DNA of 64,000 nt, taken from Arthrobacter sp. MMS18-M83 (lineage in GTDB: Bacteria > Actinomycetota > Actinomycetes > Actinomycetales > Micrococcaceae). The stretch covers positions 3,348,001 to 3,412,000 of the forward strand of contig NZ_CP113343.1 of the NCBI RefSeq assembly GCF_026683955.1, in the 5' to 3' direction. The notes under the pieces were generated by a model that was not told where the DNA came from, searched no databases, and saw nothing but the letters and a program-made list of their open reading frames with translations. Shown here one piece after another: positions 1 through 64,000 of this stretch (position 1 is the stretch's first letter; each line of letters starts with the position of its first letter). A program made the position numbers and the translations under genes.

Positions 1-78
1 TGCGTTGCCGCGGGATCGCCAGCGAAGGTTATTCGAGTATTTGATGGTGACGGTCTTTCGTTGAGGAATTCGATTTAG
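1..78 (+). CDS. C-terminal end of a hexapeptide-repeat acetyltransferase (partial)
   Basis: Frame 1 is open from the window edge to a TAG at 76-78 and reads ...VAAGSPAKVIR... in its first residues. That AGxPAKVIR signature is the usual C-terminal end of left-handed beta-helix acyltransferases of the WcaF/LacA type, which O- or N-acetylate sugars or serine. Only 25 residues are inside the window, so the substrate cannot be named. The next gene starts at the following base, which suggests tight coupling with the flippase downstream and a role in surface polysaccharide modification. The family call rests on the short tail motif alone. Confidence 0.55.
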   Translation, partial: CVAAGSPAKVIRVFDGDGLSLRNSI

Positions 79-1664
79 TTGGGTTCCGAAGCCGGTCCCG
101 TGATTTCAGGCCAGGAGCATCGCGTTGCCACACTAGCGTCCAATTCCGGCGCGAATGTCCTACGTTCAGTTGCTAGTAGCCTCCTTACGGTTGCTTTGCC
201 GTTTTTGTTGGCGCGTTTGCTCTCGGCGCAGGCATACTCGGCTTGGGTACTGCTATTTGGTATGGCCGCATACGTCATTTACTTTGACTTGGGACTTCAG
301 CCGGTCGTGCAATCCATGGTTGCTCGCTTTGTCGGTACGAATGACCGGGAGTCCACGCGCGATGTGGTCGGAGCAGCACTTCGACTGATGGGACTCGTCG
401 TGATCTGCTGCCTGCCGGTGGCCTGTATTGTGTCGGCAGCCATAAAGTCTTTCTTTCCAGGATTGCCGGACGGTGTTCTCGTTGATTTTCAGATTGCTTT
501 CGTTGTTACGGTTTGCGGTCAGCTCGCGATCCTTATTTCCAACGTTGTTATGGCCTATCACGCCGGAAAGCAGCAGCTGGTTAAACCGTCTTTTCTAGTT
601 GGAGCGTCACGACTGGGGGCGCTTTTGGGAGCCGCCGCCGCAGCTGCTTTTACGAATAATCTAACGGTCACCTCGATCGCTTTGACCCTCCCGCTGCTCA
701 TAGGCTTGGGAATTTTGATTTGGCGCCTCCGGGGGAACTTGGCAGAATATCGCGGGAGTCTTCGGGAACCGATGATCGTTCGATATCTCGGATAGGCATC
801 CGAGTCCTACTTGCTTACTCCGGGCCCCTTGTCCTGTGGAATATCTGCATGCTTTTTGTTAACGGTGCTGGCGTTGTGCTTGTGGCGAGACTCGACTACG
901 GTTCTGTTTCCGCGTATGGCGTGGCGAGCATGTTTGTTGCGGTCGTCATTGGACTCGAGAATGCATTTGTTGGGCCGCTTCTTTCCGAGTTTGGAAGGCG
1001 TAGCGCCGCTGGAATTGCGGACCCTCGTGACCTGCATGTGTCTTCAACAATCAACGGCGTATTTCTTGTAGCTGTTGGCACGCTGGTTTTGATTGCATTT
1101 CCCGCGATCAAGTTGATTTTTCCGGAGCATGTTCGTGAAAGTCTTGGATTCGGTGTGCTTGCTGCAATGATTTTAGGAAATCAGCTTAGGCTGAGCATGA
1201 CTCCTTTGGCCATGTACTTTATCGCTACCCAGAAGCATAGACGGATAATCCTTCCTCCGATTGTAGAAGCTGCTTCTACGGTTGTGTTTGGAATTCTTCT
1301 TGGGCTATTGTTTGGCTTACCTGGCGTCGTGGGCGGAGCCGTTCTTGGTTCCATCGTTGGTGTTGGCCTGAGCCTTACTTGGTCCGTGAGCCTGGCTCGT
1401 TTGGAGAACATTGATAGGCGGGATCTAGTACTGAGTGCCATTGTTAAGCCTCTTCTTTGCTTCAGCCCGACGATTGTCGCATCCACACTTGTAGGCTATG
1501 ACCTTGTGCACCCGGTTTGGTTGTCAGCACTCGTGACCTTGGGTTCTGTACCGATGAGCCTCTTCTTGGTCTGGTTCGTGGCATTCGGAGAACCCGAGAA
1601 ACGGCTGTTTTCGTCGTTGCTTTGGCATTTGTTTAGACAACGTGGGCCGACCCGAATCAGGTAG
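79..1664 (+). pseudogene. Wzx-type polysaccharide flippase, broken by a frameshift
   Basis: Two overlapping frames together encode one multi-spanning membrane protein of about 525 residues, the normal size for an O-antigen/teichoic-acid flippase of the MATE/MVF superfamily. The first half (79-795, TTG start directly after the preceding TAG) carries about six hydrophobic segments and stops at TAG 793-795. The second half continues in another frame from about 780 and ends at 1664 with six more segments. The crossover lies near 780-793, consistent with a single-base loss. The role would be to flip lipid-linked repeat units across the membrane. Base composition is clearly lower in GC than the core genes further on, as is usual for exchanged polysaccharide loci. 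A sequencing error cannot be excluded. Confidence 0.7.
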
Positions 1665-1706
1665 TTTCATTTTGGGCGGAGTAGAGCGACGCAAATACCC
1701 ACCTCG

Positions 1707-1747
1707 GACCTGACTTGGCTCATTTGCTTAGACCTGACTTGGCTCAC
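1707..1747 (+). repeat. Short direct repeat GACCTGACTTGGCTCA
   Basis: The 16-mer GACCTGACTTGGCTCA occurs at about 1707 and again at about 1731, and a degenerate version appears near 1814 inside the left end of the ISL3 remnant. It lies in the non-coding gap between the flippase and the IS. It is probably debris of IS termini. No function is evident. Confidence 0.5.
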
Positions 1748-1950
1748 GCGTCGTTAATTCGGCTCATCGCATTTGAGGGTGTAATCGGGGTAGGCGCGTC
1801 GGTGGCCGGTTAGACCTGACTTCGGTCATTCGGTTTAGTGGCTTCGTGGTTGACGGTGAATCGGGTTCCGTGTCTTGAAAGCTGAAGGGCTCGTAGCCCT
1901 GCTGTGATGGATGTTCTCTACGCATTCATCGAAGCCAGGAGCTACGAGCC

Positions 1951-2237
1951 TTGATCGAGCCTACTGCCCAGCGCCCGGACGCTTTCACCGTCATTTTCAA
2001 TCTGCCCGACTACCGTGTCATCGGGACCGAAGTCCTTGCCTTCGGGCAGCGGCGGGTCCGCGTCGAAGCCACCGCCGAGGCCGGCTGTCCGTCCTGCGGC
2101 GTCATCAGCACCCGCGTGCATTCACGTACTTCGACCGGCCCGGCACCAGCAACGGACCCACAGAAGCACTCAATGGCCGGCTCGAACACCTCCGCGGCTC
2201 AGCCCTCGGCTTTCGGAACCTTGCCAACTACATTGCC
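1951..2237 (+). pseudogene. ISL3-family transposase, internally deleted
   Basis: The reading starting with TTG at 1951 gives the N-terminal part with the zinc-finger motif CPSCG typical of ISL3 transposases. After about 2123 the frame changes and the sequence continues directly with the C-terminal motif SNGPTEALNGRLEHLRG and FRNLANYIAG. The catalytic DDE core is therefore missing between the two parts. The gene is cut again at 2237 by the inner IS. Its last codons resume at 3730 after the 8-bp target duplication. Confidence 0.75.
2230..2237. repeat. 8-bp target-site duplication ACATTGCC (left copy)
   Basis: ACATTGCC at 2230-2237 is repeated at 3722-3729, exactly bordering the inner element. 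An 8-bp duplication is the size typical for ISL3-family transposition, so the insertion was transpositional. The target was the C-terminal codons of the older ISL3 transposase. Confidence 0.85.
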
Positions 2238-3721
2238 GGCTCTTCGCATTTAGGCATGGTTGGGTTGCTTGATTCGGTAGGGGCAGTGACCGTCGGCAGC
2301 GAGTAGGCATCTGAGTCTGTAGTTGGTGAAGTTGCGGAAGCCGCGGGCTATTCTGCGGGTGGTTTCGATGACGCCGTTGATCGCTTCGGTGGGTCCGTTG
2401 GAAGCGCCGCGGGTGTCGAAGTAGGCCAGGATCGCGGCCTTCCATTGTTTGAGTGTCCGGCCCAGTCGTGAGACCTCGGGGATCGGGCAGGACGGGAACG
2501 AGGAGATCACCTCGTTGACGAGTTCCCTGCCCCGCTCCGGCCTGGCGTGGTAGATGTTTCGGAGCTTCTGGTAGCACTGCCAGGCCAAGGTGACTTCGTG
2601 GTCCGGGTCCCCGAGGGTGAATCTCGCGTCGAGCCGGGCGGATTGCTTATCGGTGAGGTGTTCGGCCCCGATCTGCAGGGTCCGGCGGATCCCGTAGAGC
2701 GGGTCGCCCTTGCGGCCGCGGTGCCCGAGGGTCTCCCGCTGCACGCGGCGGCGGACCTCATCGACCATGGCTGATCCCAGTTTCACGACATGGAACCCGT
2801 CCAGCATCGTGATGGCCTCGGGCAGTACGTCTCGGATCGCGTTCGCGTAGCCGCGGAACGGATCCAGCGCTGCCGTCTTGATCCCGGCGGTGAATTCCTC
2901 GCCGCGGGCTTTGAGCCAGTCCGCGTAGGCCTTCCCGGACCGGCCCGGGACGAGGTCCAGCAACCTGGCGTGCACCACGCCGTTCCCGTCGCGGGTGTGG
3001 TCCACGATTCCCGTGACCATCCCGGATCCGGGCGGGCCGGTATGGGACCAGACATGCTCATCGACTCCGAGCGCGTTCACCCCGGCCAGCCTGCCGGTCG
3101 CTGCGATCCGCCGGGCAGCCTCTGCGTTGATGGCGTCCCAAGGCGTGTGCCAGGAGACGCCGAGCTGGTGGGCCAGGGCGGAGACGGAGGTGTCGAAACG
3201 CTGCAGGCCGTCGGTCGCCCACGCAACGGCCCTGCCAGTGAGTTTTGCCCGGGGCCCGGCCAACTCATGCTCTTCGGTGAAGGTGGTCCTGGGGAGTCAG
3301 GGCCCGGGCATCGCCAGACACGTTTGGCCCACAGCAGCCGCACCGGCCGCCCGAAACACGGGGTGTCATGGAGCCGGACCTGCCGGCGGCCGTGCCCGAC
3401 CGCGACGACACCGCAGTCCGGACAACCGCTAACGGTTTCGGCTGTCTCGACGTGCAGAACCAGGCCGGTCCCGGCCGCGGTGACAGAGCAGACGTGGATG
3501 CCGTCGACACCAAGAAGCGCGTCGGCCCGCTCGCACCAGCGACCACCCGGGCAGGAAGTAGCATTGGGCATATCAGGGTCTCTTTTTTATTTGGAAGCTT
3601 GGTCGCTACCAATTCAAAGAGGCCCTGACCCCTCTTCTCCCGCACCACGCCGCAGCGGCATCCGGACACGCTCCTGCCCTCGGCGTCAGACGGCCCTAAC
3701 CACGCTCATCTGCGAAGGGCC
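2238..3721 (-). mobile_element. ISL3-family insertion sequence, copy 1 (1484 bp)
   Basis: The element begins GGCTCTTCGCATTTAGGC at 2238. The complement of its right end reads GGCCCTTCGCAGATGAGC, giving imperfect terminal inverted repeats. It is bounded by the 8-bp duplication ACATTGCC. It encodes one transposase on the minus strand. A second copy of identical length lies at 15467-16950, differing at only a few positions. Because it sits inside another ISL3 remnant, it is the younger of the two insertions. Confidence 0.88.
2250..3571 (-). pseudogene. ISL3-family transposase (copy 1), frameshifted
   Basis: The N-terminal part starts at ATG 3571 and holds the zinc-binding segment with GCPDCG and WRCP. 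The catalytic part runs in another frame to 2250, with acidic motifs in ALGVDEHVW, ALDPFRGY and SNGPTEAING, followed by RGFRNFTNYR. The frames cross at a run of four C on the coding strand (plus-strand positions about 3289-3295). One extra base there would restore a single protein of about 440 residues, the usual ISL3 length. The second copy has the same break. ISL3 elements are not known to use programmed frameshifting, so I call it inactive, but the shared state is noted separately. Confidence 0.75.
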
Positions 3722-3729
3722 ACATTGCC
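3722..3729. repeat. 8-bp target-site duplication ACATTGCC (right copy)
   Basis: This is the right-hand partner of the duplication at 2230-2237. The interrupted older transposase sequence resumes directly after it at 3730 and runs into the 23-bp terminal repeat ending at 3790. Confidence 0.85.
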
Positions 3730-3819
3730 GGATCACCCCTTGAGACCGGCGGATTCAGACGAAAGGCTACACCCTCAAATGCGATGAGCCATTTTTACCG
3801 CTTTCTTCAGCGAGAGAGA

Positions 3820-4884
3820 CTATTCAACCAGACCCTTATTGGCGAGTTCCTTCAGTGCTTGATCCCATGCTGAGGAATCGGCCCCGTTAGAACTCCAGGA
3901 AGTTTTGATGAATTGCGTAATGGCCTCTTTAGTTGACCAAGCTGGCAGCGGCGCCCCGATTTCCTTCAACCGTCGCAAGTCAGCGCAAGCGTGATCGATG
4001 TCGCCGGCACGCTTGATGGGTGTGTGCACAATCCCCACGTCAGTTCCGGGCGCTGCGTCGATGGCATACTGTGCCAGTTGGTCCAAACTTGTCCGGACTC
4101 CTGTTCCGCAGTTTAACACTCGGGCGGGCTCCCCGACGGCCGAAGGGTTCTCCAGGCACCACGCCACCAGCGCCGCCAGATCCTCGACGTGAACGAAATC
4201 ACGCGTTTGGGACCCATCTCCGTAAATGGACAGTTCGCGGCCTTCTTTCAGCCGGGCAAGAAATGCCGCAAGTACACCGGTGTACGGATTGTGGAGCGCT
4301 TGGCCTTGGCCAATTACGTTCTGCGGTCGAATAATTGTGGCGCTTACTCGGCCGTAAACGATTCTTTCCAGAGCCGTTTCGCCTGCCGATTTGGTCTCTC
4401 CGTAAACGGACACCGGTCCGTGAGGGTCCTCCTCGTTGGACGGTAGCAGACGTCCGGATGGTCCGCCATCTAGACCCCTTGGTAGCACCTCACCAGCTTC
4501 CAAGAGACGCCCTTCACCATACACAGCCCGTGAGCTCATTGTGACAATGGGAACCATCCAGTTTGCCGCAGTGGTTGCCGCAAGCTGAGTGCCGCCTACG
4601 TTGACCCGACGGTAGTGATCCTGCTCGTACATAGACTGCGAAGTACCGGTTTCAGCCGCCAGGTGAACGATAGCCTCGTGCGGGGGTACGGACTCCCAAG
4701 CGTCCGACTCAGAGACGTCCCTGTTTAATACGACGCCCGGAAAACGTTCAGCCGAGTGTTCCGGATTTTGATGCACCTGAGTGTCCAGCGAATCCATCGC
4801 CGTCACTTCGTGCCCCTTTGTGACGAGCAGCCTAGCCAGATGCTGACCAATAAAGCCAGCCCCGCCGGTAATCAGAATTTTCAT
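3820..4884 (-). CDS. NAD-dependent sugar-nucleotide epimerase/dehydratase
   Basis: This is an extended short-chain dehydrogenase of 354 residues. The N-terminal Rossmann motif is GGAGFIG (residues 7-13) and the catalytic tyrosine-lysine pair is in VYGETK. These features fit enzymes that epimerise, dehydrate or reduce nucleotide sugars in surface polysaccharide synthesis. The start at 4884 is preferred over the longer open frame because the protein then begins MKILITGGAG, as in the family, and is preceded by a strong GGGGGA ribosome site. It follows the ISL3 remnant by 30 bp, and its stop lies near the IS end. The precise substrate (UDP-, dTDP- or GDP-sugar) cannot be read from the sequence. 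Confidence 0.8.
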   Translation of the reverse strand: MKILITGGAGFIGQHLARLLVTKGHEVTAMDSLDTQVHQNPEHSAERFPGVVLNRDVSESDAWESVPPHEAIVHLAAETGTSQSMYEQDHYRRVNVGGTQLAATTAANWMVPIVTMSSRAVYGEGRLLEAGEVLPRGLDGGPSGRLLPSNEEDPHGPVSVYGETKSAGETALERIVYGRVSATIIRPQNVIGQGQALHNPYTGVLAAFLARLKEGRELSIYGDGSQTRDFVHVEDLAALVAWCLENPSAVGEPARVLNCGTGVRTSLDQLAQYAIDAAPGTDVGIVHTPIKRAGDIDHACADLRRLKEIGAPLPAWSTKEAITQFIKTSWSSNGADSSAWDQALKELANKGLVE

Positions 4885-5563
4885 TTGTTCCCCCAATATC
4901 ACTGGTCGTTGGGCACCAAAGCCCCTTGTTGGACTCGTGCTGTTGCCACCCAAACGAGCGATCCGCGAGGCGAGGCGTGTCTGTCTGAGGGCCAAAAGAA
5001 CGCCCATTTGTCACCCACTCTAGCGGGATCTGAATGTAGGCACGGTACGGTGGATCGGGGAGAAATCACTTGGTCACCTAGGATCTGAGGGCTCGGGGGG
5101 CTGTTGAGGTGATGCGCATTCGACGTTCCCTGTGTAAACCTAGGTTTGTGCAGCCGGATGTCGCCATTTTGATCCCAAATCTGTGAGAATACGGTGTCGG
5201 ATACGCAACAGGAGCCCAGATGTCATCGCGCGACGGTTTGTCAATAGAGGCAATGCGGCCCCTCCCGCGGCAGCTCCCACGCGACATGGAGCACTAAATG
5301 ACCTTAACAGTTGAGAGTTTCTCGTTGGCTCCCCACAAGACAATTGCGATTTGACATCGATTCCGCGCTATCGAAGACCTGTTCATGAATCCCAGTACCT
5401 GAGCGCGCGGCTTCTATAAGGTCTGTTTTGGCCCGTGAGCGGTCAGAGTTTGTCTCCGAAAGTGTATCGAGGCTGATAGGAGCTGAGAAGTTGCTGCCGA
5501 TGACGCCCGCATACGGGTGAAGACAATGGTTTTTAGTAGTCAAATCGCGCCGCATGAACTTCC
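4885..5563. other. 679-bp intergenic region with no recognisable gene
   Basis: This gap between the epimerase and the Lrp regulator should contain the epimerase promoter and the end of the regulator transcript. The short open frames in it have no family features and look like noise. GC is lower than in the adjacent dehydrogenase operon. It therefore marks the boundary between the polysaccharide region and the core block. Confidence 0.5.
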
Positions 5564-6028
5564 CTACCGTGTATCCAAATCCTCGAACACCAGGAACGTC
5601 TGCGTGTCCTGCACGCCCGGCATTGACTGCAACTGGTCGAAGATGACCCGGCGCAGATGGATATTGTCGGTGGCGCGGACCAGGAGGATCACGTCGAAGT
5701 CGCCGCCCACCAGCGCAATGTGCTGCACCTCCGGAATGAGCCGAAGCTCTTCCCGAAGCTCGCGCCACGAGTGCTGCTGCACCTTGAGCGTGACGTAGGC
5801 GGATGACTTCAAACCGGCCTTGATGGGGTCCACCAGCGCAGTGAACTTGGTGAGCACACCCTCGCCCGTCAGCCGGGAAATTCTCGAGTACGCGTGCGCC
5901 CTGCTGATGTGGACGTTCTCCGCCACTTGGGTGACTGACATCCTTCCGTCCCGGGTCAGCTCGGCAATGATGTCCCTGTCCACCTGGTCCAGGGGGACTT
6001 CTGCCTGATCTGCTTCGACCTCGGCCAT
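5564..6028 (-). CDS. bkdR: Lrp/AsnC-family regulator of the adjacent 2-oxoacid dehydrogenase operon
   Basis: The protein has 154 residues: an N-terminal winged helix-turn-helix (DQVDRDIIAELTRDGRMSVT onward, with the recognition helix around ISRAHAYSRISRL) and a C-terminal RAM/ligand-binding domain containing GGDFDVILLVRA. The start at 6028 has a GGAG site five bases upstream and gives a normal family length; the longer frame to 6073 does not. It is divergently transcribed from the dehydrogenase genes with a 171-bp intergenic space, the classic arrangement of BkdR. Regulation by branched-chain amino acids or their keto acids is inferred from this context. Confidence 0.82.
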   Translation of the reverse strand: MAEVEADQAEVPLDQVDRDIIAELTRDGRMSVTQVAENVHISRAHAYSRISRLTGEGVLTKFTALVDPIKAGLKSSAYVTLKVQQHSWRELREELRLIPEVQHIALVGGDFDVILLVRATDNIHLRRVIFDQLQSMPGVQDTQTFLVFEDLDTR

Positions 6029-6199
6029 CGCATCTCCAATTCGTCCACAAGGTGAGCCCGTTACCCAGCTCACATTTGCAATTTGTCTTCCAGACTAGAC
6101 GTTTCCAGCAAGCTTTTCCATGATTCTGGCTAGAGCTGGATACGAAACTTCTCTAGGGAACATACTGGTGACAAATAGTGGATACAGAAGGACGGACCA

Positions 6200-7432
6200 A
6201 TGACGATCTCCGCGGACCATGAGGCCCAGGGTCTGGCTGACGCTCGGCCGGACGACTCCGAAGTAAACGATCAAGCTTCCGAAGTGCGGCGCAAGTTCGG
6301 AATCAGTGTGGAAGACTACATGCTGCCTGCCCGCCATCAGATCCAGATGGTGGACCCGTCCGGCAAGCTCAAGCCCGAAGCTGAGCAGGGCACCGAGCCC
6401 GGCCACGAATATCCCATCCCCGGCGACGCCGAACTCATGGCGGCGTACGAACAACTCGTCGTCGGGCGCCGTGTCAATGACCAGAACTCCGCCCTCGTCC
6501 GGCAAGGCCGCATGGCCGTGTACCCGTCTAGCCACGGCCAGGAAGCATGCCAGGTGGCTGCCGCGCTGTGCCTTCGCGAAGGCGACTGGCTGTTCCCCAC
6601 CTACCGTGACGCCGTCGCCGTCATGTCCCGGGGTGTAGACCCCGTGGAGACCATGACCATCTTCCGTGGTGACTGGCACAGCGGCTACGATCCCGCCAAG
6701 CACAAGGTAGGCATCCAGTGCACCCCGCTGACTACTCAGCTGCTGCATGGCGTCGGGGTTGCCCATGCCGCCAAACTTCGCGGCGAGGACACCGTGGTAT
6801 TGGCAATGTGCGGCGATGGTGCCACCAGCGAAGGAGACTTCCACGAAGCACTCAACTTCGCAGCTGTTTTCCACCTGCCGGTGATCTTCTTCGTGCAGAA
6901 CAACAAGTACGCCATCTCGGTGCCCCTGAGCCACCAGTCAGTGGCGCCCTCACTGGCCCACAAGGCCGTCGGCTATGGAATGGCCGGTGAACGCGTGGAC
7001 GGCAACGACCTCGTCGCGCTGCTCGCCGTCCTGGACCGCGCAGTGAAGCTTGCTCGCGAAGGCTCCGGCCCACTCCTGATCGAGGCCCACACCTACCGCA
7101 TGCAGGCCCACACGAACGCTGACGACGCCACCCGCTACCGGAAGGACAGCGAAGTGGCCGAATGGACGGCCAAGGATCCCATCAGCCGCATGACGTCGTA
7201 TCTCACCGGCCGTGGACTGCTCGATGACGACGGTTCCACCCGGATAGCAGCAAAGGCCGAGGCGGTTGCCGCGCAGCTTCGCGATGGCCTGGGGGAGGAC
7301 GTCCCGGTAGATCCGCAGAACCTGTTCCGTTACGTCTTCTCCACCCCCACTCCGCAGTTGAGGGAGCAGTCCGCCCTGCTCGCCGATGAACTCGCCCGTG
7401 AGGCATCCAGCCAGAAGGAGGCAGGCAAATGA
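6200..7432 (+). CDS. bkdA: 2-oxoacid dehydrogenase E1 component, alpha subunit
   Basis: This thiamine-diphosphate enzyme subunit of 410 residues decarboxylates branched-chain 2-oxo acids or pyruvate together with the beta subunit encoded next. The TPP/Mg motif is complete: GDG at residues 205-207 and NN at 234-235, in GDGATSEGDFHEALNF...VQNNKYAIS. The substrate-pocket segment YPSSHGQEA is also present. A ribosome site AGAAGGA precedes the ATG. The stop overlaps the next start by four bases (ATGA), so the subunits are translationally coupled. Branched-chain specificity is inferred from the Lrp neighbour; automated annotation may call it pdhA. Confidence 0.88.
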   Translation: MTISADHEAQGLADARPDDSEVNDQASEVRRKFGISVEDYMLPARHQIQMVDPSGKLKPEAEQGTEPGHEYPIPGDAELMAAYEQLVVGRRVNDQNSALVRQGRMAVYPSSHGQEACQVAAALCLREGDWLFPTYRDAVAVMSRGVDPVETMTIFRGDWHSGYDPAKHKVGIQCTPLTTQLLHGVGVAHAAKLRGEDTVVLAMCGDGATSEGDFHEALNFAAVFHLPVIFFVQNNKYAISVPLSHQSVAPSLAHKAVGYGMAGERVDGNDLVALLAVLDRAVKLAREGSGPLLIEAHTYRMQAHTNADDATRYRKDSEVAEWTAKDPISRMTSYLTGRGLLDDDGSTRIAAKAEAVAAQLRDGLGEDVPVDPQNLFRYVFSTPTPQLREQSALLADELAREASSQKEAGK

Positions 7433-8556
7433 GCCCCGCCGTCACCACATCCTCTGAAGCCACCGAGCGCGCAGCCACGGGCGACGTTAGCTCCGCCACG
7501 GCCAGCGCGGCAGCCAGCGCAGCGGCAGTTGCCGAAGCTTCCGGTCCCCAGACCATCACCATGGCCAAGGCGCTCAACACCGCGATGGCGGACGCCATGG
7601 AGGCCGATTCTTCCGTTCTGGTGTTCGGTGAAGACGTGGGCCGCCTGGGCGGCGTCTTCCGGATCACCGATGGCCTCATGGCGACCTTCGGAGAACAGCG
7701 TTGCTTTGACACCCCGCTTGCTGAGTCCGGCATCGTCGGCATGGCCGTGGGTATGGCCATGAATGGAATGCGTCCCGTGATCGAGATGCAGTTTGATGCC
7801 TTCGCCTACCCGGCCTTCGAGCAGATCGTCAGCCACGTGGCCAAGATGCACAACCGCACCAAGGGCGCCGTGAAGCTGCCCATGGTTATCCGCGTCCCTT
7901 ATGCCGGCGGGATCGGCGGCGTGGAGCACCACTGCGACTCGTCCGAGTCTTACTACGCGCACACTGCCGGCCTGAAGGTTTACACCCCGGCCACCGTAGC
8001 TGACGGCTACCGCATGCTCCGCGAGGCCATCGATTCCGACGATCCCGTGATGTTCATGGAACCCAAGAAGCTCTACTGGTCCAAAGACCAAGTTGATCTG
8101 GGCGCGCTGCGCGCCGAACACGCCGCGAACGCTTCGGTGGGATCCAGCAGCGAGGGACGGGCCGCCGTCGCGCGCCCCGGCACCGATGCGACGCTCATCG
8201 CCTACGGCCCCTCTGTCCCGACGGCGCTCGCCGCCGCGGCTGCGGCCGCTGAAGAGGGCCGTTCGCTTGAAGTGATCGATGTCCGCTCGATCGTGCCTTT
8301 CGACGACGAGACCGTGTGCGCTTCTGTGCGGAAGACCGGCCGCGCCGTCGTGATCGCTGAAGCCCACGGATTCGCCTCGGTGTCCTCCGAAATCGTGGCC
8401 CGCGTGCAGGAACGCTGCTTCCACTACTTGGCCGCGCCCATCCGCCGGGTGACCGGCTTCGACGTCCCGTACCCGGCTCCGAAGCTGGAGCACTACTACT
8501 TGCCGAGCGTCGACCGCATCCTCGACGCCGTTGACGATCTTCAATGGGAGAACTGA
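7429..8556 (+). CDS. bkdB: 2-oxoacid dehydrogenase E1 component, beta subunit
   Basis: The 375-residue transketolase-like beta subunit forms the alpha2beta2 E1 with its upstream partner. The pyrimidine-binding domain begins near residue 40 (TMAKALNTAMADAM) and contains GEDVGRLGGVFR and the active-site loop DTPLAESGIVGMAVGMAMNG. The C-terminal transketolase domain follows from about residue 240. The first 35 residues are an Ala/Ser/Thr-rich extension of low complexity, so a later start is possible, but the four-base overlap with the alpha gene supports the annotated one. Confidence 0.88.
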   Translation: MSPAVTTSSEATERAATGDVSSATASAAASAAAVAEASGPQTITMAKALNTAMADAMEADSSVLVFGEDVGRLGGVFRITDGLMATFGEQRCFDTPLAESGIVGMAVGMAMNGMRPVIEMQFDAFAYPAFEQIVSHVAKMHNRTKGAVKLPMVIRVPYAGGIGGVEHHCDSSESYYAHTAGLKVYTPATVADGYRMLREAIDSDDPVMFMEPKKLYWSKDQVDLGALRAEHAANASVGSSSEGRAAVARPGTDATLIAYGPSVPTALAAAAAAAEEGRSLEVIDVRSIVPFDDETVCASVRKTGRAVVIAEAHGFASVSSEIVARVQERCFHYLAAPIRRVTGFDVPYPAPKLEHYYLPSVDRILDAVDDLQWEN

Positions 8557-8558
8557 CC

Positions 8559-10010
8559 ATGAGCTCAGAAATGCAGGTGTTCCTGCTTCCGGACCTGGGG
8601 GAGGGCCTCACCGAGGCCGAACTCGTGAACTGGCTTGTTGCCGTGGGCGACGAGATCCGCGTGGACCAGCCGATCGCCGAGGTGGAGACCGCCAAGTCCA
8701 TGGTGGAGGTGCCCTCGCCGTACGCGGGCATTGTCGCCGTGCTGCACGGTGAAGCCGGCCAAACGCTCGACGTCGGGAAGCCGCTGATCTCGGTGGCTCC
8801 CATTGGTGCTTCGGTTGCCGCTGAGCCCGCGGAAGAGGCCGCTCCCGCCGAGGTTGTTTCCGAGGCGCCCGCTGCGTCCGCAGCTGCCGAGGCGTACCGG
8901 ACCGAGGAGAAGGCCGGATCCGGGAACGTGCTCATTGGCTATGGCACGTCCGGCGGTGGCGAGGCACGGCGTACGCGGCCACGGAAGGCCCCGGCCTCTG
9001 CGGTTGCTGGGACCCCGGCCCCCGAGTTCGGGGAACTCTCGTTGTCCCGTTCGCGGATTCCAGGGAAGCTCTCTGCCGTGATTTCCCCATTGGTGCGGAA
9101 GATGGCCCGGGACCATGGGGTCTCGCTGGACGCCGTTCCAGGCTCGGGAGAGAGCGGGCTCATCCTGCGCCGGGACGTCGAGGCACTCATTGGTTCGGTC
9201 CCGCGTGAGACCGCGCCCGCGGAGGTACCGGCTCTGAAGGTTCCGGCCGCGGCGGAGCCGTCCGCCGGGCTCCAGGATGCCCGCACGGGTTTGTCCATCG
9301 CCTCGCGTACGCCGGTTCGCGGAGTGAGGAAAGCTGTTGCTGCGAACATGACTCGCAGCCGCTCCGAGATTCCTGAAGCGACTGTCTGGGTGGATGTCGA
9401 CGCTACTGCGCTGCTGGAGATGCGGGGAGAACTCAAGAAGCGTGATCCGCACGGCGCTCCCGGGCTGCTTGCGTTCATCGCCCGTTTTGTCACAGCCGGG
9501 CTAAAAAAATTCCCGCAGCTGAACACCCGGATCGTCACCGCTGAAGACGCGGCCGGCGGTGAGATGCAGGAGATCATCGCTTTCGACGGCATCAACCTTG
9601 GCTTCGCTGCCCAGACGGACCGCGGACTGGTGGTTCCCTCAGTGCGCAACGCCCACCTGCTGAGCGCCCGCGAGCTCGACACCGAGATCCGCAGACTCAC
9701 CGCCGTGGCGCGCGACGGCAAGGCAACACCGACGGAGTTGGCCAGCGGCACTTTCACTCTGAACAACTACGGGGTATTCGGCGTCGACGGATCCGCGGCG
9801 ATCATCAACTATCCCGAAGTAGCGATGCTTGGGGTGGGCCGCATCATCGACAAGCCCTGGGTGGTGGACGGCCAGCTGGCTGTCCGCAAAGTGACTGAGC
9901 TGACGTTGGCGTTCGATCATAGGGTTTGTGACGGGGAGACTGCTGCAGGGTTCCTTCGGTATGTTGCGGATGCGATCGAGAACCCGGGGGCGGTGCTGGC
10001 GGATCTCTGA
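8559..10010 (+). CDS. bkdC: Dihydrolipoamide acyltransferase (E2) of the 2-oxoacid dehydrogenase complex
   Basis: The protein has 483 residues and the standard three modules: one lipoyl domain (residues 6-80, lipoylated Lys46 in VETAKSMVEV), a peripheral subunit-binding domain around ISPLVRKMARDHGVSLD, and a CoA-acyltransferase domain ending in HRVCDG (His454, Asp458). These are joined by Ala/Pro/Glu-rich linkers. It transfers the acyl group from E1 to CoA. The start at 8559 has a GGGAG site inside the end of bkdB; the ATG at 8544 lacks one. No E3 (lipoamide dehydrogenase) follows. An IS110 fragment begins about 12 bases after the stop. Confidence 0.88.
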   Translation: MSSEMQVFLLPDLGEGLTEAELVNWLVAVGDEIRVDQPIAEVETAKSMVEVPSPYAGIVAVLHGEAGQTLDVGKPLISVAPIGASVAAEPAEEAAPAEVVSEAPAASAAAEAYRTEEKAGSGNVLIGYGTSGGGEARRTRPRKAPASAVAGTPAPEFGELSLSRSRIPGKLSAVISPLVRKMARDHGVSLDAVPGSGESGLILRRDVEALIGSVPRETAPAEVPALKVPAAAEPSAGLQDARTGLSIASRTPVRGVRKAVAANMTRSRSEIPEATVWVDVDATALLEMRGELKKRDPHGAPGLLAFIARFVTAGLKKFPQLNTRIVTAEDAAGGEMQEIIAFDGINLGFAAQTDRGLVVPSVRNAHLLSARELDTEIRRLTAVARDGKATPTELASGTFTLNNYGVFGVDGSAAIINYPEVAMLGVGRIIDKPWVVDGQLAVRKVTELTLAFDHRVCDGETAAGFLRYVADAIENPGAVLADL

Positions 10011-10022
10011 TAAATAGTTCCG

Positions 10023-10313
10023 GTTGTCAAGAGGCCTTGGAAGGGCGCGCAGCAGCTTCGAGGACGCCGCGACCACCCAATTGATGCCCGCGGCCCGCAG
10101 ATAACGGGCCAGGACGAAGCCAGTGGGTCCAGATTCGTAGGCGGCCTTGACGTCCGGGGCGAACCGGCGGATCCACTCCAGCACCATGGCCGGATCAGCG
10201 CATATGGTGTGGGCGCTGACCTCTCCGGTGGCCGGGTTCAGGGCATGGCCCACGACGTTGACCGCGTGAATATCCAGACCAATGAAAGTATGCTCGAACA
10301 TAGCGTGCACCAC
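10023..10313 (-). pseudogene. IS110-family transposase, N-terminal fragment
   Basis: About 97 residues of the DEDD-type domain remain, beginning MFEHTFIGLDIHAVNVVGHA and including YESGPTGFVLARYLRAAG. The first catalytic acids (Asp in GLDIH, Glu in YESG) are visible. The remaining three quarters of a normal IS110 transposase (about 340-400 residues) are missing. The fragment is cut off just after the E2 stop codon and lies convergent to it. Its upstream flank (10314-10569) shows no gene and is probably the element's left end. Confidence 0.75.
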
Positions 10314-10569
10314 GAGGCGTTTGTCGTTCGAATCGGGGTGTGAGACCGCGATCTGCTGGCACTCGTGGGTGTTGGTTGAAGCTGACGGCAGCTGAGCCCA
10401 TGAATCGGTGGGTGAGGTGGGAGCAGCCGTGACATAGCCGGAACGGTTCGATATTCCTTGGCGGACTGTCTCTGGTGAGCGAGGCGGGAAGGTATACGCA
10501 AGGAACCGGTGTTGTTACGCCTCTTTATTGAGCGCCTGCTCAAATCAAGGAAATATGGGCAGGTTGGCG

Positions 10570-12379
10570 GTGCGTAACCGCCAGCCCTTTTTTGGGCTGG
10601 TCGGGGAACCCCTTGGTCCGGTTTGCTGTGCTGGGGCCAGGAGATCACGGTGAAGGTCTACGGCGTAGCCGTGATGATTCCGCAGGGGTAGAGCTGGGCG
10701 CCTAACTCGCCGATCGAACGCAAGTGAACGTGGGAACCGGACACGTCCGCTCCCGCCCTTCTTCATTGTTGAAGGCAAGATAGGTGCATTGCCCGCCGAA
10801 AGGCGCGTCGGGGACAGAGCCGCGGTAGTAGTCCGAGGACGGGAAAGCCGGGCCACATGGCGAAGGGCGGCAGTGCGTTAGGTAGACGGAGTTGCTGCAA
10901 TGGTTGGAGGTTCATTGGTGAATACCAGTGAGGACACCGGCGCCCGGATGGAATCGGCGCGGGTGGAAGTAGAACGGATGCAGACGAAACTACATCGGTG
11001 GGCCAAGGATGATCTTGGCAAGAGGCTCGATGATCTGTTCAACCTTGTCTGTGACCCCGATTTTTTGCTGGTGGCGTGGGAACACGTGGCTAGTAATCGT
11101 GGTGCGCCGACGCCCAAATAGATCAGGTAAAGAAAGAAGCCATCAATTTCTGGGTGGGGGCTGAGGAATTTGTGGTGTACATCCGGGTGCTGTTCCGGCC
11201 ACAACCGGTGCGGCGGGTGGAAATCACGAAAGCCAGCGGAAGACCAGGCAACTGGGCATTCCCACGCTAGCTGACCGCGTGGTGCAGGCTTCGCTGAAGC
11301 TGGCTTTGGAACCGATCTTCGAAGCGGATTTTCATCGGTCGTCGTATGGGTTTCGGCCGAATCGGCGGGCTCAGGATGCTATCGCTGAGATTCACCACAT
11401 GATCTCTCGGGGTTACACGACGGTGCCGGAGGCCGACATCAAGGCGTGTTTTGATCGTATCGATCACACCGCGCTGGCGGTCCAAGTGCGCCGGGGGGTC
11501 GGCGATAGGAAAGTGCTGGCTCTGGTCAAGGCATTCCTCAAAGCTGGGATCATGACTCGTGACGGGCAACTGATGGGGTCCAAGACCGGCAGACCTCAAG
11601 GCGGGATTCTCTCCCCCGCTGCTGGCCAACATTGCCCTTAACGTTCTGGATGAGTATGCCGCCAGGGCATGGAAGGAATGCATGGGTACCAGCCGCCAGC
11701 GGCAGCAACTGATTCGTGAAGGTGGCGCCCCATGAAAACCCTCCGGCTACGCAGACGACTTTGTTTGCGTCATCAGGGGGAACAAGGCCCTTGCGGTGCC
11801 TCTGAAAGCGGATGTCGGGGAAGTTCTGGCCCCGCTGGGAGGTGGAGTTCTCGGAAGAGAAACAGGGGTGGTGACGATCGATGAGGATTCGATTTCCTCG
11901 GATTCATATTCAACGCCGCCGCAACCGAGGGACGAACAAGTCCTTTGTCTATACGGTTTCGTCGAAGAAATCGGCCGCTTCGGTGCGGTCAAAGATCGCC
12001 CAAGCCTGCGACAGATCAACCCTGCACTGGGACTTTGGGGATCTGCTCAAAAGGCTCAACCAAATCTTGGCAGGGTGGGCAAACTATTTCCGGCACGGTG
12101 TCTCAAAAAGACAGGTTCTGCATTCACGGATGGCAATACGCGACGGCAACGATCCTCTACACCGAGGCCTCCACTGTCACGGTCAAACGATACCGCTACC
12201 GAGGCGCAAACATCCCGAACCCATTGAAACCAACAGCCCATCAACCTCAGTTTCGCCACCGGGCGATGATGCTTGGAGAGCCAGATGCGGTGAGAGTGGC
12301 ACGTCCGGTTCGGAGGGCAGCCCACGTCGAAACCCAGCCCGGCAACGGGACAACGGGCGCGCCGTGGCTGACCTTATCG
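10570..12379 (+). mobile_element. Degenerate group II intron (ends approximate)
   Basis: The 5' end GTGCG at 10570 is followed by paired segments (CCAGCCC/GGGCTGG) and by ribozyme core blocks typical of bacterial introns, such as the AAGTGAACGTGGGAACC region and the CGGTAGTAGTCCGAGG region (10722-10840). A broken reverse transcriptase/maturase gene sits in domain IV. A domain V-like hairpin of 34 nt lies at about 12279-12312, starting GAGCC and ending CGGTTC. It has a mismatch next to the base of its stem where G-C is usual. The 3' end is estimated near TGACCTTAT (12379). Several frameshifts make it immobile. Confidence 0.72.
10900..12260 (+). pseudogene. Group II intron reverse transcriptase/maturase (ltrA-like), multiply frameshifted
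   Basis: Fragments of one intron-encoded protein occur in order in different frames. They are an N-terminal part (10900-11121, RMQTKLHRWA...DDLFNLVCDPDFL), the RT fingers/palm (11200-11641, LGIPTLADRVVQASLKLALEPIFE, SYGFRPNRRAQDAI), the catalytic YADDF box (about 11742-11760), and the maturase domain (11980-12100, LNQILAGWANYFRHGVSKR), with a final RYRYRGANIP segment. At least three frame changes and a probable deletion near 11121 destroy it. Confidence 0.8.
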
Positions 12380-12739
12380 GGGCCTCCCAAACCTCACATG
12401 TGGCACCATCATTGCACTCCCGAGGAGCCGTCAGGCCAAGGGAGCCGCCAATGGCAACCCACGGCCCGCCCTGGCGATAATGGTCGCCCCTGCGGGAAGG
12501 ATCCGACCTCGCTTCGTATCGTCTAAACCACGGATTTGTGTTGCCTGCCCCCGTGTGGCTAGTTGTCGATCGACGCGTTCGACTGAAACTGGATTCTTTC
12601 GGCGGAATCCGAGAAAGATGGGATAAAGCGTCTTAATCGTTTTTCGATGCCCCTAGAATAGGAATCGCAGGTGTCTGGCGCGGTCTTCTGGGACCATTGT
12701 CGCGAAACTGCAGCTACGCACTTAGGGGGAGCAAAGCAC
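12380..12739. other. 360-bp gap after the intron, no gene recognised
   Basis: No open frame here has family features. The last 100 bases before 12740 are AT-richer and probably contain the promoter of the acyltransferase that follows. The first part may include the rest of the intron's insertion site. Confidence 0.4.
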
Positions 12740-13876
12740 ATGGGGACGCGTTTAGCAATTTCCGCAAGCCAAGGTCGATATATTGCATTGGACGGATTAC
12801 GGGGTTTGGCGGCCGTAGTAGTGCTCGTCAACCACGCACTAGTTGTGTCTCCTGCGTTTGCAGGTTCGCTACGAGATGGAACTGGGTATGACGGTTCACC
12901 ATGGGTGTGGTTGCTGACTTACACGCCCCTCCACGTCGTCTGGGGCGGAGCTGAGGCCGTCTATGTCTTCTTCCTCCTCTCCGGCTTCGTCCTTACACTT
13001 CCTCTCCTTCGACACGGCCAGCCGAGTTGGATATCTTACTATCCAAAACGTATTTTGCGTCTCTATTTGCCGGTGTGGGCATCCCTAATCTTCGCCTTCG
13101 GCACAACCCTTCTTGTGCCGCGCATCGCCAACGCCGATCAGAGCTGGTGGATCAACGAGCACGATCAACCACAAAAATTTTTACGCGAAGCAATTTTCCC
13201 AACGGGTGGTGGGTGGCTGAACTCGCCTCTTTGGTCGCTGGGCTGGGAGATACTCTTCTCCCTGCTTTTGCCTCTCTACCTATACTTGTTTTTTCGGATT
13301 CAGCGGTTCTGGCTCGGGGGTGTTGCAGGCCTGCTAGTCATTATCGGTGTGGGCTCAACGATGGGGATCGGGGCTCTGGAGTACCTGCCGATGTTCGCCA
13401 TAGGTGTACTGATGGCGATTCGCAAGGAATCGTTGAAGACGTTTGTCCGTACGCTCGGGGGATGGTCGTGGAGTGGGCTGCTAACAATTGCCCTTCTGCT
13501 GTTGACTTCACACTGGACGTTCGCGCCGGTAGCAGGGTCCGCCGTTCTCGCTACGGCCGGCGGGGCGATTCTGATTTTCCTCTTTCTTCATAACGGGTCA
13601 GCCATTCGCTTGGGGTCCTGGGGGCCCGTCAAGTGGGCCGGGACCAGGTCCTTTAGCTTGTATCTTGTGCATGAACCGATAGTGGTGTCGGTGGCCATCG
13701 GGTGTCATCTGACGAACCCGGCGCTGGTTCTCGTTATTGCCCTCCCGGCGGCTCTCCTCGTCGCCGAGGTGTTTTTCCGCCTTGTGGAGGAGCCCAGCCG
13801 CAAGCTGGCAAGCAGAACAGCTCGGCTTTTCGACAAAAAACTCAGAGACCGGACGCAAATCAAGTCGATGGTTTAG
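12740..13876 (+). CDS. Acyltransferase family 3 (OafA/YrhL type) membrane protein
   Basis: This integral membrane O-acyltransferase has 378 residues and about ten hydrophobic segments. The N-terminal motif RYIALDGLRGLAAVVVLVNH contains the family's conserved R-x10-H arrangement. FFLLSGFVLTLPL and YYPKRILRLYLPVW are typical of the transmembrane acyltransferase fold. It probably transfers acetyl or another acyl group to exported polysaccharide. The start at 12740 has a GGGGGAG site at a good distance; the longer frame to 12671 has none. Together with the following polymerase it fits an exopolysaccharide locus. Confidence 0.82.
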   Translation: MGTRLAISASQGRYIALDGLRGLAAVVVLVNHALVVSPAFAGSLRDGTGYDGSPWVWLLTYTPLHVVWGGAEAVYVFFLLSGFVLTLPLLRHGQPSWISYYPKRILRLYLPVWASLIFAFGTTLLVPRIANADQSWWINEHDQPQKFLREAIFPTGGGWLNSPLWSLGWEILFSLLLPLYLYLFFRIQRFWLGGVAGLLVIIGVGSTMGIGALEYLPMFAIGVLMAIRKESLKTFVRTLGGWSWSGLLTIALLLLTSHWTFAPVAGSAVLATAGGAILIFLFLHNGSAIRLGSWGPVKWAGTRSFSLYLVHEPIVVSVAIGCHLTNPALVLVIALPAALLVAEVFFRLVEEPSRKLASRTARLFDKKLRDRTQIKSMV

Positions 13877-13907
13877 GCCCGAACCCCCGGTGCCATAGGA
13901 TCGTACA

Positions 13908-15296
13908 GTGACTGCACTGGGGATATTTTTTGCGCTGATCTACGTTTTCGGCATGATCAAGGGCCAACGCGCGTTACTCATTGGAGTGGCATGCGCCGTC
14001 CCGTTCAACGATTCGGCGATGATCGTAGCTGGGGATGTGACCGTGACACCGTTCTACGTTGGTCTTGTCCTATATCTGATAATCACAATTATCGGACAGC
14101 GCAAGGCCGCTTTTACCGGGCCGGGTCGCAATCCTTCACGACTGCTGATACCTCTCTTCGTCTATGGGCTTTTCATAACGATTTTCGGCCCAAGGCTGTT
14201 CGAGGGGATGGCTGTAATTGCTTCAGGGATGGGTTTGGATGAGCAAGTTGGCCACTTGTCTTCGCTCGCGCCGTCCCTGTCCAATTTCGCACAGATCGCA
14301 TATTTGGGTCTGGCGCTAATTTTTGTCGGTTTCAACGAACGCCGATCATTCCTAGGACCCGCGTTTCTGCTCACCGCTTTTACGGTCGGAACGTTGGTCG
14401 CCTTCGCCGCGTTTGTGGTTCAAAAAGTAGGGATAGTCTGGCCCCAACTATTTTTTGACAACTCGCCGCGCGGGTTTTATGCCATCGAACCCTTGCGCCT
14501 TCGTGGCCAGTTTTCCGAACCGTCGCATCTGGGAGCATTCGCCCTTGCAGCATGCATTTACTTTATCATTTGCCTGTTCCGCGCCCGGCTGTCAATCCCC
14601 TGGCTGGGCTACCTGCTTATGACAGGAGTCAGCATCGTTGTTTTCACGGCGTCCAGTTCGGGAACTGGAATTGTTGGGGGAATCATTGCAGCTGCTGTAA
14701 TGGCAGTTATGGGGATGGTTCGAATTGCAAAACCAGGCACGAAGCTGAGGCCCTCAGTAGTGATTGCGTCGCTATTCCTCCTATCGGGAGGTGTTTTCGC
14801 GATTCCGGGGCTCGCGTCCGCCTTGTGGGCAGTGATCATAGATAAGCAGGGCGGCGGGTCTTTCGTCAACCGTGGCCTGGCGGATGAAATCGCCTACGGC
14901 ATCCTCTGGACCTCGGATAGTTTGGGCATCGGTCTAGGTAGTAATCGATCTTCTTCATTATGGACCATGCTGCTGAGCACCATCGGGATTGTTGGTACGT
15001 CGTTGTTTGTGGCCGTGGTCTTGGTCTGTTTCCGGCGCAGCTTCGGCCTCCCGGAAAGGTTGCCCGCCGCACTGTCGCTGGTGGGTTTTGTGTCAGCCGC
15101 GTTTGTGTCTTTCGCCGACTTTGCCTCACCTATAATGTGGTCGTTGATTTGCTTTTGCTTCGCGGCAAGATCGCCGATACCGGAAACGGATCTCTCGAGT
15201 ACAGCTCCGGGACCGCTGGCGTCCGCGAAGCTCGTCTTTCCCTCTGGTCGATCCGCCGAGCTAAACCGCGTTTCAGAGCCTTCTGTGGGGCCTTGA
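13908..15296 (+). CDS. O-antigen ligase / Wzy-like polysaccharide polymerase
   Basis: The 462-residue polytopic membrane protein has about eleven hydrophobic stretches and a large extracytoplasmic loop (residues 180-215) containing PLRLRGQFSEPSHLGAFAL. An RG..xEPxxxG pattern of this kind is typical of Wzy/WaaL-like proteins. It would polymerise or ligate lipid-linked repeat units outside the membrane. GTG is used as start at 13908, 31 bases after the acyltransferase stop, so the two are probably co-transcribed. Family members diverge strongly, so the exact activity (polymerase or ligase) stays open. Confidence 0.75.
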   Translation: MTALGIFFALIYVFGMIKGQRALLIGVACAVPFNDSAMIVAGDVTVTPFYVGLVLYLIITIIGQRKAAFTGPGRNPSRLLIPLFVYGLFITIFGPRLFEGMAVIASGMGLDEQVGHLSSLAPSLSNFAQIAYLGLALIFVGFNERRSFLGPAFLLTAFTVGTLVAFAAFVVQKVGIVWPQLFFDNSPRGFYAIEPLRLRGQFSEPSHLGAFALAACIYFIICLFRARLSIPWLGYLLMTGVSIVVFTASSSGTGIVGGIIAAAVMAVMGMVRIAKPGTKLRPSVVIASLFLLSGGVFAIPGLASALWAVIIDKQGGGSFVNRGLADEIAYGILWTSDSLGIGLGSNRSSSLWTMLLSTIGIVGTSLFVAVVLVCFRRSFGLPERLPAALSLVGFVSAAFVSFADFASPIMWSLICFCFAARSPIPETDLSSTAPGPLASAKLVFPSGRSAELNRVSEPSVGP

Positions 15297-15466
15297 CGAT
15301 CAGATCATTTATCGCTGGCGCCCAGCGACGGGGTCTGCCGCGTGAGATTTCGGCTAATTGAGGCGAACAATAGCTCGCTTCAAGCCGTCGCATGAGCGGG
15401 GAGAATAATCCTAAAGTGTCTTCAGCTCGAGCGGCATAGGACAAAATAGGACAAGAGCGTTTAACC

Positions 15467-16950
15467 GGCTCTTCGCATTTAGGCATGGTTGGGTTGCTTG
15501 ATTCGGTAGGGGCAGTGACCGTCGGCAGCGAGTAGGCATCTGAGTCTGTAGTTGGTGAAGTTGCGGAAGCCGCGGGCTATTCTGCGGGTGGTTTCGATGA
15601 CGCCGTTGATCGCTTCGGTGGGTCCGTTGGAAGCGCCGCGGGTGTCGAAGTAGGCCAGGATCGCGGCCTTCCATTGTTTGAGTGTCCGGCCCAGTCGTGA
15701 GACCTCGGGGATCGGGCAGGACGGGAACGAGGAGATCACCTCGTTGACGAGTTCCCTGCCCCGCTCCGGCCTGGCGTGGTAGATGTTTCGGAGCTTCTGG
15801 TAGCACTGCCAGGCCAGGGTGACTTCGTGGTCCGGGTCCCCGAGGGTGAGTTTCGCGTCGAGCCGGGCGGATTGCTTATCGGTGAGGTGTTCGGCGCCGA
15901 TCTGCAGGGTCCGGCGGATCCCGTAGAGCGGGTCGCCCTTGCGGCCGCGGTGCCCGAGGGTCTCCCGCTGCACGCGGCGGCGGACCTCATCGACCATGGC
16001 TGATCCCAGTTTCACGACATGGAACCCGTCCAGCATCGTGATGGCCTCGGGCAGTACGTCTCGGATCGCGTTCGCGTAGCCGCGGAACGGATCCAGCGCT
16101 GCCGTCTTGATCCCGGCGGTGAATTCCTCGCCGCGGGCTTTGAGCCAGTCCGCGTAGGCCTTCCCGGACCGGCCCGGGACGAGGTCCAGCAACCTGGCGT
16201 GCACCACGCCGTTCCCGTCGCGGGTGTGGTCCACGATTCCCGTGACCATCCCGGATCCGGGCGGGCCGGTATGGGACCAGACATGCTCATCGACTCCGAG
16301 CGCGTTCACCCCGGCCAGCCTGCCGGTCGCTGCGATCCGCCGGGCAGCCTCTGCGTTGATGGCGTCCCAAGGCGTGTGCCAGGAGACGCCGAGCTGGTGG
16401 GCCAGGGCGGAGACGGAGGTGTCGAAACGCTGCAGGCCGTCGGTCGCCCACGCAACGGCCCTGCCAGTGAGTTTTGCCCGGGGCCCGGCCAACTCATGCT
16501 CTTCGGTGAAGGTGGTCCTGGGGAGTCAGGGCCCGGGCATCGCCAGACACGTTTGGCCCACAGCAGCCGCACCGGCCGCCCGAAACACGGGGTGTCATGG
16601 AGCCGGACCTGCCGGCGGCCGTGCCCGACCGCGACGACACCGCAGTCCGGACAACCGCTAACGGTTTCGGCTGTCTCGACGTGCAGAACCAGGCCGGTCC
16701 CGGCCGCGGTGACAGAGCAGACGTGGATGCCGTCGACACCAAGAAGCGCGTCGGCCCGCTCGCACCAGCGACCACCCGGGCAGGAAGTAGCATTGGGCAT
16801 ATCAGGGTCTCTTTTTTATTTGGAAGCTTGGTCGCTACCAATTCAAAGAGGCCCTGACCCCTCTTCTCCCGCACCACGCCGCAGCGGCATCCGGACACGC
16901 TCCTGCCCTCGGCGTCAGACGGCCCTAACCACGCTCATCTGCGAAGGGCC
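15467..16950 (-). mobile_element. ISL3-family insertion sequence, copy 2 (1484 bp)
   Basis: It has the same termini and length as the element at 2238-3721. The differences I can see cluster around 15813-15897, giving two residue changes in the transposase. Unlike copy 1 it has no 8-bp flanking duplication: GTTTAACC is on the left and CGTAAAGT on the right. One flank has therefore been lost or exchanged, probably by recombination. A fragment of rmlA begins 45 bases beyond its right end. Confidence 0.85.
15479..16800 (-). pseudogene. ISL3-family transposase (copy 2), frameshifted
   Basis: The layout matches copy 1: zinc-finger part from ATG 16800 and catalytic part ending at 15479. The same frame break lies in the short C-run (plus-strand positions about 16518-16524). 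Compared with copy 1, residues near the middle read DAKLTLGDP instead of DARFTLGDP. The identical break in two diverged copies means either that it predates their separation or that it is tolerated by ribosomal slippage. Confidence 0.75.
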
Positions 16951-16994
16951 CGTAAAGTTGCTCTCCCCGGTTAGTTGTGGGCCTCTTATAAAAG

Positions 16995-17050
16995 AGCGGC
17001 TACGGTGCTTACCTCCTCGGTCTATTGGAATCAAGGCAGTCCGCGACCCC
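16995..17050 (+). pseudogene. Remnant of the 3' end of rmlA
   Basis: Positions 16995-17039 match the last codons of the intact rmlA (22736-22780) in 42 of 45 bases and encode [15 protein letters not shown]. After that the similarity fades, and the stop is lost. It is orphaned between ISL3 copy 2 and the IS1380-type element, and keeps the orientation of the intact gene. Confidence 0.8.
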
Positions 17051-17067
17051 AATCCGAGCGCTTTCGT

Positions 17068-17071
17068 CTAA
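17068..17071. repeat. 4-bp target-site duplication CTAA of the IS1380-type element
   Basis: CTAA at 17068-17071 is repeated at 18807-18810, immediately outside the terminal repeats. Duplications of 4-5 bp are usual for IS1380-family elements. Confidence 0.7.
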
Positions 17072-18806
17072 CCCAGATTTTTCATCTGCCGCTGGTGGGC
17101 CGGCCGGGGGCGGCGTTGATCGCTGATCGGCTGTGATCTGGATTTTGGCGGGGCTGGAGTGGCCCTGGTGCCGCCGGGATCGGCGCGGATTTCCACTTCT
17201 CCGTTGGGTGTTTGTTCTGTGTCGTGGCGGTTGGAACCTTGGACCTGGCTACGTAGGCTTTGCCGGGGCGCTTTTCAGTCGCGCTGGGAGGTCTTTGATC
17301 CGGTCCAGCAGGACGGTGATGAGCTGTTTCTCCGGTGCCCTGTCTGGCAGGAGCAAGGTCCTCCGGCGGGCGCGGGTGATGATTTTCCCGGCGGTCGCGA
17401 AGAGCCGGTAGCGCCAGCGTTTGATGTCCCAGGACCTGGCGTGGTGGCCTTCCGGGAGGGCGGTGAGCTGCAGCCAGGAGGTGAGGTTCAATGCCAGGGC
17501 GGCGATGTTGGCCCAGGCCTGGTTCGCGGCGAAATCGTAGAACGGCAGCTTGCCCAGGCCGGTGTTCTTCAGGGTCTTGATCCGGTTCTCGCACCGGCCC
17601 CGGGCCCGGTGCCGGGCATCCAGGAACGGTCCGTGCCAGCGCGGTGCGTTCGTCAGGAACGCGGTGATGCGGTGCCCGTCCAGATCCAGCAGGGTCGGGG
17701 CCGCGCCGGGGTGCAGCGGCTCGGCCCGCAGGTAGATGTTCGTGCCCGGCGGGTAGTCCTTCAGCGGGATCACTTCGGTGGCGTTGATGACCCACGCGTT
17801 CGTGCGGTCGGTCCCGTGCTGGTCCAGGGCCGGTTGCCAGTACTGTTTGTCGTTGATCCAGTCGATCATGTGGGCTTTGGCTGCCGGGACCGGATACGAG
17901 ACGGAGAACTGCACGCCCAAGGAGTGCAGGTGCCAGAGGAACTTCCGCGAGGCGCCGGCACTGTCGGTGCGGACCAGGATCCTCTGCCCGTCCAGCTTCC
18001 CATCGGGGAAGAAGCTCTCGGGCAACTGGGCCGTGGCGGTCTCGAAGACACGGATATGGTCATCGGCGCTGTTCGCCCCCGCGCTGCCGGGCCGCAACAC
18101 GCAGGCGAGGATTTCCCCGGTGCCGTTGCCCGTGCCGTAATCGATGCTGGCGATGAACGGGGAGAAACCGTACCCGCCTTTGTACGTGCCCGCGGCCAGT
18201 TCCTTGTCACTGTGCGAGGTCACCAACGTGGCATCCAAGTCAACGATCAAGGGATCGGCGGCGGTTGCCTGGCCGCCGGGTTCGAAGTTCCCTGCAGCGT
18301 CCCAGGCCCTGGACCGCAGTTCCCGGGTCAGGGTCTCGAAGCCGTAGCTGAACAGTTCGGGGTTGGCGACGGTGCGTTCGAAAAACCGGGACACGGTCGC
18401 GTTCGAGGGCACCGGCCCGAAGATCCCGGGCGAGGAACGCAGCATGTCCAGGTCGCTGACGTGCTCGCCGCCGCCAGCGAGCATCAGGGCCAGGGAAGCG
18501 ATGAGCCGGCCGGGCCGGTGTCGGGCGCCGGAAGGAGCGAACTGGCCAAGCCGGTCCTCGCAGAGTCCGCGGAAACCCAGCGCGTCGATCAATTCCGTCA
18601 GAATCTTCGTTCCGGCGTGGGACACCAGTGACTGGCCGGTGAAGCCAACCGCTGCAGCAGGGAAAAGCCGGGTAAAATGATGCATCGAAAGGGTGCTCCT
18701 CACGATCAGGAAAATATGGCGTCGAATACCACTATTTTCCCAGCTCAGAGCACCCTTTCACTGCTTTAACGCGCCACTCGCGCCAGCTGGCCACGAAAAC
18801 CCCGGG
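17072..18806 (-). mobile_element. IS1380-family insertion sequence (1735 bp)
   Basis: The left end begins CCCAGATTTTTCATCTGCCG and the complement of the right end begins CCCGGGGTTTTCGTGGCCAG, giving imperfect inverted repeats. They are flanked by CTAA on both sides. One intact transposase is encoded on the minus strand. The element splits a formerly continuous segment between the rmlA remnant and the ydcF-like gene. Confidence 0.78.
17249..18685 (-). CDS. IS1380-family transposase
   Basis: This intact DDE transposase of 478 residues cuts and pastes its own element. Recognisable parts are the N-terminal GLCEDRLGQF region, the acidic motif LIVDLDATLVTSHSDKE, VRTDSAGASRKFLWHL, and the C-terminal RCENRIKTLKNTGLGKLPFYDFAANQAW with its catalytic glutamate. 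The start at 18685 (MHHFTRL) is preferred because a GAGGAG site lies ten bases upstream; the frame remains open to a GTG at 18703. No internal stop or frameshift is visible, so it may be active. Confidence 0.85.
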   Translation of the reverse strand: MHHFTRLFPAAAVGFTGQSLVSHAGTKILTELIDALGFRGLCEDRLGQFAPSGARHRPGRLIASLALMLAGGGEHVSDLDMLRSSPGIFGPVPSNATVSRFFERTVANPELFSYGFETLTRELRSRAWDAAGNFEPGGQATAADPLIVDLDATLVTSHSDKELAAGTYKGGYGFSPFIASIDYGTGNGTGEILACVLRPGSAGANSADDHIRVFETATAQLPESFFPDGKLDGQRILVRTDSAGASRKFLWHLHSLGVQFSVSYPVPAAKAHMIDWINDKQYWQPALDQHGTDRTNAWVINATEVIPLKDYPPGTNIYLRAEPLHPGAAPTLLDLDGHRITAFLTNAPRWHGPFLDARHRARGRCENRIKTLKNTGLGKLPFYDFAANQAWANIAALALNLTSWLQLTALPEGHHARSWDIKRWRYRLFATAGKIITRARRRTLLLPDRAPEKQLITVLLDRIKDLPARLKSAPAKPT

Positions 18807-18870
18807 CTAATCCCTTGGCAGCTCATGGGCCGCCGCGCCGTGTGCGACGCAAAAACGGTCGTGGTACGTT

Positions 18871-18954
18871 GCGGAATGCGGAATGCGGAATGCGGAATGC
18901 GGAATGCGGAACGCGGAACGCGGAACGCGGAACGCGGAACGCGGAACGCGGAAT
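18871..18954 (+). repeat. Microsatellite: twelve 7-bp units GCGGAAT/GCGGAAC
   Basis: The run consists of five GCGGAAT, six GCGGAAC and one GCGGAAT units with no interruption, then a partial GCGGAC. It lies between the IS1380-type element and the 3' end of the ydcF-like gene, outside any convincing coding frame. The block structure (T-type units, then C-type units, then a T-type unit) indicates slippage expansion after one substitution. Confidence 0.95.
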
Positions 18955-19000
18955 GCGGACATGCGCTACAAGGCCAAGCTCGTGGCCGGATAGTTCACCG

Positions 19001-19606
19001 TTAGCAGTCCGGGTGGATCGCAACCTTGACGAAGGCGGCTGTTTGGTAGACGTACTCGTACGCCCATGAAGATTTGGGGTTGGACAAGGAGAGCAGCGGC
19101 AGACCCGTCCGGTAGGCGACCATGCGCAGGTCTCCTCCGTAACAACGGCCCATGATCACCCGGGCACGGGTCACATGGAACTGGGCCGTGAGGACGTTGG
19201 CGTTTTTCCATCCGTATTGGCTTGACAGATCGCGGAGTGCCCGTGCTTCGCCTTGCGTCGTGAACGGATCAGGGTTGAAGCAAATAATCCGATACGAGCG
19301 GTGAGCAGCACATATGTCCGCCTCGAATTTGCCGTCTTTTCCAACTGGACTTGAGACCGCGAGCGCGGGTGCATACCCCTGTTGCATCAGCTGTTCCGCG
19401 TAACTGATGCGATTGTCAGGCGGCCCGAGGACGAACACCACATCGGCGTGTTCGGGTTCGTCAGAAGGCGGGGCCACATACAGGAAGATCCCAGCTACTC
19501 CCCATGCGATCGCCAAGGCTGCGATCACCGCAAATGCCATAACGATCGGCCGCTTCTTTCGCCTGGGCGGGGCGGTCTCCGTTTCGGGATCGCAGATAAG
19601 GGTCAT
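19001..19606 (-). CDS. YdcF-like protein (DUF218 domain), membrane-anchored
   Basis: The 201-residue protein has one N-terminal transmembrane segment (residues 20-43, IVMAFAVIAALAIAWGVAGI) followed by a DUF218/YdcF domain. That domain carries DVVFVLGPPDNRISYAEQL, TTQGEARALRDL and NVLTAQFHVTRARVI. DUF218 proteins are associated with cell-envelope and vancomycin-sensitivity functions, but the reaction is unknown. Topology suggests the domain is outside the membrane. It has no matching copy in the intact rmlA-oxidoreductase region. Confidence 0.78.
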   Translation of the reverse strand: MTLICDPETETAPPRRKKRPIVMAFAVIAALAIAWGVAGIFLYVAPPSDEPEHADVVFVLGPPDNRISYAEQLMQQGYAPALAVSSPVGKDGKFEADICAAHRSYRIICFNPDPFTTQGEARALRDLSSQYGWKNANVLTAQFHVTRARVIMGRCYGGDLRMVAYRTGLPLLSLSNPKSSWAYEYVYQTAAFVKVAIHPDC

Positions 19607-19704
19607 ACCGTCCTCTAACCAATGCGGGATTTGGGCGGCAACGCTGCACTGTCTCCAAGACTACTACCTGCACGCACGGGGCAGCTCGAAGCGTGGAGAA
19701 AGAC

Positions 19705-20575
19705 CTACTGCAGCTTGAACAGATTGTGTTGCCGGCCCTTCCAGCAGCTTCGGCCGAATAGCGGGAGCCGTGCAGTGGGCCAGTCCCAGGACTTCTCGGC
19801 GTCGTTCCAATGCAGGATGCCGCCCAGGTGCGCGCATTCCGCGGACACCCGGCACACCACACCATCCACGGTGCAGATCGCCGCCGGTTTCCCATGGAAA
19901 AGTCCCGTGATGCCGGTGCCTTCGGCGGGATGGGTTTCCTCCGTGATGGCCGGCTTCTTCTTCAGGGCTGCCTTGTCCCGGAAGTTCTGCTGCTGTGTCT
20001 CTAGGTTGAACGAAATCGTGGACGCGGCGCCGCGCGGACCCGTGACCCGGTGGTGGATGGTCCGTGCCCAAGGGAGCTGACCGCTGCCGGTGATGTCGGA
20101 AACGACGTCCAGCGCCGCCGCAACACCATTGGTCATGCCTCACTTGTTGTAGCCGGTGCCGAACAGGATCTTGCCCCGGCCCCGGGGGAACCTGCCAAAG
20201 AACGGCATGAGGTTGGTGGCCTGGTAGTCCTGGGCCGACCACGTGTGCGTCACCTCGGCGCCCGGATAGTACCGTTGGGCCCAGCCGAGCAGCTCGTCCA
20301 CGTGAACCTGCGTGGACGGCGCCCGGCCACCCGCGTGCCCGAACCCGCCCACCAAAAGCAACCTCCCGCCGTCGGGCACTGGATAGTCCCGCAGAGAGCG
20401 TGTGGGAGGTTCGGCTGAAAGGTACATCCCCGGTGGCGGGCTCATGCCCTCTGGCAGGCGCAGTGCGGCGGCATAGGAGCGATTGGGCCGCAGCTTGGCG
20501 AAGTAGAGCCCGCGGTTCAGCATGGGTGTCGCGGTGGCGAGCACCACGTTGCGGGCGGTGACCTCACCCTTCCTG
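19705..20575 (-). pseudogene. Truncated duplicate of the FAD/Rieske oxidoreductase (C-terminal half)
   Basis: This roughly 870-bp stretch is nearly identical to 23023-23899, the 3' half of the intact oxidoreductase. It has a nonsense change (TGG to TGA in the NKWGMTNG segment, near 20137-20139). It also has small indels that disrupt the second Rieske half-motif, giving SWDWPTARLP instead of SWDCPLHGSRY. Homology ends abruptly at 20575, where unrelated sequence joins the GEVTARN codons. It is therefore a dead partial copy. Confidence 0.88.
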
Positions 20576-20649
20576 CTCGTGGACTTGTAGGTTTGGCCCA
20601 TCAAGAGGGAAGGCCGACGGCCTAGATACGGAGTCGAGTCACCGTCTGG

Positions 20650-21654
20650 CTAGTTTTGCAGTGCCGAGACATAGTGCTGCAGGCGAATACCTGCAAAACA
20701 GGCTCGAATCCCGCATCCGTGATCTTGCTCAGGTTCAGGACGCTTCCAAGCGGGCGTGGGGCGGCGGCTTTACCACGGAAGTACTCTTCTGTGGTGACGC
20801 CTGTGGCGGAGTCCCGCGTCGCGCCGCTTAGCTCGTAGGCGTCGGCGGCGATGTCCGTCCAGGATTGCGGTTTGCCGCCGTTGCTGCGGTTGTAGGTGCC
20901 GTAGCTGGCCTTGGAGTCCAGCAAATGTTCGATTCCCGCGGCGATATCCTCGGTGAAGCTAAGACGCCCGATTTGGTCGTTGACGACGCTCGGCCTGATT
21001 CCACGGCTCGCGAGCGAAGCCATGGTACGAACGAAGTTGTTTCCCTCGCCGATCACCCAACTGGTCCGCACAATGTAATGGCACGGAACAACGCTGACCA
21101 CGGCGTCCCCGGCAGCTTTGGTCTGGCCATACACGCCAAGAGGGGTGAAAGGTTCATTTTCGTCATGCAATTCGCGTGTGCCGTCGAAGACATAATCCGA
21201 CGAGATATGAACCAACGTCAGGTCCTGCTCGATCGCAGTCTTCGCCAAGCGCGCCACAGCTGAGACATTCACCTGCCATGCAGCTGCCCGCCCCTCGGGA
21301 CTCTCGGCTGCGTCAACGGCGGTGTAAGCGGCCGCATTGATGAACGTCGAGTAGTTCTTCCAGTTCCGTCCCGCAAACGACGCTTCCTGGGACAAGTCAA
21401 AGTCCGACCGCCCGGCGAACTCAACGGAAGGATCGCCGTCGTATAGTTCGCGCAACGCCTTGCCGAGCTGGCCGTCGGCGCCCACCACGAGTACCTTCCG
21501 AGCCGGCATAGGCACCACCTCCGCCAGCCGAGGGTGTGCTTTGTCCTTGTCCGACAGCTCTGCCTGCTCCAACGGCACCGGCCAGTCAATTGCAGCGGTC
21601 TCGTCCGCGAGATTCAGGAAGGCGTATCGGCTCTGGGTGTCTGCAGACCAGTGG
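20650..21654 (-). pseudogene. rmlD: Truncated rmlCD: end of RmlC fused to an RmlD dTDP-4-dehydrorhamnose reductase domain
   Basis: In many actinobacteria RmlC (3,5-epimerase) and RmlD (reductase) are one protein. Here only the last 40 or so residues of RmlC survive (LADETAAIDWPVPLEQ...), followed by a near-complete RmlD from MPARKVLVVGADGQLG (ATG 21509) with YGQTK and SSDYVFDG motifs. Close to the 3' end the frame slips: the reading ending LQHYVSALQN with stop at 20650-20652 looks like the original C-terminus, while the open frame runs on to 20622. A separate RmlD might still be made from 21509. Its role would be the last step of dTDP-L-rhamnose synthesis. Confidence 0.68.
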
Positions 21655-22811
<1,157 letters not shown>

Positions 22812-23022
22812 TCTTTAGTTGTGCGTTCCCCATCGGGTGTCCGGGCGGCCACGAACTGATATTCACGGCCATCAAACGCCAGATCAACATCAGTAAAGCT
22901 AAAGAACAGGATCGGCACCGGTCCTTACGGGGAGCTTAAAATTCGCGTAAATGGCACCGAGTGTGGGATGACCACAAAATGAGTGATCATTTTGGCAAAT
23001 TGAGATGCCGCACCCATCCCTC

Positions 23023-24543
23023 CTACTGCAGCTTAAACAAATTGTGCGTCGCCGGCCCTTCCAGCAGCTTCCCCGCAGCCGAATAACGGGAACCATGCAG
23101 TGGGCAGTCCCAGGACTTCTCGGCGTCGTTCCAATGCAGGATACCGCCCAGGTGCGCGCATTCCGCGGACACCCGGCACACCACACCGTCCACGGTGCAG
23201 ATCGCCGCCGGTTTCCCGTGGAAAAGTCCCGTGACGCCTGTGCCTTCGGCGGGGTGGGTTTCCTCCGTGATGGCCGGCTTCTTCTTCAGGGCTGCCTTGT
23301 CCCGGAAGTTCTGCTGCTGTGTCTCTAGGTTGAACGAAATCGTGGACGCGGCGCCGCGCGGACCCGTGACCCGGTGGTGGATGGTCCGTGCCCACGGGAG
23401 CTGACCGCTGCCGGTGATATCAGAAACGACGTCCAGCGCCGCTGCAACACCATTGGTCATGCCCCACTTGTTGTAGCCGGTGCCGAAGAGGATCTTGCCG
23501 CGGCCCCGGGGGAATCTGCCGAAGAACGGCATGAGGTTGGTGGCCTGGTAGTCCTGGGCCGACCACGTGTGCGTCACCTCGGCGTCCGGATAGTACCGTT
23601 GGGCCCAGCCAAGCAGCTCGTCCACGTGAACCTGCGTCGACGGCGCCCGGCCACCCGCGTGCCCGAACCCGCCCACCAAAAGCAACCTCCCGCCGTCGGG
23701 CACTGGATAGTCCCGCAGCGAGCGTGTGGGAGGTTCGGCTGAAAGGTACATCCCCGGTGGCGGGCTCATGCCCTCTGGCAGCCGCAGTGCGGCGGCATAG
23801 GAGCGATTGGGCCGCAGCTTGGCGAAGTAGAGCCCGCGGTTCAGCATGGGTGTCGCGGTGGCGAGCACCACGTTGCGGGCGGTGACCTCACCCTTCCTGG
23901 TGACCACTGCCAGGGGATCGCCGTTCCGGACGTCCATGACGCGCACGCCCTCCACGATGCTTCCACCGGCCGCCCGGACATCGGCGGCTAGCGCGTCCAA
24001 CACATCCATCGGGTTGAACTGCGCCTGGTTCGCAAGCCGCAAGGCGTCGTCGACGTCGAACGGCAGCCCCGTCTCCCGGGTGGACTTGACGTTGAGTCCG
24101 GCAGCCCGGGCCACGAAGGCTTCCGCGCGGAGCCGATCCGCGCCTGCCGGGGTTGTGGCGAATGTGTAGGCATCCCGATACTGGAAAGGCACACCCCGCC
24201 CCTCGAGGTAGTCGAGCAACCACTTCTGGCCCGCCCTGTTCGCGTCAACGTAGGCCCGGACCACGTCCACCGGATACTGGTTACGCAGCGCAGACAGGGT
24301 GGTGCCCTGCAACAGGCTCAGCTTGGCGGTGGTGTTTCCGGTGTTGACCGCGCCGACATGCCGGGCTTCAAGGACCAGCACACTGCTTCCCGCCCGTGCC
24401 AGCATGAGCGCCGTGGCCAGGCCCGTGATGCCGGCGCCGACCACCACGCAGTCGTAACTGTTTCCAGGAGTGAATTCATCGGGGCTTGTTGCACCGGGGG
24501 AGTCCTTGTCCGGCCCGCGCGCGTCCAGCCACAGAGAAGTCAT
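23023..24543 (-). CDS. FAD-dependent oxidoreductase with C-terminal Rieske [2Fe-2S] domain
   Basis: The protein has 506 residues. The N-terminal FAD-binding Rossmann motif is VVVGAGITGLATALMLARAG (residues 33-52), followed by a DAO-type oxidase fold. The C-terminal Rieske domain has both cluster half-sites: CAHLGG and CPLHGSRY. It resembles the YurR/DadA-like plus Rieske family of cytoplasmic amine or imine oxidases of unknown substrate. The start at 24543 gives the normal N-terminus, with a GGGAAG site upstream; the open frame continues much further without features. A degraded partial copy lies at 19705-20575. Confidence 0.82.
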   Translation of the reverse strand: MTSLWLDARGPDKDSPGATSPDEFTPGNSYDCVVVGAGITGLATALMLARAGSSVLVLEARHVGAVNTGNTTAKLSLLQGTTLSALRNQYPVDVVRAYVDANRAGQKWLLDYLEGRGVPFQYRDAYTFATTPAGADRLRAEAFVARAAGLNVKSTRETGLPFDVDDALRLANQAQFNPMDVLDALAADVRAAGGSIVEGVRVMDVRNGDPLAVVTRKGEVTARNVVLATATPMLNRGLYFAKLRPNRSYAAALRLPEGMSPPPGMYLSAEPPTRSLRDYPVPDGGRLLLVGGFGHAGGRAPSTQVHVDELLGWAQRYYPDAEVTHTWSAQDYQATNLMPFFGRFPRGRGKILFGTGYNKWGMTNGVAAALDVVSDITGSGQLPWARTIHHRVTGPRGAASTISFNLETQQQNFRDKAALKKKPAITEETHPAEGTGVTGLFHGKPAAICTVDGVVCRVSAECAHLGGILHWNDAEKSWDCPLHGSRYSAAGKLLEGPATHNLFKLQ

Positions 24544-24722
24544 GACAGTCCCACTTCCCTTCAACCGGGGCACGGTCCACACCGGAGTTAGCGCGGCGGC
24601 GGCCCGGTAGTGCCAGAGAAGCAGAAGGCCGCGGGAGAAGCAAGAGGTTGCCGCCGCCGTCGTCGTGGGTTGCTCGTGCCAAATCGACGCGATGGACCAC
24701 CAAAAGGGCACTGACAGACAGG

Positions 24723-25814
24723 TCAGGCCCGCCTGGCCCTGCCGGTACCACTTGGGAAGATGAGATGGCCTGCGCGCCCGCCCCAGGTGGCCCATTCGCT
24801 GGGTTGGACCGAGGGCCGCCCAAGGTGATAGCCCTGTCCGACCCTTATTCCCAACCCGGCAATCGTGGTGAGTTCGGCGCTGGTCTCGATGTGTTGAGCG
24901 GTCAGGACCGCCCCGATCTCCCGCGCGAACCCGACCTCCGCCTCGACGATTTCCTGGCGGAGGGGATCCTGGCTGAGACCCGTGGTCAGTCTCGGGTCCA
25001 GCTTGATCATCTCCGGCTTGAGCCGATGAATATGGCGGACCGAAGCGAAGTAGGAACCCGTATTTTCGATTGACAGGCGCACGCCGGCGCTGCGCAGCGG
25101 CCCCACCGCCGCGTCGAGCGAAGCGGCCTGTTCCGGGGGGAAGTGCCCGGAGATTTCCAGGATCACACGGTCCGGCGCCACCGGAGTTTGATCGAAAAGT
25201 GCAGGAAGGCGCGGATCCAGGCAGACAGCATCGGAAAGCTTCAACGCCACGAAAAGCTGGGATGGCAGATCCAACGCCGCCATAAGTGCCGACTCCAGCG
25301 CCGCGAATTCAAGATCTGTGCGGAGCCCGGTGTCCTCGGCTTCTGCGAACCAGTAGTTGGCAGGGTCTCCACCGTCGCTGACGAAGCGCGTCAAGGCCTC
25401 GACGCCCACCACGGTACCCGTAGTGAGGTCGAAAACGGGCTGGAAGGCGGTCATCAGCATGTGGTCCCTGAGTACCGCCTCGAGCCGCGTGGTGGCATGC
25501 TGCGACGAATCCTCGTCCACCTGCGAGGCCGGGGCAGTTGTGTCCGGAACATCCGTGCCGGGCTGTTGCGTCCGGAGCGAAGACAAGTGTTTCAGCAGCG
25601 CCTCTTCCGGATGCCCCGGATGGGCTGCAACATGCCGGCGAAGTTGTTCACGCACAGCATCCGTTGCCTGCGAAGAGTCCGCCAAGACTTCATCGATGAT
25701 TTCCAGGACCTGGCTGCGTAGCCCACCGAGCTCGTCGCGGCGAGCCGCCACGAACCCCGGACTGGCGTGCATGGCGTTGGTCAAAGCAAGAAAAGACGGC
25801 TTCTGCGTCGACAT
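24723..25814 (-). CDS. EAL-domain protein with degenerate catalytic site
   Basis: The protein has 363 residues. The first 110 contain no recognised domain, and an EAL domain occupies about residues 115-350. The signature EAL is present at 139-141 (GVEALTRF). Other residues needed for cyclic-di-GMP hydrolysis are changed: the conserved Asn is replaced in LKLSDA, the Glu of the LEITE motif reads LEISG, and the DD of DDFGTGYS is Glu250-Asn251 in SIENTGSYF. It therefore probably does not hydrolyse c-di-GMP and may bind a ligand or a partner. The start at 25814 is chosen because it removes an arginine-rich unrelated extension. Confidence 0.8.
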   Translation of the reverse strand: MSTQKPSFLALTNAMHASPGFVAARRDELGGLRSQVLEIIDEVLADSSQATDAVREQLRRHVAAHPGHPEEALLKHLSSLRTQQPGTDVPDTTAPASQVDEDSSQHATTRLEAVLRDHMLMTAFQPVFDLTTGTVVGVEALTRFVSDGGDPANYWFAEAEDTGLRTDLEFAALESALMAALDLPSQLFVALKLSDAVCLDPRLPALFDQTPVAPDRVILEISGHFPPEQAASLDAAVGPLRSAGVRLSIENTGSYFASVRHIHRLKPEMIKLDPRLTTGLSQDPLRQEIVEAEVGFAREIGAVLTAQHIETSAELTTIAGLGIRVGQGYHLGRPSVQPSEWATWGGRAGHLIFPSGTGRARRA

Positions 25815-26033
25815 GAAATTTTCCTTTGCCTCTAGCTCCGGCTGAGCCCGGGACCTGCAAACTAAGGGAATCGTACAGCCGGACAAACCGGTCAGCCTGC
25901 ATTGGGATGAAATAGGCACGCCGTTACGTGGTTCCCCGCTGTGGACGCGCGGCAGATTCACGATCCTCCCGGCTCTCCGTGGGTAGAATCGAGGCCTGAA
26001 CACTGCCGGAACGCATCTGAAGACGGAGAAACA

Positions 26034-26849
26034 ATGTCAGCATGGCTCGAAGTCGGCCCGGACAACTACGTGCTGGAGACCGAGGGTTGCCTGCTCAACA
26101 CGGGCCTCGTGATAGGCACGGAACGAGCCATGGTGATCGACACCGGCTGCGGCCCCCGTCAAGGCCGGCAGATCCTCGCCGCTGTCCGCGAAAAGACCCA
26201 GCTGCCGCTGGTAGTCGTAAACACCCACGCCCACTACGACCACTACTTCGGTAACGCCATTTTTGCCGACGACGGCGTCACGGAGTTCTGGGGGCACGTC
26301 AACTGTGCAGCCACAATCGACGACGACGGCGACCACCAGCGCCGCTTCGTCGCCGCCACGGAACCGGAGATGGCCTCGGGCAAGGGCGACGCCGTCGAGA
26401 TCGTCATACCCAATGCGATCGTCAAGGACCAGCCCGTCCTGGTTGACCTGGGCGGCCTGACCGCCACCCTGTTCTACCTGGGCCGCGGCCACACCGACGG
26501 CGACCTCCTGGTAGGCACGCCCAGCACCCTCTTTGCCGGCGACCTCGTGGAACAAGGGGCCCACCCATCGTTCGAGGACTCCTACCCGGAGGACTGGGCG
26601 GACGTCCTGCGGCACATCTCGGCCCTGCGCCACCGCTACGAATTCCTGATCCCCGGCCACGGAAAGCCCTGCAGTGACCAGTTCGTGAAGACCATGGCCG
26701 ACACAATGTCCACAGCGGTACGGCAAGCGAGGCAGTCGATCCGGGACACGCCGTCGGACGCTACTAAAGCGATCCCGGTGCTTCCCTACGGACCCGAACA
26801 ATCACGCTGGTTCATCAAGCGGCTCCAGGAAACGCAGGCGCACCACTAA
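26034..26849 (+). CDS. Metallo-beta-lactamase-fold hydrolase
   Basis: The 271-residue protein has the full MBL zinc-binding signature HAHYDH at residues 65-70, GHTDGD around 159, the bridging aspartate in LFAGDLVEQ, and the C-terminal PGHGKP. It is probably a cytoplasmic hydrolase of the glyoxalase-II/lactonase-like superfamily; the substrate is not evident. The start at 26034 follows a GGAGAAA site. Its stop overlaps the end of the convergent cation-efflux gene by four bases. No operon partner is apparent. Confidence 0.85.
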   Translation: MSAWLEVGPDNYVLETEGCLLNTGLVIGTERAMVIDTGCGPRQGRQILAAVREKTQLPLVVVNTHAHYDHYFGNAIFADDGVTEFWGHVNCAATIDDDGDHQRRFVAATEPEMASGKGDAVEIVIPNAIVKDQPVLVDLGGLTATLFYLGRGHTDGDLLVGTPSTLFAGDLVEQGAHPSFEDSYPEDWADVLRHISALRHRYEFLIPGHGKPCSDQFVKTMADTMSTAVRQARQSIRDTPSDATKAIPVLPYGPEQSRWFIKRLQETQAHH

Positions 26850-27463
26850 GGGGTGGCGTGGTTGAAGGCGTGGCCGGCCTCAAGGAGAGCGTAGTAAATG
26901 ATCACGACGCCGGCCAGGGGATCGGCCCACCACCAGCCGAACAGGGCGTTAAGGGCGAGCCCGGCCAGGACCGCGCCGGCCAGATAGGCATCCACAAGGG
27001 TCACTTTCCCTTCCGCGCGGAGCACCGGATTGCCCAAGCTGCGCCCGGTGCGGATCTTGCCCCACGCAAGGGCGAGCATGACCACGAAGGTCAGGGCCGT
27101 CCATGCGATGCCCGGAGCTGAGGTGCCAGGGCGGACGCCTGTGGCAAACACAATGGCCAACTGGATGAGCAGGTAGGCGCCCAAAACGGCGAAAGCCGTC
27201 CCTATCAGTCTCATCGCGGGAGCTTCGCGCTCCTTGTGGGCGCCCTTGAGCTGCCACACCACTACCACCGACGCGAAGATCTCGATCAGGGAATCCAAGC
27301 CGAAACCGGCCAGCGCAGGGGAACCGGCCTGAATGGCGGCGGCGGCCAGTACTCCGAGGCCGATCACGTTCCAGGCCAGGGTCGCGTATTCCAGACGAAG
27401 GCCGCGGCGCAACAATATCCCGGAGTCTGCGGTTGGGGTTGTGTTGACGTCCGGACTGGTCAT
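26846..27463 (-). CDS. Cation-efflux-like membrane protein (CDF superfamily transmembrane part)
   Basis: The 205-residue protein has six hydrophobic segments and resembles the membrane domain of cation diffusion facilitators. The acidic residues lie in FGLDSLIEIFASVVVVWQL and in VTLVDAYLAGAVLAGLALNALFG, followed by WWADPLAGVVI. It lacks the C-terminal cytoplasmic metal-binding domain found in full CDF transporters (about 300 residues). Transport of a divalent metal is likely but the ion is unknown. The start at 27463 excludes a basic non-hydrophobic extension. It sits 25 bp behind the deoR stop, on the same strand. Confidence 0.72.
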   Translation of the reverse strand: MTSPDVNTTPTADSGILLRRGLRLEYATLAWNVIGLGVLAAAAIQAGSPALAGFGLDSLIEIFASVVVVWQLKGAHKEREAPAMRLIGTAFAVLGAYLLIQLAIVFATGVRPGTSAPGIAWTALTFVVMLALAWGKIRTGRSLGNPVLRAEGKVTLVDAYLAGAVLAGLALNALFGWWWADPLAGVVIIYYALLEAGHAFNHATP

Positions 27464-27488
27464 GGGGTCTGCTTCTTTCTCGGGAGCG

Positions 27489-28301
27489 CTAGCGTCCGGA
27501 GGCGTTCGCTGCCGCGACGTGCACCGTGACGCCCAATTCCTGGATGTTCTCCTGGGTGTCTTGCGCCAGTTCGTCGTCGGTGACAACGGCATCTAGTTGC
27601 TCGATCGGCGCCACCCGGAACTTCGCAAAGGTTCCGAACTTGGTGCTGTCCGCCAGCAGGAAGCAGCGCGACGCTGACTCGAGCGCGGCCAGTTTCATTT
27701 CCACCTTGTCCATGGACGGCGTGGTGACGCCGCGGGACAGGCTCCACGCGCCCGTACTCATGAAGAACAGATCGATGTTGATGTGCTTGATGGCGTCGGC
27801 TGCCATGCGGCCCGAGCTTGAGGCGCTGGAAACATCCACCACGCCGCCGGTGTGGATGGTCTCAACGTTCGGGTACGCGAACAAAGACGTGACGACGTAA
27901 AAATCGTTGGTGACCACCGTGATGTTCTTCCGGGCGCCGAGATAGGGGACCACGGATTGGCAAGTTGTACCGGCGTCGAGGAACAGAACCATGTCGTCCT
28001 CGACGAACTGGGACGCAAGCTCGGCGATTGCTTTTTTCCGCGGCAGCTCCAGCTGCGCCCGGGATTCCCTCTCCCGGGGAGGTTCCTGGCTGGTCCCCTC
28101 CGCCAAACGCACGCCTCCTTGGACCGACAACACATGCCCGGCATCCTCGAGGGCTGTGATGTCGCGCCGGATAGTCATGTGGGAGACGTTCATGGATTCC
28201 GTGAGGCTGCGGATGCTCAGCACCCCCTCGCGGCGAAGCAAGCGAAGGATTTCCTGATGGCGCTGCTCCGGGATCAGGGGAGGTGATGTTGACGAACTCA
28301 A
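27489..28301 (-). CDS. DeoR/GlpR-family transcriptional regulator
   Basis: This repressor-type regulator has 270 residues. The N-terminal DeoR helix-turn-helix spans residues 13-65 (RHQEILRLLRREGVLSI...VSHMTIRRDITALEDAG). The sugar-phosphate-isomerase-like effector domain contains LFLDAGTTCQSV, VVTNDF and LLADSTKFG. Such proteins respond to phosphorylated sugars or sugar acids. Its upstream region carries a 34-bp motif that recurs upstream of the KDPG aldolase gene 2.5 kb away. The likely targets are therefore its own gene and that sugar-acid operon. Confidence 0.87.
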   Translation of the reverse strand: MSSSTSPPLIPEQRHQEILRLLRREGVLSIRSLTESMNVSHMTIRRDITALEDAGHVLSVQGGVRLAEGTSQEPPRERESRAQLELPRKKAIAELASQFVEDDMVLFLDAGTTCQSVVPYLGARKNITVVTNDFYVVTSLFAYPNVETIHTGGVVDVSSASSSGRMAADAIKHINIDLFFMSTGAWSLSRGVTTPSMDKVEMKLAALESASRCFLLADSTKFGTFAKFRVAPIEQLDAVVTDDELAQDTQENIQELGVTVHVAAANASGR

Positions 28302-28330
28302 AGTTGCTCCTTCGCGGTGGACAACCCCAT

Positions 28331-28364
28331 CTTAACAAGTTTTCACACACTGTTCCGATTTGTG
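28331..28364. promoter_or_regulatory. Putative DeoR operator, copy 1 (upstream of deoR)
   Basis: A 34-bp stretch starting CTTAACAAGTTTTCACA and ending CCGATTTGTG matches 30882-30915 at 33 of 34 positions. It lies 30 bp upstream of the deoR start and about 78 bp upstream of the divergent arsR start. The half-sites TTCACA and TGTG are in inverted orientation. Autoregulation of the DeoR gene is inferred. Confidence 0.72.
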
Positions 28365-28409
28365 CTTGCCGGAGCCGGCTTTCCTGATAGGTGCGCGGCC
28401 TTGCCTTAA

Positions 28410-28445
28410 ACATCGACAGATGTAAATATTTACGTGTGTCTATGT
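28410..28445. promoter_or_regulatory. ArsR operator: 36-bp imperfect palindrome over the arsR start codon
   Basis: Two 18-bp arms match at 15 of 18 positions, with the perfect core GTAAATATTTAC at 28422-28433. The palindrome covers the presumed -10 region and extends past the ATG of arsR at 28442. ArsR/SmtB repressors typically bind imperfect 12-2-12-type palindromes, so this is very likely the autoregulatory operator. The lack of a ribosome site before the ATG suggests a leaderless or near-leaderless transcript. Confidence 0.75.
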
Positions 28446-28792
28446 CTTTGGAGTTAACGCCCGTCCAGGCGGTGGCGTGTTGTTCGCCGCTATCCAGGGA
28501 ACCGCTCTCGGAATCGGAAGCCGAGGGGATTGTGCCGCTGCTGAAGGCGCTAGGCGATCCGGTGCGGCTGCGGCTGATGTCCTTGGTGGCGTCTCACGAG
28601 GGCGGCGAAGCCTGCGTGTGCGATCTGAACGACGCCTTTGAGTTGTCCCAGCCGACCATCAGCCACCACCTGAAGGTCCTGCACGAAGCCGGGCTGTTGG
28701 AGCGGGAAAAGCGAGGCGTCTGGGTCTACTACCGTGCACGCACCGACGCCCTGGAAAACCTTGCCGCCCTCATCGGGGGAAAGAGCCGGTGA
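28442..28792 (+). CDS. arsR: ArsR/SmtB-family arsenite-responsive repressor
   Basis: The 116-residue winged-helix repressor has the helix-turn-helix at about residues 60-83 (DLNDAFELSQPTISHHLKVLHEAG). Metalloid ligands are visible: a CC pair at residues 13-14 and cysteines 58 and 60 in ACVCDL. This resembles the Corynebacterium-type ArsR, which binds As(III) with two adjacent N-terminal cysteines and one near the DNA-binding domain. It is the first gene of an operon with the aquaglyceroporin and arsC, and its stop overlaps the next start (GTGA). Binding of As(III) or Sb(III) should release the palindrome at its start. Confidence 0.9.
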   Translation: MSLELTPVQAVACCSPLSREPLSESEAEGIVPLLKALGDPVRLRLMSLVASHEGGEACVCDLNDAFELSQPTISHHLKVLHEAGLLEREKRGVWVYYRARTDALENLAALIGGKSR

Positions 28793-29529
28793 GCGTGCTG
28801 AGACGGAAGATAGTGGCGGAGTTCGTAGGCACCGCCTTCCTGGTCATGGCCGTGGTCGGGTCCGGCGTCATGGCCTCGCGACTGTCCCCGAACGACGTCG
28901 GACTGCAGCTTCTGGAGAACAGCATCGCCACCGGCGCCGCGCTGGTGGCGTTGATCCTGGCCCTGCAACCGGTCTCGGCATCCTTCAATCCCGTGGTCAC
29001 GCTGGTGGAACGGGCGCTCGGGATCCTGGACACGCCCACCACACTGGCACTGATCGCCGCCCAGTTCGCCGGCGGCCTGGCCGGGACCGTGATCGCCAAT
29101 CTGATGTTCGGTCTCGACGCCGTGACGCTCTCCACGCATGAACGTGCGGGGACAGGGTTGTGGCTTGGCGAGATCATCGCCACCGTCGGGCTGTTCCTGG
29201 TGATCTTTGGCACCGTTCGTTCCGGTCGCGCCGAAAGGGTGGCTTTCGCCGTCGGCGGCTACATCACGGCCGCCTACTGGTTCACCAGTTCCACCAGTTT
29301 CGCCAACCCCGCAGTGACCGTGGCCCGGACCATCACTGACACCTTCGCCGGCATCGCTCCGGCCTCCGCCCCGGCGTTCATCCTCGCCCAGCTGCTGGGC
29401 GGCGCCGCAGGATTCTTCCTGATCCGTGCTCTGTACCCAGCCATACCCGTCTTGGCCGCGGCCGCCTTGGCCGCGCCCGCAGCGCCCGCGCCCGCCGTGG
29501 CGACGGCCGATCGAAAGGTCCTCTCATGA
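28789..29529 (+). CDS. aqpS: Aquaglyceroporin of the arsenic operon (AqpS-like)
   Basis: This MIP-family channel has 246 residues and six transmembrane helices. The two pore half-helices carry the NPV variant (SFNPVVTL) and the standard NPA (FANPAVTV). It ends in an Ala/Pro-rich tail of about 25 residues. In operons that lack an arsenite pump, such a channel lets As(III) made by ArsC flow out of the cell down its gradient, as known for Sinorhizobium AqpS. No arsB or acr3 is present in this operon, which supports that role. GTG start; four-base overlaps with arsR and arsC indicate tight coupling. Confidence 0.85.
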   Translation: MSVLRRKIVAEFVGTAFLVMAVVGSGVMASRLSPNDVGLQLLENSIATGAALVALILALQPVSASFNPVVTLVERALGILDTPTTLALIAAQFAGGLAGTVIANLMFGLDAVTLSTHERAGTGLWLGEIIATVGLFLVIFGTVRSGRAERVAFAVGGYITAAYWFTSSTSFANPAVTVARTITDTFAGIAPASAPAFILAQLLGGAAGFFLIRALYPAIPVLAAAALAAPAAPAPAVATADRKVLS

Positions 29530-29948
29530 GCACTGAAACCATCAAGAAACCGTCCGTTCTCTTCGTCTGTGTCCACAACGCTGGCCGTTCCCAGATGGCC
29601 GCGGCGTTCCTCACCACGCTGGCCGAGGGGCGGATCGAGGTCCGTTCCGCCGGGTCCGAGCCTGCAGACAAGGTCAACCCCGCCGCCGTCGAAGCCATGG
29701 CCGAGCTGGGCATCGATATGTCCGCCGAGATCCCCAAAGTCCTCACCACCGAGGCCGTGAAGGAATCCGACGTCGTGATCACTATGGGCTGCGGAGACGA
29801 GTGCCCGTACTTCCCTGGCAAGCGCTACGAGGACTGGGTCCTTGAAGACCCGGCCGGCCAGGGCATCGAGGCCGTCCGTCCGATCCGCGACGAGATCAAG
29901 GCGCGCATCGAGGACCTCATCGAGTCCCTCACTCCCGCAGCCAAGTAG
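29526..29948 (+). CDS. arsC: Arsenate reductase, low-molecular-weight phosphatase type
   Basis: The 140-residue enzyme reduces As(V) to As(III). The phosphatase-like loop C15-V-H-N-A-G-R-S is complete (CX5R), and the general-acid segment is VLEDPAG. The sequence is close to the actinobacterial enzymes that use mycothiol and mycoredoxin instead of a thioredoxin relay. Two more cysteines occur at GCGDEC (residues 88-93). It overlaps aqpS by four bases. A 19-codon Cys-rich open frame with its own ribosome site follows after 65 bases, before the hairpin that ends the operon. Confidence 0.9.
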   Translation: MSTETIKKPSVLFVCVHNAGRSQMAAAFLTTLAEGRIEVRSAGSEPADKVNPAAVEAMAELGIDMSAEIPKVLTTEAVKESDVVITMGCGDECPYFPGKRYEDWVLEDPAGQGIEAVRPIRDEIKARIEDLIESLTPAAK

Positions 29949-30013
29949 CCGACGTCCCGGGTCAAGGAACCGGACTCGCCTGAGCCGAAAGACGGAAAGG
30001 GGGGGCGAACTGG

Positions 30014-30073
30014 ATGGATACCGGATGCTGCACCGACACGGGTTGCTGCGACGACGATCTGGACTGCTGCTAA
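30014..30073 (+). CDS. Candidate 19-residue Cys-rich micropeptide of the ars operon
   Basis: The open frame encodes MDTGCCTDTGCCDDDLDCC and a TAA. Six of 19 residues are cysteine, in three CC pairs (5-6, 11-12, 18-19), and the rest are mostly Asp, Thr and Gly. A purine-rich ribosome site (AAAGGGGG) ends about eight bases before the ATG. It lies 65 bases behind arsC and directly before a hairpin, so it should be on the arsenic operon transcript. Thiol pairs are the ligand type used by ArsR and ArsD for As(III), so binding or chaperoning arsenite is a reasonable guess. I recognise no family. Expression and function are unproven. Confidence 0.5.
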   Translation: MDTGCCTDTGCCDDDLDCC

Positions 30074-30090
30074 AGCAGGAACCGCCCACG

Positions 30091-30119
30091 GCCTGCCGGA
30101 CCCACAAAGCCCGGCAGGC
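30091..30119 (+). terminator. Hairpin at the end of the ars operon
   Basis: GCCTGCCGG and CCGGCAGGC form a perfect 9-bp stem with an 11-nt loop. It begins 18 bases after the TAA of the micropeptide. There is no clear U-tract, which is common for terminators in high-GC actinobacteria. Confidence 0.6.
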
Positions 30120-30225
30120 ACCCTCCCTTGAACCGCACAATCAACAGATGAACGTCGGGGCCGGAAGGATCGAACTGTATATCGGATTCGGCATCAGCTC
30201 GCTGAAATCCGTGGACTTGGCATTG

Positions 30226-30308
30226 AAGGAATGGAACGCATGCGCCTGGTTCGGGACGACATCAAGTCCCGGGTCCACAAGCTGTACGCCGAACTCGTGG
30301 AAAACTAA
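30226..30308 (+). pseudogene. C-terminal remnant of a second arsC
   Basis: The reading [20 protein letters not shown], continuing LYAELVEN and a stop, resembles the last 27 residues of low-molecular-weight arsenate reductases, including the IEAVRPIRDEIKARI end of the intact arsC just upstream. No catalytic CX5R loop precedes it, and the sequence before 30226 does not continue the family. It is the tail of a decayed paralogue, so the ars locus was once longer. Confidence 0.6.
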
Positions 30309-30352
30309 GCCGCCGGCGTTTCTTCCGCGGTCGATTGCGGGACACTGGAGCC

Positions 30353-30886
30353 ATGGATCCGGGCCGGGAAGCAACCGTCGCCGGATACAGGCGTGCCCGC
30401 CGGGAGCTGGCCAGTTGGCTGGAGACCGCGACGGCAGCCGATCTGCAACGCAAGAGTAACGGAACCCGCTGGACCAATGAGGAACTGCTCTTCCACATGG
30501 TCTTCGGATACATGATCATCCGGGCGCTTCTGCCATTGGTCCGGTTCATCAGCCGTTTGCCCCGCTCCTGGAGCAGGGGCTTCGCTGCCGCTTTGAACGC
30601 CGCCACAGGTCCGTTCGACGTCGTGAACTATTGGGGATCCGTTGCCGCCGCCACGGTCTATAACCGGCACCGGATGGGCCGGAAACTCGAAAAGACGATC
30701 ACCGCGCTGGCCCGCCGACTCGAACGCGAAACGCCGGAATCCCTGGCCCGGTCCGCGCCCTTTCCCACCCGGTGGGATCCCTTCTTCACAGCTGACATGA
30801 CGCTGACCGACACCTACGCCTATGCCACACAGCATTTCGACTTCCACGCCAAGCAGCTGAGCCTCCGGTCGCCGCACCCCTCTTAA
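30353..30886 (+). CDS. DinB-superfamily protein
   Basis: The 177-residue protein is predicted to form a four-helix bundle of the DinB/YfiT type. The conserved N-terminal helix ASWLETATAADLQRKSNGTRW ends in TRWTNEELLFHMVFGY, where His and Glu resemble the metal-binding first motif. The C-terminal TYAYATQHFDFHAKQL supplies two further histidines. Members are often thiol-dependent (mycothiol or bacillithiol) transferases, but the substrate is unknown. The start is uncertain: ATG 30353 has GGAG only two bases away, and a TTG at 30335 is an alternative. Its stop codon lies inside the downstream DeoR-type operator. Confidence 0.72.
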   Translation: MDPGREATVAGYRRARRELASWLETATAADLQRKSNGTRWTNEELLFHMVFGYMIIRALLPLVRFISRLPRSWSRGFAAALNAATGPFDVVNYWGSVAAATVYNRHRMGRKLEKTITALARRLERETPESLARSAPFPTRWDPFFTADMTLTDTYAYATQHFDFHAKQLSLRSPHPS

Positions 30887-30915
30887 CAAGTTTTCACAGA
30901 CTGTTCCGATTTGTG
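30882..30915. promoter_or_regulatory. Putative DeoR operator, copy 2 (upstream of the KDPG aldolase operon)
   Basis: This motif is identical to 28331-28364 except for one base. It contains the inverted half-sites TTCACA and TGTGAA separated by 13 bases (30893-30917), and starts 59 bases before the eda ATG. The first bases overlap the stop codon of the DinB-like gene. The match to the deoR upstream region makes it the probable binding site through which the regulator controls the sugar-acid operon. Confidence 0.75.
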
Positions 30916-30940
30916 AATATTTGGGGTAATCTCTTAATCA

Positions 30941-31588
30941 ATGTTAACCAAATTCGAAGTACTAGAGACCATCGTCCGCACCGGCGCCTTGCTGATTGCC
31001 CGCCTGGACAGTGCCGACGAGGCCTACCGCGTATCTGAAGCTGCCATCGAGGGCGGCATCCGTGCAGTGGAGGTCCCGTTGACTGTTCCCGGAGCCCTGG
31101 GAGTCATCGAGCGGCTTGCCGACAAATACGGGGACCAAGGCATCGTGATCGGTGCCGGGACCGTGCTCGACGCAGAGGCCGCCTTCGCAGCCATCTCAGC
31201 GGGTGCGCGGTTGCTGGTCAGCCCGCAATTCAACCCCAAGATGATCGCTGCAGGAAACCGCTACCAAGCCGTCACTGCCAGCGGAGCGTTCACCCCCACG
31301 GAGGTCGTCAACACCCTGGAAGCCGGGGCGGACATCATCAAGCTGTTCCCCGCTGAACTGGGCGGGCCTTCATACGTCAAGACCATCCTTGCGCCACTGC
31401 CGCAGGCACCCATCATGCCTTCCGGCGGAGTGACCCCCGCGAACGTCGGCGCCTGGTTCGACGCCGGTGTGACCGCCGTCGGCGTGGGAAGTTTTGTGAC
31501 AAAGGCGGCCCGGAACGACGGCGACTACGGACTCGTTGCCCGCGCTGCACAGACCTTCCTCGCAGCGATCGAGGAAGCCCGGCGCTAG
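30941..31588 (+). CDS. eda: 2-keto-3-deoxy-6-phosphogluconate / 4-hydroxy-2-oxoglutarate aldolase
   Basis: This class I aldolase of 215 residues cleaves KDPG to pyruvate and glyceraldehyde-3-phosphate. The Schiff-base lysine is Lys134 in DIIKLFPAE, and the general acid/base glutamate is Glu44 in GIRAVEVPLT. The glycine-rich phosphate site is PSGGVTPANVGAW followed by VGVGSF. It is the first gene of a probable operon with an MFS sugar-acid transporter and a P-loop kinase-like protein. The operon carries the DeoR-type operator just upstream. Confidence 0.9.
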   Translation: MLTKFEVLETIVRTGALLIARLDSADEAYRVSEAAIEGGIRAVEVPLTVPGALGVIERLADKYGDQGIVIGAGTVLDAEAAFAAISAGARLLVSPQFNPKMIAAGNRYQAVTASGAFTPTEVVNTLEAGADIIKLFPAELGGPSYVKTILAPLPQAPIMPSGGVTPANVGAWFDAGVTAVGVGSFVTKAARNDGDYGLVARAAQTFLAAIEEARR

Positions 31589-31717
31589 CCGAAACCGCGC
31601 GATCCACAACCCGGCGCAGCCGGAGTCCGGCACCGGCCGGCAAACAAAACCCGGCAGGAGCCGGCGAAAGCACAACCCGACAAAGACTGTCGGTCAGAAC
31701 ACAAAGGAGTGAGCTGC

Positions 31718-33013
31718 ATGAGCCAAGCATCAGCAGATATTGATACCACGGACACCAAGCCCCTACATCGCGTGAGAATCAGGTGGTACCTGGTAGCTCT
31801 GCTGGTCATCGGCGGGATCGTGAACTACCTCGACCGAAACAACCTCAGCATCGCGAACACCACGATTGCCAAGGAATTCGGCCTCAATGCGCTCCAAATG
31901 GGGCTGTTGCTCTCGGCATTCTCATGGCCGTACGCCATCGCCAACCTGCCGGCCGGCTACCTCGTGGACAAATACGGTCCCAAGCGCATGTTCGCCTGGG
32001 CGGCCGGGCTCTGGTCGATCATCTCGATGCTCTCCGCCCTCGCCAACTCCTTCGGCTTCCTGTATGCCGCCCGCGTGGCGCTGGGTATCTCCGAATCCCC
32101 GTTCTTCACCTCCGGGCTGAAGGTCGCCGACCGCTGGTTCAACAAGACAGAGCGCGCCCTGCCGGTCTCGATCGTCAACACCGGCTCGCAGATTGCCAAC
32201 GCGATTGCCCCGCCGCTGCTGACCTTCCTCTTGCTGACCATGACCTGGCGTGGCATGTTCATCGTCATCGGCGCACTCGGCGTGATCGTCGCCCTCGTAT
32301 GGCTCCGCGTCTACCGTGACCCCACGCTCAAGGAACAGTTCCTCATCAAGGGTGCCGAGTTCGAAGAGCAGTCCAAGCCCAAGGAAAAGCAAGCCGGCTG
32401 GGGCGAACTGCTCAAGCAGAAGAACACCTGGTTCATGGTGCTCGGCGCGTTCGGCATCTTCTACACGGTGTGGGTCTACCTCACTTGGCTCCCGAGCTAC
32501 CTGCAGACCGCCCGTGGCTTCAGCCTCAGCCAGAGTGGATGGCTCGCAGCCCTTCCGTTCCTCTGCGGAATCATCGGTGTGCTGACCGGCGGCGTGATCT
32601 CCAGCAGGGCCATCCGCCGCGGCATTCCTACCATCACCGCCCGCAAGCTCCCGATCGTCGGAGGCGCACTCCTCGCAGCCGCAGCCGTCCTGCCCGTTGC
32701 CTACGTTGACAACTCCGCTCTGGCCATCGTCCTGCTCTCTGTCGGTTACTTCGCCGCCCAGGTTCCGATCGGTGTCCTCTGGACGCTGGCGGCGGACATC
32801 GCAGAACCCACGCAGGTTGCATCCTTGGGCGCCATCCAGAACTTCGGCGGCTTCCTCGGTGCGGCACTCGCCCCGATCGTCACGGGCTTCATCCTTACCG
32901 AGACCGGCGGCAACTACACCTTCGTCTTCCTGATCGGCGGAGTCCTGCTGGTGGTGGGTGCACTCTCCTACGGTTTCTTCGTCAAGGACCGCAGGGCCAC
33001 AGTCACGGCCTAG
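31718..33013 (+). CDS. MFS transporter, anion:cation symporter family (sugar acid uptake)
   Basis: The 431-residue permease has twelve transmembrane segments. IVNYLDRNNLSIANTTI and GYLVDKYGPKRMF, with its MFS loop motif, place it with the ACS family of hexuronate, galactonate and glucarate transporters. The central loop (residues 200-225) is charged. The start at 31718 has AAAGGAG eight bases upstream. Coupled with eda and the DeoR-type operator, it most likely imports an aldonate or uronate that is degraded through KDPG or a related intermediate. The exact substrate cannot be read. Confidence 0.87.
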   Translation: MSQASADIDTTDTKPLHRVRIRWYLVALLVIGGIVNYLDRNNLSIANTTIAKEFGLNALQMGLLLSAFSWPYAIANLPAGYLVDKYGPKRMFAWAAGLWSIISMLSALANSFGFLYAARVALGISESPFFTSGLKVADRWFNKTERALPVSIVNTGSQIANAIAPPLLTFLLLTMTWRGMFIVIGALGVIVALVWLRVYRDPTLKEQFLIKGAEFEEQSKPKEKQAGWGELLKQKNTWFMVLGAFGIFYTVWVYLTWLPSYLQTARGFSLSQSGWLAALPFLCGIIGVLTGGVISSRAIRRGIPTITARKLPIVGGALLAAAAVLPVAYVDNSALAIVLLSVGYFAAQVPIGVLWTLAADIAEPTQVASLGAIQNFGGFLGAALAPIVTGFILTETGGNYTFVFLIGGVLLVVGALSYGFFVKDRRATVTA

Positions 33014-33117
33014 CCTCGGCGCTGTGGCGGGGACGGCAACAAAGCCCACCCGCCACAGCCCTTTGTTGAAAGAATTTGATCCAGAGTTCAATGCAGAACA
33101 GACAGTTGAAGACAACC

Positions 33118-33711
33118 ATGCCGCAGGTATTTTTTGTGATCGGGCCGGCGGGCTCCGGCAAGTCGAGCGTCAGCAAGCTCCTCGCCGAACACTACGGTGC
33201 CGCTTACATCGACAAGGACACCGCCACCAAGCGATTCACGGAGCTGCTGCTGACAATCAACGGCTCCGATCCGAACGAGCGGGACAACAACGAGTTCTAC
33301 CAGCAGGCCATCCTTCCCCTGGAGTACGCGTCAATCCTGGACCTCACCAGTGACAACCTGAGCATCGGCCGCTCCGTGGTCCTGGACGCGCCCTTCGGCA
33401 AGTTCTTCGCCGATCCGGACTACCTCATCAACGCCCGGCGGGAGCACCATTGGCCCGAGGCCGAGCTGATCGTGGTGCATGTTCGAACCGATGGCGAGGC
33501 CGTCAGGGAGCGCCTTGTTGCCCGCGGCTACGAGCGCGACGAGTGGAAACTCAACAACTGGGAGCAATTCTGGACGGCATCCCAGGCCAATGCCTGCGAA
33601 TGGAAAGGTGCCCGCCACGTCGACCTCGACAACAGCGGCGACGCGGTCGACGTCGAGCTTCCCGACATTGCCTTCGGCGCCGACGTTCCGCCCTCCGACC
33701 AGCCGGCTTGA
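33118..33711 (+). CDS. P-loop kinase-like ATPase
   Basis: The 197-residue protein begins MPQVFFVIGPAGSGKSSVSK, with a complete Walker A at residues 9-16. The following YIDKDTATKRF resembles small-molecule kinases of the gluconokinase/AAA_33 type. A lid-like arginine-rich segment, VRERLVARGYERDEWKL, follows. Because it trails the transporter and eda, it may phosphorylate the imported sugar acid, but it does not closely match gluconate or KDG kinases that I recognise. ATG 33118 is chosen by homology; ATG 33091 and TTG 33076 are open alternatives. Confidence 0.7.
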   Translation: MPQVFFVIGPAGSGKSSVSKLLAEHYGAAYIDKDTATKRFTELLLTINGSDPNERDNNEFYQQAILPLEYASILDLTSDNLSIGRSVVLDAPFGKFFADPDYLINARREHHWPEAELIVVHVRTDGEAVRERLVARGYERDEWKLNNWEQFWTASQANACEWKGARHVDLDNSGDAVDVELPDIAFGADVPPSDQPA

Positions 33712-33851
33712 GTCCAGGCCAAAGGGCCTTCCAGCATGGGCGGCACGCCTGCCATGACAGATTTGTGACGGTCTCCACCTAGAATTGCTGGTTGAAGCAA
33801 TTTAAACGAGAGCGGCGGCGCATAACGCCGCGAGTCTTAGGGGACAAGACC

Positions 33852-35138
33852 ATGCCGGATTCCGTGGATAACGAAACCAGCGCCGCTGCTGCATCTGACG
33901 AAGGGCAGCCCGAACTTTGGCGACGCCGCGATCGCCGCCGTGCAGAGGGCGACGCCTGGACAGGAACTATGCCGATCATTACGCCGAACGATTCCGATGC
34001 ACCCGCAGCAACCGCTGCCCCGCTTCAAAGCAGATCCTGGGCTGAAGCGGCCGCTGCCGCCGACGCGTCCCTCGAGGCGGAACCGGTCCGTGAAGACTCC
34101 CGCCGTAGGGAACCCGGCTTCGAGAGCCCGACGGCGGCAGCACCGGCGTCGGGGGCTCCGGCTCCTACCGCAGCGCGGACCGGGCGGGCCGCTGCCGCGA
34201 ACGCTCCGATTTCCGACTTCATCTCGTCCCCAGGTTCCTTCGTGAAGGAACAGAAGCCGCGTCCCATCGGCGGCTTCCGCGGCATGCTCTACAAGCTCAC
34301 CGGTGGCGCTTGGAACCTCGGCCCGAGCGCCAAACAGCGTGAGGAAGACGAACTGGCGCGGCGCATTTCCCGGCAGCTCCAAGGCAGCTACAACACCGCC
34401 GTCCTGAGCCTCAAGGGCGGAATCGGCAAGACCTCCACCACGGTAGGCGTCGGCCTTACCCTCGCGGAGTTCCGCGGCGACCCGCCCTGCGCCATCGACG
34501 CCAACCCCGATTCCGGCGACCTCGTGGAGCGCGCCCTGGGTGAAGGCATCTACCAAAAGGCCACTCCGCGCACCATCACGGACCTGCTCAAGAACGTCGA
34601 CAACGTCGATTCGCTCACGGCACTCGCCCGGTACATGCACCACGCGGGTCGATTGCACCTGATCGCCGGCGAACAGGACCCGGAAGTCTCGGATTCACTC
34701 ACCGCCGAGGAGTACCTGCGCATCCGACAGCTGATCTCCGCCTACTACTCCGTAGCCCTGACCGACTGCGGCACCGGCGTCACGCACAACGCGATGAGCG
34801 GCATCCTGCAATCGGCCGACAACCTGATCATCGCCGCCGGCTATGCCGTGAGCGGTGCCAAGCGTGCCCGCAGCACCCTCCAGTGGCTTGCGAGCCACGG
34901 GTACGAGGACCTGGCCCGCAACGCGATCGTGGTCATCACGGACAAGGACGAAGTCTCATCCCGGGTGGACAAGGACGCCATCGAGGAACACCTCTCCGGC
35001 ATCTGCCGACAGTTGATTGCCGTTCCGCACGACAGGGGAGTGGCCGACGGCGACCTGGTCACCCTTGACGTACTCCGCCCCGAGACCCGTCGCGCGTACA
35101 AAGAGATCGCGGCCGCGATCGTGGACGGGTACGTGTAG
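33852..35138 (+). CDS. MinD/ParA-like ATPase with long disordered N-terminus
   Basis: The protein has 428 residues. The first 150 or so are low-complexity, rich in Ala, Pro, Arg and Glu, and a deviant-Walker ATPase domain follows. Walker A is KGGIGKTSTT at about residue 188, and DANPDSGDL and DCGTGVTHNAM are further ATPase motifs. The architecture resembles the EspI/ParA-type proteins linked to type VII secretion and similar multi-protein assemblies in actinobacteria. No ESX genes are nearby, so the partner is unknown. The start at 33852 has GGGGA nine bases upstream. Confidence 0.8.
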   Translation: MPDSVDNETSAAAASDEGQPELWRRRDRRRAEGDAWTGTMPIITPNDSDAPAATAAPLQSRSWAEAAAAADASLEAEPVREDSRRREPGFESPTAAAPASGAPAPTAARTGRAAAANAPISDFISSPGSFVKEQKPRPIGGFRGMLYKLTGGAWNLGPSAKQREEDELARRISRQLQGSYNTAVLSLKGGIGKTSTTVGVGLTLAEFRGDPPCAIDANPDSGDLVERALGEGIYQKATPRTITDLLKNVDNVDSLTALARYMHHAGRLHLIAGEQDPEVSDSLTAEEYLRIRQLISAYYSVALTDCGTGVTHNAMSGILQSADNLIIAAGYAVSGAKRARSTLQWLASHGYEDLARNAIVVITDKDEVSSRVDKDAIEEHLSGICRQLIAVPHDRGVADGDLVTLDVLRPETRRAYKEIAAAIVDGYV

Positions 35139-35161
35139 CGCCTCCTTTTTCGCGGGTTCCC

Positions 35162-35227
35162 CCCAACTAGCTCGCAGTAGATGTCGTTTACAGGGCTCAA
35201 AACGACATTAACTGCGAGTCAGTTGGG
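35162..35227. terminator. 66-nt inverted repeat, probable bidirectional terminator or palindromic repeat unit
   Basis: Two 28-nt arms (35162-35189 and 35200-35227) pair at 24 of 28 positions around a 10-nt loop. The arms begin CCCAACT and end GTCGTTT. It starts 24 bases behind the ATPase stop. The unusually long, patterned arms look more like a dispersed palindromic repeat than a simple terminator; termination is the minimal role. The rest of the gap up to 35508 has no recognised gene. Confidence 0.75.
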
Positions 35228-35508
35228 TGGAACTACTTAGTAATTCGTCGTTTTTGCGCTCGCGACACTCTATTAACTACTTGGATTGCTCCCTCCCGGC
35301 CGGTTTCATACTCGACTGCTACCTGGATTGCAAATTGTCGCTTCTGCCCAGACTTTCCTAAAGTTGGTGGCGGACGTCTTCCGTATTGCGGGGCGTCCTC
35401 GCCATGACCGGGAACTGGGCCCGGGCATGGTGCACCCCCATCTTTCACTTTTGTGACAATTCGCTGCGCCCGTTTCTGGACCCGAGGCCAGCACCCAGGA
35501 GCCTCATT

Positions 35509-36390
35509 TTGATTCCAAAAAACCTTGCTTTCGCGTTCGCTGCATTGCTCCTCGTCGGACTGACCAGTGCCTCGGCCATCCCTACCGGTTCCAGTGCTGG
35601 CCCTTCCACCAAACCAGCGCCCGACGCCGGACCCGCACCCATCGCGAACGCCGCGCCCGCCGCCCAGGTCGCCCCTGCCGCCACTCCGGCTGCGGCCGCT
35701 CCCGCTCCGGCAGCAGCTCCAGCACCCCCCGCCGTTCCGCAGCCTGCCGCCGCAGCGGCGCCCGCCGTCGTCGTGCCCCAAGCTGCCCCGAACGGCTCCG
35801 TGAAGGTGCTCGACACCACCGCGGCCATCACTGATCCCGCCTGGTTCCGTCAGGCATACGCCGAGGGCTTCCGTCTCTACGTGATGCACTCAACCGTTTG
35901 GGGCACGTGCACCCCGTGGCAACAGACCCAGGCCCAATTGAAGATGGCGCTCGACGCCGGGCTCAAGATCGCGGTCTACACGCGTGACGCATCGTGCTGG
36001 GAAGGCGGCATCAAAGCCGCAGGCCCGTACATGTCCCAGCTGCAGTTCTTCGCCCTGGACGTCGAGCCCGGGAGTTCGCCCGTGACGGGTGCCATGGTGG
36101 ATGGCGTGCGCAGCCTGGGCGTTCGCCCCGTGATCTACAGCGGAAGCGGCATGTGGCCCGGGTTGATGAACAACAGCGCCGCGTTCTCGGACGTACCCCT
36201 GTGGGATACCAACGCGGGCAACATCAACTACGCCAGCTGGACCGCGAATTACCTGGCTCCGGCCCCGGTGCAGTACGGCGGCTGGAACACGGCCCGGACC
36301 ATGCGCGTGGGGATCCAGCAGAAGTTCGAGCACAACCTGAACGGGATCAACGTAGACCTGAACTCCTTCAGCGCCAGCTTCCTCAAGTAG
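35509..36390 (+). CDS. Secreted protein with glycoside-hydrolase-like (DUF1906/GH25-like) domain
   Basis: The 293-residue protein starts at TTG 35509 (AGGAG eight bases upstream) and begins with a signal peptide ending around ALLLVGLTSASA. A Pro/Ala-rich linker of about 90 residues follows. The C-terminal 190 residues start VKVLDTTAAITDPAWFRQAYAEGF and contain YVMHSTVW, KIAVYTRDAS and FFALDVEPG, the layout of TIM-barrel peptidoglycan-hydrolase-like domains with an acidic DVE catalytic strand. A role in cell-wall turnover is inferred. The open frame extends upstream to 35386, but that part lacks signal features. Confidence 0.75.
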   Translation: MIPKNLAFAFAALLLVGLTSASAIPTGSSAGPSTKPAPDAGPAPIANAAPAAQVAPAATPAAAAPAPAAAPAPPAVPQPAAAAAPAVVVPQAAPNGSVKVLDTTAAITDPAWFRQAYAEGFRLYVMHSTVWGTCTPWQQTQAQLKMALDAGLKIAVYTRDASCWEGGIKAAGPYMSQLQFFALDVEPGSSPVTGAMVDGVRSLGVRPVIYSGSGMWPGLMNNSAAFSDVPLWDTNAGNINYASWTANYLAPAPVQYGGWNTARTMRVGIQQKFEHNLNGINVDLNSFSASFLK

Positions 36391-36605
36391 GCGCGGCGCT
36401 TCTTGCCGTGCGCGGCGCTTCTTGCCCTGCGCGGCGCTAAATTCCTGGCGCGGCGGGAATTCCGGGGGCGTCAGGAAAACGCGGTGTCGGAGGGCACGGG
36501 GCGCATCGGAGGGCGCGGGGCGCGTCGGGATTATTTCCGCGGAGTTGTCCACATGGAGTAAATCGGTGCTGCCAAGGCCGCAGTCCGCGTGGCAGTTTCG
36601 TATCC

Positions 36606-37558
36606 ATGACCCACTTGCCCCGCCTGATCCTCAGCCGGGATCACCTTTTTCACGGAACTACTCTCAAGGAACTCGCCCGGAGTGCCAAGGCGGGTACCCT
36701 CTATCGCATTCGCCAAGGGGTGTACGTGGACGGCGCTGTGTGGGCCGCGCTGAAACCGTGGGAACAATACCGTGTCCGGGTCAGCGCCGCAGCCGAAACT
36801 TCCAGCGCACGGACCATATTCGCCAGGCACTCGGCAGCGTCGGTCTGGGGATCCCGACCATAGGCGTGCATCATCCGGTGCAAGCTGTGACCCTGAAGAA
36901 CGACGGCGGCCGCTCGCGTGCCGGGATATCCCGCCACTACGCGGACCCCGCCAGCCTTATGGTGCGTCGTCGCGAAGGGCTATTGGTGACGGACAGGGTG
37001 CGCACAGTGCTGGACCTGGCCGCTTTTACCCCGTTCGTCGAATCAATCGCTCCCTTGGACCACGTGCTCAAAGACGATCGGAAACGGGGACTGCCGGCCA
37101 TCACGAAAGAGACGCTGCTGGCAGGAGCGGATGGAATCTATACGGCAGCAGCCATCCGGAGGATCCAAGCCGCCGTCGATTTCGCAGATCCCTTGTCCGG
37201 ATCTGCCGGGGAATCCTACAGCCGCGCTTTAATGCACGCTGCCGGATTCGAGGCTCCTGTACTTCAACGTGAATTCCGCGACGAAGCAGGCCTCGTGGGC
37301 TATTCGGACTTCTATTGGAAGGGTGCGCGGGTGGCAGGGGAGTTCGACGGCATCGATAAATACCTGAAGCCGGAATTCCTGAAGGGACGGACTGCCGCCC
37401 AAGCCGTGGTCGAGGAGAAGCTGCGGGAGGACCGGATCCGTGCCACCGGGTGCGGCGTCGTCCGTTGGGTGTGGGCAGAACTCATGGCTCCCGGCGTGTT
37501 CGAACGGAAGCTGGCAACGGCAGGGGTGCCCCGGCGTCGTGCGCGAGGAGCCCTATGA
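36606..37558 (+). pseudogene. AbiEi-like / DUF559-type protein, frameshifted
   Basis: The first part (36606-36863) reads MTHLPRLILSRDHLFHGTTL...YRIRQGVYVD, typical of the winged-helix N-terminal domain of AbiEi-type antitoxin-like proteins. The frame changes near 36848-36856, at a GGGG run. The rest continues in the other frame to 37558, with RVRTVLDLAAF and an endonuclease-like end (YSDFYWKGARVAGEFDG...EKLREDRIRATG). Together they make a normal protein of about 315 residues. The call is a one-base indel or a sequencing error. No AbiEii-like toxin gene is adjacent, so a toxin-antitoxin role is unlikely. Confidence 0.72.
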
Positions 37559-37648
37559 CGCGCAAAGTGTCCCGCGCTGCGCAGAATGCCTGGCGCTGCT
37601 GGAATTCCGGGTGCGATAGGTATTTTGCGCGTCGCTAGGATAGTAGGG

Positions 37649-38869
37649 ATGACCACCACCAGCACCATCCGACCCTTCAACCTCCGCAGCATTGCCTTGC
37701 CTGCCTTCGGGCCCGCACTGCTGTTCTGCATAGGCGAGGGCGCTGTACTTCCGGTGGTGGCATTGTCCGCCCGCGATCTTGGCGCTTCCGTTGCCGTTTC
37801 CGCCCTGGTGGTCACATTAATAGGGCTGGGCTCCTGGCTCTTCAACCTGCCGGCGTCGCTCATCACCATCAAGTTCGGTGAGCGGTGGTCCATAGTAGGC
37901 GCAGGTGCCGCCGGAGCCTTGGCTTTGCTGGCCGCAGGATTCGCACCACTCCTTGCCCACAACGGCATCTGGTTGCTCGCAGCCGCCATGACCGTGGTCG
38001 GGATGTCCACGAGCGTCTTCAACCTGGCTCGCCAGAAGTACCTCACCGAGGCCGTCCCGGTCATTTTCCGGGCCCGCGCCCTGTCTACGCTGGGCGGCGT
38101 CACCCGGATCGGCGTGTTCGTCGGCCCGTTCGTCGGCGCGGCGGTGATGCAGTTCGCAGGCATCAGCGGTGCGTATTGGGTCGGCGTTGTGGGCATGGCG
38201 GCTGCAGCGGTGCTGTCCCTCACCATCCCCGACCTCGTTGTGCCGGACGACGCCGACGGCAGCCCCAAAGGACCCGAACCCACCCTCCGGGGCGTGGCGG
38301 TTTCCCACGCGGGCGTGTTCCTGACGATCGGCACCGGGATCCTCCTGCTCAGCGCGCTCCGGGCCTCCCGCCAGGTGGTCATCCCTCTGTGGGCGGACCA
38401 CCTGGGACTGGACGCAACACACGCCTCACTCATCTACGGCCTGTCCGGGGCGATTGACATGCTCGTGTTCTACCCCGCCGGCAAACTCATGGACCGCAAG
38501 GGGCGGATGTGGGTTGCCGTGCCGTCCACGCTCATCATGGGCGCGGCGTTGTTCCTGATGCCCCTATCGGCCGAGTTTGTAGGATTGCTCCTGGCTTCGC
38601 TCCTGATCGGCTTCGGCAACGGCATCAGCTCGGGACTCATCATGACGCTCGGCGCCGACTTCTCCCCGGACAACGGCCGCGGCCAATTCCTCGGCTTGTG
38701 GCGGTTCATCTCCGACGCCGGTTCCACCGGTGGACCCGTCCTGCTCTCGGCCCTCACAGCCGCGGTATCCCTTGCAGCCGGCGTCTGGGCCACAGGCGTT
38801 CTGGGCGTGGCCGCTGCGGCCGTGTTCGCCGTCGCGCTCCCCAAGCTCAAACACCGCCGCAACTACTAA
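37649..38869 (+). CDS. MFS transporter (drug/metabolite exporter type)
   Basis: This twelve-segment permease has 406 residues. The first half holds the loop RARALSTLGGVTRIGVFVGPFVG, with the antiporter-like motif C (GxxxGPxxG) in helix 5, which points to export. AGKLMDRKGRMW matches the MFS loop motif in the second half. The start at 37649 is supported by AGGATAGTAGGG just upstream. It stands alone between the broken AbiEi-like gene and an acyltransferase. The substrate is unknown. Confidence 0.82.
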   Translation: MTTTSTIRPFNLRSIALPAFGPALLFCIGEGAVLPVVALSARDLGASVAVSALVVTLIGLGSWLFNLPASLITIKFGERWSIVGAGAAGALALLAAGFAPLLAHNGIWLLAAAMTVVGMSTSVFNLARQKYLTEAVPVIFRARALSTLGGVTRIGVFVGPFVGAAVMQFAGISGAYWVGVVGMAAAAVLSLTIPDLVVPDDADGSPKGPEPTLRGVAVSHAGVFLTIGTGILLLSALRASRQVVIPLWADHLGLDATHASLIYGLSGAIDMLVFYPAGKLMDRKGRMWVAVPSTLIMGAALFLMPLSAEFVGLLLASLLIGFGNGISSGLIMTLGADFSPDNGRGQFLGLWRFISDAGSTGGPVLLSALTAAVSLAAGVWATGVLGVAAAAVFAVALPKLKHRRNY

Positions 38870-39012
38870 GGCGCCCGACGACGGCGGGACGCGCCGCCGT
38901 CGGACGCTGCCTGATGTGGGCGGCGGAGTCAGCCGGTAGCGGCTATGTGGGGCGGGTCCTGCACCCAGGCCGCCTGCCGCCCACTCCCAGACTCCGGTCA
39001 GGAGCCTCCGGT

Positions 39013-40275
39013 ATGGTGAATCGGATGGTTTCAGTCATCACGCCTCCGCGTCCCGCCACTTCCTGGAAACCCACCGGGAATCCGGCCCCGGCGAAAGCCA
39101 GACCGGAAGGCGCAGGAGCTCCCCGGCCGAAGATCGATTCACAGCAGTCCAGGCCTGATCTCGGGACACTGACCGCGCTGCGTTTCGTTGCGGCGCTGTG
39201 GGTGGTGCTTTTCCATCTTCAGGCCATGCGGCAGACTTTCCTGGCCCCCGTCTACGAGCTGTTCGGCCCTGTCATTTCCAATGGTGACCTGGGCGTGGAC
39301 GTGTTTTTTGTGCTCAGCGGCTTCATCATCACTTACACCTACCTGGACCGGCTGGGCCCGCGGTTCCGCTGGCGTGCGGCCGCGGACTTTGTCTGGGCCC
39401 GGTTCGCCCGGATGTGGCCGGCGTTCGCCTTGGTGGTGGGCGTGCTGGGCCTGTGGTTCGCGTACGGAACCGAGGAACAATCCGTGGGGACCTGGTCCCT
39501 GCAGACCCAGGCCCCGGATCTGTCGCCGTGGGGGCTGGCCAAGCAACTGCTGATGGTCCATCTCTGGTTCCAACCGGGCACCGACGGCGCCAGCTGGTTC
39601 GGGCCGGGCTGGACGGTCAGCGCCGAATGGATGGCTTATCTGGCGTTCCCGCTGCTGGCGATGGTCCTCTTCCGGCTGCGTCGGCTGCATCCGCTGGCAG
39701 CGCTTGCAGCTTCAGTGATGGTCCTCCTGCCGACAGCCATTTGGGGCCAGGACCTGCCGATCGCCACCGGCGAGCAGCAGCCGTACGAGTGGCTGCTCCG
39801 GATCACCTGCTGCTTCCTCTCCGGCGCCTTCGCCTGCATCGCCGCGCGGAATGCGGACCGAATGAACTTCAACTCCGCGCTCGCAGGGCCGGGCGCGGTA
39901 CTGGCCGGAACCGCCGTCGTCATCTTCCTGGCAGCGGCAGGAAAACCGGGCCCGGGACGGCTTGCGGTGCTGGCCTTCCCGCTGCTGATCGCGCTCCTGA
40001 GCCTGACCCAGGGCTGGCTTCGCTCGGCGCTGTCGGCACGCTGGCTGCAGTATGGCGGACGCAGCTCTTACAGCCTGTACCTGGTCCACATGTTCTTTAT
40101 CTATCTCTACTACTGGCTGAACAGGGACTGGCCGAATGGTGCGGGTCCTGTGGCCTCGAACGTGCTCGCGGCGGGCTGCCTGACCGGAATTGCCCTCGCC
40201 ACCCATCTGATGTTCAAGTATGTCGAGGAACCTGCCCGCCTCCGGCTGCGCGCGCTGGTGCCGGCGGCGCGCTGA
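39013..40275 (+). CDS. Acyltransferase family 3 (OafA/YrhL type) membrane protein
   Basis: The 420-residue protein starts at ATG 39013, eight bases behind AGGAG. After a basic, Pro-rich cytoplasmic N-terminus of about 45 residues comes the family motif LGTLTALRFVAALWVVLFH. DLGVDVFFVLSGFIITYTY and FVWARFARMWPAFAL follow, and about ten membrane segments end with SSYSLYLVHMFFIYLYYW and FKYVEEPARLRLR. It should O-acylate a cell-surface glycan or lipid carrier. It is unrelated in position to the polysaccharide locus at the start of the window and has a higher GC content than the homologue at 12740. Confidence 0.85.
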   Translation: MVNRMVSVITPPRPATSWKPTGNPAPAKARPEGAGAPRPKIDSQQSRPDLGTLTALRFVAALWVVLFHLQAMRQTFLAPVYELFGPVISNGDLGVDVFFVLSGFIITYTYLDRLGPRFRWRAAADFVWARFARMWPAFALVVGVLGLWFAYGTEEQSVGTWSLQTQAPDLSPWGLAKQLLMVHLWFQPGTDGASWFGPGWTVSAEWMAYLAFPLLAMVLFRLRRLHPLAALAASVMVLLPTAIWGQDLPIATGEQQPYEWLLRITCCFLSGAFACIAARNADRMNFNSALAGPGAVLAGTAVVIFLAAAGKPGPGRLAVLAFPLLIALLSLTQGWLRSALSARWLQYGGRSSYSLYLVHMFFIYLYYWLNRDWPNGAGPVASNVLAAGCLTGIALATHLMFKYVEEPARLRLRALVPAAR

Positions 40276-40278
40276 GCC

Positions 40279-41073
40279 TCAGCCGACCGAACCAAGGAAC
40301 GCCGTCGCATCCTCTGCCACCTGGTCCGGACACTCCCACAAGACCAAGTGCCCCACACCTGGATAGACCTTCAACACGGCGTCCGGTATTCGGGCCGCCA
40401 AGGCTTCCTGGTGCCTCCGAGGCAGCACGGAGTCGTGCGCGCCCCACAGGATCAGGGTGGGCGCGAGAATTGTTCCGGCCTCGGTTGGGGGCGTGGCCGT
40501 GCACAAACCATCGAGGATGCGCTTCCACGCGTGCGCCGGCATCCTGATCCCGTCGTGTACCCGGTCCTCGATGAACCACGTGGGAACAGCATGCAGCAGG
40601 GGAAACCAGGACAGGGAAGTCCGTACCCAGTCCTCGTCGATGGGGTCCTCAAGGCGGTCGATGTCCTTGGCGAAAGATGGCCGGGCCCGAAGGCTCAACG
40701 GGGAACCCGCCAGCACGAGCGCCGCGACACGATCGGGGTACTGGATGGCCAACTGCTGGGCCACGTAGCCGCCACTGGAGGAGCCAAGGACGAATGCCCT
40801 GTCCACATCGACGGCATCCAGGATGGCCGCGGCGTCCTCGGCCTGTTCTGCCAGCGAATAGCCTTCCGGTGGTTTGTCCGCATCGCCCTGCCCGCGGAGG
40901 TCGGGAGCGTAAACCCTGAAGCTGGTCAGCCGGGGTACAAGACGGTCAAAGCTTCGACGGGATTCACCCCATGCATGCAATAGCACCAGCGGCTTTGCAT
41001 CGACGTCGCCCTGGACGAGACACGGCACCGTGATGCCCGTGCTGAGCCTGAGATTCAGGACTTCGGAGCCCAT
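40279..41073 (-). CDS. Alpha/beta-fold hydrolase
   Basis: This hydrolase has 264 residues. The nucleophile elbow GSSSGG puts the serine at residue 99, the oxyanion-hole motif is LLHAWGES, the acid is the aspartate in LWGAHDSVLP, and the catalytic histidine is in YPGVGHLVLWE. The cap region lies between residues 130 and 190. It resembles the lactonase/haloperoxidase/epoxide-hydrolase group, without a defined substrate. Its 3' end faces the acyltransferase with a 3-bp gap. No operon partner is seen. Confidence 0.83.
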   Translation of the reverse strand: MGSEVLNLRLSTGITVPCLVQGDVDAKPLVLLHAWGESRRSFDRLVPRLTSFRVYAPDLRGQGDADKPPEGYSLAEQAEDAAAILDAVDVDRAFVLGSSSGGYVAQQLAIQYPDRVAALVLAGSPLSLRARPSFAKDIDRLEDPIDEDWVRTSLSWFPLLHAVPTWFIEDRVHDGIRMPAHAWKRILDGLCTATPPTEAGTILAPTLILWGAHDSVLPRRHQEALAARIPDAVLKVYPGVGHLVLWECPDQVAEDATAFLGSVG

Positions 41074-41298
41074 AGCCTCAGGGTACGCCTCGGCTCGCCC
41101 CCGAAGGCACTGTAGCGACGGCCGCCGTCGGGCACTGTGGCTCGCCCCCGGGCACCTGCGAGGCTACGGCGAGAGACGGGTGGTCATTACTCGTTCCTTC
41201 CCGCGCTCGGTTGGGTAGAACTTCTGCTGTAAGTAGTTAGCTTTCCCAGCCCTTTCCGGTCAGGCCCTTCCGGCCGGGTCAGGGAGGAAGGAGTGCCC

Positions 41299-42354
41299 GT
41301 GACGCTGCCCGCCGTCGACACAAGCGAACAGTCGGCACACGAGCACAAAAGCTCGGCGCCCACTTTCAGATCGAAGTCTGCTGCCGGGCTCGCCGTCGGT
41401 CTCGCACTAGTTGTCCTGTTCGCCGTGGTCCGGGTGCTGGCACCGCCCGCGTCGGCAACCTTTGGACTTCCCGACGCCGCCCGCGACTTTGCGACGCTCT
41501 CGATCAGCGTGGTGGTCGAATCCCTGCCCTTCGTTTTCCTCGGGATTGTCCTCTCGATCGCTGTCCAGGTCTGGCTGCCGGAGGGCATGCTGCTCCGTCG
41601 GCTGCCACGAAGCCCGGTGCTGCGGCGCCTGGTGCTCTCGCTCCTGGGAATGCTGCTGCCGGTGTGCGAGTGCGGGAATGTTCCATTGGCCCGGGGATTG
41701 GTGGTCAAGGGCCTCACGGTTGCCGAGTCGATGACCTTCCTGTTCGCAGCCCCCATCCTGAATCCCGTCACCATCGTCACCACCGCGCAGGCATTCGGCT
41801 GGGACAACGGCGTCCTGGTCTCCCGCGTTTTTGGCGGCTTCTTCATCGCGAACCTTGTCGGTTGGATCTACAGCCGGCATCCGCGCCCCCAGGACCTGCT
41901 GACCACCCGTTTCCAGGAGACCTGTAGCCTGGCTGACCACCACGGCCCTGCCAGCCGGGTGAAGCGCAGCGTGCGGATGTTCTCGCAGGAGACGCGTGCC
42001 ATGATGCCGGCCTTGTTCATTGGCGCAGGCATGGCCGGGCTGATCCAGGTTGCTGTCTCCCGTGAAGTGCTGGTCACCCTGGGCGGGAACCCCGTCTGGT
42101 CTGTCCTGGCGCTGATGCTGCTGGCGTTCGTTGTCGCGATCTGCTCGAACGTGGATGCTTTCTTCATCCTGTCTTTCGGCGCAACCTTCATGCCGGGAGG
42201 GATCGTTTCTTTCCTCGTTTTCGGGCCGATGATCGACGTAAAAATGCTCGCCCTGATGCGCACCACGTTCACCGCGAAAACGCTTCTGCAGCTCAGCCTG
42301 CTGGTAGCACTGTGCGCGGCTGTACTCGGGTTGGCGGTCAACTATGGTCATTAG
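41299..42354 (+). CDS. Permease with CECG motif (YcgR / ArsP_1-type, DUF318)
   Basis: The membrane protein has about 351 residues and eight hydrophobic segments. The characteristic VCECGNVPLARGL motif (around residues 119-131) and ILNPVTIVTTAQAF place it in the DUF318/ArsP_1 permease family. Some members export organoarsenicals, while others work with a TIGR03943 partner in metal handling. GTG 41299 is favoured because AAGGAG is six bases upstream; GTG 41293 is also in frame. It overlaps the TIGR03943 gene by 11 bases, the usual pairing for the second type. Confidence 0.82.
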   Translation: MTLPAVDTSEQSAHEHKSSAPTFRSKSAAGLAVGLALVVLFAVVRVLAPPASATFGLPDAARDFATLSISVVVESLPFVFLGIVLSIAVQVWLPEGMLLRRLPRSPVLRRLVLSLLGMLLPVCECGNVPLARGLVVKGLTVAESMTFLFAAPILNPVTIVTTAQAFGWDNGVLVSRVFGGFFIANLVGWIYSRHPRPQDLLTTRFQETCSLADHHGPASRVKRSVRMFSQETRAMMPALFIGAGMAGLIQVAVSREVLVTLGGNPVWSVLALMLLAFVVAICSNVDAFFILSFGATFMPGGIVSFLVFGPMIDVKMLALMRTTFTAKTLLQLSLLVALCAAVLGLAVNYGH

Positions 42355-43111
42355 GCGGCTCGTGGCCCACTGGCAGGGCGTGGTTCTCGGCCTGATCGGC
42401 CTCATCGCCACGATCTGGCTGGGGCTCACAGGCCAGCTTGCTTTGTACATCCATCCACGGTATTTCGTGTTCACGATCATCATGGCCGTGATAGCCGCCG
42501 TGCTTGCCCTCGCGGCCTTCACCCTGGATCCCGCCACCCCGGACGAGCACGACAACGACCACGACCACGCCGAGGAGGGCAGATCCCGGTGGGGCTGGCT
42601 GTGGTCGGTCGGAAGCGTGCTCACGGTGATCGCCGCCGTCGTCGCCTTGCTGATCCTGCCGCCGTCGACCCTCACCACGGCGACAGTCGCCCAACGGGAC
42701 CTCAACGGCTCGGCCTCTGCCCTCACGCTGAAAGCGCCCGCCCTGCCCAGCAAAGGCGACTACTCCGCGTTCACCGTGAGGGACTGGGCATCGCTGCTTC
42801 GCTCCGGCGCCGGACAGGACTTCTTTGCCGACAAGACTGCCACCGTGACCGGGTTCATCACCCCGGACAAGACTGATCCGAATGTTTTCTTCGTGGCCCG
42901 CTTTGTGGTCACCTGTTGCGCGGTCGATGCGCAACCGATCGGCATTCCGGTGTACCACCCGGGTTGGCAGAATGAGTACACAACCGACAGCTGGGTCACG
43001 ATCTCCAGCGGTTTTCGCGCCAACCCCAACCCGGCCAGCCGCGAGGCCATCGTGCTGATCCCGGATTCCATCATCCCCACCACCCAGCCGGCGCAGCCCT
43101 ATGTCTACTAA
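42344..43111 (+). CDS. TIGR03943 (YcgQ-like) membrane protein
   Basis: The 255-residue protein has two N-terminal transmembrane helices, then a His/Asp-rich cytoplasmic stretch (DEHDNDHDHAEE, residues 66-77), another helix, and a C-terminal extracytoplasmic domain. That domain contains VTGFITPDKTDPNVFFVARFVVTCCAVDAQPIG; the CC pair is conserved in the family. It is nearly always next to a CECG permease, as here. The ligand is not established, and the acidic-histidine stretch suggests a divalent metal. It overlaps both neighbours by 11 bases. Confidence 0.83.
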   Translation: MVIRRLVAHWQGVVLGLIGLIATIWLGLTGQLALYIHPRYFVFTIIMAVIAAVLALAAFTLDPATPDEHDNDHDHAEEGRSRWGWLWSVGSVLTVIAAVVALLILPPSTLTTATVAQRDLNGSASALTLKAPALPSKGDYSAFTVRDWASLLRSGAGQDFFADKTATVTGFITPDKTDPNVFFVARFVVTCCAVDAQPIGIPVYHPGWQNEYTTDSWVTISSGFRANPNPASREAIVLIPDSIIPTTQPAQPYVY

Positions 43112-44357
43112 GCGCAGCCCTGCCTCTGCCAAGCGGGCCGCGGCCGCTGCAGCCGCCGCCGCGCTCGCCGCTGGGCGCCGCTTCGCCCGGCGGCTCTACG
43201 GCACCATCACGATCCTCACGCTGCTTGCCGGTGGCCTCACCGCCGCGAACCTGGCGAAGCTGCCACACCCCAACTCCACCTCGGCGCTAACCCGTTCCTC
43301 CGCCTCCGCAGACTTCGCGCTGTACACCCTGCAACGGGACACGGGCAAGGACAACACAGGGGTGAAGAAGCCGGACACCATCCGCGGCACAAGTCTTTCC
43401 GGCACCGGCGAACCCACTGCCATTGTCAGTGCTCCCCGCATTCAGGAATATGCCGCCCTTCCCTCCGCCCTCGCCGTAGTCACGATCAACGATGACAACA
43501 CCAGCTCACTGGAGATCGTCTCCCTCGCCGGCGGCCCGCCAACCCTGGTTCCCTTGCCAAGCCTGGGAACAGTGGCGAACCTTCATGCGGCAGGATCCAA
43601 ACACCTCATCGGTTTCACGTTCACCGCGTCGTCGGCCACAGGCCAGTACTGGAAGACACTCTTCGTGTACGACGTCGACAATCCGTCCGCGGGTCCGCGC
43701 CCCGTCCAGGGGATAAACGGCACGGTGTCGGCTGCGGATTGGCGCTTTGTGCCCGATGCGGCCACGTTGGTGGTGCGGACCGATGACGGATCCATGTTTC
43801 TCATTGACGCGTTGGAACCGGGCAAGGTGTCGCCTTTGGGTACGCACGCCGGGATTCTCGGATTCGTCCCCGGCACCAACGAACTCGCCGTGGCCGACCC
43901 GGGGCTGAGAAAAGGCATAGACCCGCTCCGATATTCAACCATCAGCCTCGCCACCGGCACACCGGCACCGCTGAAACTCACTGGGACCTCCGCGACCGAT
44001 CCTGCCAACGGGGTCACCGCCTCCGCGGGCCAGCCCCTCGTCCTGGACGGTTCCGGCCAGTACGTGCAAGTCGTGAGAAAGTACGACGCCGGAAAAGAGG
44101 CTTCCGCCGTCATCCTCACCGGCAAGAACGGCCCGCGCCAGTTCTACCAGCCTTCCGCCGCATGGTCGCGCATTCTGGACCTCTGCGTCTCTCCGGCCCG
44201 TGACTACCTCGCGATCGAAACGGCACCCCCGGAATACGCAGGAGACCAATACCCCGTTCTCCCCGAACCCTTCCCCATGCGGACAGACCTCGTGGATCTG
44301 AAGACCGGCAGGGTCCTGAAAAGCGTTCCAGGGTTTCTCCCGAGCTGGTGCGGCTGA
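43101..44357 (+). CDS. Membrane-anchored protein with a propeller-like extracytoplasmic part
   Basis: The 418-residue protein has an Ala/Arg-rich N-terminus, one membrane helix (residues 34-51, LYGTITILTLLAGGLTAANL), and then a soluble exported domain. Repeated beta-strand patterns such as ALAVVTINDDNTSSLEIVSL and ATLVVRTDDGSMFLIDAL are what one sees in beta-propellers. I do not recognise the family. It overlaps the TIGR03943 gene by 11 bases, so the three genes form one transcription unit. Cysteines occur only near the C-terminus (LDLCVS and SWCG). Confidence 0.68.
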   Translation: MSTKRSPASAKRAAAAAAAAALAAGRRFARRLYGTITILTLLAGGLTAANLAKLPHPNSTSALTRSSASADFALYTLQRDTGKDNTGVKKPDTIRGTSLSGTGEPTAIVSAPRIQEYAALPSALAVVTINDDNTSSLEIVSLAGGPPTLVPLPSLGTVANLHAAGSKHLIGFTFTASSATGQYWKTLFVYDVDNPSAGPRPVQGINGTVSAADWRFVPDAATLVVRTDDGSMFLIDALEPGKVSPLGTHAGILGFVPGTNELAVADPGLRKGIDPLRYSTISLATGTPAPLKLTGTSATDPANGVTASAGQPLVLDGSGQYVQVVRKYDAGKEASAVILTGKNGPRQFYQPSAAWSRILDLCVSPARDYLAIETAPPEYAGDQYPVLPEPFPMRTDLVDLKTGRVLKSVPGFLPSWCG

Positions 44358-44386
44358 CGCCTAAGGCGAATGCCGCCGTCGGGCGC

Positions 44387-45307
44387 TCAAGGTGTGGGCC
44401 GCCGTCGGGCGCTCAGTCCGAAAAGCCAGGTGGCAGCGACCGTTGCCAGATAACCGGTGATGACGATCAGCGCGGCCCCGGCCCAAAAGTAGTTGGTGGT
44501 GCTGCTTTCCTGTCCGAAACCAGGGGCGATCTTGATCAGCGAGTACACAGCAACAGCCGCCGCCGCGACGCCCGCCAGCGCCGACAACAACAGCCACAAA
44601 CGCGAGGACGCCCAATGGTCGCCGCGATCGTCCTGGACGTTCCAGCGGTTCCCGGTGCGCAGCACCAGCCAGCCGGCCGGGAGCATGACCGCTCCCACCA
44701 GGAGGAACGCGGCTACGACGTCGGCGGGCCGGTGCCACTGGTTGATCAGCGTGGACACACCGGCCGCCACCGCGAACGTGCCGCCCAGGAACCCGGCCAC
44801 AGGGCGCCAGCGGGGCGACACCACCAGGAACACCGCGGCTGCCGCCGAGGCCGCCAGGGTCGTGTGGCCGGACGGCAGCGAATTCAGCTCGATGGTCTCG
44901 ACACCTCGGAACGGCCTGTCCGGGAACCAATCCTTCAAGATCTGCGTGGCCAGGTTCGCCGCCACACAAGCGGCCAGGGCAATGCCCGCAGCCTTCCAGC
45001 GCCGGCGCGCTATCGTGACGAAAAGGACGACGACGGCGGCGATCGCCACCGAAATGACCGGCAACCAATCGAGGAACTTGGTGGTTGCCCGCTCGGCCGG
45101 GCCGTTGAGGGTCACGGCTTCCACCAGGGCGGATTCGTCGATGTACTGTCCCGTTGTGGTGCGGACGAAGAAATAGTAGGTGGCCGCGAAGCCAGCCACG
45201 CATGCCAAGGTTGCCAGCACAAAAAGGAAACCCGTTCCGGCGCCTGCCCAGCGCTTGTTTGCGGTCCTCTGTGTGGCCGTCAGCCGGCCTGTGCTAGGAA
45301 AACTCAT
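44387..45307 (-). CDS. PAP2-family phosphatase
   Basis: This membrane phosphatase has 306 residues. The three signature motifs are in order: KDWFPDRPFRG, PSGHTT and the third site in LINQWHRPADVV. It should remove phosphate from lipid phosphates such as phosphatidate or undecaprenyl pyrophosphate on the outer face of the membrane. An uncommon extension of two helices follows the catalytic core. The start at 45307 begins MSFPSTGRL; the open frame upstream overlaps the neighbour and lacks support. It lies 32 bp behind the glycosyltransferase, same strand. Confidence 0.85.
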   Translation of the reverse strand: MSFPSTGRLTATQRTANKRWAGAGTGFLFVLATLACVAGFAATYYFFVRTTTGQYIDESALVEAVTLNGPAERATTKFLDWLPVISVAIAAVVVLFVTIARRRWKAAGIALAACVAANLATQILKDWFPDRPFRGVETIELNSLPSGHTTLAASAAAAVFLVVSPRWRPVAGFLGGTFAVAAGVSTLINQWHRPADVVAAFLLVGAVMLPAGWLVLRTGNRWNVQDDRGDHWASSRLWLLLSALAGVAAAAVAVYSLIKIAPGFGQESSTTNYFWAGAALIVITGYLATVAATWLFGLSARRRPTP

Positions 45308-45339
45308 CCCCTTCAGGGTGCCATATCTAGCTGGGAGGA

Positions 45340-46362
45340 TCACTTCTGCTCGGCGAGAAGCTCCTCATAGAGCTCCAGGTGTTCGGCAACCATCCTTTCG
45401 GCGCCGAAATAGGTTTCCGCGGCCCGGCGGCATTCGCCTCGGTCCAGCGTGGCGGCGGCAACGAGGGCGGACGCGAGTTCCGGAGGATTGGAACCCAGGT
45501 AACCCGTGACGCCTTCACAAACGATCTCCGGGGCGGATCCTCGGAAAGTTGCCACTACTGGCGTGCCGGTAGCGAGGGCCTCAATCATGGCCATCCCGAA
45601 GGGTTCATCCCACTGAATCGGATTCAGCAAAGCCACGGAGCCGCCCAGGAGGACGAACTTGTCCGCGGCGTTCAGCTCGCCGAGGTATTCGACGTCGGGC
45701 CCCAGCAATGGTGCGATGACCGCGGAGTAATACTCATGCTCCTCCGCGCTGTACATTTTGGCCGCAATTCGGAGCGGAATCTGGGCCAGCTTGGCGGCCT
45801 CTATTGCTTCCGGCAAGCCCTTGCCGGGATGCATCCGGCCAAGGAAGCTGGCGTAGCCGCCGTCGCCGGATCCGAGCGGGACGGATTGCGTGTCGATGCC
45901 GTGGTGAATGACCCTCCGTGTCTTGATTCCGGGGGCAGTATCTGCCTGATGATGCGAGATCGCAATGATCGCGGTGTCGGTTGCCATTGCTTGGTAGATG
46001 TCATGGTTTTCGGCTGAAAAGGGGAGATGGGCCGTTGCGACGAGGGGAATACCGCCTGGCCGATGCCGATAGAGTGGCCCGGCCAGCGTGTTGTCGTGGA
46101 TGAGGTCCACGCCCTCCATGGCCGCGAAGGCATACACGCTGTGGCGAAGTTCGTCGGTGCCGTTCCCAATCCTGGATCCGTCCGCGAGCGGAGGACCGGG
46201 GACCTTGGCCACTGGACATGTGCTTCCGGACGCCGCCGCCAGAAGCACATCATGACCGGCTGCGGACAGGCCACGCGCCAGGATATCGATGATCGACTCG
46301 GTGCCGCCGTAAGCGGGCGGTGGGACGGGGATCCAGGGCGGGGCAACCAATCCGATGCGCAT
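45340..46362 (-). CDS. Glycosyltransferase family 4
   Basis: This GT-B enzyme has 340 residues. The N-terminus MRIGLVAPPWIPVPPPAYGGTE is the glycine-rich loop common in GT4. The C-terminal domain has GEHG-like and nucleotide-binding regions, with SFLGRMHPGKGLPEAIEAA and a donor-site glutamate region in PIQWDEPFGMAMIEALATGTPVV. Its ATG directly follows the stop of the debranching-type enzyme (TAGATG), so translation is probably coupled. The donor and acceptor are unknown. The pairing suggests a role with alpha-glucans or glycosylated osmolytes. Confidence 0.86.
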   Translation of the reverse strand: MRIGLVAPPWIPVPPPAYGGTESIIDILARGLSAAGHDVLLAAASGSTCPVAKVPGPPLADGSRIGNGTDELRHSVYAFAAMEGVDLIHDNTLAGPLYRHRPGGIPLVATAHLPFSAENHDIYQAMATDTAIIAISHHQADTAPGIKTRRVIHHGIDTQSVPLGSGDGGYASFLGRMHPGKGLPEAIEAAKLAQIPLRIAAKMYSAEEHEYYSAVIAPLLGPDVEYLGELNAADKFVLLGGSVALLNPIQWDEPFGMAMIEALATGTPVVATFRGSAPEIVCEGVTGYLGSNPPELASALVAAATLDRGECRRAAETYFGAERMVAEHLELYEELLAEQK

Positions 46363-48534
46363 CTACTTCCCCCGCCGCGGTCCAGCGGTGGCATGGTGGA
46401 CATCCAACAGGTCGGAAAGCGGTTTGCGGGCCTCGAGGTGCAGCGCAATATTCTCAGGCAGGTCCGTGACCCGTGTTTTTCCGTTGACCACCTCCAGGGA
46501 AATCCGGGATCCGGCCAGCGGAATGTTCCGCATCTTGATGTCCCCGAAGCCCTCCGGGACCACAGGAGCCAGCCAGAGGCCTCCGTGTGTGAGGCAGGGA
46601 TCGAAGCGGAGCAGAACGCGGAGCAGGTGAACCGGTGTGGCGGCCGCCCACGCCTGCGGTGAACATGACGAGGGATACGGAACGGGCATTCCGTAGGTTT
46701 TCCTGTCCAAGCCGCAGAACAATTCCGGCAGCCGCCCGCCAAAAGCCTCCGCCGCATCCAAGAGGCCCATGACGATCCGCTGGGACTCCTCCACAAAGCC
46801 GTACCGCATCAAGCCGCCGGCAATGAGGGCATTGTCGTGCGGCCACACCGAGCCGTTGTGGTAGCTCGCAGGATTGTAGGCTGCCATGTCTGAGGCGAGC
46901 GTCCGGACACCCCACCCGGTGAACATGGTGTCCGACATCAGCCGTTCCGCGACCAAGGGAGCCTTGTCGTCGTCGACGATTCCGCTCCAGAGGCAGTGGC
47001 CCATATTTGACGCGCACGCATCTACTGGCCGCTTGTCGCGGTCCAGGGCGATCGCGAAATAGCCGCGTTCAGGGAGCCAGAACTGCTCGTTGAACTTGCG
47101 CTTGAGTTCGGCCGCCCGCGCACCCCACACCGCAGCAAGCTTGGCATCTCCGTCCTCTTGGGCTATGAGTGCCCTGCTGAGATAGGCCGTGTACACGTAG
47201 CCCTGGACTTCGCACAGCGCGGTTGGAGGCATGGCCAAAGTGCCGTCGGCGAAGTTGATGCCGTCCCCGGAATCCTTCCAGCCTTGGTTGAACAGCCCTT
47301 GGTCCGTGGCCCGCGAGTACTCCACGAAGCCATCCCCGTCGGCGTCTCCGTAGTCGCGGATCCAATCCAAGGCCCGGTCCACCGCTGGCAGGAGGGATTC
47401 CGTGACCTCGGAGCGGAATCCCCAGCGGGTGAGCTCCCCGGCAAGCGTGACGAACAACGGAGTGGCATCCACCGACCCGTAGTAGGCACTCCCGCCCCCG
47501 AGGGCCAAACCCGTGCTGGCGCCCAGGCGGACCTCATGCAGGATCCGGCCGGGTTCCTCTTCGCTCAGCGGGTTGACGGTGCGGCCCTGGTGGTCGGCGA
47601 GGGTCCGCAGCGTCGCCAGGGCCAGCGAGGGGTCGAGGGGAAGGGTCATGAAGGAAGTCAGGAGCGAGTCCCGGCCGAAGAGGGCCATGAACCAAGGCGA
47701 TCCTGCTGCCACCACCGTGCACCCAGGATGGTCGGGGTCGAAGATCCGCAACGAGCCGAGGTCTGCCCTGCTTTGATCCAACGCTTCTTGGAAGGCGTGG
47801 TTGGCCACTTCCGTTTGGGGAACCTTGCCGTGCCACTCCTGCAATCTCTCTTCCGGGACATCGTAAGGACGCTGGCTGCCCCAAACAGAGGCGTCGGCAT
47901 CCGGTCCAACCCCGTCAATGCTTGGCGTGGCAGTCACGCTGGTGGACCAATGGCCTTGGGGCCCGATGGCCACGTCATAGCTGAGGACATCGCCGTCAAC
48001 CAGGGCATTCGGGGCATCGACAGTGACCAGCACATGCCGCCCCTGCCGCTGGGACTCAAGGACCAAGGCCCCATTGCTGCCCTGCGCCAAATGCACACTC
48101 TCGTGCCGTGCCCGCCCTTCTTTGACTTCGAAGATGTCGGCAAAATCAGCATTCACCGTCAGCGAAACAGTGCATCGAGTGGCTTTGTGGGAAAAGTTCC
48201 TGACCGTGATTTCCTCGCGCACTCCGCCGAACAGGCTCCGTCGGCGTTCGATCAACAGGTGGCTGTCTGCCAGGCCGTCGGTGCGTGCCGCCCGGCCGAT
48301 GAAATCGGCACGATAAGGCTCCGGGACCGGGGAGCCCAAGGCCTCGATGGCGTGCCCGTTCACCGCCAGGACCCAGTTGGAAACGAACCGAGTGTCCCGG
48401 AAAAACATTCCGTGGGGGCGTAGTTGGTCCATATCGCCGTTGGCTGCGGACACACAAAAGGATGTTCCCGCCAACAGCGTCACGGCGCCGGCGCCCGCCG
48501 AACCTGCAAGGTTTTCGGCATTCCAACCTGTCAT
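46363..48534 (-). CDS. Amylo-alpha-1,6-glucosidase / glycogen-debranching-type enzyme
   Basis: The 723-residue protein has an N-terminal beta-sandwich (GDE_N_bis-like, residues 10-210, with LRPHGMFFRDTRFVS) and a C-terminal (alpha/alpha)6 barrel that contains SPWFMALFGRDSLLTS, GWKDSGDG and GSVWPHDNALIA. The aspartates and glutamates in these segments are the expected catalytic residues of this family. It should hydrolyse alpha-1,6 branches or related alpha-glucosides. The start at 48534 has GGAG eight bases upstream; the frame runs another 97 codons upstream through low-complexity sequence that is not family-like. It is cotranscribed with the GT4 gene. Confidence 0.86.
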   Translation of the reverse strand: MTGWNAENLAGSAGAGAVTLLAGTSFCVSAANGDMDQLRPHGMFFRDTRFVSNWVLAVNGHAIEALGSPVPEPYRADFIGRAARTDGLADSHLLIERRRSLFGGVREEITVRNFSHKATRCTVSLTVNADFADIFEVKEGRARHESVHLAQGSNGALVLESQRQGRHVLVTVDAPNALVDGDVLSYDVAIGPQGHWSTSVTATPSIDGVGPDADASVWGSQRPYDVPEERLQEWHGKVPQTEVANHAFQEALDQSRADLGSLRIFDPDHPGCTVVAAGSPWFMALFGRDSLLTSFMTLPLDPSLALATLRTLADHQGRTVNPLSEEEPGRILHEVRLGASTGLALGGGSAYYGSVDATPLFVTLAGELTRWGFRSEVTESLLPAVDRALDWIRDYGDADGDGFVEYSRATDQGLFNQGWKDSGDGINFADGTLAMPPTALCEVQGYVYTAYLSRALIAQEDGDAKLAAVWGARAAELKRKFNEQFWLPERGYFAIALDRDKRPVDACASNMGHCLWSGIVDDDKAPLVAERLMSDTMFTGWGVRTLASDMAAYNPASYHNGSVWPHDNALIAGGLMRYGFVEESQRIVMGLLDAAEAFGGRLPELFCGLDRKTYGMPVPYPSSCSPQAWAAATPVHLLRVLLRFDPCLTHGGLWLAPVVPEGFGDIKMRNIPLAGSRISLEVVNGKTRVTDLPENIALHLEARKPLSDLLDVHHATAGPRRGK

Positions 48535-48763
48535 CGATGAGCTCCAAGGTAGGGAAGGGGAATGGAAGGAAGAGGAGGAAGAGGAGGGGGTGGTGGTGGG
48601 GTAGGGAACGAGATATGGCCAATGAAAGCGACGGGGACTGGATCTGGGGATCGGAAGCAGGAGATGGGGATCGGGAATCTGGGCATAGGGATCGGAAACT
48701 GGAGATGGGGATGGGGAAACTGGGCAACTTGCATCAGCGTATTCTGCGCGTCTTCGGAAGTGA
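48535..48763. other. Purine-rich low-complexity gap upstream of the debranching-type enzyme
   Basis: The plus strand of this stretch is strongly purine-biased, with a GGAAGAGGAGGAAG-type run followed by several imperfect repeats of GGGGATCGG and GGAGATGGGG. No gene is evident. It should include the promoter of the minus-strand debranching/GT4 operon. Confidence 0.55.
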
Positions 48764-48907
48764 ACCCTCCTGCACGTATGGCGGGTTTTGGGTGGACCCT
48801 CCTTCAGTCCTGGCGGGTTTTCCACTGACGCTCCTGCAGATATGGCGGGTTTTCCACCGACCCTCCTTCAGGTATGGCGGGTTTACCACCGACGCTCCTT
48901 CAGTTCT
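48764..48907 (+). repeat. 32-bp repeat array A (four units plus a partial fifth)
   Basis: Exact 32-bp periodicity starts at 48764, 48796, 48828, 48860 and 48892 (partial). Each unit begins with a variant of ACCCTCCTGCAGATAT and continues with a 16-bp part close to GGCGGGTTTTCCACCG. It is non-coding. The core reappears in inverted orientation in array B and in direct orientation at 55217. Confidence 0.88.
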
Positions 48908-48968
48908 GACCCCTTGTTGCCGCAGATTGGGCCCCGATATGTGGTGGAGGGTTTAGGTTTTGGGGCCA

Positions 48969-49144
48969 ATATCTGCAGGAGGGTCGGGGGTGTGGGGCGT
49001 ATATGTGCGGGAGGGTCGGGGGTGTGGGGCGTATATGTGCGGGAGGGTCGGGGGTGTGGGGCGTATATGTGCAGGAGGGTTGGGGTTTGGGGGGCGATAT
49101 CTGCAGGAGGGTTGGGGTTTGGGGCGGGATATCTGCAGGAGCGT
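48969..49144 (-). repeat. 32-bp repeat array B (five units plus a partial sixth), inverted relative to array A
   Basis: Units start at 48969, 49001, 49033, 49065, 49097 and 49129 (partial), each with ATATCTGCAGGAGGGT or a close variant, which is the complement of the array A core. The second half of each unit is G-rich (near CGGGGGTGTGGGGCGT) and differs from array A. One further degenerate unit appears to precede 48969. The array ends about 40 bases before the promoter of the fructoside operon. Confidence 0.88.
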
Positions 49145-49182
49145 TGGGGAACCGTGAGGTCGGCGTAACACGGATGTGACGC

Positions 49183-49228
49183 TTGACACGTGTTAGGTGA
49201 TGGATTTACGCTACCTAACACGTGTTAG
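49183..49228 (+). promoter_or_regulatory. Promoter with two LacI operators for the beta-fructoside operon
   Basis: A consensus -35 TTGACA lies at 49183-49188, and a -10-like TACGCT at 49207-49212 (18-bp spacing). A perfect 14-bp palindrome CTAACACGTGTTAG lies at 49215-49228, and a second copy with two mismatches overlaps the -35 (49183-49196). A third version lies upstream of the lacI-type gene. Two sites straddling the promoter would block RNA polymerase directly. Confidence 0.82.
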
Positions 49229-49241
49229 GAAGGAAAAAGAC

Positions 49242-50660
49242 ATGGCAGGAAGCAACGGGAAGTTGCGTGAGATCTCACGCAGGACAGCCCTTGGTGCCTT
49301 GGGCGCGGGAATTGTCGGAGCAACCGTGGCGTCGTGGCCACGGTTGACCGGCATGGACATCCCGGGCCGCGGGGACAACAGCCTCAGCATCGCCATCATG
49401 GGAACCGCAGCGGACGCAGCCGCCCGACAGCGGGTCATCGATGCGTTCGCGCGGGTCCACCCGGAAATCAGGGTGAAGGTCCAGGCCATCCAGGCCGCGG
49501 ACTGGAAGGACTTCTTCACCAAGATCCTCACCATGGTGGCAGCAGGAACGCCACCGGACGTGGTCTACGTAGCCACCGAAGGCGCCCAGCTTTTCGCCGA
49601 GAAACTGGCCCACCCCTTGGACGAGTACCTTCGCCGCGATGCCGCGGACATGAAGGAATACTTCGCGGACGTCCACCCCAGCCTCGTGGAGGCGTTCATG
49701 TACAAGGGGAGCCTGTTCCAGCTTCCCATCGACTGGAACGCCGCCAACATGTACTACAACACCTCGGCTCTGCAGCAAGCCGGACTCGAACGTCCGTCGG
49801 ATAACTGGACCCAGGCCGACTTCCGCAATACCCTTGCGGCGATGCGCAAAGCCAGGCCGCAGGACTTCACCCCGTACTACTGGACCAACAGGCTCTTCGG
49901 CGGCGTGGTTCCGTGGCTCTACGCCAACGACACCAGCTTCCTCAAGGAAACCAAGTCCGGCGGCGGCGGATGGCTCTGGGACAGCTTCTACGCCCAGGAT
50001 CCGTCGCGCGGCCTGCGCTCGGGCGGCTATCAGTGGCTTGAACCCAATGCCGATGACCCACGTGTGTATGAGTCGTTCGACTACCTCCGCGGGCTCGTCA
50101 AGGACGGCTTGGGTGTCCGGCCCGAAGAGGGCGGCGGAAACTCACTCGTCGGGCTGTTCGCTTCCAACAGGATCGGCATGACGCCGGCGGGCGGCTACTG
50201 GGTGGAAGGCCTCCACGAAGCCGGAATGAAGGAGGACGGCTTCGACGTCCAGTTCTTCCCACGCTGGCGCACCCAGCGTCACCAGTTCGGTACCGCGGGT
50301 TACGCCATCATGAAGACCGCCAAGGACAAGGACGCTGCGTGGGAGTGGCTCAAGTTCTCTTCCAGCCTGGAAGCCATGCGCTTGGTCTTCCCGACGCCGA
50401 ATACCACCCCGGCGCGCCGCTCCATGGTCAACGAGCAGTTGTACGCGGGACGCGGCCCCAAGCACTGGAAAGTCTTCTACGACACCCTGGACAAATTCCC
50501 CACCACAGGTCCCATTCCGGCACCGCCCCAGCAGGCCGCCGTCGAGACCGCATTGATGAAGAACGTATCCCTGGCCGTCAGCGGTGACGAGCGCCAACTC
50601 AAGCAGGCCCTCGACTCCATGCAACGCGACCTTGAGATCGCCTTGAGGAGGCAGGCATGA
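49242..50660 (+). CDS. Sugar ABC transporter substrate-binding protein
   Basis: The 472-residue exported binding protein is of the family 1 (MalE-like) type. The N-terminus has a twin-arginine pattern (REISRRTALGALGAG) and no lipobox cysteine, so Tat export is likely. The mature part includes LSIAIMGTAADAAARQRVIDAF and TILTMVAAGTPPDVVYV-like segments. Within the LacI-controlled operon that ends in a GH32 fructosidase, the ligand is probably sucrose or a fructo-oligosaccharide. The start at 49242 has AAGGAA upstream and lies 14 bases behind the operator. No ATPase gene is present in the operon. Confidence 0.86.
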   Translation: MAGSNGKLREISRRTALGALGAGIVGATVASWPRLTGMDIPGRGDNSLSIAIMGTAADAAARQRVIDAFARVHPEIRVKVQAIQAADWKDFFTKILTMVAAGTPPDVVYVATEGAQLFAEKLAHPLDEYLRRDAADMKEYFADVHPSLVEAFMYKGSLFQLPIDWNAANMYYNTSALQQAGLERPSDNWTQADFRNTLAAMRKARPQDFTPYYWTNRLFGGVVPWLYANDTSFLKETKSGGGGWLWDSFYAQDPSRGLRSGGYQWLEPNADDPRVYESFDYLRGLVKDGLGVRPEEGGGNSLVGLFASNRIGMTPAGGYWVEGLHEAGMKEDGFDVQFFPRWRTQRHQFGTAGYAIMKTAKDKDAAWEWLKFSSSLEAMRLVFPTPNTTPARRSMVNEQLYAGRGPKHWKVFYDTLDKFPTTGPIPAPPQQAAVETALMKNVSLAVSGDERQLKQALDSMQRDLEIALRRQA

Positions 50661-51601
50661 GCACGGCAACAACGGACATGTCCACCAAACGCCGGCACGG
50701 CGCCGCGGCGAAGAGCAAGACATCCGGAAAGCAGCGCCAGCGCTGGCTGCCTTGGGCGTTCTTGGCCCCGACCATCCTGGGCATGGGACTCTTCACCCTC
50801 GTGCCGATCGTGGCGTCCGTACTGCTCGCTTTCTTCCGCTGGGACATCATTTCGGCCCCAAGCTTCGTCGGGTTCGACAACTTCGCCGAAGTGGTTCAGG
50901 ACCCCACGGTCCGGGTCTCGTTCCTGAACACCATCGTGTTCGTGGTGGTGGCCGTGGCGTTGCAGCTCGGCCTCGCCTTGGCGCTGGCCATCATGGTGCA
51001 GGAGAAACTCCCGGCCTGGCTCCGCGTCTTCTTCCGCAGCGCCTTCTTCTTCCCGCTGATACTGTCCGCGGCATCGGTGTCCATCTTCATGCGCTACCTG
51101 TTCAACGAACAATTCGGCGTGGTCAACTGGCTCCTGTCCTTCGTGGGCATCCCCGCGGTCCCTTGGCTGACGACGCCGGGCGGGTCTGCCGCCGTCGTGA
51201 TCCTTGTGTATGTGTGGCAGAACTTCGGATTCTCGTTCCTGCTGTTCATCGGCGGCCTGGCGTCCATCCCCACCGAAACCTACGAGGCTGCATCGATCGA
51301 CGGCGCCACGGGCTGGCGTAAACACCTCCACGTGACGCTGCCGCTTCTGAGCCCCACCACCTTGGTGGCATCCGTGATGGCGATCATCAACGCCCTGCAG
51401 GTGTTCGACCAGCCCTACGTCCTGACCCGCGGCGGCCCCGGCGACTCCACGCGCACCGCGGTGATGGTGATCTTCGAGTCCGCCTTCCAGCGCCTCGAGT
51501 TCGGCCAGGCCTCGGCGATCGGCGTGATCCTCACGCTGATCATCATGGCCATCACCGCCGCCCAGTTCCGGCTCAGCAAACGATTCGTCTTCTACCAGTA
51601 A
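50657..51601 (+). CDS. Sugar ABC transporter permease (MalF-type)
   Basis: The 314-residue protein has a basic N-terminal tail and six transmembrane segments. The EAA loop that contacts the ATPase is EAASIDGATGWRKHLHVTLPLLSP. It overlaps the binding-protein gene by four bases. It works with the next permease to form the membrane channel. As no ATP-binding subunit is encoded here, a shared MsiK-like ATPase from elsewhere must energise it; this is common in actinobacteria. Confidence 0.88.
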   Translation: MSTATTDMSTKRRHGAAAKSKTSGKQRQRWLPWAFLAPTILGMGLFTLVPIVASVLLAFFRWDIISAPSFVGFDNFAEVVQDPTVRVSFLNTIVFVVVAVALQLGLALALAIMVQEKLPAWLRVFFRSAFFFPLILSAASVSIFMRYLFNEQFGVVNWLLSFVGIPAVPWLTTPGGSAAVVILVYVWQNFGFSFLLFIGGLASIPTETYEAASIDGATGWRKHLHVTLPLLSPTTLVASVMAIINALQVFDQPYVLTRGGPGDSTRTAVMVIFESAFQRLEFGQASAIGVILTLIIMAITAAQFRLSKRFVFYQ

Positions 51602-51609
51602 GGCCCGCC

Positions 51610-52497
51610 ATGACTACCACCTCAACCCAGCGCGCCGCCGTCGGACGCATCTCTCCCAACGGAGTCACGCCACGCAAGAAGCGGAACTGGAGCATGGCCG
51701 GACGAATCGTGCTGCTCCTGATCGCGTCCGTCCTCATCCTTGGCCCGGTGCTGTGGACCCTGTCCACCTCGTTGCGGCCACCTGCGGAATCGTTCCAGTT
51801 GCCGCCGTCGTTCCTTCCGCTCAATCCTGACTTCACGTCGTACGAGCAAGTCTTCAAACAGCTCAACATCATGCTTCTGGTCCTCAACAGTGCCCTCGTG
51901 ACGGGACTGATCGCCGTCGGGCAGATGTTCACTGCGGCGCTGGCCGGGTATGCGTTCGCGAACCTCAAGTTCCGCGGCCGCGGGGCGCTGTTCTCGATCG
52001 TGTTGGCAACTATGATGGTCCCCGCGCAGGTGACGATTGTTCCGGTGTTCATGCTGATCCGCGGCATCGGTTTGTCCGACACGCTCCTCGCGCTGATCCT
52101 TCCGGCGATCCCGACGGCGTTCGGCACCTTCCTGATGCGCCAGTACTTCCTGGGGCTCCCGGGCGATTTGGGCGAGGCCGCGTCGATCGACGGCGCCTCG
52201 CCCTGGCGCACGTTCCGCTCGGTGTACGCGCCGCTGGCGATGCCGGGCATGGCAATCGTGGGCATCCTGGCGTTCAATTACCACTGGAACGAGTTCTTCC
52301 GCCCGCTCATCCTGACCATCTCCGAGCAGAACTTCACGCTCCCGCTAGGCCTGGTGTCGCTCCAGGGCAACCTCGGCACTGGCAGCATCTCGGTGGTGCT
52401 GGCGGGCGTGATCCTCTCCATGATTCCTGCCCTGGTGGTGTTCATGTTCGGCCAGCGCGCCCTGCGTGACGGACTCACCGCCGGCACAGGCAAATAG
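51610..52497 (+). CDS. Sugar ABC transporter permease (MalG-type)
   Basis: The 295-residue inner-membrane permease has six segments and the EAA loop EAASIDGASPWRTFRSVYAPLAMPG. It starts eight bases after the MalF-type permease stop. It is the second half of the transmembrane channel for the operon's sugar. Confidence 0.88.
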   Translation: MTTTSTQRAAVGRISPNGVTPRKKRNWSMAGRIVLLLIASVLILGPVLWTLSTSLRPPAESFQLPPSFLPLNPDFTSYEQVFKQLNIMLLVLNSALVTGLIAVGQMFTAALAGYAFANLKFRGRGALFSIVLATMMVPAQVTIVPVFMLIRGIGLSDTLLALILPAIPTAFGTFLMRQYFLGLPGDLGEAASIDGASPWRTFRSVYAPLAMPGMAIVGILAFNYHWNEFFRPLILTISEQNFTLPLGLVSLQGNLGTGSISVVLAGVILSMIPALVVFMFGQRALRDGLTAGTGK

Positions 52498-52524
52498 CCC
52501 TCCTACTTTCCTGAAAGGCCTTCG

Positions 52525-53949
52525 ATGACGGACCTTGTAGCCTCCACTCCTTCCCTTGCCATGGCGGCCACCCACCCCGACCCCGCGTTCCCGCGCTTCC
52601 ACCCCCGCCCTGCCCTAGGCTGGATCAACGATCCCAACGGCGTCAGCTACATCAACGGCCGGTACCACGTGTTCTTCCAGTTCAACCCGGAATCGGCCCG
52701 GCACCACCGGATCCAGTGGGGCCACGTGAGTTCCCCGGACCTGGTGCACTGGGATGAGCATCCCGTAGCGTTGCGCCCACAGGACGGCGGGCCGGACGAG
52801 TTCGGTTGCTGGACCGGCGTAGTGACGGACGACGACGGCGTCCCCACCGCCGCTTACTCCGGCGTCAGGGCGGATGGGGGTCACTCGCAAGTGGTGATTT
52901 CCCGCGGCTCGGCGGACTTGGTGTCGTGGGAGCAAACCGGCCACGTGGCGGCTACGATGCCGTCCGATGGCCTGGTCACGGCCGTGCGCGACCCCTTCAT
53001 CTTCCACTTCAACAGCAAGCGCTACGCCATGCAGGGCGCCGGGCTGGCCAATGGACATGCTGCTTTGCTGCTGTACACGGTCGAGGACATGTCCGACTGG
53101 AAGTTCCAAGGGATCTGGCTGACCACCGAAAACCCCGTGGCCGCCACACACACGCCGGCCGAAATCTGGGAGTGCCCGCAGCTGGTCCGTGTCCCTTCCG
53201 ACGGGGTAATTTCCGACGGCGTCCCTTCCGACGGCGCTGACACCTGGGTCATGATGTTTTCCCTGTGGCTCTCCGGTGACGACCACGAGCACGCCAACGG
53301 AGTGGGCCACCTCATTGGCTCGCTGGCCGAGGATCCGTCCACTGGACTGCCGGTGTTTGTCCCGCGTTCCGGAGGCAAGTCGGACCTTGGCCGGGATTTT
53401 TATGCCCCGCAGATCGTTCAGCTGGATTCCGGGTCCGCGTCGGAGCCGCGCGCCCTGCTGTGGGGATGGGCTAACGAAGGGCCCGGCCGTGATGGGCGCC
53501 GCGGCCGTTCGCAAGACCAGATCGACGCCGCGGGCTGGGCCGGCGTATTAACCCACCCGCGCTTCCTCTCGGTTGAGAACGATGCATTGGTGGTTGCTCC
53601 TGCGCCGGAGGTTGAGGCTTACCGGGGTTCCTCGGCTGCGGGCGGTGCGGCCGGGACGGTTTCCTTGCCGCCGTTTGCCGAAGCAATTGTGACCGGTGGC
53701 CTTGACGGTAGCGCTGGCGAGGTTCGGCTGGTGCTGGCCTCCGGAGCGGAGCGGCAAGTGGTGTTCGCGGGGCCGTTGTCCGGAGGCGAGGAACTCCGCA
53801 TCTTCGTCGATGCTTCCCTGGTGGAGGTGTACCGGAAGGGCTCGGTGGCCACGACGCTCCGTGCCTACCCGGCCCTGGGTGAGGAATGGAGCCTTGAGCT
53901 TCCCGAAGGTGCAGCGGCGGACATCTGGGAACTGAAGCTGCCCGAATAG
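52525..53949 (+). CDS. Glycoside hydrolase family 32 beta-fructosidase
   Basis: The 474-residue enzyme hydrolyses sucrose, sucrose-6-phosphate or fructans. All three catalytic motifs are present: WINDPNG with nucleophile Asp36, RDP around residue 155, and ECP around residue 216. A C-terminal beta-sandwich with the ELRIFVDASLVEVY motif follows. There is no signal peptide, so it acts inside the cell on imported sugar. In-frame repeats (VPSDGVISDGVPSDGAD, around 225-240) form an unusual linker. It lies 27 bp behind the permease with an AAAGG site. Confidence 0.9.
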   Translation: MTDLVASTPSLAMAATHPDPAFPRFHPRPALGWINDPNGVSYINGRYHVFFQFNPESARHHRIQWGHVSSPDLVHWDEHPVALRPQDGGPDEFGCWTGVVTDDDGVPTAAYSGVRADGGHSQVVISRGSADLVSWEQTGHVAATMPSDGLVTAVRDPFIFHFNSKRYAMQGAGLANGHAALLLYTVEDMSDWKFQGIWLTTENPVAATHTPAEIWECPQLVRVPSDGVISDGVPSDGADTWVMMFSLWLSGDDHEHANGVGHLIGSLAEDPSTGLPVFVPRSGGKSDLGRDFYAPQIVQLDSGSASEPRALLWGWANEGPGRDGRRGRSQDQIDAAGWAGVLTHPRFLSVENDALVVAPAPEVEAYRGSSAAGGAAGTVSLPPFAEAIVTGGLDGSAGEVRLVLASGAERQVVFAGPLSGGEELRIFVDASLVEVYRKGSVATTLRAYPALGEEWSLELPEGAAADIWELKLPE

Positions 53950-53968
53950 GCGGCAGGCCGCCGTCGTA

Positions 53969-54066
53969 ATTTCCCCACTTTTGACCACGTTTGGCCGGAG
54001 TCGTAGTCCAAGAACCCCGTATTTTAGGGGATTCCGGGGCTGCGGCCCGGCCAAAAGTGGGGAGAT
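53969..54066. terminator. Inverted repeat between the convergent GH32 and lacI genes
   Basis: The left arm, with CCCCACTTTTG and, after a short gap, TGGCCGG, matches the complement of the right arm, CCGGCCAAAAGTGGGG, near 54045-54061. An inner hairpin contains ACCCCGTATTTTAGGGG. The location between two converging genes fits a bidirectional terminator, although its length and symmetry also fit a dispersed palindromic repeat. Confidence 0.65.
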
Positions 54067-55140
54067 TCAGCGGGCAGGCACGGGTCCCGTGGACTCACGG
54101 ACCACCAGACGGCAGGGAACCATGGTCTCCAAACCGGCGTTGGTCTCCAACCCGGCCCTGCCGCCTCCCGCCGCGGCCCCCTGTTCAGGGTCCTCAATCT
54201 GTTCCAGCAACATGCTCATGGCGGCCGCGCCCATTTCGCGCAGCGGGAGCGCCATGGTGGTCAGCGCGGGGATCATGGTGGCGGCGATGCGGAACTCGTC
54301 GTCGTAACCCATGATCGAGAGGTCGTGGGGGACGGAGAGGCCCAACCGCGAGGCAGCCAGGGCAACCCCGACCGCGAGGCGATCGTTCGCGCACGCAATC
54401 GCGGTGGGCCGTTCGGCGGAGGAGAGCAGTCTCATTGCACCGTGGAATCCGTCGTTGATGTCCCATCCGGCCGTGAAGACGCGGTCGTCGCGAACGGGGA
54501 TGGCGGCCTTGGCCATGGCTTCCCGGTGGCCTTCGATGCGCAACGGTACAGCCGGGGAGCTTGCAGCGCCGGCTAGGAAAGCGATGTCGCGATGGCCCAA
54601 ATTCAGCAAGTGCTCGGTGGCTTCCCTGCCGCCGGAAACCTCGTCCGGGATGACATGGCGGAGCTGCGGGGTGGGGCTGTTGTCGTAGCAGTTGGCCAGC
54701 ACAGAGGGGACGCGCAGCATGCCCTGGGGCACGTCGAGTGGCTTCAAGCCGACTGTGACATACATCAGTCCATCGACTTGCCTGTCGAGCAGGGTTTCGA
54801 CGGCGCTCTCGTCACGGGAGGCGTCGCGCTCGGTGTCCATGACGACGGTGACAAAGCCGTGGGCGCGGGCGACATCGTCGGCGCCACCGATGATATTGCC
54901 GTCGAACGGGCTCACCACCACCTCGTCAGACACGATGCCAATCACGCGCGTGCGCTGGTTCCGCAGGCTCAGGGCGATGGCGTTGGGGGAGTAGTTGAGC
55001 TCGGCCGCGGCCTGCCGGATGCGGTCCTGACTCTCCTTGGCCACATTGCCGTCGCCGCGCCCGTTGAGCACCAGCGACACCGCACTCCGCGAGACGCCCG
55101 CCCGTTTCGCGACGTCGAGTGCTGTGGCCTTGCGCTGCAT
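54067..55140 (-). CDS. LacI-family transcriptional regulator
   Basis: The 357-residue repressor begins MQRKATALDVAKRAGVSRSAVSLVLNGRGDGNVAKES, with the LacI helix-turn-helix (residues 6-26) and a hinge helix; NYSPNAIALSLRNQ follows. The periplasmic-binding-protein-like effector domain contains VDGLMYVTVG, LGHRDIAFLAG and TAIACANDRLAVGVALAA. It is convergent with the GH32 operon, whose promoter holds two matching palindromes, and has one in front of its own start. It therefore very probably represses that operon and itself until the sugar binds. Confidence 0.9.
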   Translation of the reverse strand: MQRKATALDVAKRAGVSRSAVSLVLNGRGDGNVAKESQDRIRQAAAELNYSPNAIALSLRNQRTRVIGIVSDEVVVSPFDGNIIGGADDVARAHGFVTVVMDTERDASRDESAVETLLDRQVDGLMYVTVGLKPLDVPQGMLRVPSVLANCYDNSPTPQLRHVIPDEVSGGREATEHLLNLGHRDIAFLAGAASSPAVPLRIEGHREAMAKAAIPVRDDRVFTAGWDINDGFHGAMRLLSSAERPTAIACANDRLAVGVALAASRLGLSVPHDLSIMGYDDEFRIAATMIPALTTMALPLREMGAAAMSMLLEQIEDPEQGAAAGGGRAGLETNAGLETMVPCRLVVRESTGPVPAR

Positions 55141-55187
55141 ACGGGCTCCTCCGCCGGGGGTGATTCGGGCTTCTTGCTGCATTCTAC

Positions 55188-55201
55188 CTAACGCGTGTGA
55201 G
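55188..55201. promoter_or_regulatory. LacI operator in the regulator's own promoter
   Basis: CTAACGCGTGTGAG differs at two positions from the perfect operator CTAACACGTGTTAG at 49215. It lies 47 bases before the regulator's start codon, which points to autoregulation. Confidence 0.75.
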
Positions 55202-55213
55202 GTCCGCCGGTAC

Positions 55214-55305
55214 CGCAACCCTCCTGCAGTTTTGAGGCCCTTTACGGCGATCCTCCTGCAGATATATGCCCTTCCCCCAAACCCTCCCGCAGATCTACCG
55301 GGCGT
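55214..55305 (+). repeat. 32-bp repeat array C (about three units)
   Basis: Three units of 32, 31 and a partial 24 bases start with ACCCTCCTGCAG, ATCCTCCTGCAGATAT and ACCCTCCCGCAGAT. They match the core of arrays A and B and are in the same orientation as A. The array lies directly before menC. It shows that this repeat family is dispersed. Confidence 0.8.
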
Positions 55306-55317
55306 AGAGTATCCACC

Positions 55318-56322
55318 ATGCCCGCATTCCCCACCCTCGACGAGATCCTTGCCACCGCCACCGTGGTCAGCCTGCCGATGCGCGTGAAGTTCCGGGGGAT
55401 CATGGAGCGCGAGACGCTCCTGTTCCGCGGCCCGGCCGGTTGGGGCGAGTTTTGCCCGTTCCCCGAGTACAGCGACGCCGAAGCCTCCCGCTGGCTCGCC
55501 GCCGCCGTCGAAGCCGCATGGCAAGGTTTTCCCCCGCAGCTGAGGGACACCATTCCAGTCAATGCAACCGTCCCCGCCGTGCCTGCCGCCCGGGTGCCCG
55601 AGGTCCTGGAGCGCTTCGGCCGCGTGGACGCGGTCAAGGTCAAGGTCGCCGAGCGCGGGCAGGAACTCACCGACGACGTCGCTCGCGTCACCGCAGTCCG
55701 GAACGCCCTGCCGGACGCGGCCATCCGGGTGGACGCGAACGCAGGCTGGGACGTGCCCCAGGCGATCGAGGCACTTGGCCGCCTGTCCGCCGTCGGGCTC
55801 GAATACGCCGAGCAGCCCGTGCCGCACATCGAGGGGCTCGCCGAAGTCCGCCGTCGGCTCGCGCAACAAGGAACGCCCGTGCTCATCGCGGCCGACGAAT
55901 CCGTCCGGAAGGAAGACGACCCCCTCAAGGTGGCCCGGGCCGGCGCGGCGGACTTGATCGTCGTCAAGGTGGCGCCGCTTGGGGGAGTGCGGCGCGCGCT
56001 GGACATCGTCGCGCAAGCCGGGCTTCCCGCCGTCGTGAGCTCGGCACTGGACACGTCGGTGGGGATCCGCGCGGGGCTGGCGCTCGCCGCCGCGCTGCCG
56101 GAACTGCCGTACGCCTGCGGGCTGGGGACCGTGCGGCTGTTCACCTCGGACATTACGCGGGATCCGTTAGTGCCCGACGACGGCGCCATCCGCGTCCGCG
56201 AAGCCGTCGCCGACGAGGGGCTGCTGGAGCAGTACGCGGCTCCCGCTGAACGTCGCGACTGGTGGCTGGACCGGCTCCGCCGCGTGCACGGTCTCCTGGC
56301 TGGGCAGTCCACCGGAACCTAA
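55318..56322 (+). CDS. menC: o-Succinylbenzoate synthase
   Basis: This enolase-superfamily enzyme of 334 residues dehydrates SHCHC to o-succinylbenzoate in menaquinone synthesis. Visible catalytic features are the KxK motif in DAVKVKVAERG and the metal ligands in RVDANAGWD, EYAEQP and AADES. The second base lysine is in VVKVAPLGG. It follows repeat array C without an obvious ribosome site. MenD follows after 156 bp in the same orientation. Confidence 0.9.
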   Translation: MPAFPTLDEILATATVVSLPMRVKFRGIMERETLLFRGPAGWGEFCPFPEYSDAEASRWLAAAVEAAWQGFPPQLRDTIPVNATVPAVPAARVPEVLERFGRVDAVKVKVAERGQELTDDVARVTAVRNALPDAAIRVDANAGWDVPQAIEALGRLSAVGLEYAEQPVPHIEGLAEVRRRLAQQGTPVLIAADESVRKEDDPLKVARAGAADLIVVKVAPLGGVRRALDIVAQAGLPAVVSSALDTSVGIRAGLALAAALPELPYACGLGTVRLFTSDITRDPLVPDDGAIRVREAVADEGLLEQYAAPAERRDWWLDRLRRVHGLLAGQSTGT

Positions 56323-56346
56323 CCGGAGTGTCCTCTCGCCGCCCGA

Positions 56347-56444
56347 CGCTCGCTCACCTTTGAGGGTCCTTTCGGAAACGCTCGCTCACCTTTACTTTCA
56401 GATGAGCGAGCGTTTCGGCTTTTGGCCCCAAAGGTGAGCGGGCG
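56347..56444. repeat. Nested inverted repeats between menC and menD
   Basis: An inner pair of perfect 13-bp arms, AAACGCTCGCTCA (56376) and TGAGCGAGCGTTT (56403), sits inside an outer pair of 16-bp arms (56347 and 56429) with a single mismatch. It is non-coding. It could act as a terminator or attenuator before menD, or be a member of a dispersed palindromic family, since the arms share the CGCTCGCTCACCTTT word. Confidence 0.85.
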
Positions 56445-56478
56445 TTTTAGGGGGAGGCGCCGCTAATAGACTGGTGCG

Positions 56479-58188
56479 GTGACTTCGCAAGGCTCCCTGA
56501 GCTCCCTCGCCGCTGCCCGGATCGCCGTTAAGGCGTTGCTCGACGGCGGTGTGCGGCACGTGGTGGTCTCTCCGGGTTCGCGCTCGGCGCCCATGGCCTA
56601 CGCGCTGGCCGAAGCCGAAGCAGCCGGAAACGTCCGCCTCCTCGTCAGGATCGACGAACGCTCAGCCGGTTTCACGGCGCTGGGCCTGGCCCTCTCCACG
56701 GGCGCCCCGGCGGCCGTCCTCACCACCTCAGGCACCGCCGTCGGGAATCTCCTGCCGGCCGTCATGGAAGCCAACCACGCTGCGGTTCCCCTCGTAGTCC
56801 TTTCAGCCGATCGTCCCGCCGAACTCCTGGGCACCGGCGCCAACCAAACCACCATCCAGCTGGACCTCTTCGGCGAACACGTGCGCTTCGCCGTCGACAT
56901 TCCCGCGGGCAGCAACCCGAGGCGCGCCGTCGAGACCGCCCTTTACGCGGCAACCGGCGCCCTCGAGGACACCCCTCCAGGCCCTGTGCAGCTCAACCTC
57001 GCCTTCCGCGAGCCACTCGTCCCGGAACAGGGCGAGGCCCTGCCCGCCCCCCAGGGCCGCGGCGTCTTCCACTACGACTCCGGTCCCCAGCCGCTGAACA
57101 TGCCGCCCGCTCCCGCCGAACTGACCGAACGGCGGACGGTGGTCCTTGCAGGGCACGACGCCGGTCCGGTCGCGGAGGCCTTCGCCCGCGCCCACGGCTT
57201 TCCCTTGCTGGCCGAGCCGTCCTCCAACGCGCGCTTCGGCCCCAATGCGATCGGGCCGTATCGCCTGATGCTGGACAATTTCGGACCAAGCTCCGCCCTG
57301 CCGATCGAACGGGTGGTGGTCTTCGGACGTCCGACCCTTTCGCGGCCCGTCGCAGCCCTGCTGGCCCGAAACGACCTCCCCGCCGCCATATATGAGCCTG
57401 TTCCGGTGGCCTGGTACGAGCACGGCCGGCGTCGCGAGGAACGCTTTGATTCGCTGACTGAATTGGCGGAGTTCGCAGGCCGGGGCTCGGACGAATGGCT
57501 CGACGCTTGGCTCCTCGCCGGGTCCGCAGCCCAACACGCGCTCGACAGCGTTCTCGAAGCGGAGCCTGCAACCAACGGGCCCGCCGTGGGCGCCGCCGTT
57601 TGGAAACACGCTCGCGGACAGCTGGTACTGGGCTCCTCCAACGGCATCCGCGACGTCGACCTCGCCGGACAGCCCGCCTCCGAACCCCTGGCCACGGTTT
57701 TCGCGAACCGCGGCCTCGCCGGCATCGACGGAACCATCTCCACGGCCACGGGAATCGCCCTCGGCGCGGGCCGCGAAACCACCCTCCTCCTGGGCGACGT
57801 CACCTTCCTGCACGACGCCGGGGGCCTGCTCCTCGGAGCCGGAGAACCCGGGCCGGACCTGCGCACCGTGGTTCTTAACGACTCCGGCGGGGGCATCTTC
57901 GGCCTCCTCGAGCACGGCAAGGTGGAGGACGACGGCGGCTACGGCACCGCCGTCGAGCGCCTCTTCGGCACCCCGCACAGCGTCGACATTTCCGCGCTGG
58001 CCGCGGCATACGGCGTCGGGCACACTTCAGTGCGTACGACGGCGGAGCTCGCCGCCGTGCTTGCCTCGCCTTTGAAGGGGCGCAGCATTGTCGAAGTACG
58101 CACGGACCGTTCCGACCTGCGCCGGTTGCATGCGCGCATCAAGGCCGCAGTAGGCGCGGCCGTGTCCCAGGTACTGCTGCGGGCGTAG
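56479..58188 (+). CDS. menD: 2-Succinyl-5-enolpyruvyl-6-hydroxy-3-cyclohexene-1-carboxylate synthase
   Basis: This thiamine-diphosphate enzyme of 569 residues adds 2-oxoglutarate-derived succinic semialdehyde to isochorismate. The pyrimidine-domain glutamate is Glu60 in RIDERSAGFTALG. SPGSRSAPMAYAL is a MenD signature. The TPP motif is in LLLGDVTFLHDAGGLLL and VLNDSGGGIFGLLEHG. GTG start. It precedes a perfect 44-nt palindrome and an ABC transporter on the other strand. Isochorismate comes from menF, encoded at 61262. Confidence 0.92.
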   Translation: MTSQGSLSSLAAARIAVKALLDGGVRHVVVSPGSRSAPMAYALAEAEAAGNVRLLVRIDERSAGFTALGLALSTGAPAAVLTTSGTAVGNLLPAVMEANHAAVPLVVLSADRPAELLGTGANQTTIQLDLFGEHVRFAVDIPAGSNPRRAVETALYAATGALEDTPPGPVQLNLAFREPLVPEQGEALPAPQGRGVFHYDSGPQPLNMPPAPAELTERRTVVLAGHDAGPVAEAFARAHGFPLLAEPSSNARFGPNAIGPYRLMLDNFGPSSALPIERVVVFGRPTLSRPVAALLARNDLPAAIYEPVPVAWYEHGRRREERFDSLTELAEFAGRGSDEWLDAWLLAGSAAQHALDSVLEAEPATNGPAVGAAVWKHARGQLVLGSSNGIRDVDLAGQPASEPLATVFANRGLAGIDGTISTATGIALGAGRETTLLLGDVTFLHDAGGLLLGAGEPGPDLRTVVLNDSGGGIFGLLEHGKVEDDGGYGTAVERLFGTPHSVDISALAAAYGVGHTSVRTTAELAAVLASPLKGRSIVEVRTDRSDLRRLHARIKAAVGAAVSQVLLRA

Positions 58189-58248
58189 GCGCTCAGCGCT
58201 GGCGACGCGGACACTGACTGGCGACACGTAGGCAGACCCGCGACACGG

Positions 58249-58292
58249 AAATGCCCTGTCGAGGCTGGAATTCCAGCCTCGACAGGGCATTT
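58249..58292. terminator. Perfect 44-nt palindrome between menD and the convergent ABC transporter
   Basis: Positions 58249-58292 are exactly self-complementary. The centre GGAATTCC has no loop bases, and the arms start AAATGCCCTGTCGAGG. With A and T runs on both sides it can terminate transcription in both directions. Confidence 0.85.
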
Positions 58293-58325
58293 GCGCGTCG
58301 CCGGGCATTTACCGCAGCGCAGGAT

Positions 58326-59102
58326 CTACAGCACTCGGCTGAGGAATTCCTTGGTGCGGGCGTGCTGGGGGTTGGCGATGATTTCGCGGGGGTCACCGGA
58401 TTCCACCACCACGCCTCCGTCCATGAAGGTCAGGCGGTCGCCGACTTCGCGGGCAAAGCCGATCTCGTGGGTCACCACGATCATGGTCATGCCGGACTTG
58501 GCCAGGTCCTTCATCACGTTGAGCACATCGCCCACGAGTTCGGGGTCAAGCGCGGAGGTGGGCTCGTCGAAGAGCATCAGCTCCGGTTCCATCGCCAGGG
58601 CCCGGGCGATCGCGACGCGCTGCTGCTGGCCGCCGGAGAGCTGTGCGGGGTAGTGGTTGGCGCGGTCGGCCAGGCCTACCCTGTCCAACAATTCGAGGGC
58701 GGCCTTCTTCGCGACGCCCTTGTTCTTGCCCTTGACCTGCACAGGCGCTTCCATGACGTTGTAGAGCGCGGTCTTGTGCGGGAACAGGTTGAAGCGCTGG
58801 AAGACCATGCCGATTTCCCGGCGCTGCGCGGCGATTTCCTTGACCTTCAGGTCGTGGAGGCGGCCGTTGACTTCGCGATAGCCGATCAGCTGGTCACCGA
58901 CGGAGATGCGGCCGGCGCTGATGGTTTCGAGCAGGTTCACGCAGCGGAGCATGGTGGACTTTCCGGAACCGGACGGACCGATCACAACGGACACTTCGCC
59001 TTGGTTGACCGTCAGGTCGATGCCGCGGAGCACGTGGTGGGGACCGAAGTACTTGTGGAGGCCTTCGATCCGCACCAGCGGTTTCTGGGTGGTGATCGTC
59101 AT
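58326..59102 (-). CDS. Polar amino-acid ABC transporter ATP-binding protein
   Basis: The 258-residue ATPase has Walker [10 protein letters not shown] (residues 41-49), the signature [15 protein letters not shown], Walker [14 protein letters not shown], and the switch histidine in [12 protein letters not shown]. The GlnQ-like features place it in the polar amino-acid uptake family. Its ATG overlaps the permease stop by four bases. It is the last gene of the three-gene operon. Confidence 0.92.
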
Positions 59103-60112
59103 TTTGCCTCATCCTCCGGGAAGTCCATCTTCAGCGACGGCTCTGCTTCGGCACTCGGTGCCACTGCCGCGGCCGCCTTGGCAGCCGCGGGGTTGATGAC
59201 GGCCGGGGCCAGGTTGGTGTCCACGCCCTTGCCGTAGTAGGCCTCGATGTAGTGCTGGCCGACCATGAGGATGCTGGTGATGACCAGGTACCAGATGGCT
59301 GCCACGATCAACAGCGGCACCGGAAGGTAGATCCGGTTGGCCAGGGCGTTGGTGGCGAAGGTCAGGTCCAAGGTGAACGGGACGGCCAGGACCAGGGAGG
59401 TGGTCTTGAGCATGCCGATGGTCTCGTTGCCGGTGGGCGGGACGATGATGCGCATGGCCTGGGGCAGGATGATGCGCCACATGATCTTGCCCTTGCCCAT
59501 GCCCAGGGCTTCAGCGGCTTCGGTCTGTCCCTTGTCCACGGACTTCAGGCCGGCCCGGAAGATCTCGGCCAAGTAGGCCGATTCATTAAGGCCAAGCCCC
59601 AGAATCGCGGCAACAAGGGCGGTAATGACTGTGCTCGTGTCCATGCTGAACAGCTCGGGGCCGAACGGAACCCCGGCGCTGATTTTCGGGTAGAGGACGG
59701 CGATCAGGCCCCAGAAGACCAATTGGGTGTAGACCGGGGTGCCGCGGAAGAACCAGACCCAAACCCAGGAGGTGTACCGCAGGACCGGGTTGTCGGACTG
59801 CCTCATGACGGCCAGCAGGATGGCAAGGACAATCGCAATGGCCATCGAAGCCACAGTCAGGAGCAACGTCCAGCCAACACCCTGGACGACCTTCACGTCC
59901 AGGATGTAGGTGCCCACCACGTCCCAACGGAAGTTGTGGTTCGTGATGACGCTTTGAATCATTAGTGCCAATACGCCAAGGATAACGACAGCGCTGATCC
60001 ACCGCCCAGGATGCCTGACCGGCACCGCATTGTTCAGCACCGGCGCTGCGTGGGCTGGTTGATGATGATCCATCTGTGCACCTGATTTGTTATCCGTGGC
60101 GGGAATACTCAA
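59099..60112 (-). CDS. Polar amino-acid ABC transporter permease
   Basis: The 337-residue protein has a His/Pro-containing N-terminal extension of about 30 residues, then five to six membrane segments. The HisMQ-type EAA region is [43 protein letters not shown], and [18 protein letters not shown] is also characteristic. It has an Ala-rich C-terminal tail. Four-base overlaps with both neighbours show one transcription unit. Confidence 0.9.
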
Positions 60113-61062
60113 GACTTGACCGCCGGGTTGACCTCGGACTTGGTGATGGCGCCTTCGGCGTTGCCCCAGCCAGTGAGGATCTTCTTGTATGAACCGTCAG
60201 ACATGAGCTTGGTCAGGGTCTTCTGGATGACGTCGGCGAGGGCGGTGTCTGACTTGGCAACGGCGATGCCCTGGGGAGCGGCGTCGTAAACGTCGCCGAG
60301 CTTCTCGAGCTGGCCGTTCGTCTGGGTCAGGGCGTAACCGATGATGGGGGAGTCGGCTGCCATGGCGTCAATGCTGCCGTTGACGAGCCTGGTGGTGACG
60401 TCGGTCTGGTTCTTCAGGGTGACGATGTTGATGGGCTGCTTGCCATCAGCTACGCACTTCTTGTTGCGACCGGAAAGGTCCGGGTCTTCCTGGACGGTGC
60501 CGGTCTGCACGCCGATGGATTTGCCGCAGACGTCATCCAGGGAGAACTTCTTCGGGTTGCCCTTCTGCACTGCCCAGGCGGTGCCGGCGTTGAAGTAGCT
60601 GACCATGTTGACCGCGCCGAGTCGCTCGGGGTTGATGGTGAAGGAGGAGATGCCGAGATCGTACTTGGGGCCGAGAGCGGGGAGGATGCCCGTGAATTCG
60701 GCAGTCTGCACCTGGACCTTCAGGCCGAGTGTGGCACCGATTGCCTTGGCGATGTCGACGTCGTAACCGACCGGAGTCTGGCCGTCGGTTCCGAGGAACT
60801 CTGCAGGAGCGTAGGTGGTGTCCGAGCCGACGGTCAGCGTGCCCTTGGACTTGATAGCCGCCGGGACCAAGGCAGCAAGAGTGTCATCCTTGGCGATGGT
60901 GGTGGGGTTAAAACTTGCATTCGCGCTGCCAGAAGGTGAGGAAGAACTCGACGTGCCTTGCTCTGAGGCGTTGGTGCAGGCGGTCAGGGCCAGGGCGCCG
61001 ATTGCGATGATGGTTGCAGCCTTGAGCGTCGAATTGACCGGAAGCGAACGGAATTTCTGCAT
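60109..61062 (-). CDS. Amino-acid ABC transporter substrate-binding lipoprotein
   Basis: The 317-residue protein starts at ATG 61062 with a signal peptide and a lipobox (ALALTAC; cysteine at about residue 29), then a Ser-rich linker. The SBP_bac_3 domain shows LTVGSDTTYAPAEFLGTDGQTPVGYDVDIAKAIGATLG and FSLDDVCGKSIGVQTGTVQE. Ligand specificity within polar or basic amino acids is not evident. It is the promoter-proximal gene of the operon. Confidence 0.9.
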   Translation of the reverse strand: MQKFRSLPVNSTLKAATIIAIGALALTACTNASEQGTSSSSSPSGSANASFNPTTIAKDDTLAALVPAAIKSKGTLTVGSDTTYAPAEFLGTDGQTPVGYDVDIAKAIGATLGLKVQVQTAEFTGILPALGPKYDLGISSFTINPERLGAVNMVSYFNAGTAWAVQKGNPKKFSLDDVCGKSIGVQTGTVQEDPDLSGRNKKCVADGKQPINIVTLKNQTDVTTRLVNGSIDAMAADSPIIGYALTQTNGQLEKLGDVYDAAPQGIAVAKSDTALADVIQKTLTKLMSDGSYKKILTGWGNAEGAITKSEVNPAVKS

Positions 61063-61261
61063 TTTCTTACCTTTTTTTGCAGTGGATGCGAAACTAATCG
61101 GTTTATAGTGTAGCGCCGAACATGAGATGTGCGTCACAGAAAACTAAGTTTTACTATTGGATAACCTACCAAGCCAAAAATCAAGACCCTCTCCACAGCC
61201 TTTGTCTCACATCCCAGACATCACAGGGGTAGGCGAGGGCCGGAAGTCAAAGGGTCGGATC

Positions 61262-62584
61262 TTAGCTGTTGATACCCAGTGATTCGAGCATCGGGCGGAA
61301 TTTGGCCCAGGTCTCGGCCAGCTCGGCCTCGGGAACGGAGCCCTCAACGATCCCGCAGCCCGCGTACAAGCGGACGGTTGTTGGGCTCTCGATGATGGCA
61401 CCACGCAATGCGATACCCCACTCACCGTTGCCCGCGGCGTCGAGCCAACCGACCGGTCCCGCGTACGGCCCCCGGTCCATGTGCTCAAGCTCCCGGATCA
61501 GTTCCCCGGCCACCAAAGTAGGCGTGCCACACACCGCGGCCGTGGGGTGAAGTGCGTTGATCAGGGCGAGGCACGTAGGGACGTGTCCCTCGATATCGGC
61601 GAGTTCAGCCTTCACGTCCGAAGCCAGGTGCCACACATTGGGTAGCTCCAGGATGAACGGCTCACTGTGGGCGTTCATGGCCTCGGAGAAGGGCGCAAGC
61701 TGCGTGGTGAGCGACTGGATGGCGATCTCGTGCTCGTGCCTTTGCTTCTCGGAACCAGCAAGTACCCGTTCGGCGTATTCCATGGGGGAGCCGTCTATCC
61801 CCTCCGCATCGCGCCGGTCAAGGGTCCCGGCCAGGACACGCGCCTGTGCAGTACGGCCTTCCACTTGGATGAGCATCTCCGGCGTCGCGCCCACCAAACC
61901 GTCGACGCCGTAAGTCCAGCATTCGCGGTAACGGCTGGCCAGCTGGCGGAGCACCTGTGCGGCGTTGACGCCGTCGGGCAGCGCTGCTACAACGTCGCGG
62001 GCGAGGACCAGCTTCTCAAGCCTTCCCGTCCGGATTTCCGTCACGCCGTCGGCGACGGCCTGCTTCCAGTCGGCTTCGCTCAGCGATCCGCTCTCCAGTG
62101 TGACCTTCCCGTCCCCGACGCCGGAGCCACCCGCCGCTGTAAGCTCACTGTCCGCAGGACTCAGCCAGCCCGCGAGGGCGGCGAGGGCACCCGCCTCGGT
62201 GAGTTCGACGTCGTCGAGTGTCAACTGGGTGAGCCAGGACTGCCCATCCCGGATCCCGACCACAATCTCTGGAAGGATCAGGCGCGATTCAAAGGCGGAC
62301 GTCTTGGAGAAAGCAAAGGAGCCAAAGGCTGCGGGGCCGGTGCCGGGGATCTCGAGGGGATCCGTGACGTCGGCCTCGATGACGAGGTGGCGCCACCAGA
62401 TATCGGCCTCAAGGAAGCGATCAGGCCCGGTGGCAGTGAAGCGTGCAAGTTCGCCAAAGCCCACCAGCCCGTTCTCGCGGCGGGACCAGCACAGGACGTC
62501 GTCCCGGACCAGAAACGACGGCAGCCCCCCGGAGGATGAATCGACATCGAGGGGGACTGTCAAGGTGCGGAGCGTGCTCGTCAT
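61262..62584 (-). CDS. menF: Isochorismate synthase
   Basis: This chorismate-binding enzyme of 440 residues isomerises chorismate to isochorismate, the entry into menaquinone synthesis. Family motifs are RLEKLVLARDVV, GATPEMLIQVEGRTAQARVLAGT, and the C-terminal CGTPTLVAGELIRELEHMDRGPYAGPVGWLDAAGNGEWGIALR, with the metal- and chorismate-binding residues. An entC-like role in siderophore synthesis is possible, but the surrounding men genes favour menaquinone. It is divergently transcribed from menG, with a 151-bp gap. Confidence 0.88.
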   Translation of the reverse strand: MTSTLRTLTVPLDVDSSSGGLPSFLVRDDVLCWSRRENGLVGFGELARFTATGPDRFLEADIWWRHLVIEADVTDPLEIPGTGPAAFGSFAFSKTSAFESRLILPEIVVGIRDGQSWLTQLTLDDVELTEAGALAALAGWLSPADSELTAAGGSGVGDGKVTLESGSLSEADWKQAVADGVTEIRTGRLEKLVLARDVVAALPDGVNAAQVLRQLASRYRECWTYGVDGLVGATPEMLIQVEGRTAQARVLAGTLDRRDAEGIDGSPMEYAERVLAGSEKQRHEHEIAIQSLTTQLAPFSEAMNAHSEPFILELPNVWHLASDVKAELADIEGHVPTCLALINALHPTAAVCGTPTLVAGELIRELEHMDRGPYAGPVGWLDAAGNGEWGIALRGAIIESPTTVRLYAGCGIVEGSVPEAELAETWAKFRPMLESLGINS

Positions 62585-62735
62585 GATGGAACAACATTAC
62601 TCCCGCGGGCAACGGTAGCCGCGTTCGCCGGACGGGCCCCCGGCGGGAGCCCGAGGCCGGGAACCCAGACGGGAACCCGGGCAAGAACGGAGCGCCCCGA
62701 AAGTTCTTCCCAAATTTGTCTGAGACAATTGCAGG

Positions 62736-63512
62736 GTGAACCGAGCATCCTTGGAAAAGCGTCCGGACGAAGTTGCGACGATGTTTGACGATGTCGCCCC
62801 CAAATACGACGTCGTCAACGATGTCCTGTCCATGGGGCAGACCCGGCGTTGGCGCCGCGTCGTCGTGGAAGCGATGGATGTTCGGGTGGGCCAAAAGGTC
62901 CTTGACCTGGCTGCCGGCACCGGTACCTCCAGCGAACCGTACGCCGACGCCGGAGTGGATGTTGTGGCCTGCGATTTCTCGCTGGGGATGCTGAAGGTTG
63001 GCAAGCGCCGCCGTCCGGACATCAACTTCGTTGCCGGAGACGCTACCAATCTGCCTTTCGCGGACAACTCCTTTGACGCGTGCACCATTTCCTTCGGCCT
63101 CCGCAACGTCAACGAACCACAGAAGGCCCTGGAAGAGATGCTCCGCGTCACCAAGCCCGGCGGACGCCTGGTCATCGCAGAATTCTCGGCCCCGGTGGTG
63201 CCCCTCTGGCGCACTATGTACACCGAATACCTGATGCGCGCCCTGCCTGCCATCGCCACCAAGGTCTCTTCCAACCCGGACGCCTACGTGTACCTTGCCG
63301 AGTCCATCCGCGCTTGGCCGGACCAGGACCACCTGGCCGCTTGGCTGCAGGAAGCCGGCTGGACCGACGTCAACTACCGCAACCTGAGCGGTGGCATCGT
63401 AGCGGTGCACCGCGCCCAGAAGCCCGGTGCCGAACACCGGGAAAGCGTCCCCGTGGCCAAGCTGCGCCGCCAGATCAAGCCGCGCCGCCAAGCCGGCGAT
63501 CAGTCCCGCTAA
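62736..63512 (+). CDS. menG: Demethylmenaquinone methyltransferase (UbiE/MenG family)
   Basis: The 258-residue SAM-dependent enzyme performs the last methylation of menaquinone. UbiE signatures are [18 protein letters not shown] near the start and motif [45 protein letters not shown] contains the second UbiE signature. GTG start. The C-terminal 25 residues are basic and not conserved. The downstream reductase gene begins 22 bases later, so both are likely in one operon. Confidence 0.92.
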
Positions 63513-63534
63513 CCGGCTTATTAACAAGGACGCT

Positions 63535-64000
63535 GTGAACGTACTGATAGTCGGCGCAGGACCAGCAGGTTCCACCGCCGCGTACTACCTTGCCCAGGCT
63601 GGAATCGCCGTGACGGTGCTGGAGAAGACCACCTTCCCGCGCGAAAAGGTCTGCGGCGACGGACTCACTCCCCGCGCGGTCCGCGAAATCCAGAAGCTCG
63701 GCCTTCCTCACGCCGAGGACGGGGGTTGGCGCCGCAACAAGGGGCTCCGCCTGATCGCCGGCGGCCGGACCATCGAGCTGCCCTGGCCCGAAGTTGCCGA
63801 CTTTCCCACCTACGGACTCATCCGCACCCGCCTCGGATTCGACGAGGAGTTGGCCCGGCACGCCCAGGCGGCAGGCGCCGTCGTCCTTGAACGCCACAGC
63901 GTCACCGAAGCCCTGCGCGACGACGCCGGGCGGGTGATCGGCGCCCGGGCCGCGATCCTCGACGAGTCCGGACGCAAGACGGGCGAAACGCGCGACTTCC
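63535..64000 (+). CDS. Geranylgeranyl-reductase-family FAD enzyme (partial, MenJ-like)
   Basis: The first 155 residues are in the window. They begin MNVLIVGAGPAGSTAAYYLA (GTG start), an FAD-binding Rossmann motif, then EKTTFPREKVCGDGLTPRAVREI, a signature of the geranylgeranyl reductase family. Members saturate double bases in isoprenoid side chains, and the mycobacterial MenJ reduces one unit of menaquinone. The position directly behind menG favours that role. The gene runs out of the window. Confidence 0.82.
   Translation, partial: MNVLIVGAGPAGSTAAYYLAQAGIAVTVLEKTTFPREKVCGDGLTPRAVREIQKLGLPHAEDGGWRRNKGLRLIAGGRTIELPWPEVADFPTYGLIRTRLGFDEELARHAQAAGAVVLERHSVTEALRDDAGRVIGARAAILDESGRKTGETRDF

Follow-up and report, generated by a model that had tools for sequence, protein, structure and literature searches.

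Small bacterial proteins that are rich in cysteine and use thiolate ligands include the metallothioneins SmtA and MymT. Very short cysteine-rich frames also occur in regulation: the polycysteine attenuators of mycobacteria, which are leader ORFs, were reportedly described by Canestrari et al. in 2020. Cysteine-rich regulatory sORFs are also treated in passages of PMC9094748. For arsenic operons, the reference system is ArsD, an As(III) metallochaperone and weak repressor (PF06953; PDB 3mwh, 3kgk and 3ktb). According to the sections of PMC4562236 used here, Cys12-Cys13-Cys18 of ArsD are essential for the chaperone function, and C-terminal pairs lie at 112-113/119-120. The same sections report that a hairpin between arsC and arsD in the ars1 operon of Bacillus sp. 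CDB3 lowers the expression of the part of the operon that lies downstream. One Rhodococcus ArsD carries ALCCNTGVCGDD near its start and ACCSTDDADSTTCC at its end.

The locus compared with these systems lies in a window of 64,000 nucleotides from Arthrobacter sp. MMS18-M83 (contig NZ_CP113343.1), the window being the whole stretch of DNA that was analysed (Table 1). Its arsR, channel and arsC genes as listed overlap successively by 4 bases, the arsR start being a mechanical GTG call. The best NCBIfam match of the arsC product was TIGR02689 at 104 bits, under the cut-off of 157.6. The first-pass annotation had proposed a micropeptide gene with CC pairs at residues 5-6, 11-12 and 18-19 and a ribosome site of its own; the frame, its coordinates and the pairs were all exact on re-reading of the sequence, and the site was located upstream of the ATG. 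In the typical relatives whose loci were read, the ribosome-site sequence is GGGAGGGGGTGAgctgaATG. The ATG is the likely start, because the frame of an upstream GTG runs into TGA in typical relatives; the window has GCG there. Among the ORFs of up to 40 aa on both strands of the window (ATG, GTG or TTG starts), the micropeptide alone contains three CC pairs. ArsD was not found in the window's own genome, nor was Acr3 in a search run without a positive control. Divergent from the arsenic operon, minus-strand positions 26846-28301 hold the genes of a DeoR-type repressor and of a protein that resembles cation diffusion facilitators (TIGR01297, below its cut-off).

Table 1. Features of the arsenic-resistance locus in the window, with the evidence for each.
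Feature	Position	Strand	Evidence
arsR/SmtB-family repressor gene	28391..28792	+	HTH_5 PF01022 7.5e-17; NF033788 HTH_metalloreg 95 bits (cut-off 55)
MIP/aquaporin-family channel gene	28789..29529	+	PF00230 65 bits
arsC, arsenate reductase, LMW phosphatase fold	29526..29948	+	PF01451 84 bits
Ribosome site GGAAAGGGGGGG, purine-rich, ending 8 nt before the ATG	29994..30005	+	sequence
Micropeptide gene, MDTGCCTDTGCCDDDLDCC and stop TAA	30014..30073	+	sequence, translation, homologue family
Hairpin, 9 bp stem, 11 nt loop, no T tail	30091..30119	+	folding: z -2.05; 9/200 shuffles fold at least as well
Flavoprotein-gene remnant, 21 codons, 67% identical	30154..30216	+	comparison with relatives
Remnant, 3' part of a second arsC-like gene, 26 codons, 88% identical	30219..30296	+	comparison with relatives

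Like ArsD, the micropeptide belongs to arsenic operons, and there are also similarities in cysteine spacing. A CC-x4-C arrangement at residues 5-6, comparable in spacing only to the Cys12-Cys13-Cys18 reported in the sections of PMC4562236, was found in 46/60 distinct peptides including the window's; the last two pairs form CC-x5-CC, like the reported 112-113/119-120 pairs, in 23/60. Both spacings, one at the start and one at the end, occur together in only 14 of the 60 (the three counts are of matches anchored at the peptide start or end), and the final residues are CC in 59/60. Whereas ArsD has about 120 residues and the ArsD domain, the peptides have 17-31 residues and no ArsD domain. PF06953 gave no match to three homologues (23-26 aa) even at E<=10, and an ArsD fragment from locus L045 matched it at 69.7 bits. 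We think that the peptide works like the thiols of ArsD but is not an ArsD. ArsA occurs at 7/80 named arsC loci. The idea that the peptide substitutes for ArsD, with a negative association to arsDA, was unsupported: one of the 7 loci with arsA holds the peptide, versus 27/73 without arsA (p = 0.41).

Homologues were collected from other genomes of the genus and the family, which brought the distinct peptides to 60; their place in the operon is the same, and the cysteines are retained. Profile A1, built from 32 homologues, matched 68/198 genomes of the same genus at E<=1. Sixty loci were then read: 58 places with E<0.1 in genomes other than that of the window, plus two full-length matches of weaker score. 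An intact peptide with an ATG start lay near the centre in 58 of the sixty. Locus L178 has a 24-residue form close to a contig end, and in L145 (Pseudarthrobacter sp. HLT1-5) the stop TGA has become TGG, so that the peptide frame is continuous with the flavoprotein. This stop loss, seen also as L047 on the same contig, is either a mutation or a sequencing error. The tally of genomes reached 59 with the window included, and L194 (genome G109) adds one, giving at least 60/198; G030, G039, G054, G091, G103, G123, G131, G181 and G185, whose best E values were 0.1-1, were left out. These carrier counts are lower bounds, since the profile misses some copies even within the genus, for example the one on contig C56 of G015 (L017/L037, found by an ORF scan) and L194, which came from reading flavoprotein loci. 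The homologues behind A1 came from a scan of 80 named arsC loci and other fetched loci; by the rule of the script, 28 of the 80 have a homologue on the arsC strand.

Beyond the genus, profile A1 gave no real match among 245 genomes of the family and 396 of the order. The restriction to one genus that this suggested proved to be a limit of sensitivity, as copies were later found in genera g24 and g7. Reading of 30 flavoprotein loci from the family search revealed the peptide in the same slot at L204 and L214 of g24, and profile A2 found those two alone among 23 genomes of that genus. In 197 family genomes, A2 added L219 of g7, where the peptide follows arsR-channel-arsC; three genomes in two other genera of the Micrococcaceae are thus carriers as well. 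The copies in these further genera keep the Cys pattern with other residues changed (MDDDCCTETGCCTNGTGCC). Among 248 order genomes, A2 gave four matches besides that of the window, all judged to be chance. Within these sensitivity-limited searches, the peptide family seems to be confined to the Micrococcaceae. The weak profile matches at L123, L218, L220, L223, L229, L230, L231 and L233 were judged chance on reading, and at L217, L221, L222, L224-L228 and L232 the script lists no CC ORF at the matching place.

Comparison of 63 distinct coding DNAs (56 distinct peptides, which four later finds raised to 60) suggests that the constraint is centred on cysteine. The six Cys columns hold Cys in 371/378 cells. 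Pooled pairwise dN/dS, the codon-level check that had been proposed, was 0.49 overall and 0.37 in the Cys columns, values that are descriptive because the sequences are related; codon position 3 holds the largest share of pairwise differences in four equal-length groups. The acidic spacer residues are conserved as well, and the net acidity (D+E-K-R) ranges from 3 to 8 with a median of 6. Differences in length always amount to a whole number of codons, partly because the script requires an open frame. For example, a CC module is duplicated in L172 (CCGDSGCCGDSGCC); the plasmid copy L236 has lost one CC module and has 12 residues. Cysteine is encoded by TGC 384 times and by TGT 4 times in the family, and the neighbours also strongly prefer TGC (TGC:TGT of 220:12 in arsC, 208:14 in the flavoprotein and 133:21 in trxB). 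At Gly4 (window 30023-30025), 47/50 coding DNAs use GGA, a codon whose share is 6-12% in arsC, trxB and the flavoprotein; at the second Gly, both GGC and GGT are used. This synonymous conservation of Gly4 hints at some nucleotide-level constraint too. The first-pass annotation had named arsC loci lacking the frame, frameshifts and cysteine loss as findings that would speak against its proposal; absences are indeed many and apparently clean, but Cys loss within the copies that are present is rare (7/378 cells).

The frame is thus almost certainly a genuine conserved gene of the arsenic-resistance operon, judging from comparative sequence analysis. That it might be a chance or decaying ORF without function is highly improbable; the frame is short and many relatives do not have it, but 100 dinucleotide shuffles of the window yielded zero ORFs of such length with three CC pairs, and across the 63 distinct coding DNAs the frame and the Cys pattern are maintained in a single slot, a conservation that largely refutes this explanation. 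Comparison supports well that this is a real and conserved arsenic-operon micropeptide gene with constraint on its cysteines. The As(III) chelator or carrier role put forward in the first-pass annotation would fit best, given the context, the cysteine pairs and the ArsD-like spacing, but its arguments from the operon end and from an operon without a pump fail to extend to the family as a whole.

The neighbours of the gene were mapped at 59 loci. All 59 have trxB (38) or arsC (21, window included) directly upstream on the same strand. Downstream, a flavoprotein gene follows at 56/59, a second-arsC remnant at two (the window and L132), and no reference gene at one (L172). No arsC of >70% identity lies upstream within the stretch examined at L133, L162, L174 and L180 (4/59). 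In the same stretches, acr3 was found upstream at 14 loci, a channel gene at 39 and both at none. The link drawn earlier between the peptide and an operon with only a channel and no pump is therefore not general. The peptide occurs without the flavoprotein at five loci, the window, L132, L172, L219 and L037; L219 has no flavoprotein within 1.5 kb downstream, and L037 has none and keeps the second-arsC remnant. No partner is fixed, as flavoprotein, trxB, acr3 and channel are each absent somewhere. The distal part of the operon has been deleted at the window, L132 and L037, where the leftovers of the flavoprotein gene and/or the second arsC differ. Many operons among L124-L183 contain runs of three or four arsC-like genes that differ in kind.

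The flavoprotein (for example, L033 about 4619-6049) matches Pyr_redox_3 (PF13738) and is distantly ArsO-like, with 58 bits versus a cut-off of 425. It is present in 166/198 genomes of the genus and 126/197 of the family, and its Cys-rich C-terminal tail also contains a CC. Common in Micrococcaceae and encoded in arsenic operons, this flavoprotein possibly represents an unnamed family. Many arsenic operons in the same genus are without the peptide, and at the 54 named loci with an adjoining flavoprotein the script found the peptide in 26 and none in 28, one of the latter (L047) being the stop-lost copy. On the flavoprotein tree, presence of the peptide requires 13 changes, at least 4 of them forced by well-supported branches; 4-7/500 label shuffles gave numbers as low as 13. 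By this comparison, presence appears to be clustered, with repeated loss or transfer, and the 13 changes imply that the peptide is dispensable.

The peptide had also been described as preceding the hairpin of the operon. A hairpin does lie downstream in the window, but it has no T-run, and most relatives have a similar or substitute hairpin between the peptide gene and the following flavoprotein gene. Only the loss of the flavoprotein gene from the window leaves the hairpin at the end of the operon, an end that is thus secondary. The initial scan was blind to this hairpin, since its loop limit was 8 and the loop has 11 nt. At L069:4549-4614, a long near-perfect palindrome with 33 nt arms, CCCAACTAGGTAGCAG...CTACCTAGTTGGG, replaces the usual hairpin. 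Look-alikes were seen in L037, L042, L057, L060, L065, L086, L095 and L099, between the peptide (or trxB) and the flavoprotein; palindromes of the L069 type are perhaps a dispersed REP-like element.

The hairpin raises the question of a regulatory leader, in which a short Cys-rich ORF would, through its translation ahead of a hairpin, adjust how strongly the flavoprotein gene is transcribed, like the mycobacterial polycysteine attenuators or the CDB3 hairpin. The peptide shares with the mycobacterial leader ORFs that it is a very short actinobacterial ORF with many Cys codons. The hairpin behind most copies, the flavoprotein after 56/59 and the GGA constraint at codon 4 are consistent with such a role. 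Moreover, the CDB3 hairpin also follows arsC in an arsenic operon and gives a precedent for partial termination in the sections of PMC4562236; it belongs to another organism and gene order, however, and no micropeptide is mentioned in those sections. Unlike the polycysteine leaders, the peptide gene lies inside the operon and has a ribosome site. Its acidic spacer residues are conserved too. A leader ORF and its hairpin would form one unit before the regulated gene, but here peptide, hairpin and flavoprotein come apart. By eye, 4 of 29 listed loci (L074, L084, L088 and L105) have the peptide without a long hairpin, L091 and L095 have a hairpin without the peptide, and five loci have the peptide without the flavoprotein. 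An Rfam scan of 28000-31000 also gave no family at the gathering threshold. A pure leader role is less likely for this separation, and we consider it unlikely overall; a secondary leader role could exist where peptide, hairpin and flavoprotein all occur.

Thiol pairs bind many soft metals, which would suit a general metallothionein-like peptide for Cd, Cu, Zn or Sb that is merely carried along with the arsenic genes. The peptide is small and Cys-rich like the bacterial metallothioneins, with cysteines that are probably thiolate ligands; it differs from their CxC/CxxC type in being shorter and acidic, with paired CC, and in being embedded in arsenic operons. Pfam and NCBIfam, metallothionein included, gave no match to three homologues at E<=10, such profiles being weak on peptides this short. 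As arsC or trxB adjoins the gene at every confirmed locus, this explanation seems distinctly unlikely; most loci were found via arsC or the flavoprotein, but the whole-genome profile search is free of such bias. Alternatively, the cysteine pairs might cycle between dithiol and disulfide and relay electrons to ArsC or the flavoprotein, with thioredoxin reductase or mycothiol as the source. The neighbouring trxB at 38/59 loci suggests this, as does the lack of a thioredoxin gene among the genes that the operon maps happened to show, whereas arsC lies directly upstream at the other 21, and three or more CC pairs with module duplication fit a ligand better. A redox carrier is accordingly judged quite improbable.

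The explanation that we regard as moderately probable is a free-standing arsenite-binding peptide, acting as a buffer or carrier in the arsenic-resistance operon. The computed support consists of the gene, its slot, the Cys-centred constraint, the expansion and contraction by whole codons and the persistence without the flavoprotein. Arsenite is the likely ligand on sequence grounds; the pairing of the thiols, the setting in arsenic operons and the position beside the arsenite-producing enzyme all favour binding of As(III). We infer translation of the frame, As(III) as the ligand and a function as carrier or sink. The soluble acidic peptide would bind As(III) as thiolates through its three vicinal cysteine pairs, capturing it soon after its formation from arsenate by ArsC; with six thiols, as many as two three-coordinate As(III) sites could be built. 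As an intracellular buffer or carrier, the peptide might deliver arsenite to the channel or Acr3 as the exit route, comparable to ArsD carrying As(III) for ArsA, or could pass it instead to the flavoprotein where that is present. A further-reaching proposal, which we hold tentatively and find somewhat doubtful, is that this might be the smallest genetically encoded arsenic metallochaperone: free-standing and with no folded domain, it would condense ArsD-type cysteine sites, serve any local exit or enzyme, and gain or lose CC modules between TGCTGC repeats.

The peptide gene is also found on plasmids. Full-length copies occur on pTC2 and pAD51 and a shortened copy on pYA7-1b, and all three plasmids were typed conjugative, which suggests that the peptide can travel with arsenic resistance. 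A tblastn search of plasmids with a 26-mer gave no match though these copies exist, the query being short and of low complexity. On pTC2 (CP000476.1 60882-62411; L234:4990-6519), the annotation calls the flavoprotein 'putative Secreted protein' and places its start within the peptide gene, in a different frame. None of the open-licence PMC papers searched was recognised as describing such a peptide. The three plasmid records list no gene for it in the PLSDB gene table, which is incomplete; routine gene calling would thus miss a conserved member of the operon. If the arsenite-binding explanation is true, a ribosomally made thiol ligand of about 19 residues would join the arsenic-resistance toolkit, and the peptide would offer a minimal pattern for arsenic capture.
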